36,282 nucleotides of DNA from a virus: positions 1 to 36,282 of the IMG/VR virus record IMGVR_UViG_3300025701_000028. One strand, 5' to 3'. The notes under the pieces are model-generated. The model had not been told where the DNA came from. It saw only the letters and a list, made by a program, of their open reading frames with translations, and ran no database searches. This document shows, in pieces, positions 1-36,282 of this stretch. How positions within the stretch are numbered: position 1 is the first letter of the stretch; every line of letters begins with the position of its first letter. Position numbers and translations under genes: made by a program.

Positions 1-5005: not shown

Positions 5006-5048
5006 ATAACATTTTGGTAACGTTATGAAAACGTTATAATAGCGTTAC
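5006..5048. repeat. Array of GTTAY half-sites at 11-bp period
   Basis: Five half-sites: ATAAC (5006-5010), GTAAC (5017-5021), GTTAT (5022-5026), GTTAT (5033-5037), GTTAC (5044-5048). Three same-orientation GTTAY sites are spaced exactly 11 bp and a pair of opposite orientation is also spaced 11 bp, with the two sets meeting in the palindrome GTAACGTTAT. It lies just after the stop of leftward gene 5061-5264. It looks like a cooperative protein-binding array. Confidence 0.6.
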
Positions 5049-5060
5049 TTTTGGGGGTAT

Positions 5061-5264
5061 TTAACGTTCTACGTAGCCTTCAAGGACCATAAAGTCATAA
5101 ATATGTCCACAGAGAAGCTTATTGGCTCTCTCTTGATCTTCCATAATAGCCAAAACTTGCTCTTCAGGCACTCCTAGTCTGATTCCTAGGTCAATATTAT
5201 GCTGTTTAATGAAATTATGTAGCTGCTCTACAAAATTTTCTTTATTTATCGGTCTCGTAACCAT
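5061..5264 (-). CDS. Hypothetical helical protein (67 aa)
   Basis: A 67-aa mostly helical protein, MVTRPINKENFVEQLHNF at the start. The segment IDLGIRLGVPEEQVLAIM resembles a small helix-turn-helix-like fold, but I cannot assign a family. GGAGAG about 9 bases upstream serves as ribosome site. The start lies inside the 35-aa gene 5242-5349 (23-base overlap), so the two may be coupled. If it binds DNA it would be a candidate reader of the adjoining GTTAY array; that is speculation. Confidence 0.65.
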   Translation of the reverse strand: MVTRPINKENFVEQLHNFIKQHNIDLGIRLGVPEEQVLAIMEDQERANKLLCGHIYDFMVLEGYVER

Positions 5265-5349
5265 CTTGTCTCTCCTTCTCTCCTATAATCAGAGACATAT
5301 CCAGGATTTCTGTGGGTAAATCGTTTGATATGTCAAGATCATAGTTCAT
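5242..5349 (-). CDS. Leaderless small acidic protein (35 aa)
   Basis: A 35-aa acidic peptide, MNYDLDISNDLPTEILDM at the start. The start is supported by an extended -10 (TGATAGAAT, -10 at 5356-5361) ending 6 bases before the ATG, the same geometry as many genes here. It overlaps the ATG of gene 5061-5264 in another frame. It may mainly act as a coupling leader peptide. The function is unknown. Confidence 0.5.
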   Translation of the reverse strand: MNYDLDISNDLPTEILDMSLIIGEKERQDGYETDK

Positions 5350-5361
5350 AATGCTATTCTA

Positions 5362-5538
5362 TCACAAATCTTCGGGGGGATCATCTTGAAGCAACGTATT
5401 CAAATACTGAATCTCATGCTCTCTACTAACAAAGCCATAACCTTCTGTTTCTTTACAGTTATGACAAAAGCGTAAACGCATGTATCCTCCATTTGGAGTA
5501 GGTACTTCTTTGACTAGCCAGTTATGATTACAATCCAT
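5362..5538 (-). CDS. Leaderless zinc-finger protein (58 aa)
   Basis: A 58-aa protein with MDCNHNW at the start and FCHNCKETEGY at about residues 24-34. Cys3/His5 and the CxxC (25-28) form a plausible zinc site. A longer frame to 5586 exists, but the -10 box TATAAT (5545-5550) stands 6 bases before the ATG at 5538, so I choose the internal start. Its TGA overlaps the extended -10 of the next leftward promoter. No family is recognised. Confidence 0.65.
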   Translation of the reverse strand: MDCNHNWLVKEVPTPNGGYMRLRFCHNCKETEGYGFVSREHEIQYLNTLLQDDPPEDL

Positions 5539-5602
5539 GTGACTATTATATCTCAAAAAATTTCGGGGATTCAATGGCGAAGCCATTCCTGATCAAATAA
5601 AG

Positions 5603-5698
5603 TCACACAATGCCTATTGATATAACACCTAACACAATCAGAAGACAGGTTGCACATATTGACGCTATGATCAATGAATCTTTCTCTCTTTTGCTCAT
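5603..5698 (-). CDS. Leaderless membrane peptide (31 aa)
   Basis: A 31-aa peptide, MSKREKDS followed by a hydrophobic helix (LIIASICATCLLIVLGV and on) to the end. A basic N terminus plus one membrane helix predicts an inner-membrane peptide. It starts 6 bases after TATAAT (5705-5710) in the extended -10 TGCTATAAT. It is divergent from the similar-sized membrane peptide at 5770-5856. Short length keeps confidence moderate. Confidence 0.6.
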   Translation of the reverse strand: MSKREKDSLIIASICATCLLIVLGVISIGIV

Positions 5699-5704
5699 AT
5701 CCTG

Positions 5705-5763
5705 ATTATAGCATGTCGGGGCTATTGTTGCAAGTTGCATTTGCTCGGATATTGTGGTATAAT
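5705..5763. promoter_or_regulatory. Divergent leaderless promoters at the arm switch
   Basis: Leftward: TGCTATAAT with -10 at 5705-5710, 6 bases from the ATG at 5698. Rightward: TTGCAT (5735-5740), 17 bases, TGGTATAAT with -10 at 5758-5763, 6 bases from the ATG at 5770. All genes to the left are leftward and nearly all to the right are rightward, so this is the transcriptional divide of the window. Confidence 0.8.
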
Positions 5764-5769
5764 GGATGT

Positions 5770-5856
5770 ATGAACAAAACAGACATCACGCTCATTCTCG
5801 GTATTATGCTTATTAACGCTATTACCGTATTGAGCCTTTCAATGATCCTGGTATAA
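5770..5856 (+). CDS. Leaderless membrane peptide (28 aa)
   Basis: A 28-aa peptide, MNKTDITLILGIMLI at the start and SLSMILV at the end, almost wholly one hydrophobic helix. It begins 6 bases after a good -10 with a matching -35 (TTGCAT) 17 bases further up, so transcription would start at the ATG. Probably a small membrane protein; its position just before a holin-like gene is suggestive but not proof of a lysis role. Confidence 0.6.
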   Translation: MNKTDITLILGIMLINAITVLSLSMILV

Positions 5857-5926
5857 GAATACCCCTGGATATTTCCACATATTGCTATAGTCTTTTGTAG
5901 CATATGTTTGTGGCTAGGACCTCTAT

Positions 5927-5949
5927 TTCGCGACGAACTTTATCGCGAA
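5927..5949. other. Inverted repeat TTCGCG/CGCGAA
   Basis: TTCGCG (5927-5932) and CGCGAA (5944-5949) around an 11-base spacer, in the 190-base gap between the 28-aa peptide gene and gene 6049-6360. It could be a protein site or a weak stem; no T-run follows. The rest of the gap is AT-rich with no convincing gene. Confidence 0.35.
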
Positions 5950-6048
5950 TCTTAGAACCTAAAAAAAAATTTAAAACTAGTAGTCCGCGAAGCTTTAAGC
6001 ACTATATATGGTGTTACCTTCATAAACTCCTGTATAATTGTTATTGTT

Positions 6049-6360
6049 ATGTTAGAAACTTTCAATATCGACCTTACGTGGGCCCCGCCAGTTCTTGCTT
6101 TCTTAAGCGTTTTGGGAGTTGTTGCTGGAATGATCAGATGGCTGGTCAAGCACTATCTAGATGAAATGAAGGCCGAGTTCAAACCTAATGGTGGCGGAAG
6201 TATGAAAGACGCAGTCAACAGACTCGAGCGCGATCAGAAGAAGTTGTACGAAAAAATTGAAAAAGTAGAAGAAGACAACAAAGAGAGTATGAATGTCTTG
6301 GCAGAAAAAATTGATCACATGTACACAACAATTATTCGTGTACTTGGCAATAAGAGTTAA
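6049..6360 (+). CDS. Holin-like / DUF2746-type membrane coiled-coil protein
   Basis: A 103-aa protein. Residues 11-33 (WAPPVLAFLSVLGVVAGMI) form one membrane helix; the rest is a charged coiled coil (VNRLERDQKKLYEKIEKVEE). The PNGGGSMKDAVNRLE stretch matches what I recall of the DUF2746 family of actinophages, a single-membrane-helix family often annotated as holin-like. The assignment is from memory, not a search. The ATG lies 10 bases after TATAAT (6033-6038) with no Shine-Dalgarno, so its mRNA leader would be only about 3-4 bases. With the M23 peptidase further right it could form a lysis pair, but they are separated by tail genes. Confidence 0.65.
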   Translation: MLETFNIDLTWAPPVLAFLSVLGVVAGMIRWLVKHYLDEMKAEFKPNGGGSMKDAVNRLERDQKKLYEKIEKVEEDNKESMNVLAEKIDHMYTTIIRVLGNKS

Positions 6361-6598
6361 TTAGTATATACTATATATATTCTTATATCTTATATCTCTT
6401 AATCTCTTATCTCCCAGTCTCCCTTGCCCCCTACCCCCATGACAATTATTATACACACAAACTGACTGAGTTTGCAACATGAAGAGACAAAAAAATATAA
6501 TTTTTGAAAAAAGATCTCTTGCCGCGCTCCTACTTCCCATACGTTTACAGATATTTTTTGAATTATAAAGTTTTGATAACGATTATAAAAACATATGC
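6361..6598. other. AT-rich gap without a gene
   Basis: It contains a TAGTATATACTA palindrome (6362-6373), a pyrimidine-rich stretch (CTCCCTTGCCCCCTACCCCC) and A-runs. I see no convincing open frame. It leads into the promoter and hairpin at 6599-6664. Confidence 0.4.
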
Positions 6599-6604
6599 TA
6601 AAAT
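6599..6604 (+). promoter_or_regulatory. Extended -10 promoter before structured RNA
   Basis: TGCTAAAAT (TG at 6596-6597, -10 at 6599-6604). The expected start, about 7 bases on, is G6611, the first base of the long stem. No clear -35 is present at 17 bases. Confidence 0.55.
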
Positions 6605-6610
6605 AGTTAC

Positions 6611-6664
6611 GGCTAGTGTCCAGGTTTCTGTCTCTCTCATACCCGCTGACCTGGGCACTAGTCC
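6611..6664 (+). ncRNA. Long hairpin RNA or structured leader
   Basis: The 5' arm GGCTAGTGTCCAGGT (6611-6625) pairs with ACCTGGGCACTAGTCC (6649-6664): 15 pairs with one G-U and one bulged T, closing a 23-base pyrimidine-rich loop. The predicted transcription start falls on its first base. It may be a small free RNA of about 54 bases or a 5' structure on the tail operon transcript; no U-run follows, and a second promoter (-10 at 6677-6682) starts the next gene independently. I know no matching family. Confidence 0.45.
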
Positions 6665-6688
6665 TATAATTGGGTGTATAATAATATC

Positions 6689-7069
6689 ATGAGTAATTCA
6701 CGTCAAGTTTTGGGAATCGAGCCAGTAAATATTCGATGGAATATTACACGTGGCGACACCTCCTCTATTAGGGTACAGTTTTTGGAGTCAGACGAGGAAA
6801 CCTCAGTAGACACATCTACATGGGTCTTTGAGGCAACTGCATTTGACAACAGGTCTAAGATCTTCGATGATCTGGATGTTCGCGTCGATGGAAATGATAT
6901 TGTAATAACCGCTACCTCAGACCTTACAGAGTTCTGGGGCAGAGGGGTCAGGTCAACAGTCGCAGAGCTATCTTTTGACCTACAGGTTGTAATCGACAGA
7001 TTTACTGTATGGACCCCGATTGTTGGAACAATTACAGTAATCGGTGATGTAACTGGGGGAAGGCTATGA
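6689..7069 (+). CDS. Baseplate/tail beta-module protein (RGDT type)
   Basis: A 126-aa protein. After MSNSRQVLGIEPVNIRW it carries TRGDTSSIRVQF, and the rest is beta-rich (WVFEATAF, DIVITATSD, ELSFDLQVVI). The W-x-RGDT-x-S/F pattern recurs in gene 10429-10794 and resembles N-terminal domains of phage baseplate upper or fibre proteins; I infer a structural tail role. I choose the ATG at 6689 over an in-frame GTG at 6674 because TATAAT (6677-6682) ends 6 bases before it. Its TGA overlaps the next ATG. Confidence 0.7.
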   Translation: MSNSRQVLGIEPVNIRWNITRGDTSSIRVQFLESDEETSVDTSTWVFEATAFDNRSKIFDDLDVRVDGNDIVITATSDLTEFWGRGVRSTVAELSFDLQVVIDRFTVWTPIVGTITVIGDVTGGRL

Positions 7070-7161
7070 TAGAGAACATTGTGGTAAAAATATCCCTAGA
7101 GGCCCCAAAGATTCCTGCGGTTGTGAAAGTTGAATCAAAAAGCTATCACATAAAAGACTAG
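7066..7161 (+). CDS. Small hypothetical protein (31 aa)
   Basis: A 31-aa peptide, MIENIVVKISLEAPKIPA at the start and SYHIKD at the end, coupled to the upstream gene by an ATGA overlap. It resembles the short extended proteins that follow the RGDT module again at 10796-11020, so it may be a minimal partner of the module. No family is recognised; short length limits certainty. Confidence 0.5.
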   Translation: MIENIVVKISLEAPKIPAVVKVESKSYHIKD

Positions 7162-7190
7162 CTCGTGATATAATATAGCGAGGAGCGTAT

Positions 7191-7964
7191 ATGACATTTC
7201 CAGCAACGTATAACATCAATTACTATTTGGGCGACACCCATGAGTTTAAGGTATACCCCAAAGACTCTTCTGGTGCTGCTTTTCCATTGGCCACCTACAC
7301 GGATGTAGAGTTTATTATTGCTGAAAACAGGGGCCCCGTTGTCGCTGGCTCAGAATCAATTGCCGCCTATGCAGAATTTTCTGTAGATAGAACAAATGTA
7401 GAGTGCGCTATCACCCCATTGAACTCAGCAGACCTAGATCCAGCCAAGTCTTATGTTTACGACGTAAAAATTAGTAAGACTGGCAGTCCTTATGACTCGG
7501 TCCACACGCTCTTAACTGGAAGTCTAACTATTAGCAATAGGGTAGACCCACTTCCAGATGCGCTTCCAACCGCCCCGTCTATTCCAACTCTTGTAACGGT
7601 ATACTCCGTGACCGATAATTCGATTAATCTATCCTGGACAGCTCCAGAAATTGGCGGTGCTCCAGATGGATATCGCATTTATGCAATTCCATATAGTCCA
7701 TCTTACGAAAGTGCCCTAGTTCTTCAGCAGCTACTCAACACTCTTCCAGCAGCTACTCCGTTTACAACTACAGACACCTCTTACTCTGTTACAGACACTA
7801 CCGCAATACCAGCCTTTGGAATTGAGTCTGCAGCACTCGAGTCTGGAACAGCATATATCTATGTTGTTGCTTCATATAACACTGCTGGATTCTCAGATCC
7901 CGTTGGAAACTTCGATCTGGTTGCAGGAACTATCAATGAAGTATTTACTAGTGGAGGTTCATAA
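7191..7964 (+). CDS. Tail protein with fibronectin III domain
   Basis: 257 aa. Residues 1-120 form a beta module with a GDTHEFKVYPKDSSG motif, related to the RGDT modules. Residues about 125-245 are a fibronectin type III domain (APSIPTLVTVYSVTDNSI, LSWTAPEIGG, then AYIYVVASYNTAGFSDP). Fn3 domains are common decorations of phage virion proteins and probably bind the cell surface. It has an extended -10 (TGATATAAT near 7170) and a good GAGGAG ribosome site. Its stop overlaps the next ATG (TAATG). Confidence 0.75.
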   Translation: MTFPATYNINYYLGDTHEFKVYPKDSSGAAFPLATYTDVEFIIAENRGPVVAGSESIAAYAEFSVDRTNVECAITPLNSADLDPAKSYVYDVKISKTGSPYDSVHTLLTGSLTISNRVDPLPDALPTAPSIPTLVTVYSVTDNSINLSWTAPEIGGAPDGYRIYAIPYSPSYESALVLQQLLNTLPAATPFTTTDTSYSVTDTTAIPAFGIESAALESGTAYIYVVASYNTAGFSDPVGNFDLVAGTINEVFTSGGS

Positions 7965-8692
7965 TGGCAGATGTCGTTGTGTCCTCCAACGATATTAGTG
8001 TGCTTGGTGGACCATCAAGTATTAGTCTTAGCCTAGACAGCGGTGCCCAGGGGCAGCGCGGTACCTTTATCATGTATGGTTTTCCAGACCCTAATAGTCC
8101 AGCCGCGCAAGATACTTTTATTTCACCACCACAAGTTTTTGACTTTTATGTTGTGGTAGACCCTTCGTCTGAAAATTATTTGCAGATGTACCAGTACGTA
8201 AACCAAGATGGTCAGCTACTATGGAGGCCAGCGATTAAGCTTGCTATTAATATTTATAGCACTACGAGGCCGATTACGTTTACTGCTGGAGTCGGCACAA
8301 CTGAGATTAATATCTCAGATCTAGGAATTGCTGGAGTGACTGACTCAGGTAGCCCTCAGGCGATTGACGTAAACTTTTTTACTCAGCCAGGATCGGCTGC
8401 ATATTTTAACGTTCAGTCTAGCATTAGCAACTTTAACCCGCTGTACACTTTAAATCCAGGCGGAGGAGAGACCCTGGACCTGTTCCCGACGATATCCACT
8501 TATGTTATCTCAGATGTCTACCTAGACGAGAACGATAACCAGCTAAAGCTTCCAATAACTTTTACTGCAGTTGAGGTCACCGACACTTACACTGTGCCCG
8601 TAAATGACAAGACTCTATTTGCACAGCTTTTGGTAACGCTACAGAGCCCAGCCGAGATCCGTGATTACATTGAAAGCTTAGGAGTTATTTAA
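7964..8692 (+). CDS. Tail/adsorption structural protein (242 aa)
   Basis: A beta-rich protein starting MADVVVSSNDISVLGGPS. The segment GAQGQRGTFIMYGFPDPNS resembles a short collagen-like G-x-x-G-x-RG stretch followed by the knob seen in many phage fibre proteins. The rest alternates beta strands (RPITFTAGVGTTEINISDL). The C terminus, SPAEIRDYIESLGVI, is helical. It is coupled by TAATG to the Fn3 protein. A structural tail component, by context; exact family unknown. Confidence 0.65.
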   Translation: MADVVVSSNDISVLGGPSSISLSLDSGAQGQRGTFIMYGFPDPNSPAAQDTFISPPQVFDFYVVVDPSSENYLQMYQYVNQDGQLLWRPAIKLAINIYSTTRPITFTAGVGTTEINISDLGIAGVTDSGSPQAIDVNFFTQPGSAAYFNVQSSISNFNPLYTLNPGGGETLDLFPTISTYVISDVYLDENDNQLKLPITFTAVEVTDTYTVPVNDKTLFAQLLVTLQSPAEIRDYIESLGVI

Positions 8693-8694
8693 TA

Positions 8695-9558
8695 ATGCCA
8701 AATGATATCGGCGGCCCAGACGCACCATACAATACACAGATTCCAGCATACAATGAAAATGCTGATATTCAAACGGCACTTAGGTTATATCACTATGGAG
8801 AAGATACCGATGCCCCAGACCCATTGGTGTCAAACTCAATAGCTGGACACTTAACAAATCTAGAAGACACAAAAATTGATAAGGTTCCAGCCACAATCCC
8901 GTCTGCAGCAAATTTAAATAGCTATACTACAAGTGGATATTTTATTCAGCCCTCTGTTACAAATGCAAGAACTGGCTTGAACTATCCAACATTTCCAGAC
9001 TCATTAGGCGTGCAGCAGATTTATTCTGGCTTGCTGAAAGTTGTAAATAGTGGGGCTATTGTTTTGCACGAGTACCACATGCTAGGAGATACTGGCTACC
9101 CAGTTAATAGAGTATTCTGGAGAATGAAATACCTAGATGTTTGGTCTTCTTGGATCAGGTCTTATTCTCAAACAGATATCGTCGCAATTACAGACGCCAG
9201 ATATCCCCTTAAGTCAGATGTATATACAAAAACAGCAGCTAACAATGCGTTTGCTCCAAAGTATTTTTATGAAAACGAATACACCGTAGATCACACGCTA
9301 GTTATTGAAGACATCAACGAAATTGTTTCAATGAATGTTGTCGGAGGAGGAGTCCTGACGATTCCCCTAAACACTACCGCGGCATTTCCAATCGGATCTA
9401 TCGTTAACGTTTATAATAGATCAGAAACTGAGTTCCTGGAGATTGCTGGAGCCCCTGGAGTCACCGTACGCAACCCAGGTACTATTGAGCCATACCAGGA
9501 AGCTTCCCTGCGTAAGCGCGGGACTAATGAGTGGGTAGCATCTGGTCCTGTCTACTAA
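8695..9558 (+). CDS. Tail fibre with pyocin-knob-like domain
   Basis: 287 aa. Residues about 65-160 read like a pyocin-knob domain: ANLNSYTTSGYF, then NYPTFP, HEYHMLG, FWRMKY and WSSWIRSY. A linker (ITDARYPLKSDVYTK) follows, then a C-terminal beta domain of about 70 residues ending LRKRGTNEWVASGPVY, related to the C terminus of the 843-aa fibre (LLKRGVDSWVVYGDLKA). Probable receptor-binding or fibre role at the virion tip. It starts 2 bases after the upstream stop. Confidence 0.7.
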   Translation: MPNDIGGPDAPYNTQIPAYNENADIQTALRLYHYGEDTDAPDPLVSNSIAGHLTNLEDTKIDKVPATIPSAANLNSYTTSGYFIQPSVTNARTGLNYPTFPDSLGVQQIYSGLLKVVNSGAIVLHEYHMLGDTGYPVNRVFWRMKYLDVWSSWIRSYSQTDIVAITDARYPLKSDVYTKTAANNAFAPKYFYENEYTVDHTLVIEDINEIVSMNVVGGGVLTIPLNTTAAFPIGSIVNVYNRSETEFLEIAGAPGVTVRNPGTIEPYQEASLRKRGTNEWVASGPVY

Positions 9559-9561
9559 TAG

Positions 9562-9614
9562 TTGACAAAACCATAAAGATCATATAAGATAGAATCTTAC
9601 GCAAAACGTAAGGA
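9562..9614 (+). promoter_or_regulatory. Promoter plus hairpin covering the ribosome site
   Basis: TTGACA (9562-9567), 17 bases, TAAGAT (9585-9590). The 5' part of the RNA can fold CTTACG (9596-9601)/CGTAAG (9607-9612) around CAAAA, which places part of the AAGGA ribosome site (9610-9614) of the peptidase gene in a stem. It may dampen or regulate expression of a cell-wall enzyme. Confidence 0.6.
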
Positions 9615-9621
9615 TATTATT

Positions 9622-10407
9622 ATGAAATTCATAAAGACTATTCACGACCGTAACCTGACCTTGCCAGCGATGTTAATTTTTGGTTATATGTTTGTGCCAA
9701 TGATTTTTTCACAAGTTCCAGCAAACATGCAAAATGATATTACTTATGCAATTCCAGATTTCGAGGAAGAGACGACCTCTCCGCTCATCAAGACCGAAAG
9801 TTTTGGCAAGGGCGGACCAATTGATGCTTTGATCTGGGGCACAGAAGATACTTCTTTAGATCAAAAGTTCGAGCCCGAGCCAGACCCAGTAGAGATTACT
9901 AGGCTTAATAAGTTAAATTACAGCAATGCCAGATTTCCAGTATCTCCAGCAGATGTTAGCAGTGACTTTGGCTGGAGAGAGCCACCATGCGATGTCTGCA
10001 GCTCAGATCACCACGGAGTTGATTTTATTCCAGGTGCTGGGGCAGATGTAGTTGCAATTCTTGATGGAATGGTAGTTCAGGCGGGAATCAATGGTGGATT
10101 TGGAAATTGGGTGGTTATTGAGCATCTGGTTCCAAGCGTTGAGGTAGACGGAGAGTTTGAGAGGTGGAAGAGTCTTTACGCACACCTTGAAGATGGATCA
10201 ATCCCTAAAAATGTCGGAATAGGGTCAATAGTAACTAAAGGTCAGCTAATTGGACTAGTCGGAAATACTGGAGTCTCAACTGGAGATCATTTACATTTTG
10301 AAATTATTATTGACGGTATTCCCCAGGACCCAATGCCACTATTAGCAACATACTCTAGAATTGAGATTTTGCAGGATGGCACAGAACGCTTCATAAGATA
10401 CGAATAG
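9622..10407 (+). CDS. M23-family peptidase (LytM/lysostaphin-like)
   Basis: 261 aa. An N-terminal membrane anchor or signal lies at about residues 13-31 (LTLPAMLIFGYMFVPMIF), followed by an acidic linker, then the M23 metallopeptidase domain from about 105: FGWREPP, H130-H-G-V-D134, LYAH188L and DH223LH225FE, which supply the zinc ligands and catalytic histidine. The family cuts peptide crosslinks in peptidoglycan, so this is an endolysin or a virion wall-opening enzyme; its place among tail genes favours the second, the anchor fits export or membrane tethering. A CDVC motif just before HHGVD is unusual. Confidence 0.85.
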   Translation: MKFIKTIHDRNLTLPAMLIFGYMFVPMIFSQVPANMQNDITYAIPDFEEETTSPLIKTESFGKGGPIDALIWGTEDTSLDQKFEPEPDPVEITRLNKLNYSNARFPVSPADVSSDFGWREPPCDVCSSDHHGVDFIPGAGADVVAILDGMVVQAGINGGFGNWVVIEHLVPSVEVDGEFERWKSLYAHLEDGSIPKNVGIGSIVTKGQLIGLVGNTGVSTGDHLHFEIIIDGIPQDPMPLLATYSRIEILQDGTERFIRYE

Positions 10408-10428
10408 ATATGGTATAATAAAACTACT

Positions 10429-10794
10429 ATGGCTAGCAGAAGTTACGATATTGGAAGCAGACCACCACAGGTCACTTGGACCTTAATGCGCGGTGACACT
10501 GCTTCATTTAAGTCATATGTTACAGACGATGCCAGGCAGCCATTAAATATTCCAGACTGGACAATTCAGATGGAAATTAAGAGAAACGGCGTGGTTATCC
10601 TTCCAATTACGCCAGCGGCAGACGCAGATGATCTCGAAGGAGAGTTTACTGTTACTCTAGCCGCATCCGAAACTAGAATTTTAGAAACGGGAGACGTGTT
10701 TGACATTCAGCTCTCGCTTCCCCAAGACCAAATTGTATGGACTGTGGCTCAGGGCTCTTTTATTGTGGTCGAGGACATAACGGATAGGCCATAA
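10429..10794 (+). CDS. Baseplate/tail beta-module protein (RGDT type), second copy
   Basis: 121 aa, related to gene 6689-7069: VTWTLMRGDTASFKSYV here versus IRWNITRGDTSSIRVQF there, both followed by a W, beta strands and a D-x-QL/V-type strand before a C-terminal IVVxxD-type stretch. Probably a small structural adsorption or baseplate module. -10 TATAAT (10414-10419, extended TGG) lies 9 bases before the ATG with no Shine-Dalgarno, so its mRNA leader would be very short. The next gene starts 1 base after its stop. Confidence 0.7.
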   Translation: MASRSYDIGSRPPQVTWTLMRGDTASFKSYVTDDARQPLNIPDWTIQMEIKRNGVVILPITPAADADDLEGEFTVTLAASETRILETGDVFDIQLSLPQDQIVWTVAQGSFIVVEDITDRP

Positions 10795-10795
10795 T

Positions 10796-11020
10796 ATGGC
10801 TACCATCACTTTTATTAATCCCGCACCATTTAATGCAAGGTTTAAAGAGTCCAACTATCCTGTAGCAATGGTTCGAGAAAAAAACACCTTCAAATCAAAA
10901 GTTACTCAGAATCTTCCATTTAGAATTCGCTTTACATCTATTGGTGTTCCAGGATACGGTCCTTCAGGATTTCCAGGAATTGGAATCCAAGTTATTGGCT
11001 ATAATAATTATATTCTTTAA
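10796..11020 (+). CDS. Small Pro/Gly-rich tail-associated protein (74 aa)
   Basis: A 74-aa protein, MATITFINPAPFNARFKES at the start, with a glycine/proline-rich C-terminal segment GVPGYGPSGFPGIGIQVIGYN. It is coupled to the preceding RGDT module as the 31-aa protein 7066-7161 is to its own module, which suggests a recurring two-gene cassette. No family is recognised. Confidence 0.6.
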   Translation: MATITFINPAPFNARFKESNYPVAMVREKNTFKSKVTQNLPFRIRFTSIGVPGYGPSGFPGIGIQVIGYNNYIL

Positions 11021-11030
11021 AAATGTATGT

Positions 11031-11036
11031 TAAAAT
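11031..11036 (+). promoter_or_regulatory. Extended -10 promoter, leaderless
   Basis: TGTTAAAAT with -10 at 11031-11036, exactly 6 bases before the ATG at 11043. Confidence 0.65.
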
Positions 11037-11042
11037 ATATCT

Positions 11043-11360
11043 ATGCCAGTAGTATCTATCGATGAATTAAAAGCACAATTTGACCCAGGGAAGAAGCTCT
11101 CTTCTGAATATTTTCAGAATCTTGTTGACACCCTCGCTGACGACCGTGCTGCTCTACACGTGGGCCCGACTGGCCCAGTGAATCCAGAATCAACCCCAAT
11201 TTGGTTTAATGATTTTGATTCAAACCTTTCTGTATATAGTGGGTCTTCATGGATCCTAGTTTTCCAAGGAACGAACTATTCTCTTCCAGTCGAAGACGGT
11301 CTGCCAGGGCAGGTCCTATCTACAGACGGCAATGGAAACGTTGCTTGGGTTTCTATTTAA
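11043..11360 (+). CDS. Small tail-fibre-associated protein (105 aa)
   Basis: 105 aa. The N-terminal helix, IDELKAQFDPGKKLSSEYF then QNLVDTL, is a module shared with the next gene (IDYIKTRFESGDRPSSQDY then IDLIETL). The middle, TPIWFNDFDSNLSVYSGSSW, is a motif typical of phage fibre domains that contact neighbouring subunits, and PGQVLSTDGNGNVAWVSI at the end is a fibre-type terminus. Probably a short fibre or connector. Leaderless start 6 bases after TAAAAT. Confidence 0.65.
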   Translation: MPVVSIDELKAQFDPGKKLSSEYFQNLVDTLADDRAALHVGPTGPVNPESTPIWFNDFDSNLSVYSGSSWILVFQGTNYSLPVEDGLPGQVLSTDGNGNVAWVSI

Positions 11361-11367
11361 ATAGAAA
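11350..11367. terminator. 18-bp perfect palindrome at gene end, weak terminator
   Basis: TTTCTATTTAAATAGAAA is perfectly self-complementary, contains the TAA stop of gene 11043-11360 and is followed by TCTTTT. It is AT-rich, so at best a weak terminator; a protein site is the alternative. Confidence 0.35.
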
Positions 11368-11399
11368 TCTTTTAAAACAACGCTTATAATAGGAGAATT

Positions 11400-11846
11400 A
11401 TGGCCATACAAGACATTGACTACATCAAAACTAGGTTCGAATCTGGAGACCGCCCCAGCAGTCAAGATTACATCGATTTAATTGAAACTCTTTCCGCTAA
11501 ATCTACCGATCTCGGTTCTGGCGGGAATAACGAGTCCGAAGTCCCAGGCCTAGAAAATCCAACTGTAATTGACGAGGTTAATACCGCTGACTGGAGAATG
11601 GTTAAGTACATCGTATCAATTATGAAAAACACTGGCGGAGCTAATAAGTACTACGCCACAGAATTTAGTATTCTCATCGACGCAGAAAACATAAACGTCG
11701 CTGAGTATGGAAGCATAGGCAATGATGGGGATATTGGAACCATTACTGTTACAGCTGCCGCAGGCAAACTACAATTGCTAGTTAGCCCTAACCCCGCCGT
11801 TATTCCAATCACTGCAAGGTTTGCACGTGTTGGTCTAAAGGCCTAG
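11400..11846 (+). CDS. Tail-associated protein sharing the SS-D/E-YF module (148 aa)
   Basis: 148 aa. The N-terminal 30 residues are homologous to those of the preceding protein, followed by a Gly/Ser linker (STDLGSGGNNESE) and a beta domain (WRMVKYIVSIM, TEFSILIDA, GDIGTITVTAAAG, ITARFARVGLKA). The shared N terminus with different C-terminal domains is what is expected of fibre proteins docking on one common partner. TATAAT (11385-11390) is followed at once by AGGAG, 5 bases before the ATG. Confidence 0.65.
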   Translation: MAIQDIDYIKTRFESGDRPSSQDYIDLIETLSAKSTDLGSGGNNESEVPGLENPTVIDEVNTADWRMVKYIVSIMKNTGGANKYYATEFSILIDAENINVAEYGSIGNDGDIGTITVTAAAGKLQLLVSPNPAVIPITARFARVGLKA

Positions 11847-11876
11847 ACAAATTATAGAAGGAAGTGAATAAAGTAA

Positions 11877-14318
11877 ATGGCTACAATTGCTAAGAACTTT
11901 AGAGTAAAAAACGGTCTAGTCGTTGAAGGTACTACAGCTACAGTAAACGGTAATGATATTCTAACCAAGGATGCCGCTGACCAAGCGTATATTACCGCTT
12001 TGGTAGGTGGATCTGGAACTTCAGACGCTACACCAGATACCCTGGTACTCAGGGACGCAAACGGTGACTTCGCCGCTAATGAGGTTACAGCTGGTTCAGT
12101 TGTTCTTAACGGATCAGACCTTGAAACAACTTTGTCAACAAATGACACCGCAGCCCAAGGTTACGCAGATGCAGCAGAAGCAGCAGCTATTTCCGCTGCA
12201 GCTACAGATGCCACCACAAAGGCAGATGCTGCTCAGTCTGCCGCAGAAGCGACAGCTTCAGCAGATGCAACCTCAAAGGCCAACGCAGCAGAAACTGGTG
12301 CAGTTGCTACCGCAGCAGCTGATGCCACCACAAAGGCAGACAATGCTTTGACAGCAGCTCAGTCTTACGCTGACCAGGCAGAACTCGATGCAGTTGCGAC
12401 TGCAGCCGCAGACGCAACCTCAAAGGCTAATGCCGCTCTAGCTTCTGCTCAGAGCTATGCAGACACAGCTGAAGCAGATGCAATTTCTACTGCAGCAGCA
12501 GACGCAACCTCAAAGGCAAATGCCGCTCTAGCTAGTGCTCAGTCCTACGCAGACACAGCTGAAACAGATGCTATCTCATCAGCTAACTCATACACTGACG
12601 GACGCGAGACAGCAATCACAACTGCTTACCAGTCCTATGCAGACACAGCTGAGGCGGACGCTATTGCCACAGCTGCAAGCGATGCAACCTCAAAGGCAAA
12701 TGCAGCTCAGACCGCAGCAGAGGCAACTGCTTCCGCAGACGCTACTGTTAAGGCAGACGCTGCTTTGGCAAGTGCTAACACCTACACCGACAATGCCGTA
12801 TCTGGTCTTGCTTGGAAGTCAGCTGTTAACCTTAAGGCAGATGCCAACATTGCACTAACTGGTAACACTAACACACTAGTTATCGATGGTCACGCTGCTC
12901 TTGACAGCACAGACGATGGTGTATACCGCATCTTGCTTGTTGGTCAGACCAACGACTCTGAAAACGGTATCTACGTATACAACGACAATGGTGCTGCTTA
13001 TACTCTATCCCGCCCAGCGGACTCTGATGAGTTTGCTGAGCTAGACGCTGCAGCTGTATACGTTAAGGAAGGTACTCAGTACGGATCAACCTCATGGGTA
13101 CAGGGAAACCACTACATGACAGACTTTACTGGTCAGTCATGGACCCAGTTCTCTGGACAGGGTACCGTAACTGCTGGTACTGGCATTACAGTAGATGGTC
13201 TTCAGGTAGAGGTCAACCGTACAATAGTTGACACCTGGTATGATGCAGCTGGTTCAGCTTCATCCGCTCAGGCTGCCGCAGAGGCTACCGCCGCATCTTA
13301 CACCGATGCTCGCGAGACAGCTATCACAACTGCTTACCAGACATACGCTGATACAGCAGAAGCTGATGCTATCTCTGCAGCTGCTACAGATGCAACCACA
13401 AAGGCTAATGCGGCTTTGGCAAGTGCCCAAACCTATGCTGACACAGCAGAAGCTGATGCAATTGCTACCGCAGCGGCAGATGCTACGTCTAAGGCTAACT
13501 CTGCTCTGTCAAGTGCACAAGCATATGCTGACACTGCAGAAGCTGACGCTATCGCTACAGCTGCTGCAGATGCTACTAGCAAGGCAGACAGTGCCCTAGC
13601 TAGTGCTCAGTCCTACGCAGACACAGCTGAAGCAGACGCAATTGCCACAGCAGCCACAGACGCTACAACCAAGGCTAACACGGCAGAGAGCAACGCTAAC
13701 AGCTACACCGACACCACAGTTGGTGCACTAGATACAGACGACATTGCCGAGGGTACAAACCAGTACTTCACCGACACTCGTGCAAAGGTATCAGCTGCTG
13801 ACCTGCTAACAAATGCTACTCAGACAAACATCTCTATTACTGGAGATGAGAATGGTCTAACCATTACCGCTGAGAACGGTGTAGACGACTCAACAACTGA
13901 CGACCTAGCTGAAGGATCAAACCTTTACTTCACCGACCAGCGTGCAGTAGATGCTCTTGAGGCAGTTACCCCAGTATTTACTGAGGTAGACATCAACAGT
14001 ATTGCTCTTAACGTAGCTTCAACTGTTGACGTAGCTACCCAGAACACAACTGGAACAGTCTACTCCTTCGATAGCGGAACTTACACATCAGCTAAGTTCG
14101 TTGTTAAGGCAGATACTGGCTCACACACCGAGGTAACCGAAGTTTTGGTAACCTTGGATAGCTCACTCAACGTAGCAATCACAGAGTATGCACTAGTAAA
14201 CACTGGTGGAGCTTTGATGGATGTTACCGCAGTTATGAACGGTACGGATGTAGAACTACAGGCTACCGTCGTAAACGACAACACAACAGTACGCGCTACT
14301 GGTACACTAATCGCGTAA
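11877..14318 (+). CDS. Long Ala-rich coiled-coil tail fibre (813 aa)
   Basis: An N-terminal docking motif (TIAKNFRVKNGLVVEGT) shared with gene 14348-14785. Residues about 85-300 and 435-610 are Ala-rich repeats of about 30 residues (units such as ADATSKANAALASAQSYAD), predicted to form a long coiled coil. Between them (about 305-425) is a globular fibre domain beginning SGLAWKSAVNLKADANI and containing SENGIYVYND, a known phage-tail pattern. The C-terminal part has DDIAEGTNQYFTDTRA and DDLAEGSNLYFTDQRA repeats, then a beta domain. GAAGGAAG precedes the ATG by about 14 bases. Probable long side or central fibre. Confidence 0.8.
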   Translation: MATIAKNFRVKNGLVVEGTTATVNGNDILTKDAADQAYITALVGGSGTSDATPDTLVLRDANGDFAANEVTAGSVVLNGSDLETTLSTNDTAAQGYADAAEAAAISAAATDATTKADAAQSAAEATASADATSKANAAETGAVATAAADATTKADNALTAAQSYADQAELDAVATAAADATSKANAALASAQSYADTAEADAISTAAADATSKANAALASAQSYADTAETDAISSANSYTDGRETAITTAYQSYADTAEADAIATAASDATSKANAAQTAAEATASADATVKADAALASANTYTDNAVSGLAWKSAVNLKADANIALTGNTNTLVIDGHAALDSTDDGVYRILLVGQTNDSENGIYVYNDNGAAYTLSRPADSDEFAELDAAAVYVKEGTQYGSTSWVQGNHYMTDFTGQSWTQFSGQGTVTAGTGITVDGLQVEVNRTIVDTWYDAAGSASSAQAAAEATAASYTDARETAITTAYQTYADTAEADAISAAATDATTKANAALASAQTYADTAEADAIATAAADATSKANSALSSAQAYADTAEADAIATAAADATSKADSALASAQSYADTAEADAIATAATDATTKANTAESNANSYTDTTVGALDTDDIAEGTNQYFTDTRAKVSAADLLTNATQTNISITGDENGLTITAENGVDDSTTDDLAEGSNLYFTDQRAVDALEAVTPVFTEVDINSIALNVASTVDVATQNTTGTVYSFDSGTYTSAKFVVKADTGSHTEVTEVLVTLDSSLNVAITEYALVNTGGALMDVTAVMNGTDVELQATVVNDNTTVRATGTLIA

Positions 14319-14347
14319 ATAAATAGTAAACAGGAAAGGTAGACGAA

Positions 14348-14785
14348 ATGGCTACAGTAAGCAAAGACTTCAAAGTTAAGCATGGACTAGCAGTAACTGG
14401 AGGGGCAACCTTCGGTAACCCAGTAACAGTCCCAGCTCCAACTCACTCAACTCACGCAGTGACGAGGGGATACGTTGAAGAAAACATTGCTCCAGTCATT
14501 TCGTCTACCGCTCCTGCTACTCCAAACGATGGTAGAATGTGGTTTGACACATCTATCCAAAGACTTAAAGTTTTTTATGGAAGTGCATGGCTGACACTGG
14601 CTACAGACGTAGAAGCCCTAGCCGTACCAGACCACATCCATGACACATCTCTAGATGGAGATGGAAGAATCGAGACTGTCTTTTATGACAGCTCTCAATA
14701 CGATGATCCTCAGATTCTAACAATCGAGGGTGGAGGACCATCATCAGTAACTTGGGATACAATCCTAGACGGCGGCGCGGCCTAA
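14348..14785 (+). CDS. Short tail fibre protein (145 aa)
   Basis: 145 aa. The N terminus TVSKDFKVKHGLAVTGGAT matches the start of the 813-aa fibre (TIAKNFRVKNGLVVEGT). A THAVTRGYVEE-type motif, typical of tail fibres, follows, then APATPNDGRMWFDTS and RLKVFYGSAWLTL, and a C-terminal segment VTWDTILDGGAA. It likely docks on the same partner as the long fibre. AGGAAAGG precedes the ATG by about 11 bases. Confidence 0.7.
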   Translation: MATVSKDFKVKHGLAVTGGATFGNPVTVPAPTHSTHAVTRGYVEENIAPVISSTAPATPNDGRMWFDTSIQRLKVFYGSAWLTLATDVEALAVPDHIHDTSLDGDGRIETVFYDSSQYDDPQILTIEGGGPSSVTWDTILDGGAA

Positions 14786-14827
14786 CCGTTAAAAACAAAT
14801 GCTATACTAGACATAGGAGATTACAAT

Positions 14828-17359
14828 ATGGCAACAAGAATGATACAACGCAGAGGAACATCTGCTGAGTGGACAGCGGCTAACCCAATTCTTGCTGCTG
14901 GTGAAATCGGATTTGAAACAGACACAACAAAGTTTAAATTCGGAGACGGAACAACAGCTTGGGCAGCAATCCCATACTTTGCTAGTGCAGATCAACTTAT
15001 TGACGGTGCCCCAGAGCTCCTAGACACCCTTAATGAACTAGCAGCAGCAATTGGTGACGATGAAGACTTTATTACAACCATCACATCGGGGCTTAACTCA
15101 AAGCTATCCCTAACGGGTGGATCCATGTCTGGCAATCTGGTTATGAGCTCTGGAGCTATATCTCTTGTTTCTGGCGACGTTATCTTGGCTCAGGACCCAA
15201 CAAATCCGTCACATGCAGCAACTAAGAATTACGTAGATAACTCTCACGTAGATAGCAACATTGCAATTACAACTCTTAACAGCCAGGTCTCCAGCATTGA
15301 GTCAGGTATCGCTAACTTTAAGCATGTCTTTGTTTCTGACACTACCCCAACCGTAGACGGAAATGACTCAGGCGAGATTCTGCAAGAGGGAGACGTCTGG
15401 TACGACAGATCAAATGGGCACGTATATATTTATATAAACACTGTTAATGCAGTGTTTGCATGGGTAGAGCAGGGTGGATCTGCAGATTATGCAGACGATT
15501 CTTATGGAATTAACAACAACGACTTCCCAGCTACACCAACAAATGGCGACGTTCACAAAGGATACGTTTATGACTCATCTAGGACAGCCTGGAACATTAT
15601 TGAAAAGACGACAACAGTCAGCGATAACACTGACGTAGCAGTTGATACACCTTTGGACGATCAAGTTCTTATGTACAATTCTGCAACTGGCTTCTTTGAA
15701 AATGTTAATGGCGTAAGACTAGATGAAGTGGGTCAGATTCCTTTAACATTCCTAAATACAGTAAAAGATGCCATCGAGGGCGGCGCTGTTGATCAAGGTT
15801 ATCAAACACTTTTGGAAGTTCAAAATTCTGTAGCTACAGAATTTACTAACCTTTTGGACGGTGCAACCGCACCCTTCGACACCCTAGGAAAAATTCAAAC
15901 ATACGTTAATGCAAGTCTAGCTCTTTCAGAAGACGTTTCCAAGCTTACAGTAATGTCAGCAACGGAGTGGGCCTCAGATGTCTCTATCCCAGAGTCTGGC
16001 TCTCTAAACGTTGAGACTGGTGGTGCAGAGGTTCGAGTGAAGATTGGAAATGGAGCAGACGCTTATGCAGCACTGGACTACATCCCAAGCAATGCAGACA
16101 TTACCTCAGAAATAGCAACGGCTATTGCACCACTTGCACCTAAGGCTGGACCTACCTTCACTGGTACAGTATCTCTACCATCTACCACATCAATTGGTGA
16201 TGTAGATGCCACAGAGATTAGCTACCTTAATGGAGTGACTTCTGCTGTTCAGACTCAGATCGATGATCTAGATACAGCCAAGGCAGATCTTGCTAGCCCA
16301 ACATTTACTGGTACTGTTTCTGGTATCGATAAGACTATGGTTGGTCTTGAAAATGTGGACAACACTACAGACGCAAACAAGCCAGTTTCTACAGCTACAC
16401 AGACAGCTCTAGACCTTAAGGCGAATATCGCTAGCCCGTCTTTCAGTGGTACAGCCGAAGCAGCTGACCTAATCATTACTGGAAACCTAACGGTACAGGG
16501 CACTACTACTACTATTAGTGCCTCTGACCTCGTCGTACGAGACAACATGATTTACCTAAACCAGGCTGGATTGTTTGATCTATCAAATGCAGTTGGAGAC
16601 GGAACCAATGTTGTCTTTACTACTACAGAAAACCACGACATCAAGCTTGGAGACTACGTAACAGTTACGGGAGTTACCCCAGTTGCATTCGATGTTAATG
16701 GAGACGGTGTAGAGGTTACAGCCGTAACAAGCAACACCATCACCATCCTAAGCTCTGTAACAGACACTTATGTAAGTGGCGGAACGATTCGTGGAAAGTC
16801 ACACTTCAACCCTGACCTAGGTTGGTCTGCTGGACGCTATGACGTTGTAAACGGCACTGGGTATGGTCACGCAGGTCTATTCCGTGATGCCACTGATGGA
16901 GTCTTCAAGTTCTACGATGGATATACCCCAGAGCCAGACGAGTCAGTATTCATTGACACCACTCACGCTAGCTTTGAGCTTGCACCCATTGCTCCTGGCA
17001 AGGTCGTGTTCCCTGATGGCTCCGAGCAGACAAAGGCTGGCGTCCCATCTATCTCTACATTTACAGAGAAGACTGCAAGCTATACCCTAGACACCCTAGA
17101 TCACCAAGATGGAATTGTTGAGATGAACTCTGCAACCGAAGTTACATTCACAATCCCAACTAACTTGTCACTTGCTTGGCCAGTCGGAGCATCTATTGAT
17201 GTATTTGCCTCTGGCACTGGAACAGTTACAATTGCTGGAGACACGGGGGTAACAGTAAATGCTACTCCAGGACTCGTACTACGTACTCAGTGGTCATCAG
17301 CTACGCTTCTAAAGCGTGGCGTAGACAGCTGGGTCGTATATGGAGACCTAAAGGCTTAA
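14828..17359 (+). CDS. Tail fibre with Mtd-like N terminus (843 aa)
   Basis: Residues 5-50 (QRRGTSAEWTAANPILAAGE, then DTTKFKFGDGTTAW) are the Mtd/hyaluronidase-type N-terminal fibre domain. The middle has repeated fibre motifs: AATKNYVDN, three copies of the SPTFTGTVS type near 455-560, and NLTVQGTTTTISAS followed by a LVVRDNMIYLN segment. The last 70 residues are a beta domain ending LLKRGVDSWVVYGDLKA, related to the C terminus of gene 8695-9558. A host-recognition fibre is likely. AGGAGA lies 8 bases before the ATG; an extended -10 (TGCTATACT) lies upstream. Confidence 0.85.
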   Translation: MATRMIQRRGTSAEWTAANPILAAGEIGFETDTTKFKFGDGTTAWAAIPYFASADQLIDGAPELLDTLNELAAAIGDDEDFITTITSGLNSKLSLTGGSMSGNLVMSSGAISLVSGDVILAQDPTNPSHAATKNYVDNSHVDSNIAITTLNSQVSSIESGIANFKHVFVSDTTPTVDGNDSGEILQEGDVWYDRSNGHVYIYINTVNAVFAWVEQGGSADYADDSYGINNNDFPATPTNGDVHKGYVYDSSRTAWNIIEKTTTVSDNTDVAVDTPLDDQVLMYNSATGFFENVNGVRLDEVGQIPLTFLNTVKDAIEGGAVDQGYQTLLEVQNSVATEFTNLLDGATAPFDTLGKIQTYVNASLALSEDVSKLTVMSATEWASDVSIPESGSLNVETGGAEVRVKIGNGADAYAALDYIPSNADITSEIATAIAPLAPKAGPTFTGTVSLPSTTSIGDVDATEISYLNGVTSAVQTQIDDLDTAKADLASPTFTGTVSGIDKTMVGLENVDNTTDANKPVSTATQTALDLKANIASPSFSGTAEAADLIITGNLTVQGTTTTISASDLVVRDNMIYLNQAGLFDLSNAVGDGTNVVFTTTENHDIKLGDYVTVTGVTPVAFDVNGDGVEVTAVTSNTITILSSVTDTYVSGGTIRGKSHFNPDLGWSAGRYDVVNGTGYGHAGLFRDATDGVFKFYDGYTPEPDESVFIDTTHASFELAPIAPGKVVFPDGSEQTKAGVPSISTFTEKTASYTLDTLDHQDGIVEMNSATEVTFTIPTNLSLAWPVGASIDVFASGTGTVTIAGDTGVTVNATPGLVLRTQWSSATLLKRGVDSWVVYGDLKA

Positions 17360-17378
17360 TAGGAAATAGGAGAGAATA

Positions 17379-18698
17379 TTGGCTAGAAAAGAAGCAGGGG
17401 GAAGGTCATCTCAGCAGAATGACTTCCTGGAACCAAAGCAACCGATTATTGACTCTGCTATAAACACTGGAACTAATAGGCCTTTTGCAAGCGGTCAAGT
17501 TATTGTAACTGTTAGCTTACCAGCTGGCTCACCAGAGGCTACTTCTTACGAAGTTACAGCAACACCAGCCGCTGGATCGCCAGTAGTAGTATCAAATGCA
17601 ACTAGCCCTATTACTGTGGATGGATTGCAAAGCTCTACGTCTTACACATTTACTGCCACCGCCTCGAACGCAGCTGGAACATCTGCTGCTTCAGACGGCC
17701 TGTCCGTAGACGTAACCTCTGTTCCAGGAACACCTTCAGCACCTACTGCTACAGCTGGGGTTAACGAGGACACCGTTACTTGGATTGCCCCTGGCGACGG
17801 TGGCACTCCAATCACAATGTATTACTGGGAGTCAGATGATGCAAAGTCTGGATCCACTGCAGACCTGTCTGTAGTTGTTGCCCAAGAGGCTAACACCTCG
17901 CAGGCTTACCGTGTAAGAGCAGAGAACGCTAATGGTTTAGGTGAATGGTCTCCTTGGTCTGGTAACATTACCACCCTTGCTCCGTTCTTCCCATTCTTCC
18001 CGCACTTCCCACCGCACTTCCCACCACACTTCCCGCCACACTTCCCCCCGTTTTTCCCGTTCTTCCCGTTCTTCCCACACTTCCCACCGTTCTTCCCGCA
18101 TTTCCCACCCTTCTTCCCGCACTTCCCACCGCACTTCCCACCGCACTTCCCACCACACTTCCCGCCACACTTCCCACCGCACTTCCCACCGTTCTTCCCA
18201 AGGTTCCACGCATGGTGTATCCACGAAGACACTTTGGTTAGGACTGCTCGTGGTGAGATTCCTGCAAAGGACGTGGTTGTCGGAGACAAGGCCGTAGTTC
18301 CATCTCTTGGAGAGATGACAGCTACAGACCCAGGCGATGCCAAGGAGTCCATGTTTGCGTGGTCATCAGACACCCTGACATTTGGCGATGTTGTAGAGAC
18401 AGATGTTCTCTACCTAGGTCCCAAGATGTCACCATGCGTCTACTTCAACGGAAACGAGGCTGCTAAGTTCTCATTCACACAGACAATTTACGTCAAGCGT
18501 GATGGGGTATACAGAATCGTACCAACATCAGACATTGAGGTTGGGGATACGTTGATCCAGGTACTAGAAGATGGTTCGTACTCAGAAGATGTTGTTGAGA
18601 CAATTCACAACGTCGAAGAGCCACAGATGACCTACCTGATCGGTTGCGAGCCTCAAGACTGGTTCGTAGCAGGTGGATACCTAGTTCACAACAAGTAA
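17379..18698 (+). CDS. Fn3 - HFPP repeat - Hint protein, copy 1 (439 aa)
   Basis: Three parts. Two fibronectin III domains (about 35-115 and 116-200; LQSSTSYTFTATASNAAG, TVTWIAPGDGG). A low-complexity tract at 202-274 made of HFPP and FFP units. A Hint (intein/hedgehog-type) domain from Cys280 (HAW-CIHEDTLVRTARGE) to the end, closing YLVHNK, with the Asn of the HN pair followed only by Lys. Known Hint domains activate the bond before the first Cys as a thioester and cleave after Asn. The start is a TTG with AGGAG 6 bases upstream. It lies directly before the oxygenase cluster, separated from it by a terminator. Probable surface-exposed, self-processed tail protein; substrate for the hydroxylases is inference. 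Confidence 0.8.
   Translation: MARKEAGGRSSQQNDFLEPKQPIIDSAINTGTNRPFASGQVIVTVSLPAGSPEATSYEVTATPAAGSPVVVSNATSPITVDGLQSSTSYTFTATASNAAGTSAASDGLSVDVTSVPGTPSAPTATAGVNEDTVTWIAPGDGGTPITMYYWESDDAKSGSTADLSVVVAQEANTSQAYRVRAENANGLGEWSPWSGNITTLAPFFPFFPHFPPHFPPHFPPHFPPFFPFFPFFPHFPPFFPHFPPFFPHFPPHFPPHFPPHFPPHFPPHFPPFFPRFHAWCIHEDTLVRTARGEIPAKDVVVGDKAVVPSLGEMTATDPGDAKESMFAWSSDTLTFGDVVETDVLYLGPKMSPCVYFNGNEAAKFSFTQTIYVKRDGVYRIVPTSDIEVGDTLIQVLEDGSYSEDVVETIHNVEEPQMTYLIGCEPQDWFVAGGYLVHNK
17982..18200 (+). repeat. HFPP/FFP codon repeat tract, copy 1
   Basis: 219 bases of 12-base (CACTTCCCACCG-type) and 9-base (TTCTTCCCG-type) units coding for residues 202-274. Third positions vary, so the peptide pattern is maintained while the DNA drifts in part. 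Confidence 0.9.
18156..18277 (+). repeat. 122-bp identical segment, copy 1
   Basis: Identical base for base to 29988-30109. It spans the end of the HFPP tract and the first 33 or so codons' worth of sequence across the Hint N terminus; flanking sequence differs. Confidence 0.85.
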
Positions 18699-18712
18699 CA
18701 TTTAACAAAGTT

Positions 18713-18745
18713 AGGGCCCTCGTAAAAGCGGGGGCCCTTTCTTTA
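18713..18745 (+). terminator. Intrinsic terminator after the first Hint gene
   Basis: AGGGCCCTCG (18713-18722) pairs with CGGGGGCCCT (18729-18738) over a 6-base loop (10 pairs, one G-U), followed by TTCTTT. It ends the adsorption operon before the oxygenase genes. Confidence 0.85.
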
Positions 18746-18748
18746 TGA

Positions 18749-18754
18749 TATAAT
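18749..18754 (+). promoter_or_regulatory. Extended -10 promoter of the oxygenase cluster, leaderless
   Basis: TGATATAAT with -10 at 18749-18754, exactly 6 bases before the ATG at 18761, straight after the terminator. It separates the oxygenase operon from the fibre operon. Confidence 0.75.
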
Positions 18755-18760
18755 TATCCC

Positions 18761-19498
18761 ATGAGTAATCCCTGGTTAACAAAAGACAGATCAGAAACAG
18801 CAAACAATAGGCTACCCGACAGGGTAATGCCTAACGGAACCGTTGTGCAAAATCCAGCACTTGGAATTAATGTATACAAGAATATCTTTACCGAAGAGCA
18901 GTGTAAGGATATAATTGGTACCTTAGAAGGCAACCTTACTGACAGCCAGCACTTTTCTTGGGAAGGTGCTAAGGTTACAGAGGGGCATGAGGCTATCCTG
19001 GAAGCTAGAAATTGTTTAGACTTTAAGATAGGCCAAAAAAATTTAGGACCAGAAACTGATTGGAACAAGGATCTTTATAGAATTCACGAAGATTCATTTC
19101 GGTCAATATACCCACACGTAGAAGACTATGGCCAATACTGGGGCGTAGTCATGAGATACTATGAAGTGTTCAACTACGTAAAATATGAGGGCACGGGAAA
19201 ACATTTCGCAGTACATGCTGATCATGGTCCAGCATACGTAACTACGGTTTCAGCAGTCGCTTATCTAAATGACGACTATGACGGGGGAGAGATTGTGTTC
19301 CCCAGGTTTAACCTATCGATTAAGCCTGAGCCAGGTGATTTGGTGGTATTTCCATCAACATATATCTACGAGCATTCATCAGAGCCAATCGTAAATGGAA
19401 ACAAATACTCTATTGTTGTCATGACAGACTATAACGATAGGGGCGGAGCAAAGTACTTCGACTATACAAAAGTAGATACAAGCAAGCTAACATATTAA
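18761..19498 (+). CDS. 2OG-Fe(II) oxygenase 1, prolyl-hydroxylase type (245 aa)
   Basis: The double-stranded beta-helix core lies at about 135-225: iron ligands H152-A-D154 and H205, and K215 exactly 10 residues later. Lys at this place is what animal collagen prolyl-4-hydroxylase uses to hold 2-oxoglutarate, whereas many others use Arg. The cluster-wide signature YLNDDYDGGEIVFPR is at 168-182. The predicted reaction is hydroxylation of a protein residue with 2-oxoglutarate and O2, giving succinate and CO2. Leaderless first gene of the cluster; the next gene follows after 9 bases. The substrate is unknown. Confidence 0.85.
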   Translation: MSNPWLTKDRSETANNRLPDRVMPNGTVVQNPALGINVYKNIFTEEQCKDIIGTLEGNLTDSQHFSWEGAKVTEGHEAILEARNCLDFKIGQKNLGPETDWNKDLYRIHEDSFRSIYPHVEDYGQYWGVVMRYYEVFNYVKYEGTGKHFAVHADHGPAYVTTVSAVAYLNDDYDGGEIVFPRFNLSIKPEPGDLVVFPSTYIYEHSSEPIVNGNKYSIVVMTDYNDRGGAKYFDYTKVDTSKLTY

Positions 19499-19507
19499 GA
19501 GGGAGAC

Positions 19508-20215
19508 ATGGACAACTCAATCGAGTCACACGAGAAAAGACTTCACGACTGGTACGCTATTGAAGAGCAAACCTGGAGTGACATAACAGATCTTGGTAAT
19601 GGGATCATGGTTTACCATGGCGTCTTGAAGCCAGAGCTAGACATTATTAATAGGCTAGAGACAGTAGTGTCTGACCCTACTAATAATTACAACTATGCAG
19701 AAGCAATGGTTGGGTACGGAATGAAGATGCCAGAGTATAGAGACTGCTTCGATATCAAGTTTAAAAAAACAGATATTGAGGGAGACACATCAGAAGCCTC
19801 TCTAAAACTGCAGTCTTTGTGGGAAGACGTTCAGTTTAGAAAGCTACAGGCAGTTAAGCACTACACCAAACAGTTTAATGTGGGAGAGCTTAGATACTGG
19901 GAAGCTTTAAACTTTGTAAAGTATGGCACAGGCCAGCACTTTCAAGAGCACACAGACCATGGTTTCTCTTACAATTGTGTAGTATCCCTAGTGGGCTACG
20001 TTAATGACGACTATGAGGGTGGAGAGATAAACTTTAGAATGCAGGGGGTCAAGATCAAGCCAAAGGCTGGAGATCTTTTTGTATTCCCATCAAACTATAT
20101 GTTCCCGCACCAAGCTATGCCAGTTAAGAGCGGGACAAAGTATTCAATCGTAACGATGCTCGACTACTCAAATAAGTTTCATAATGACAAGTTCTACGCA
20201 GAGACTGGAGAGTAG
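19508..20215 (+). CDS. 2OG-Fe(II) oxygenase 2 (235 aa)
   Basis: A close relative of oxygenase 1: FVKYGTGQHFQEHTDHG here versus YVKYEGTGKHFAVHADHG there. Ligands are H148-T-D150 and H201 with K211 ten residues on; the signature is YVNDDYEGGEINF at about 164-176. All catalytic residues are present, so an active enzyme is expected. It has a GAGGGAG ribosome site and a short gap to oxygenase 1, so it is co-transcribed. It probably arose by tandem duplication. Confidence 0.85.
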   Translation: MDNSIESHEKRLHDWYAIEEQTWSDITDLGNGIMVYHGVLKPELDIINRLETVVSDPTNNYNYAEAMVGYGMKMPEYRDCFDIKFKKTDIEGDTSEASLKLQSLWEDVQFRKLQAVKHYTKQFNVGELRYWEALNFVKYGTGQHFQEHTDHGFSYNCVVSLVGYVNDDYEGGEINFRMQGVKIKPKAGDLFVFPSNYMFPHQAMPVKSGTKYSIVTMLDYSNKFHNDKFYAETGE

Positions 20216-20218
20216 CCT

Positions 20219-20929
20219 TTGAAAAAGGTAAATGTTTATACTGGCAGTAATCAGTATGGAAAGATAGATCAGCTACCCTTGCAGAGGGATTGGATGGACA
20301 CCACTTTTGACAGGCATGCCTATCAGTGTTTCCCAATGTCTTTGGTAAATAGGCTTGGCTGGGGTATATCATATCCAGAAGACATTACCTTTGTTTGGGA
20401 CGGAGTAAATGACTCTACTGACAAGCATGTCACTGTTCTGTCTGGACATAAGTATGTGCACAGCGGCAGAGGCAACCGCACTATAAGCTTCTTTACCGAC
20501 CTGGTCTTTGATTTTGAAGAAACCACATCACTATTGACCATGCCAGTCCCAAATCAATTTATAAGGGGTGCACAGTGTATATCGACCATTATAAGCCCCT
20601 CAGCACTCCAAGGAGAGCTTCCCATAGCATGGATGATCACAGAGCCTAACATCGAAATTACTATCCCTGCTGGGACTCCTGTGGCTGCTATCATGCCAGT
20701 ATCTCTTACTGGACTCCAGGAATATGAGGTTTCTGTCCATAATCAGAGGCCACCCCATGAAGACTATTCCTGGAAGAACCGAATGAGAGAGCGTGGAGAA
20801 AAGAGCCAAGAGTTGAATATGGCAGGGGAGTGGACACACTTCTACAGAGACGCAGTAGATCATAATGGAGATCCACAGGGTGAGCACGAAGCAAAAAAGG
20901 TTATAATGAAGGTGAATTATGAGTTCTAA
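20219..20929 (+). CDS. Unknown protein in the oxygenase cluster, DUF6065-like (236 aa)
   Basis: It lacks the HxD...H iron motif. Notable segments are HAYQCFPMSLVNRLGWGIS, FTDLVFDF, a conserved-looking MPVPNQFI, and ITIPAGTPVAAIMPVSL. I associate the CFP...N..GW pattern and the late P-x-GTP-x-x-x-I-x-P motif with DUF6065, from memory only. It starts at TTG 3 bases after the oxygenase 2 stop, with GGAGAG upstream. The C-terminal region is charged (RPPHEDYSWKNRMRERGEK). The next gene is a probable relative. A cupin-like or partner role is possible; nothing firm can be said. Confidence 0.55.
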   Translation: MKKVNVYTGSNQYGKIDQLPLQRDWMDTTFDRHAYQCFPMSLVNRLGWGISYPEDITFVWDGVNDSTDKHVTVLSGHKYVHSGRGNRTISFFTDLVFDFEETTSLLTMPVPNQFIRGAQCISTIISPSALQGELPIAWMITEPNIEITIPAGTPVAAIMPVSLTGLQEYEVSVHNQRPPHEDYSWKNRMRERGEKSQELNMAGEWTHFYRDAVDHNGDPQGEHEAKKVIMKVNYEF

Positions 20930-21653
20930 AAAGATTACATTTATTGCAGATTCTTATGCAGTGGATCCAAAAGACAACGAGACTGATCCAGGGCCAATCG
21001 GAAAGACGATCCCCGAGTGGTATCGCAATGCAGACAGATACTACAAAGACCCCTCTGGTCAGAATTATAAAGACCAGCAAGGTAACAATATCCATAGCTG
21101 GAAGTCTTGTCCTGTGGTCTATGACGGCATGGACTCTGGTTATGCATTTAAGACCCCATGTGACCTAAAGTTTACCAGGGATGATAGCGGAGTCCCCCAT
21201 GTAGAGATTCTTGACAGCAGGTTCCCAAACTTTGTTCAGGAGCGTCCCCCTATGCCTGGATTCCAGGTGCCGTGGGGCTACGACGCTTTTCATTTTGCTT
21301 GGTACGGAGAGTGGGCGGTAAAGCTCCCAAAGGGGTATAGCGCACTATACGTACAGCCAATCAATAGATATGAGCTACCGTTTGAAACAACTAGCGGCTT
21401 TATTGACAGTGATGTTGTAAACCTATTCGGAACTGTCCCATTCTTCTTGGCAAAAGATTTCGAGGGCATTCTTCCAAAGGGCACTCCATTCCTACAAATC
21501 ATTCCGTTCAAAAGAGAGAACTGGGACTCCGAGTACGAGTACCCAGATCAGATGAAAATTTATAATGACAATATGGAAAACATTAAGAAATACAGAACAT
21601 CAAAAGGCGGGGTATATCTTAATGAGGTTTGGGAGAGAAGGAAGTATAACTAA
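20919..21653 (+). CDS. Unknown protein in the oxygenase cluster, second of pair (244 aa)
   Basis: It shares with its neighbour a SCPVVYDGMDSGYAFKTP (compare CFPMSLVNRLGWGIS) and an ILPKGTPFLQIIPFKRENW motif (compare IPAGTPVAAIMP), so the two are probably paralogues. Its start overlaps the previous stop by 11 bases, which suggests coupled expression. No iron-ligand triad is present. The C terminus is polar and rich in Tyr, Asn and Glu. Function unknown; its place between oxygenases suggests a shared pathway. Confidence 0.55.
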   Translation: MSSKKITFIADSYAVDPKDNETDPGPIGKTIPEWYRNADRYYKDPSGQNYKDQQGNNIHSWKSCPVVYDGMDSGYAFKTPCDLKFTRDDSGVPHVEILDSRFPNFVQERPPMPGFQVPWGYDAFHFAWYGEWAVKLPKGYSALYVQPINRYELPFETTSGFIDSDVVNLFGTVPFFLAKDFEGILPKGTPFLQIIPFKRENWDSEYEYPDQMKIYNDNMENIKKYRTSKGGVYLNEVWERRKYN

Positions 21654-21672
21654 TTATATCCATGGGATATGT

Positions 21673-21678
21673 TAAAAT
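21673..21678 (+). promoter_or_regulatory. Extended -10 promoter, leaderless
   Basis: TGTTAAAAT with -10 at 21673-21678, exactly 6 bases before the ATG at 21685, giving an internal promoter within the cluster. Confidence 0.7.
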
Positions 21679-21684
21679 AGACTT

Positions 21685-22401
21685 ATGACAAATCATCAAG
21701 AAGCACACGAAGGCGCAAACCTATATGAAAGCGATTTCTATAGAGGTCCAGACCCATACTCCATTACGCCATCTGGTTATTTTGGTAATTCTGCGGACAA
21801 TATTGTAGAAATTGAAAACTTCCTTACCCCAGAAGAAATCTCATACCTGAAGAACTTCATGAAAACTAATACCCACTGGGACTATACAGAAGATCAGTAT
21901 AACGATGAGGGGGTTCAGATCTATGATGCCTCTTATTGGAAAGATCGGGTAGCTACCTGGAATACTCTGACAGAAGCTAACCCAGAAGTTCTTGTGGTAA
22001 TTTCTAACGCAGTAGCCAGATTTAAGCCAATTGTCGAAAAGTTTTTTAACGTAACAGCTTTCCCAACTAAGCCAGCCTTGGTCCGTTGGACACCAGGGAC
22101 TCTTCAAAATCCACATGCAGATAAAGAGCTGCACCTAGGCGACGACGCAGGAAAGCCTAATGCTTTCCCTTGGTATGACCTAGCAGGATTATTCTACCTA
22201 AATGATGAGTATGAAGGCGGAGAGCTCTTTTTCCCAAATCAGGGGATTCAGTTTAAGCCAAAAGTAGGTGCCGCATACTTTTTCCCAGGGGACATGAACT
22301 ATATACACGGCATTACAGAGATTACCTCTGGTGAAAGATATACTGTTCCATTCTTCTGGACAATTACAGAGCTAGGAGAGTTTGATGCCAAATATAGTTA
22401 G
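21685..22401 (+). CDS. 2OG-Fe(II) oxygenase 3 (238 aa)
   Basis: Iron ligands are H144-A-D146 and H208, with R218 for 2-oxoglutarate; the signature is YLNDEYEGGELFFPNQG at 171-187 and the motif ITSGERYTVPFFW at 213-225. The N-terminal half has an FLTPEEISYLKNFM helix (47-60), common in prolyl-hydroxylase-like proteins where it precedes the core. It belongs to the Arg-type subgroup. Leaderless start; its stop lies 17 bases inside the next gene. Confidence 0.85.
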   Translation: MTNHQEAHEGANLYESDFYRGPDPYSITPSGYFGNSADNIVEIENFLTPEEISYLKNFMKTNTHWDYTEDQYNDEGVQIYDASYWKDRVATWNTLTEANPEVLVVISNAVARFKPIVEKFFNVTAFPTKPALVRWTPGTLQNPHADKELHLGDDAGKPNAFPWYDLAGLFYLNDEYEGGELFFPNQGIQFKPKVGAAYFFPGDMNYIHGITEITSGERYTVPFFWTITELGEFDAKYS

Positions 22402-23335
22402 AGGTGGAACTGGTTGGGGCCAGGACCCAGTGTCTCCAGAGATCTTGGACTCAGTAAAGTTTGAAGAGTTTTACCCAAAGATTCATGTGTATAAAAACTT
22501 GTTGCCAAGTGCTGAGAGGCTAGTAGAGATTCTTAAAGAGTCTGGACAAGACAGGGCAGCATCTTATTACTTTAACATGTGGGATAAGTGGCATGTATTC
22601 GGAGAAACAATTGGTGGGATAAACTTTAATCCAATTTACGAAGACCTTGTAGATGAAGAAAAGAAGGCAGCAGAAGAAGTTATTGTTAGAGAGCTGAATA
22701 ATGCTTTTGCAACCGCAACGCAACACTACATGAGGTACAACAATGTAACTAAGGGCGATGACTGGACAACCATGGGGCCATCAATTTGCAAGTATGATTC
22801 CGAGATGGAGCATTGTGGAATTGACTACCTTAGCATGAAATACCACACAGACTATGACTTTATTCGTGGAGATGAGCCTGGAGACAAGTTCGCTATTACT
22901 TGTACGATGTATCTTAATGATGACTATGAGGGCGGAGAAATGTGGTTTAACTTAAGCGGAAGTGCCGCAGACTCGTTTGGAGAGATCCCACTAAAAGACT
23001 CTGAGATCAATATCTACAAGCCACAAGCTGGTGACGTTTTGGTTTTCCCATCGGGACATCCAGACGTGCTTTCCGAAGATAGTACGTACTTTCACGGGGT
23101 AAGTAGGACTTGGAAGTCAGAGGAGAACCCCTCTAACAAATACTTTATTAGGTCATATTACCTAATCCCGTTTGAGGGAACTCCAGAGTGGTTAGCAGGA
23201 CAAGACAAGTATGGAGAAGAGGTCTGGGAGAAGATGGAGACCGAGAGAATTAAGTCAAGGGTAAAGACCCACCAAGAACTTCAAATTCTGAAAACGAGGA
23301 CATCTGCCAGCGATAAGGAGTGCGGTCTATACTGA
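22385..23335 (+). CDS. 2OG-Fe(II) oxygenase 4, extended form (316 aa)
   Basis: Longer than most members. Ligands are H154-T-D156 and H237; the signature is MYLNDDYEGGEMWF at 175-188. A large insert (residues 189-212) separates the strands, and the 2-oxoglutarate anchor appears to be K252, 15 rather than 10 residues after the His. The C terminus adds about 50 charged residues (EEVWEKMETERIKSRVKTH). I chose the ATG at 22385 since AGGAG lies 6 bases before it. Its TGA overlaps the next ATG. A close relative of oxygenase 5. Confidence 0.8.
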   Translation: MPNIVRGGTGWGQDPVSPEILDSVKFEEFYPKIHVYKNLLPSAERLVEILKESGQDRAASYYFNMWDKWHVFGETIGGINFNPIYEDLVDEEKKAAEEVIVRELNNAFATATQHYMRYNNVTKGDDWTTMGPSICKYDSEMEHCGIDYLSMKYHTDYDFIRGDEPGDKFAITCTMYLNDDYEGGEMWFNLSGSAADSFGEIPLKDSEINIYKPQAGDVLVFPSGHPDVLSEDSTYFHGVSRTWKSEENPSNKYFIRSYYLIPFEGTPEWLAGQDKYGEEVWEKMETERIKSRVKTHQELQILKTRTSASDKECGLY

Positions 23336-24249
23336 TGTCAGAGCTAGAGTACTATGATTTAGAAGGTGCACCCATGGTTAGGGTGTACAAAAATCTGCTA
23401 CCTAGCATAGATAGAATTCACGAGGTTCTAATTGATTCAGAGAAGAACCCCGAAAAGTACAGCAGGTTTGGTGGATGGAGACAGTGGAACAACTTAGGAA
23501 CTCAGGTTCCAGCTGGTCTTGGCGGATATTCTAAAGAATACGTTGGAAAAGATACATCATTTTTTTGGCCTGATTTAATAAGTTCAGATCTTCATAAAGA
23601 AGAGGTATCGCTATTGTCTGAGATGTATGATGCCTATTTTATAAGTCTTGAACACTATTCCAAAAGTCATGGTTTAGATTATGGACTGGAGACTTTTCCA
23701 GATGGCCCAGCCTTCTATAAGTATGATCATTCTCTCCAAGCACCTACCCCAAATACTCCAGAATTCCATATGAACTACCATACCGACTTTGCATTTTCGC
23801 TGAAGGGTAACCCAGGGAAAAAGTCAATTACCACAACGACTATGTATTTAAATGACAACTATCTGGGCGGAGAAGTCGTGTATAATATAGAGCCAAGACT
23901 AGCTAGGCCATACTACAAGAGGTCAGAGCAGTTTGCCAAAGATGAGTCTTACTATTCTGGAAGGGTTGTTCTTACTCCAGAAAAAGGAGACGTCGTTGTT
24001 TTTCCATCTGGAAATCCAGAATATCTTTCAGAAAACGGCTACTACTTTCACTGTGTAAATAGGGTCCAGGGAGGGGATAAATACTTTGTTAGCTTTTTTA
24101 ACTCGTACCTGTATCATGGATCAGAAGAGTACCAGGCTGGAGTAGAAGAATACGGAGAAGATTTATGGACATGGCTAGAACAAAGACGAACATTCCAAGC
24201 AGGATTTAGAAAGAAAGCGGTATCATTAAATGACCCAGGAAAAGAATAG
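23335..24249 (+). CDS. 2OG-Fe(II) oxygenase 5, extended form (304 aa)
   Basis: A paralogue of oxygenase 4 with the same overall layout (VYKNLLPS near the N terminus, insert in the core, charged C terminus). Ligands are H149-T-D151 and H239, and K249 stands 10 residues later; the signature is MYLNDNYLGGEVVYN. It begins at the ATG overlapping the previous TGA; AAGGAG lies 14 bases upstream, so start coupling rather than spacing probably drives it. The core insert (YYKRSEQFAKDESYYSGR) is basic and tyrosine-rich. Confidence 0.8.
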   Translation: MSELEYYDLEGAPMVRVYKNLLPSIDRIHEVLIDSEKNPEKYSRFGGWRQWNNLGTQVPAGLGGYSKEYVGKDTSFFWPDLISSDLHKEEVSLLSEMYDAYFISLEHYSKSHGLDYGLETFPDGPAFYKYDHSLQAPTPNTPEFHMNYHTDFAFSLKGNPGKKSITTTTMYLNDNYLGGEVVYNIEPRLARPYYKRSEQFAKDESYYSGRVVLTPEKGDVVVFPSGNPEYLSENGYYFHCVNRVQGGDKYFVSFFNSYLYHGSEEYQAGVEEYGEDLWTWLEQRRTFQAGFRKKAVSLNDPGKE

Positions 24250-24880
24250 CATCCCAAAACTAGAATCAAAGTCTTTTGTATTTTTTAAAGACGAAGTTAT
24301 CACTAACGGCAAAGGACAGCTAGGAGTAGAGAGAAACAGGATTGTAGAGATTCCTGGATTCGTCTCTGAAGAGATGTCAAAGTCTCTGGTTGAATACTTT
24401 AAGAAAGAAGACAGATGGGGAGAGACGGCTTTTAATGGATCTCACGGCGCCCCCGTAGAAGCTGGAAGTTCAAAGCCATCTGACTTTGGGCTAGAAGACG
24501 CTGTCTTTATGACTATAAACTCAAAGCTACAAGAGGCTGTATCGGCTGTTTATGGCAAATTTATAACGCCATCATCCATACATGCTCAAAAGTGGGACGT
24601 AGGGTCTTCCGCAAATCCTCACTCAGACAACTCTGACTTCGAGGGGAATCCAACAGAAGGATTTGAAAACCTAAAGTATGTTGGAATACTTTACCTTAAC
24701 GACGACTATGAAGGTGGAGATCTTTTCTTCCCAGAGCATGATATATCCATACACCCGAACCCAGGGTCAATGTATATATTTAGTGGCGGTGTAGAAAACA
24801 TTCACGGTGTTACAGAAATTACTTCTGGCACCAGATACTCAATAGTCTCTTTTTGGGATGTTGCGAAAGGGGGCCAGTAA
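24230..24880 (+). CDS. 2OG-Fe(II) oxygenase 6 (216 aa)
   Basis: A compact Arg-type member: H131-S-D133, H192, R202; YLNDDYEGGDLFFPEHD at 155-171; then ITSGTRYSIVSFW. GGE is replaced by GGD. The N terminus RNRIVEIPGFVSEEMSKSL corresponds to the FLTxEE helix region of oxygenase 3. It starts 20 bases inside oxygenase 5 and probably depends on coupling. All ligands are intact. Confidence 0.85.
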   Translation: MTQEKNSIPKLESKSFVFFKDEVITNGKGQLGVERNRIVEIPGFVSEEMSKSLVEYFKKEDRWGETAFNGSHGAPVEAGSSKPSDFGLEDAVFMTINSKLQEAVSAVYGKFITPSSIHAQKWDVGSSANPHSDNSDFEGNPTEGFENLKYVGILYLNDDYEGGDLFFPEHDISIHPNPGSMYIFSGGVENIHGVTEITSGTRYSIVSFWDVAKGGQ

Positions 24881-24881
24881 T

Positions 24882-26165
24882 ATGGTCTGGAACCCAGCAT
24901 CTGATAACTTTAACATGTATTCTGGATTAGTGGCCGAGGCTCCAGAGTTTATCGGAGAGTCTCAGGCGTCCGATGTAATTAAGTTTTTTGATAAGCAAGA
25001 CACATCTTGTGCCCTGCATCCTCACACTCACCACACCCCAAATAACGAAGACGTCTCTGATAATTTTTCGTGGGATAAAGAGTGTATTAATCTGCAGGGA
25101 AGCCCCTCATCTGAAATTGATAAATCAAAGCTCGATAACATATTTGGAATCTCGGGTCTTATAAAGCAAATGCAAGACGCTGTAGCCAGGAGTACAAATG
25201 AAGATGTTGAGTTAGCAAAGGTTGTCTTTCATAAATACACTCCAAACTCTTCTGGCCCAGAGCATATCGATGTATGGCCACAGGCTTCTTTACTTTACCT
25301 TAATGATGACTACGAAGGCGGCGAGTTATATTTTCCTAATCAAGATTTAGAGATTTCTCCAAAAGGTAGGTCTCTTCTAATCTTCAATGGCGGGGGAGAC
25401 AACATGCATGGTGTTAAGAGAATTAGCTCTGGATATCGGTATGTTCTTGTAGCATTCTGGGAGTTTAGGGATAAAGCTAATTTGCAAAATTTTTGGGATA
25501 AAGAGAATAAAGAAGTTGACGAGAACAATGCCGTAGTGTCTAAAGAAGTTTCCAGGCTGAGATCTTACAACGAAAGTTCTACAGTCCTTTACGCCCATAG
25601 ATTTCCAATATTTGAAATTCAGTCATTTGTTTCAAGCACTGAGGCCGAGAGATTAGAAGACTATCTTTCTATAAACGATTCCCGCGACGAGTGCTGGGGA
25701 CCCATATGCTTTAGAGAGTACTGGGAGGCTATTGGAGGATCTTCAGACAAGTGGCCACAGCTTGTTCCAGGAATAGAAAAAGATACAATAAGCAAGTTGA
25801 GTAAAAAAATTAAAGATGCGGTAGAGTTCTTCCTAGATGGAGAGCAAGTGGAGTTCTCTAAGATGAAGGGGCACGAGCACCCAGAGGGTGCCTCAAGTCC
25901 ACCACATGGACATGGCCCAGCCAGAGCGGTAGCAATTCTGGCATTAAATGACAGCTATGAAGGTGGCGAGGTTACAATACCCATGTATGGAATTTCCCTC
26001 AAGCTAGACCTGGGGTCTTTGTATATTTTCCGTGAAGGCGACGATGTACCCAATGGCGTTGCTAAGGTTATTTCTGGTACTAGGCATATCATCATGTCTC
26101 ACTGGCAGCCAGTAGGTCATCCGTATAATTCTGCAGGGGCCTCTGAGCGAAATTTCCTGGTATAA
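24882..26165 (+). CDS. Tandem 2OG oxygenase with degenerate second domain (427 aa)
   Basis: A fusion of two oxygenase domains. Domain 1 (1-195) is complete: H128-I-D130, H176, R186, YLNDDYEGGELYFPNQD. Domain 2 (about 235-412) keeps the fold signature (LALNDSYEGGEVTIPMYG) and R401, but the HxD is H342-G-H344 and the distal His is Asn391, so iron binding is probably lost. It may be a substrate-binding or regulatory pseudo-domain, as in other enzyme families with inactive copies. I prefer the ATG at 24882, with an AAAGGGGG ribosome site, over an upstream ATG at 24858. Confidence 0.85.
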   Translation: MVWNPASDNFNMYSGLVAEAPEFIGESQASDVIKFFDKQDTSCALHPHTHHTPNNEDVSDNFSWDKECINLQGSPSSEIDKSKLDNIFGISGLIKQMQDAVARSTNEDVELAKVVFHKYTPNSSGPEHIDVWPQASLLYLNDDYEGGELYFPNQDLEISPKGRSLLIFNGGGDNMHGVKRISSGYRYVLVAFWEFRDKANLQNFWDKENKEVDENNAVVSKEVSRLRSYNESSTVLYAHRFPIFEIQSFVSSTEAERLEDYLSINDSRDECWGPICFREYWEAIGGSSDKWPQLVPGIEKDTISKLSKKIKDAVEFFLDGEQVEFSKMKGHEHPEGASSPPHGHGPARAVAILALNDSYEGGEVTIPMYGISLKLDLGSLYIFREGDDVPNGVAKVISGTRHIIMSHWQPVGHPYNSAGASERNFLV

Positions 26166-26198
26166 TATTATATAAAGAATCTAGGAGATTGTTAAGAT

Positions 26199-26927
26199 AT
26201 GGAAATTAAAGTTAGCCACCACGAGAAGATCGTAGAGATTAAGTCGTTTTTAGATAGGCAGTACTGCCTTGACGTCATTGAATTCCTAGATGGAAATGAT
26301 GACGACGGTGATAACTGGAATCCAATTTGCTTCCCAAGTGTGCTTGGCGTAAATGTTGGCGAGCCAAAATCTACAGACAAAATTTCTGTAGAAGATATGG
26401 GCAAGATTAGAGACAAGATGCATAAGGCAGTAGAGGATGTCATCGGTAGGCCAGTGAAGAATATGACAATGAGTGGTCATAAGTATCCTACTGGATCATG
26501 GGCAGCCCCACACTCAGATAGCTCAGAGCTAGACGGAACCCCAAATGCTTGGCAAATGAACAAGTATGCCTGCATCCTTTATCTGAATGATAATTACACT
26601 GGCGGAGAGATTTATTTCCCACAGCACAATATCGATATTGCCCCAGGTCCAGGCAGCTTGGTAGTATTCGAGGGCAGCCACGAATTCCTCCATGGAGTAA
26701 GGGAAATCACAAGCGGCGACAGGTTTACAATACTAGCTTTTTGGGATAACGAAGAAGCAGTATATGACAAGGAATTTTTAGAGCAAAAGGTTGATGAGCA
26801 AAGAACAGCTTTGGACTATGTAGAAAGTAGCCATGACTATGGTCAGTACAATGGAAGAACTTTTGGTAAGCAGAATCCAGAAGATCTATATGGAGTAATG
26901 GGCGAAGAGTCTAAAACACAAAGGTAG
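26199..26927 (+). CDS. 2OG-Fe(II) oxygenase 8 (242 aa)
   Basis: Arg-type: H105-S-D107, H165, R175; YLNDNYTGGEIYFPQHN at 128-144; ITSGDRFTILAFW at 170-182. The C-terminal 55 residues (EQKVDEQRTALDYVESSHD and on) form an extra charged tail. It has AGGAG about 14 bases before the ATG and an extended -10 (TGGTATAAT) overlapping the end of the upstream gene. It is convergent with oxygenase 9: the two coding ends overlap by 17 bases, with no terminator between. Confidence 0.85.
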   Translation: MEIKVSHHEKIVEIKSFLDRQYCLDVIEFLDGNDDDGDNWNPICFPSVLGVNVGEPKSTDKISVEDMGKIRDKMHKAVEDVIGRPVKNMTMSGHKYPTGSWAAPHSDSSELDGTPNAWQMNKYACILYLNDNYTGGEIYFPQHNIDIAPGPGSLVVFEGSHEFLHGVREITSGDRFTILAFWDNEEAVYDKEFLEQKVDEQRTALDYVESSHDYGQYNGRTFGKQNPEDLYGVMGEESKTQR

Positions 26928-27546
26928 GCAATGCATATCTGGGTATTCCAGGACCTGGTGCCTTCACTCCGTGAAGATATTGATCGTCACCAGGAAATAT
27001 CATTAAAGATTTTGCGGGCGGTCTTACTTCCAGTCCTAGCTTTGGAAAGAACAGCTCTCCCTCAGAGTAGTCGTCGTTAATATATCCAATCGCCGCATAG
27101 GAGATGGATGGGTCACCCTTTTGATCCACATGTTCAACAAGCGGGCTACCCTCGTACTGTCTTTGAATTGTGTTCATTCTTCCAGTAATTAGTTTATAGT
27201 CAAATCCAAAAATAATTTCAATTTTCATCGAAAGCCTTGCAGTAATATCTTCTGGAATCGAGATGGCCTTATCGTACCAGTCATCAGTAAATTCCATCAA
27301 CCCTTCCTTAATGAGGTTGTCTAGATCATCCCTTCCATACTTTTTGCCAGCAAGATCTATTTGACTTTGTAGGTAGTCGTGCTCCCAGTCTGCCTGGCTA
27401 GCGTTATTTATAATGTCTAATACTGGGGCCAAGTCTTCATCAGAAAACACGTCGTATACCAAAAAGACAAAGTCTTCTAGCTCTTCAAACCTATACCCCA
27501 GTTTATGAAGTCTGTTTCGTAAAAGATCTTTGTGGTTAGTATTCAA
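26911..27546 (-). CDS. 2OG-Fe(II) oxygenase 9, inverted (211 aa)
   Basis: Encoded on the minus strand. Ligands are H139-V-D141 and H192, with R203; the signature is YINDDYSEGELFFPKLG (GGE becomes EGE). The N terminus has FRFEELED and FSDEDLAPVLDII. It is closely related to oxygenase 10, with which it overlaps by 11 bases, so both arose by duplication. The C terminus, IPRYALPTFVF, lacks the tail of other members. Confidence 0.85.
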   Translation of the reverse strand: MNTNHKDLLRNRLHKLGYRFEELEDFVFLVYDVFSDEDLAPVLDIINNASQADWEHDYLQSQIDLAGKKYGRDDLDNLIKEGLMEFTDDWYDKAISIPEDITARLSMKIEIIFGFDYKLITGRMNTIQRQYEGSPLVEHVDQKGDPSISYAAIGYINDDYSEGELFFPKLGLEVRPPAKSLMIFPGDDQYLHGVKAPGPGIPRYALPTFVF

Positions 27547-28174
27547 CTTTACGCTTTCTTACAAATGATGGCAAGACATATCGAAGTGGTCCATCCCCAG
27601 GAGGCTTGACCCCATGCAGGTAATCCTCCCCGCTAGGAAAGATTATGAGAGACTTCGCTGGTGGTACAATTTCCAGACCAAGCCTACCAAAGAAAAGTTC
27701 CCCATCCTTATAGTCATCATTGATGTACATAATTACTGCATACTCAATCATCGGGTCTGAGTGGTTGTCTACATGCTCGATTAGTGGGGCGTCTTTGTAC
27801 TGCCTTTGAATTGTGCCGATTCCATCAAAAGCAATGTCCTCGTCAAAAGCTATGACTTCCTGTATTCTTTCAGATATTGGTCCAGATATGTCGTAAGAAA
27901 GTCCGAGGTTCTTGTCAATCCAGTGAGTAGTTATCTCAATGAGACCCTCCTCGACTAGGTTATCTATATCGGTTCTTCCATACTTTCTTTCAGCTAGATC
28001 TTTTACTCCCTGCATATAGTGTGTTGTCCAGTCTTCTTCGCTGGCACCATTTATGCAATCTTTGACCTGAGATACCTCGGAGTCTGATAAAAAGTCGGGG
28101 ATTAGGTAGACACCGCGAGCAACTTCTTTATAGTCGTATCCAAGCTGTATTAGCTGAGCCTCTAGTTTATTCAT
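27536..28174 (-). CDS. 2OG-Fe(II) oxygenase 10, inverted (212 aa)
   Basis: Ligands are H134-V-D136 and H187, with R198; the signature is YINDDYKDGELFFGRLG (DGE). Shared segments with oxygenase 9 include KYGRxDxDNL, TIQRQY, EHVD, YLHGVK and PPAKSL. First gene of an inverted two-gene unit; its ATG lies 6 bases after TATAAT (28181-28186) in TGATATAAT, so the start is leaderless. The C terminus is basic (VRKRKVEY). Confidence 0.85.
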   Translation of the reverse strand: MNKLEAQLIQLGYDYKEVARGVYLIPDFLSDSEVSQVKDCINGASEEDWTTHYMQGVKDLAERKYGRTDIDNLVEEGLIEITTHWIDKNLGLSYDISGPISERIQEVIAFDEDIAFDGIGTIQRQYKDAPLIEHVDNHSDPMIEYAVIMYINDDYKDGELFFGRLGLEIVPPAKSLIIFPSGEDYLHGVKPPGDGPLRYVLPSFVRKRKVEY

Positions 28175-28215
28175 AAGATAATTATATCATAGGCCCTATC
28201 TGCTATAATTAAGTA
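28175..28215. promoter_or_regulatory. Divergent leaderless promoters sharing one core
   Basis: Leftward TGATATAAT (-10 at 28181-28186) and rightward TGCTATAAT (-10 at 28204-28209), each 6 bases from its ATG. Each -10 sits at the other promoter's -35 position with 17 bases between, so polymerase binding at the two should be mutually exclusive. Confidence 0.7.
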
Positions 28216-28734
28216 ATGAGTGTAAACATTAGGGAAGGCCTTATCTCTAAAGAGCAGGTCGATAAGATTAAAGACGCATACAGGGATAGGCTTGTAGAGT
28301 CAAGCGACAGAGCTGGGTTCTTCGAGTCATTCGGAGATCAGATACATCCGTCAATGTTGCTTGCTATTGCCTTGTCTAAAAATGAAATAGAGCAAGAGTA
28401 CGATGTAATCTTGGATGATTATAACCTTGGAGTCGTAAAGCTTGTAGAAGGTGCCTTTAACGGTTTGCATTCAGATATGTATAATCTAGACGGCTCAGAC
28501 CACAGCGACGGCTCTGAGAGAAAAGATGAGCTAGAGTTCTCTGCTATTCTATATCTATCCACCCACGGCGTTGACTTCACTGGCGGCGAGTTGGTATTCC
28601 CACAGCATGATCTAAAAATTAATCCAGAGTCAGGAACCCTAGTATTTTTTAGGGGAGACCTTGATCATACTCATAAGGTAAGACATATCTTAAGTGGAGA
28701 GAGATATGCAATTGTCATGTTTTTTGGCAAATAA
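28216..28734 (+). CDS. 2OG-Fe(II) oxygenase 11, minimal form (172 aa)
   Basis: The smallest member. It has little more than the core: H85-S-D87, H153, R163, GGELVFPQHD at 123-132. The tyrosine of YLNDDY is present but the loop differs (ILYLSTHGVDFTGGE). The N terminus is a short helical segment (LISKEQVDKIKDAYRD). Leaderless start from the divergent promoter. It directly precedes the second Hint gene. All iron ligands are present. Confidence 0.85.
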   Translation: MSVNIREGLISKEQVDKIKDAYRDRLVESSDRAGFFESFGDQIHPSMLLAIALSKNEIEQEYDVILDDYNLGVVKLVEGAFNGLHSDMYNLDGSDHSDGSERKDELEFSAILYLSTHGVDFTGGELVFPQHDLKINPESGTLVFFRGDLDHTHKVRHILSGERYAIVMFFGK

Positions 28735-28751
28735 AATAATTACTTTTATGT

Positions 28752-28757
28752 TAAAAT
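28752..28757 (+). promoter_or_regulatory. Extended -10 promoter, leaderless
   Basis: TGTTAAAAT with -10 at 28752-28757, exactly 6 bases before the ATG at 28764. Confidence 0.7.
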
Positions 28758-28763
28758 TGTAGT

Positions 28764-30530
28764 ATGTCTTACCGTCTCCGTTCCCGTGGCACCTACCACG
28801 AATTTGAGCCTATCCAGGCTTCTGGCGGAACCGTGCTTGAGACAATGATCGATGGAACTTTGCACAAGGTTCACTACTTTACATCTGTTGGTTCTCATAC
28901 TTTTACTCTAGATCGATTCGGATCTAATCCAGAAATTAATTATTTGATCGTAGGAGGCGGTGGCTCGGGCGGAGCCTCCCAGATTGAAGAGGGCGAACTA
29001 GACCCAGCAGACCCAGCAGACGATGGAACTGATGCTCCAGACATAGTAATCGCTGGCGGCGGTGGAGACGCTGGATCAGTTGTTTCTGGATCATATCACT
29101 TTCTAGAAGAAAAGTCTATTCAAATTGTCGTTGGAAACGGCGGCATTACTGGAAGTCCAAGCGGTCCAGGAGAAAGCGGACAGTCTTCAGTAATAGGGCA
29201 AGAAGGGACTGACTTATATATTGTAGCCAGTGGTGGCGACGGTGGCCCATTCTCTAATGCTATTGACGGAGAGGGTGCAGACCCATCTGTATCTGGCATT
29301 AAAGGTCTAGAATCTTCCATCAACGGAATTCTTTCAACTTATGCGATAGGCGGAAAAGCTGGTTCAGATAAGTACGGAACATCTCAAGTAGAATTCGGTT
29401 CAGGCGGAGGGGGTGGCTCTCACCAGGGAGAGATGGGGTCTAGTCTTCCTGGACTCCCAGGAATGCACGGTGCGGTTATCATATCCTATCCAATTAAGCC
29501 AAGGCCAGGCTACCAAAACCCTGCTGTGCCGTCTAAGCCAGACCAGCCACAAGCATCTACTAGCGTTGGACAAGATTTTGTAACTTGGAATGCGGTCCTA
29601 GATAACGGCTCGGCCATCATTGAATATGAGTGGGAGTGCAGTGATGGAAAAACTGGTACGACCACATCTTTAGGCGTTACCGTTGAGCAAGAGCCAGCCT
29701 TGCCCCAGACATATAGGGTTAGAGCTCGCAATGCAATTGGCTACGGCCCATGGTCTGATGACTCTGGATCCGTTACCCCATTGCCACCCTTCTTCCCCCA
29801 CTTCCCACCGCACTTCCCACCATTCTTCCCATTCTTCCCACACTTTCCACCGCACTTCCCACCCTTCTTCCCACACTTCCCACCCCACTTCCCTCCTCAC
29901 TTCCCTCCTCACTTCCCTCCTCATTTCCCACCGTTCTTTCCACACTTCCCGCCACACTTCCCACCGCACTTCCCACCGTTCTTCCCGCACTTCCCGCCAC
30001 ACTTCCCACCGCACTTCCCACCGTTCTTCCCAAGGTTCCACGCATGGTGTATCCACGAAGACACTTTGGTTAGGACTGCTCGTGGTGAGATTCCTGCAAA
30101 GGACGTGGTCATGGGTGATATGGCGATAACTCCATTGCTGGCTGAGATGACGGCAGAAGATCCAGGAGACTCTAAGCCATCTATGTTCTTGTGGTCCGCA
30201 GACACTCTAACGTTCGAAGGACTCGCGGAAACTGAGGTTATGTATCTAGGTCCTAAGATGTCGGCATGCGTCTACTTCAACGGCAACGAAGCCGCCAAGT
30301 TCTCGTTCACCCAGACAATCTATATTAAGCGAGACGGGGTATACAGAATCGTACCAACTTCTGATATAGAACCTGGAGACTTCCTTATAACTGTAGCTGA
30401 AGATGGATCTTATGGAGAAGAGCTAGTAGAATCTGTCACAGTTATAGACGAGCCACAAATGACATACCTTGTAGGCTGCGAGCCACAGGACTGGTTCATT
30501 GCTGGTGGCTATCTGGTGCACAATAAGTAA
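28764..30530 (+). CDS. Gly-rich - Fn3 - HFPP repeat - Hint protein, copy 2 (588 aa)
   Basis: The N-terminal part (1-255) is a glycine-rich phage-tail domain (YLIVGGGGSGG, IVIAGGGGDAG, GSGGGGGSHQG). A fibronectin III domain follows (about 258-340; ITYxWE-like EYEWECSDGK, TYRVRARNAIGYGPW), then the HFPP/FFP tract (342-423) and a Hint domain from Cys429, again closing LVHNK. The domain order matches copy 1 except for the N terminus, so the C-terminal block has been shuffled between carriers. It lies directly after the oxygenase cluster. Confidence 0.8.
   Translation: MSYRLRSRGTYHEFEPIQASGGTVLETMIDGTLHKVHYFTSVGSHTFTLDRFGSNPEINYLIVGGGGSGGASQIEEGELDPADPADDGTDAPDIVIAGGGGDAGSVVSGSYHFLEEKSIQIVVGNGGITGSPSGPGESGQSSVIGQEGTDLYIVASGGDGGPFSNAIDGEGADPSVSGIKGLESSINGILSTYAIGGKAGSDKYGTSQVEFGSGGGGGSHQGEMGSSLPGLPGMHGAVIISYPIKPRPGYQNPAVPSKPDQPQASTSVGQDFVTWNAVLDNGSAIIEYEWECSDGKTGTTTSLGVTVEQEPALPQTYRVRARNAIGYGPWSDDSGSVTPLPPFFPHFPPHFPPFFPFFPHFPPHFPPFFPHFPPHFPPHFPPHFPPHFPPFFPHFPPHFPPHFPPFFPHFPPHFPPHFPPFFPRFHAWCIHEDTLVRTARGEIPAKDVVMGDMAITPLLAEMTAEDPGDSKPSMFLWSADTLTFEGLAETEVMYLGPKMSACVYFNGNEAAKFSFTQTIYIKRDGVYRIVPTSDIEPGDFLITVAEDGSYGEELVESVTVIDEPQMTYLVGCEPQDWFIAGGYLVHNK
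29787..30032 (+). repeat. HFPP/FFP codon repeat tract, copy 2
   Basis: About 246 bases of 12-base and 9-base units coding for residues 342-423; longer than copy 1 and with a different unit order until the identical end segment. Confidence 0.9.
29988..30109 (+). repeat. 122-bp identical segment, copy 2
   Basis: Identical to 18156-18277. Beyond it the two Hint genes differ at many sites. Confidence 0.85.
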
Positions 30531-30538
30531 GGGCTAGA

Positions 30539-33500
30539 ATGGTTAATCCTTTAAATCTGTATGCAACTAAGGTGTTCGCAGAGCATCCAACAACAATGTG
30601 GGCACTAGATGAAGAGGTCGGATACCTCACCTTGTTCGACGTAGGCGGGAATGAGCAACTTGTCGAGGAAGGCCTCGACTGGACCATATCTGGTGCCACC
30701 ACAATAACCGAAGAGCAGTTTGAGCAAAGCGTCCCGACTCCACCAATTTCTACAACTTTTAAAAACTTTTTGCAAGAAGAGGTTGGCAACGGGGGGCTAA
30801 TCTCAATCAGGTCTAAGCATTCAGCATATGGCAGTAGCATTAGTACCTCTCTAGGTTCTTTTGCAATAGGCCTTTATCTCTATACGCCTAACAGATCCGT
30901 CCAGGTAAGGGTCGGGTATACATATACGAATACTGCTGACGGGCAAGAGTATGAAGTCCTAAGGCCAGTAAATGTTCCAACAAGCTCTAGGGGGTTGTGG
31001 GCATTCGTATCTGCGACTTTTAGCTTGCCAGAGAACTTCTCAAACATTTCTCCATTTATAGAAATGTTTTATCAGCCCTCAGAAGAAGTCGTTTATCAGT
31101 TTGCGATTAACGGAATATCTTTTGGGCAATGGTCAGAAGAGTTTCACTCACAGTCTCTTGGATCAAAGCCAGAAGCCCCAGTGCTTCTTCCCAACTATCC
31201 AGAATTTCTCGGAATCTCTGCTAACCCTTATGGACTACAGGGAAAATCTGGCTATTATGTGGTAGATGATTCTGACGGCCTACAGCTATGTGCTAAAAAT
31301 ACTGGTACACCAATTGTCTATGGCTCTGAGAATAGCACCAGAATTACGCCAAACGCAGGCGGAAAGCCATCGCTAGTTCTTCCAGGCGAGGGGTTTATGA
31401 ATAAGTCAGGACAAAACAAATCTTTAACATTTGAGTTCTGGGCAAACATAATGTCAAGTGCTACAGAGGCGAGAAGAGTCTTTGGCCCGCTACTTTCTGA
31501 TGACGGGCTATATGTTGATAGACATATGATAAAGCTAAAGGCAGGAAGCTACTCTGGCTCATACTCGGTTGGCGAGTGGGGTAGGCCAATGCTAATAAGT
31601 ATTAGGATGTCTGCCACTAGAATTTCGGTTCTCATTAATGGTCAGGAAGTCATGTCTATTGATATTAACGGAGATCCGATAGCCTTCCCAGATGCAGACA
31701 CAGACTGGGTAGGGTTTTATGCATATGATGATGTTCCTGTAGTTCAGATAGAATCTCCAGCAGTGTATTCTTACGAAGTTCCAGTTATCGTACAAAAGCG
31801 CAGATTCATTTATGGTCAGGGTGTTGATTTTCCCACTTCTATTGGTGGATTAAACCACACATCGATAGCAGCCATAGACTACTCGGTTGCTAATTATGCA
31901 AAAAATGCAAGGTATCCATCTACTTCTAGCTGGTCTTCAGGCTTTGCAGAAAACATGAACGTTGGCAAAAACTCTATAGCCCTGCCAGACTATAGACTGC
32001 CTAAGCTGTTCCTGAGCGAAAAGAGCTTAGAGTGGAAGTCTGTAACAGATCTTAGTTTTGATCCTGAGAACCCTACGTTCTCAATAAAGCCAGACATTAC
32101 CTTCGATAACACTGGTGGATATTTCTTTTTCAATAGCCTTAGCTTTTTAAAAGAGTCTGCTCAATCAATCTATGCGGTTTTTGAAAAGACGGATACATTT
32201 ACATATTCTGGGAAAGAAACACTGATGCGCTTTGAGAACCAGTTTGACAAATCAGCCATCGACATATCTTTAGATAACGATACAATTGAATACTCTGTGG
32301 AGTACCTGGACGAAAACAATAACTTGTTCTCAGAAATGTTCTACACATGCTCTGGGGTTAGTGTCGGTGATCAGTTTGCTGTTGGTCTTAGCTTCCAGCA
32401 GGCAGCAATAGCTTTTGGGGGGAGGGTTGCATCCTTTATTGGAACTATTCAATCATCTAAGGTATTTATTGCTGGAAACCAAAGCTATCAAAACACTTTT
32501 TCTGGAAAGATACACAGGGTAGCTATCTCAAGTGCCATAAATCTACAAAAGATGATCAACGTCTTTGATACAAATGGTCTAGCAAAGGATTATTCTTCTG
32601 GATCTCTAGCAGGTGAAAGCAATAAGCTGTCTCAAAAAGCAACTTATACACTAGTTCCTACTAAAAATCTTGGAAAGTTTGAGTTAGATATTGCAACGGA
32701 TTCATATTGGGAAGACTACATTCCATTGAGCTATTTTGGAAAATATGTTTTAGATCAGGCTAACGACAAGTTCTTCTCTCTAGATTTTTTGCAGTTTAAT
32801 GTAGACTATGTAAGGCTGAGTAATTTTTCTGAGGGTGCCTATGACACATCATCAATGCCAGTAAAAACATATGTTACATTCCAGTACTTAAAAAACGGTG
32901 CCAATAATAATATTGCGTATTACCAAAATACAGAGCCTTTACCTAAAGATGGGATAGTCTCACCAGGCACCGATTGGGTAACCACAAAGTACGAAGTCCT
33001 TAATGATTCAGTAATCAAGTTGCCAGTTGGAATTAGTATTGATAGCCTGGCTCTTGTCATTCATATTGAAGTACAGTCAGACGGCATTCTTAATGACAAC
33101 ATAAGAATAAGACACCTAGACATATCGTCACAAGCTCTTGGAAAGCAACCTAATAAGATTAAAACTCAGTTTGGAAGTGAGATAGTTCCTTACAAAAGAT
33201 CTGGAAACTATTTTGAGTACAAGAACGTCAGCCCTTTTAGTATTGGAAAGAACAGTTCACCGTACCTGCACCTGACTAAAAATAGTGGAATGAAGCCAAG
33301 GGTGCCATTCTCATATTCTGGATTTGAAGGGCTAAGCATTCCCATTAACAAAAACAAAGCTTCATTCTTTAAGATTGATCTTTTTCAGATGTCTGTCAGA
33401 TATGATGAGCTCACCTTTCCTACTGATCCAGTACAGCTATTTGAAATAGAAGGTCCTTCAGATTATGTTAGGTTCTACCTAGTAGCAGACTCTAATACAC

Positions 33501-34012
33501 AAAAACGCGGTCAGATCTATGCGATTGACAGCAAGACTGGAACTCTTAGATCTGATATCGTGTTCTACACTGATGGAAAGGTTGTAAAGCGTCCGATAGT
33601 TAACTCTTATAGCTGGGCTACACTGTCATTCTCATTTCTAGATTCCCTGAGCTTTGAGAATACTCCTGGGGCAATCCGAATCACCAGCCCAATAGCATTC
33701 GACAACTTGTCTTATTATCAGGCAACTCAGCTAGATGATGTTCAAAGATTTGCGTTCAGGCAGTGGACAGCCGTACGCCAAGGCCAAGATGTGTCATTCG
33801 ATTGGAGTGATTGGAGTGATGTAACTTGGCAAGAGGTGCTATTCTTGGCACAAACAGATGCCGAATTAACAGACGCTCAGCGTATTTATAAGACATTTAC
33901 TGGCACAAATAGCTTTATTTTTGATTCAAGCTCCAGCCTGGTTGTCAGCAACTACAGGTCTTCCATCTATAAAGACCTGTCTTGGTCGAATTCTACCATC
34001 ACTCCAGTATAA
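30539..34012 (+). CDS. Large LamG-like minor tail protein (1157 aa)
   Basis: 1157 aa, the largest gene here. A LamG/concanavalin-like domain is visible at about 270-420 (SLVLPGEGFMNKSGQNKSLT, then FEFWANI, and ISVLINGQEV); further beta-rich, probably jelly-roll regions follow (FSEMFYTCSGVSVGDQF, KIHRVAIS). The C-terminal 60 residues include WSDWSDVTWQEVLFLAQTD. LamG folds bind carbohydrate, so recognition of cell-wall glycans is plausible. AAGGGC lies 5 bases before the ATG. It starts 8 bases after the Hint gene, so it is probably in the same transcript. Confidence 0.75.
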   Translation: MVNPLNLYATKVFAEHPTTMWALDEEVGYLTLFDVGGNEQLVEEGLDWTISGATTITEEQFEQSVPTPPISTTFKNFLQEEVGNGGLISIRSKHSAYGSSISTSLGSFAIGLYLYTPNRSVQVRVGYTYTNTADGQEYEVLRPVNVPTSSRGLWAFVSATFSLPENFSNISPFIEMFYQPSEEVVYQFAINGISFGQWSEEFHSQSLGSKPEAPVLLPNYPEFLGISANPYGLQGKSGYYVVDDSDGLQLCAKNTGTPIVYGSENSTRITPNAGGKPSLVLPGEGFMNKSGQNKSLTFEFWANIMSSATEARRVFGPLLSDDGLYVDRHMIKLKAGSYSGSYSVGEWGRPMLISIRMSATRISVLINGQEVMSIDINGDPIAFPDADTDWVGFYAYDDVPVVQIESPAVYSYEVPVIVQKRRFIYGQGVDFPTSIGGLNHTSIAAIDYSVANYAKNARYPSTSSWSSGFAENMNVGKNSIALPDYRLPKLFLSEKSLEWKSVTDLSFDPENPTFSIKPDITFDNTGGYFFFNSLSFLKESAQSIYAVFEKTDTFTYSGKETLMRFENQFDKSAIDISLDNDTIEYSVEYLDENNNLFSEMFYTCSGVSVGDQFAVGLSFQQAAIAFGGRVASFIGTIQSSKVFIAGNQSYQNTFSGKIHRVAISSAINLQKMINVFDTNGLAKDYSSGSLAGESNKLSQKATYTLVPTKNLGKFELDIATDSYWEDYIPLSYFGKYVLDQANDKFFSLDFLQFNVDYVRLSNFSEGAYDTSSMPVKTYVTFQYLKNGANNNIAYYQNTEPLPKDGIVSPGTDWVTTKYEVLNDSVIKLPVGISIDSLALVIHIEVQSDGILNDNIRIRHLDISSQALGKQPNKIKTQFGSEIVPYKRSGNYFEYKNVSPFSIGKNSSPYLHLTKNSGMKPRVPFSYSGFEGLSIPINKNKASFFKIDLFQMSVRYDELTFPTDPVQLFEIEGPSDYVRFYLVADSNTQKRGQIYAIDSKTGTLRSDIVFYTDGKVVKRPIVNSYSWATLSFSFLDSLSFENTPGAIRITSPIAFDNLSYYQATQLDDVQRFAFRQWTAVRQGQDVSFDWSDWSDVTWQEVLFLAQTDAELTDAQRIYKTFTGTNSFIFDSSSSLVVSNYRSSIYKDLSWSNSTITPV

Positions 34013-34017
34013 TGTGG

Positions 34018-34023
34018 TACAAT
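34018..34023 (+). promoter_or_regulatory. Extended -10 promoter, near-leaderless
   Basis: TGGTACAAT with -10 at 34018-34023, 7 bases before the ATG at 34031. The start of the portal transcript. Confidence 0.6.
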
Positions 34024-34030
34024 AGTAACC

Positions 34031-34411
34031 ATGAATACTCCAAAACCAAGATTCCCTGGTCAGATCGGGGAGACAAAAGTACAGGTAGTTGAAGAAAACT
34101 ACTCTAACTACGGAACATACGTATGGCACAAGCCAAGCGGTAAGGCATTTACAGACGGCAACGGCAATGCGTTGTCGATTGAATCAATGAAGGGCGACCT
34201 GTCGAGGGTACAAGAGCTAGAGAATGCTGCTCGATACTGGGGTCAGCCAGAGGGCACTGCAAAATTCTACCCAAACATGAAGAAGATTTCTGACGAAGAG
34301 CACAGCGAGCAAGTAGACAGAATGTCACAGGGCCTCATCCCTAGCATGAATGACATCGGGGCTATCACTGCTGCCAAGAAGACTCTTGAGACATACGGAG
34401 ACGAGGGGTAA
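34031..34411 (+). CDS. Unknown protein preceding the portal (126 aa)
   Basis: 126 aa, hydrophilic: MNTPKPRFPGQIGETKVQV at the start, YGTYVWHKPSGKAFTDGNG, then helical (SRVQELENAARYWGQP). Not recognised. It overlaps the portal start (TAATG), so it is coupled to it and probably a structural or assembly factor at the head-tail vertex. -10 TACAAT lies 7 bases from the ATG. Confidence 0.65.
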   Translation: MNTPKPRFPGQIGETKVQVVEENYSNYGTYVWHKPSGKAFTDGNGNALSIESMKGDLSRVQELENAARYWGQPEGTAKFYPNMKKISDEEHSEQVDRMSQGLIPSMNDIGAITAAKKTLETYGDEG

Positions 34412-36039
34412 TGTCTGAGCAAAGCTGGACTGTTGGTGCAAGAATTGATGAAATTGAGCAAACTGTAGATCAGTTTAAGAAGCAAGACCCATTCAACAAA
34501 TCCTGGGATGACATCAAGTCTTTGACGGGGCTAGACACTAACTTCAAGAGACGTTCTAGCAGGATGTCAAAGAACTATACTTATACAAATGATGGCCCTA
34601 CGGTAGATCCGTCTCAGCAATACATGACTAGTGCTCTTGCTGTGGCTTCTGGTATTGAGGACGCAAAGTCCAAAGAGATTAACCCAGGCACTGTCTTCCG
34701 TAATGGCTACGGAATGTTTGACGTAATCACTCCACCATGGAATCTGTATGAGCTAGCAAATTATTACGATACTTCTTTCGCTAATCACGCAGCTATCGAT
34801 GCCAAGGTTGAAAACATTGTTGGTCTTGGATATGACTTCGAGGTGTCAAAGCGTACAATGATGAAGCTAGAGTCCACCGAGAATCCAGACGCAGTAGAAA
34901 GAGCCCGCAAAAGAATTGAGCGACTCAGGGTAGAGATGCGAGACTGGCTAGAAAATTTGAACGACGAAGAGTCATTCACCCACACTCTGACAAAGTTCTT
35001 TACTGATGTCCAGGCAACTGGAAACGGATACCTGGAGATTGGAAGAACTACCAAGGGCAAGATTGGCTATATCGGTCACATTCCAGCAACAACTATTAGA
35101 GCACGACGTTTGCGCGACGGGTATGTTCAAATTATTGGAAACAAGGTTGTGTACTTCAGAAACCTGGGGGCAAAGAATAAAAACCCAATTACTACTGATC
35201 CAAGACCTAATGAGATTATCCACTATAAGGAATACTCTCCATTAAATACATTCTATGGTGTCCCAGATATTATGTCTGCAATAACATCTTTGCATGGAGA
35301 TCAGCTAGCCTCCCAATACAACATTGACTATTTTGGGAACAAGGGCGTGCCTCGCTATGTTGTAACACTAAAGGGTGCTCAGCTTTCTGCTGATGCAGAA
35401 GATAAGATGTTTAGGTTCCTGCAGAATAACCTTAAGGGGCAAAATCACCGTACCCTATATATCCCACTTCCTGGAGATAGCGATAACAGCAAGGTTGAGT
35501 TTAAGATGGAGCCTGTAGAGAATGGTGTCCAGGAGGCATCCTTTGAGCAGTATCGCAAACAGAACCGAGATGATATCCTTATTGCTCACCAAGTCCCGCT
35601 ATCTAAAATTGGTGGAGGAGACTCTTCCGCCATTGCTGCTGCCTTAGCACAGGATCGGACATTCAAAGAGCAGGTCTCAAGGCCAGCACAGAACAATCTT
35701 GCAAAGATGATTAATAAGATCATAAAAGAAGAAACAGATATTCTGGAGTTTAAGTTCAACGAGCTAACGTTGACGGATGAGATTGCTCAGTCTCAGATTT
35801 TAGAGCGTTATGTTAAGAACCAGATTATGGTTCCTAATGAGGCAAGAGAGATTCTTGGATTGCCACAGAGGCCAGATGGAGACGAGCCATTTGAAATGAA
35901 TTCTCGTCAAGCAGCGGATGCGCGAGCAAACACAGCACGGAACAGAGAGAGGGATACTGACAGATCCAATAACCAATCAGATAGTACATCAACTATCAGC
36001 GGTAGAAACCCACAAGGTGAAGGATCATCATCAGATTAA
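34411..36039 (+). CDS. Portal protein, HK97/PBSX-like (542 aa)
   Basis: It forms the dodecameric ring at the capsid vertex through which DNA passes. Portal-type segments are ANYYDTSFANHAAIDAKVEN, GNGYLEIGRT, EIIHYKEYSPLNTFYGVPDI, and AIAAALAQDRTFKEQVSRPA followed by the C-terminal helix (LKxMINKIIKEE). The length (542 aa) is within the usual range. The last 45 residues are a low-complexity polar tail (RERDTDRSNNQSDST). Coupled to the preceding gene by TAATG. No terminase lies nearby. Confidence 0.85.
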   Translation: MSEQSWTVGARIDEIEQTVDQFKKQDPFNKSWDDIKSLTGLDTNFKRRSSRMSKNYTYTNDGPTVDPSQQYMTSALAVASGIEDAKSKEINPGTVFRNGYGMFDVITPPWNLYELANYYDTSFANHAAIDAKVENIVGLGYDFEVSKRTMMKLESTENPDAVERARKRIERLRVEMRDWLENLNDEESFTHTLTKFFTDVQATGNGYLEIGRTTKGKIGYIGHIPATTIRARRLRDGYVQIIGNKVVYFRNLGAKNKNPITTDPRPNEIIHYKEYSPLNTFYGVPDIMSAITSLHGDQLASQYNIDYFGNKGVPRYVVTLKGAQLSADAEDKMFRFLQNNLKGQNHRTLYIPLPGDSDNSKVEFKMEPVENGVQEASFEQYRKQNRDDILIAHQVPLSKIGGGDSSAIAAALAQDRTFKEQVSRPAQNNLAKMINKIIKEETDILEFKFNELTLTDEIAQSQILERYVKNQIMVPNEAREILGLPQRPDGDEPFEMNSRQAADARANTARNRERDTDRSNNQSDSTSTISGRNPQGEGSSSD

Positions 36040-36103
36040 GTGAAAAAACAATTATATCGTTTTTCTAACAATTTGATAAAAAGTATTGTATAATATAACT
36101 AGT

Positions 36104-36282
36104 ATGACTATGTTTAAGGCTCATTGGGCTACTGAAGGCGACAGCGTCCGCCTCTCCATGCCATTTAGTAAAGTCGATGTAGAGAAGCGCATCGTCTCTG
36201 GTTTTGCGACCCTGGATAATGTTGATAAGCAAAACGACATAGTTACCACTGATGCCTCACTGAAGGCCTTTAATAGTTTTCG
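36104..36282 (+). CDS. XkdF-like prohead protease, 5' part
   Basis: The first 59 codons of a gene that runs off the window: MTMFKAHWATEGDSV at the start and EKRIVSGFATLDNVDKQND, matching the early region of XkdF-type phage proteases, which process the capsid scaffold. Its place directly after the portal fits. The ATG lies 9 bases after TATAAT (36089-36094) with no Shine-Dalgarno, giving a near-leaderless mRNA; a second ATG lies 6 bases on (36110). Truncated by the window end, so the catalytic residues are not visible. Confidence 0.7.
   Translation, partial: MTMFKAHWATEGDSVRLSMPFSKVDVEKRIVSGFATLDNVDKQNDIVTTDASLKAFNSF

Follow-up and report, generated by a model that had tools for sequence, protein, structure and literature searches.

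An array of prolyl-hydroxylase-like oxygenases accompanies a Phe/Pro-repeat protein in uncultured phages and changes with it

Introduction

Why does a phage carry eleven prolyl-hydroxylase-type genes between two repeat proteins, and on what could the encoded enzymes act? According to PMC9301287, 2-oxoglutarate (2OG)-Fe(II) oxygenases are common in aquatic phage viromes and prolyl 4-hydroxylase (P4H) is among the abundant viral auxiliary genes in the Baltic Sea water column, although its viral use 'remains cryptic'. A sequence-only reading of the locus had proposed that the enzymes hydroxylate the phage's own repeat proteins, which it described by their HFPP repeats and Hint domains. Our literature search found no paper on an oxygenase array arranged with a Phe/Pro-repeat fibre.

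Results

Organization of the locus

The window, by which we mean the whole stretch of DNA analysed, is a complete IMG/VR record of 36,282 bases. Positions 17379–30530 comprise eleven oxygenase genes, among which a DUF6065 pair is interspersed, flanked by a first (F1) and a second (F2) repeat protein. In the following, F denotes such a protein, FP its Phe/Pro repeat, cassette the array together with F, letters the ortholog groups, and L numbers the compared viral records.

17379..18698, +, F1: two fn3 domains (PF00041, 2e-9), FP repeat, C-terminal Hint domain (by PDB profile; AlphaFold); proposed substrate fibre
17982..18200, +, FP/HFPP repeat of F1, 73 aa (28 F, 33 P, 12 H)
18761..19498, +, oxygenase, core group B, first core oxygenase after F (PF13640, 5e-12; ortholog group; HAD..H..K conserved)
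19508..20215, +, oxygenase, core group A (PF13640, 4e-15; ortholog group)
20219..20929, +, D1, DUF6065 protein (PF19541, 1e-26)
20919..21653, +, D2, DUF6065-like, weakly dUTPase-like beta fold (phrog_7084, 3e-34; AlphaFold pLDDT 87; Foldseek)
21685..22401, +, oxygenase, core group C (PF13640, 2e-7; ortholog group)
22382..23335, +, oxygenase, group M, present in 6/6 HFPP-type arrays (PF13640; ortholog group)
23320..24249, +, oxygenase, group L, present in 6/6 HFPP-type arrays (PF13640; ortholog group)
24230..24880, +, oxygenase, group H (PF13640; ortholog group)
24858..26165, +, oxygenase, group K, domain 1 complete, domain 2 degenerate (PF13640; alignment)
26199..26927, +, oxygenase, group I (PF13640; ortholog group)
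26911..27546, -, oxygenase (PF13640, 6e-4, below cut-off; phrog_61, 5e-13)
27536..28174, -, oxygenase (PF13640, 5e-6)
28216..28734, +, oxygenase, 172 aa (PF13640, 2e-11)
28764..30530, +, F2: Gly-rich domain, fn3-like domain, FP repeat, Hint domain (PF21722, 5e-7; Hint 79% identical to that of F1)
29787..30032, +, FP/HFPP repeat of F2, 82 aa
34411..36039, +, portal protein, lineage marker (PF04860, 1e-28; 46% identical to Streptomyces phage portals)

Many genes of the array overlap by 11–23 bases. Several cassette genes are preceded by an extended -10-like motif (TATGnTAnAAT), the hexamer of which starts 12 bases 5′ of the start codon (window 18744–18758 on the plus strand, 28177–28191 on the minus strand, before 21685, 28216 and 28764, and also in L152 and L385); an exact 15-mer, TATGATATAATTATC, is present twice in the window. 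The placement of the motif suggests that transcripts of cassette genes may be leaderless. Among the tail genes lies an M23 peptidase (9622–10407), possibly a tail lysin.

The oxygenases are related to peptidyl-prolyl hydroxylases

Each of the eleven oxygenase genes matches PF13640, ten of them above the curated cut-off, and HxD...H is kept in 11 of the 12 aligned domains. Profile and alignment thus agree with the earlier count of eleven genes, twelve 2OG-Fe(II) domains and eleven complete iron sites, which had left the DUF6065 gene at 20219 and its relative at 20919 unmentioned. The exception is domain 2 of the gene at 24858, where the iron site is lost (HGH, distal His gone) and whose iron residues vary in relatives, too. 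In most ortholog groups HxD...H and the basic 2OG residue are near-invariant, and the core orthologs are only 40–55% identical at their most diverged yet retain HxD..H and the 2OG Lys/Arg. When compared with solved structures, a profile of the eleven enzymes matched Bacillus anthracis P4H (4e-14), prolyl 3-hydroxylase (5e-14), EGLN1 (1e-8), Chlamydomonas P4H and the P4H 5c5t (7e-6), which we take to be the PBCV-1 enzyme. The closest solved relatives of the window oxygenases are hence peptidyl-prolyl hydroxylases.

A conserved core of old paralogs

Comparison of about 38 arrays yielded 38 members of group B, 38 of group A and 37 of group C. Relatives carry six to eleven prolyl-hydroxylase-like enzymes behind a Phe/Pro-repeat protein, in the order F-B-A-d-d-C or F-B-d-A-d-C with accessory oxygenases after it, and since the remaining arrays of the comparison show this order again, chance is excluded. 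Clade support for group A is low (0.216), but the place of A in the order does not change. A few pairs of arrays, that of the window and L391 among them, are nearly identical. Identity within group B falls to 40%, so that these enzymes are old, separately conserved paralogs and not recent copies, which implies distinct roles. As a pair, groups M and L are restricted to the six HFPP-type arrays; as these form one clade, their presence counts as a single event, and M-like genes alone are also found in L097, the repeat of which has no His, and in the fragment L214.

A fold search with the AlphaFold model of D2 gave a weak dUTPase-like match (best E 7e-4, TMq ~0.3). The haloarchaeal tailed viruses L352 and L353 encode a relative of D2 with ~30% identity, which in HRTV-14 has adhesin and tail-fibre genes nearby.

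The Phe/Pro repeat, not His or Hint, goes with the oxygenases

In the AlphaFold model of F1 the fn3 and Hint domains are confident and the repeat is disordered (pLDDT ~41). Repeat lengths of 73 and 82 residues match the 73–82 of the sequence-only reading, and its Hint assignment holds for both proteins, since the C-terminal domains match the bacterial intein-like domain 2lwy and the KlbA intein 2jmz (each 4e-5). Like bacterial intein-like domains, they retain the N-terminal Cys and the C-terminal His-Asn. They differ from these in that Gln apparently stands in place of the block-B His (SFTQ/SETQ against the expected TxxH, aligned by eye) and that the C-terminus reads HN-K, with Lys where Cys, Ser or Thr is expected after Asn. 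Splicing by these domains is therefore not expected.

Contrary to the earlier description, neither His nor Hint proved to be a linked feature. Across at least 117 listed FP repeats, Phe accounts for 51% and Pro for 42.5% of the residues (93.5% together), His is absent from most, and only 9/117 among the matches listed are His-rich, on which ground we rejected His as the enzyme target. A Hint end was scored in 18/117 proteins among the matches listed; being an optional end of F, Hint was likewise rejected as the link to the oxygenases. Other FP-repeat proteins (L021–L100, among the matches listed) end in short Cys-rich tails (39/117), other short tails (46/117) or other domains. The constant partner of the oxygenases is the Phe/Pro repeat, with His and Hint dispensable. 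Bracketing by two repeat proteins, seen in the window and some relatives, is not general.

Repeat and enzymes are found together from either side

Twelve records were reached through relatives of the Hint domain in viral contigs, and 11 of them hold oxygenases. A DNA pattern that covers only FFPxFPPxFP, and is thus blind to the enzymes, was then run against viral contigs and yielded at least 120 distinct FP-repeat proteins, counted after removal of identical but not of similar proteins. An oxygenase lies on the same strand within 3 kb downstream of 81 of the 93 listed proteins with at least 1.5 kb of downstream sequence, and it is the next gene listed for 78/120 distinct proteins among the matches listed (median gap 115 bp). 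PF13640 was present in 44 of 50 FP-repeat records searched whole, commonly in six or seven copies; as the records are fragments, 'no array' may reflect a cut contig. The reverse search from group B found an FP-repeat reading frame upstream in 65 of the 68 loci whose contig extends far enough on that side, and after inspection a repeat protein in 67/68 (both among the matches listed), the two samples sharing some contigs. It is literally true of most relatives that their oxygenases persist without an HFPP-Hint protein, which speaks against the original wording, but nearly all of them carry FFPP repeats instead.

Among 50,697 phage records of isolates, neither an FP-Hint relative at E ≤ 1e-3 nor a close full-length ortholog of the tested core enzymes was found, and one scan of cellular genomes gave mostly single, chance-like matches. 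The cassette is carried by a group of bacterial viruses that are uncultured. The actinobacterial family WhiB is encoded in 6/21 cassette contigs, and together with the Streptomyces-like portal this makes actinobacterial hosts likely. Judged from these genes, the hosts of the cassette phages are probably Actinobacteria, less surely so for the window itself, a record without WhiB. Because the related literature deals with the sea and with lakes, we assume that the contigs are of aquatic origin.

Repeat and array are gained and lost together

We compared 25 records with portals related to that of the window. Arrays of at least five oxygenases occur in four, three of which have FP repeats while the contig of the fourth begins at the array. 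The other 21 have no FP repeat (0/21); 18 show no PF13640 match and three show one to four. On a tree of 39 portals, repeat and array switch together six times, four of these on well supported branches, and no pair is discordant; for example, the portals of L190 and L200 are 97.4% identical, and one record has both repeat and array, the other neither. With four firmly supported independent pairs the sign test gives p=0.125, so that the joint switching taken alone is suggestive.

The enzyme set follows the repeat sequence

Seven array-less siblings (L183, L194, L200, L223, L224, L227 and L229) encode the same kind of fn3 protein upstream of the portal. Their repeat is FGFSPF-like, with ~40% Phe, 12–17% Pro and Pro-Pro almost absent, and the protein is usually followed by an unrelated family, Q. 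A separate scan for the FGFSPF repeat provided a comparison set of 63 FGFSPF against 84 FFPP proteins among the matches listed. Here, at least three oxygenases stand behind 65/84 FFPP but 0/63 FGFSPF proteins (Fisher 1e-24), whereas family Q follows within 1.5 kb behind 2/84 FFPP and 38/63 FGFSPF proteins (5e-16). Because related sequences enter both tests as if they were independent, the p-values make the result look more certain than it is, but its direction is clear. One or two oxygenases lie within 6 kb of 35/63 FGFSPF proteins among the matches listed. The enzyme set thus follows the repeat sequence.

Family Q proteins (~217 aa) lie directly behind many FGFSPF fibres (e.g. L194:4094-5385, L227:3779-5070, L223:2887-3540) and share the motifs HDH, HGYYC, GHPH and RITIAYD. 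No Pfam or PDB relative was found for them, and profile comparison with the oxygenases shows no similarity; the HDH...H...R pattern is oxygenase-like by eye only.

Discussion

The joint gain, loss and change of enzymes and repeat suggest that the tail fibre receives a chemical finish from the virus itself. We consider it probable that array and F form a fibre-maturation cassette whose P4H-type enzymes hydroxylate the repeat, mainly at Pro. The core of the sequence-only reading, that the oxygenases act on the phage's own repeat protein, is strengthened by the co-occurrence in both directions, the co-gain and co-loss on the portal tree and the tracking of the repeat by the enzyme set, while its HFPP and Hint specifics needed correction. 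Hydroxylation of the FP repeat itself we infer from sequence, and hold to be rather more probable than its opposite.

With its fn3 domains and a stretch made almost wholly of Phe and Pro, F would be a tail adhesin. The core enzymes B, A and C and the lineage-variable accessory oxygenases would hydroxylate the repeat post-translationally, mainly at Pro. A target common to the repeats must be Pro or Phe because these are the sole residues that all FP repeats share, and Pro is favoured because peptidyl-prolyl hydroxylases are the closest relatives of known structure. The need for several old, separately conserved enzymes would, as we propose, stem from their action at different positions or one after another. 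For a tract so hydrophobic and disordered, hydroxylation could bring solubility, stiffness or stickiness, or create sites for further modification, and the DUF6065 pair may serve as helper or substrate carrier.

The main rival is that repeat protein and array belong to a shared host-interaction module, in which the oxygenases modify a host surface polymer, a glycan or a small molecule and the adhesin travels along through their common dependence on the host. Linkage could indeed arise from a common host-recognition module and not from pairing of enzyme and substrate. SDR genes lie near 17 arrays, TauD-type genes near two, JmjC-like genes near two and a GT8 glycosyltransferase near one (L385:16588-17445, between the array and a second repeat protein); SDR and TauD would fit a small-molecule pathway, and small molecules are substrates of 2OG oxygenases from other families. 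In closely related phages, however, the enzyme set tracks the repeat sequence and not the mere presence of an adhesin, and the closest solved structures are those of enzymes acting on peptidyl-proline. We therefore regard such a module as unlikely.

Decidedly improbable is that the FP repeat is a bystander and that other fibres of the same phage, e.g. collagen-like Gly-X-Y proteins, are the substrate. Collagen is the classical P4H substrate and is discussed for viral P4H in PMC9301287. Five of the compared arrays have collagen-like genes nearby, which in four cases lie downstream of the oxygenases:

L365:9959-11257, collagen-like Gly-X-Y protein
L370:10022-11149, collagen-like Gly-X-Y protein
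L380:12233-13360, collagen-like Gly-X-Y protein
L381:11763-13013, collagen-like Gly-X-Y protein
L360:11126-11848, collagen-like Gly-X-Y protein

Within the stretch examined, no collagen-like gene adjoins the other arrays, including that of the window, whereas nearly all have an FP-repeat protein.

Phage 2OG oxygenases are usually annotated as auxiliary metabolic genes (PMC10611076), which might lower 2-oxoglutarate or alter host nitrogen metabolism, and the window genes match PHROG 61 as cyanophage genes do. The cyanophage-type enzymes, which have been likened to EGLN3 (PMC12774648), belong to the same broad family. In the two isolated cyanophages examined, however, the matching gene lies outside any fibre-adjoining array, and an auxiliary metabolic 2OG oxygenase would be expected outside arrays and apart from structural genes, whereas the cassette comprises several distinct conserved paralogs in fixed order between fibre and portal genes that are lost along with the repeat. 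An ordinary metabolic role is thus very improbable. TET/JBP-like modification of viral DNA is hardly credible, as the Tet_JBP matches are weak (best 3e-5, below cut-off), PF13640 scores far better, and the array is surrounded by late structural genes and tracks the fibre repeat.

The fibre-maturation cassette has partial counterparts among known systems. Chlorovirus PBCV-1 likewise encodes a viral P4H-family enzyme, which is reported to be active on proline-containing viral proteins (Eriksson 1999, cited in PMC9301287). That case concerns one enzyme of an algal virus, the cassette several distinct enzymes of tailed phages, encoded in fixed order next to a single repeat fibre. Collagen prolyl 4- and 3-hydroxylases and bacterial P4H (3itq, 5hv0, 8k0e) share family, iron and 2OG residues with the cassette enzymes, and in collagen, as is proposed for the cassette, several enzymes modify a repeat protein. 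The collagen substrate is Gly-X-Y, whereas that of the cassette would be a Phe/Pro repeat without Gly-X-Y, of which F1 and F2 contain no long run.

More tentatively, and with rather less than even confidence, each low-complexity Phe-rich adhesin class (FFPP; FGFSPF) may come with dedicated modifying enzymes as a repeat-specific cassette. Such a chemically matured fibre might be comparable to mussel glue or plant extensins, enzymes and repeat being swapped as a unit. The adjoining Phe/Pro-repeat protein offers a concrete, testable substrate for viral P4H. If the reading of a fibre-maturation cassette is true, many uncultured phages would mature their fibres by multi-enzyme hydroxylation, and the cassettes would be a source of repeat-specific hydroxylases.
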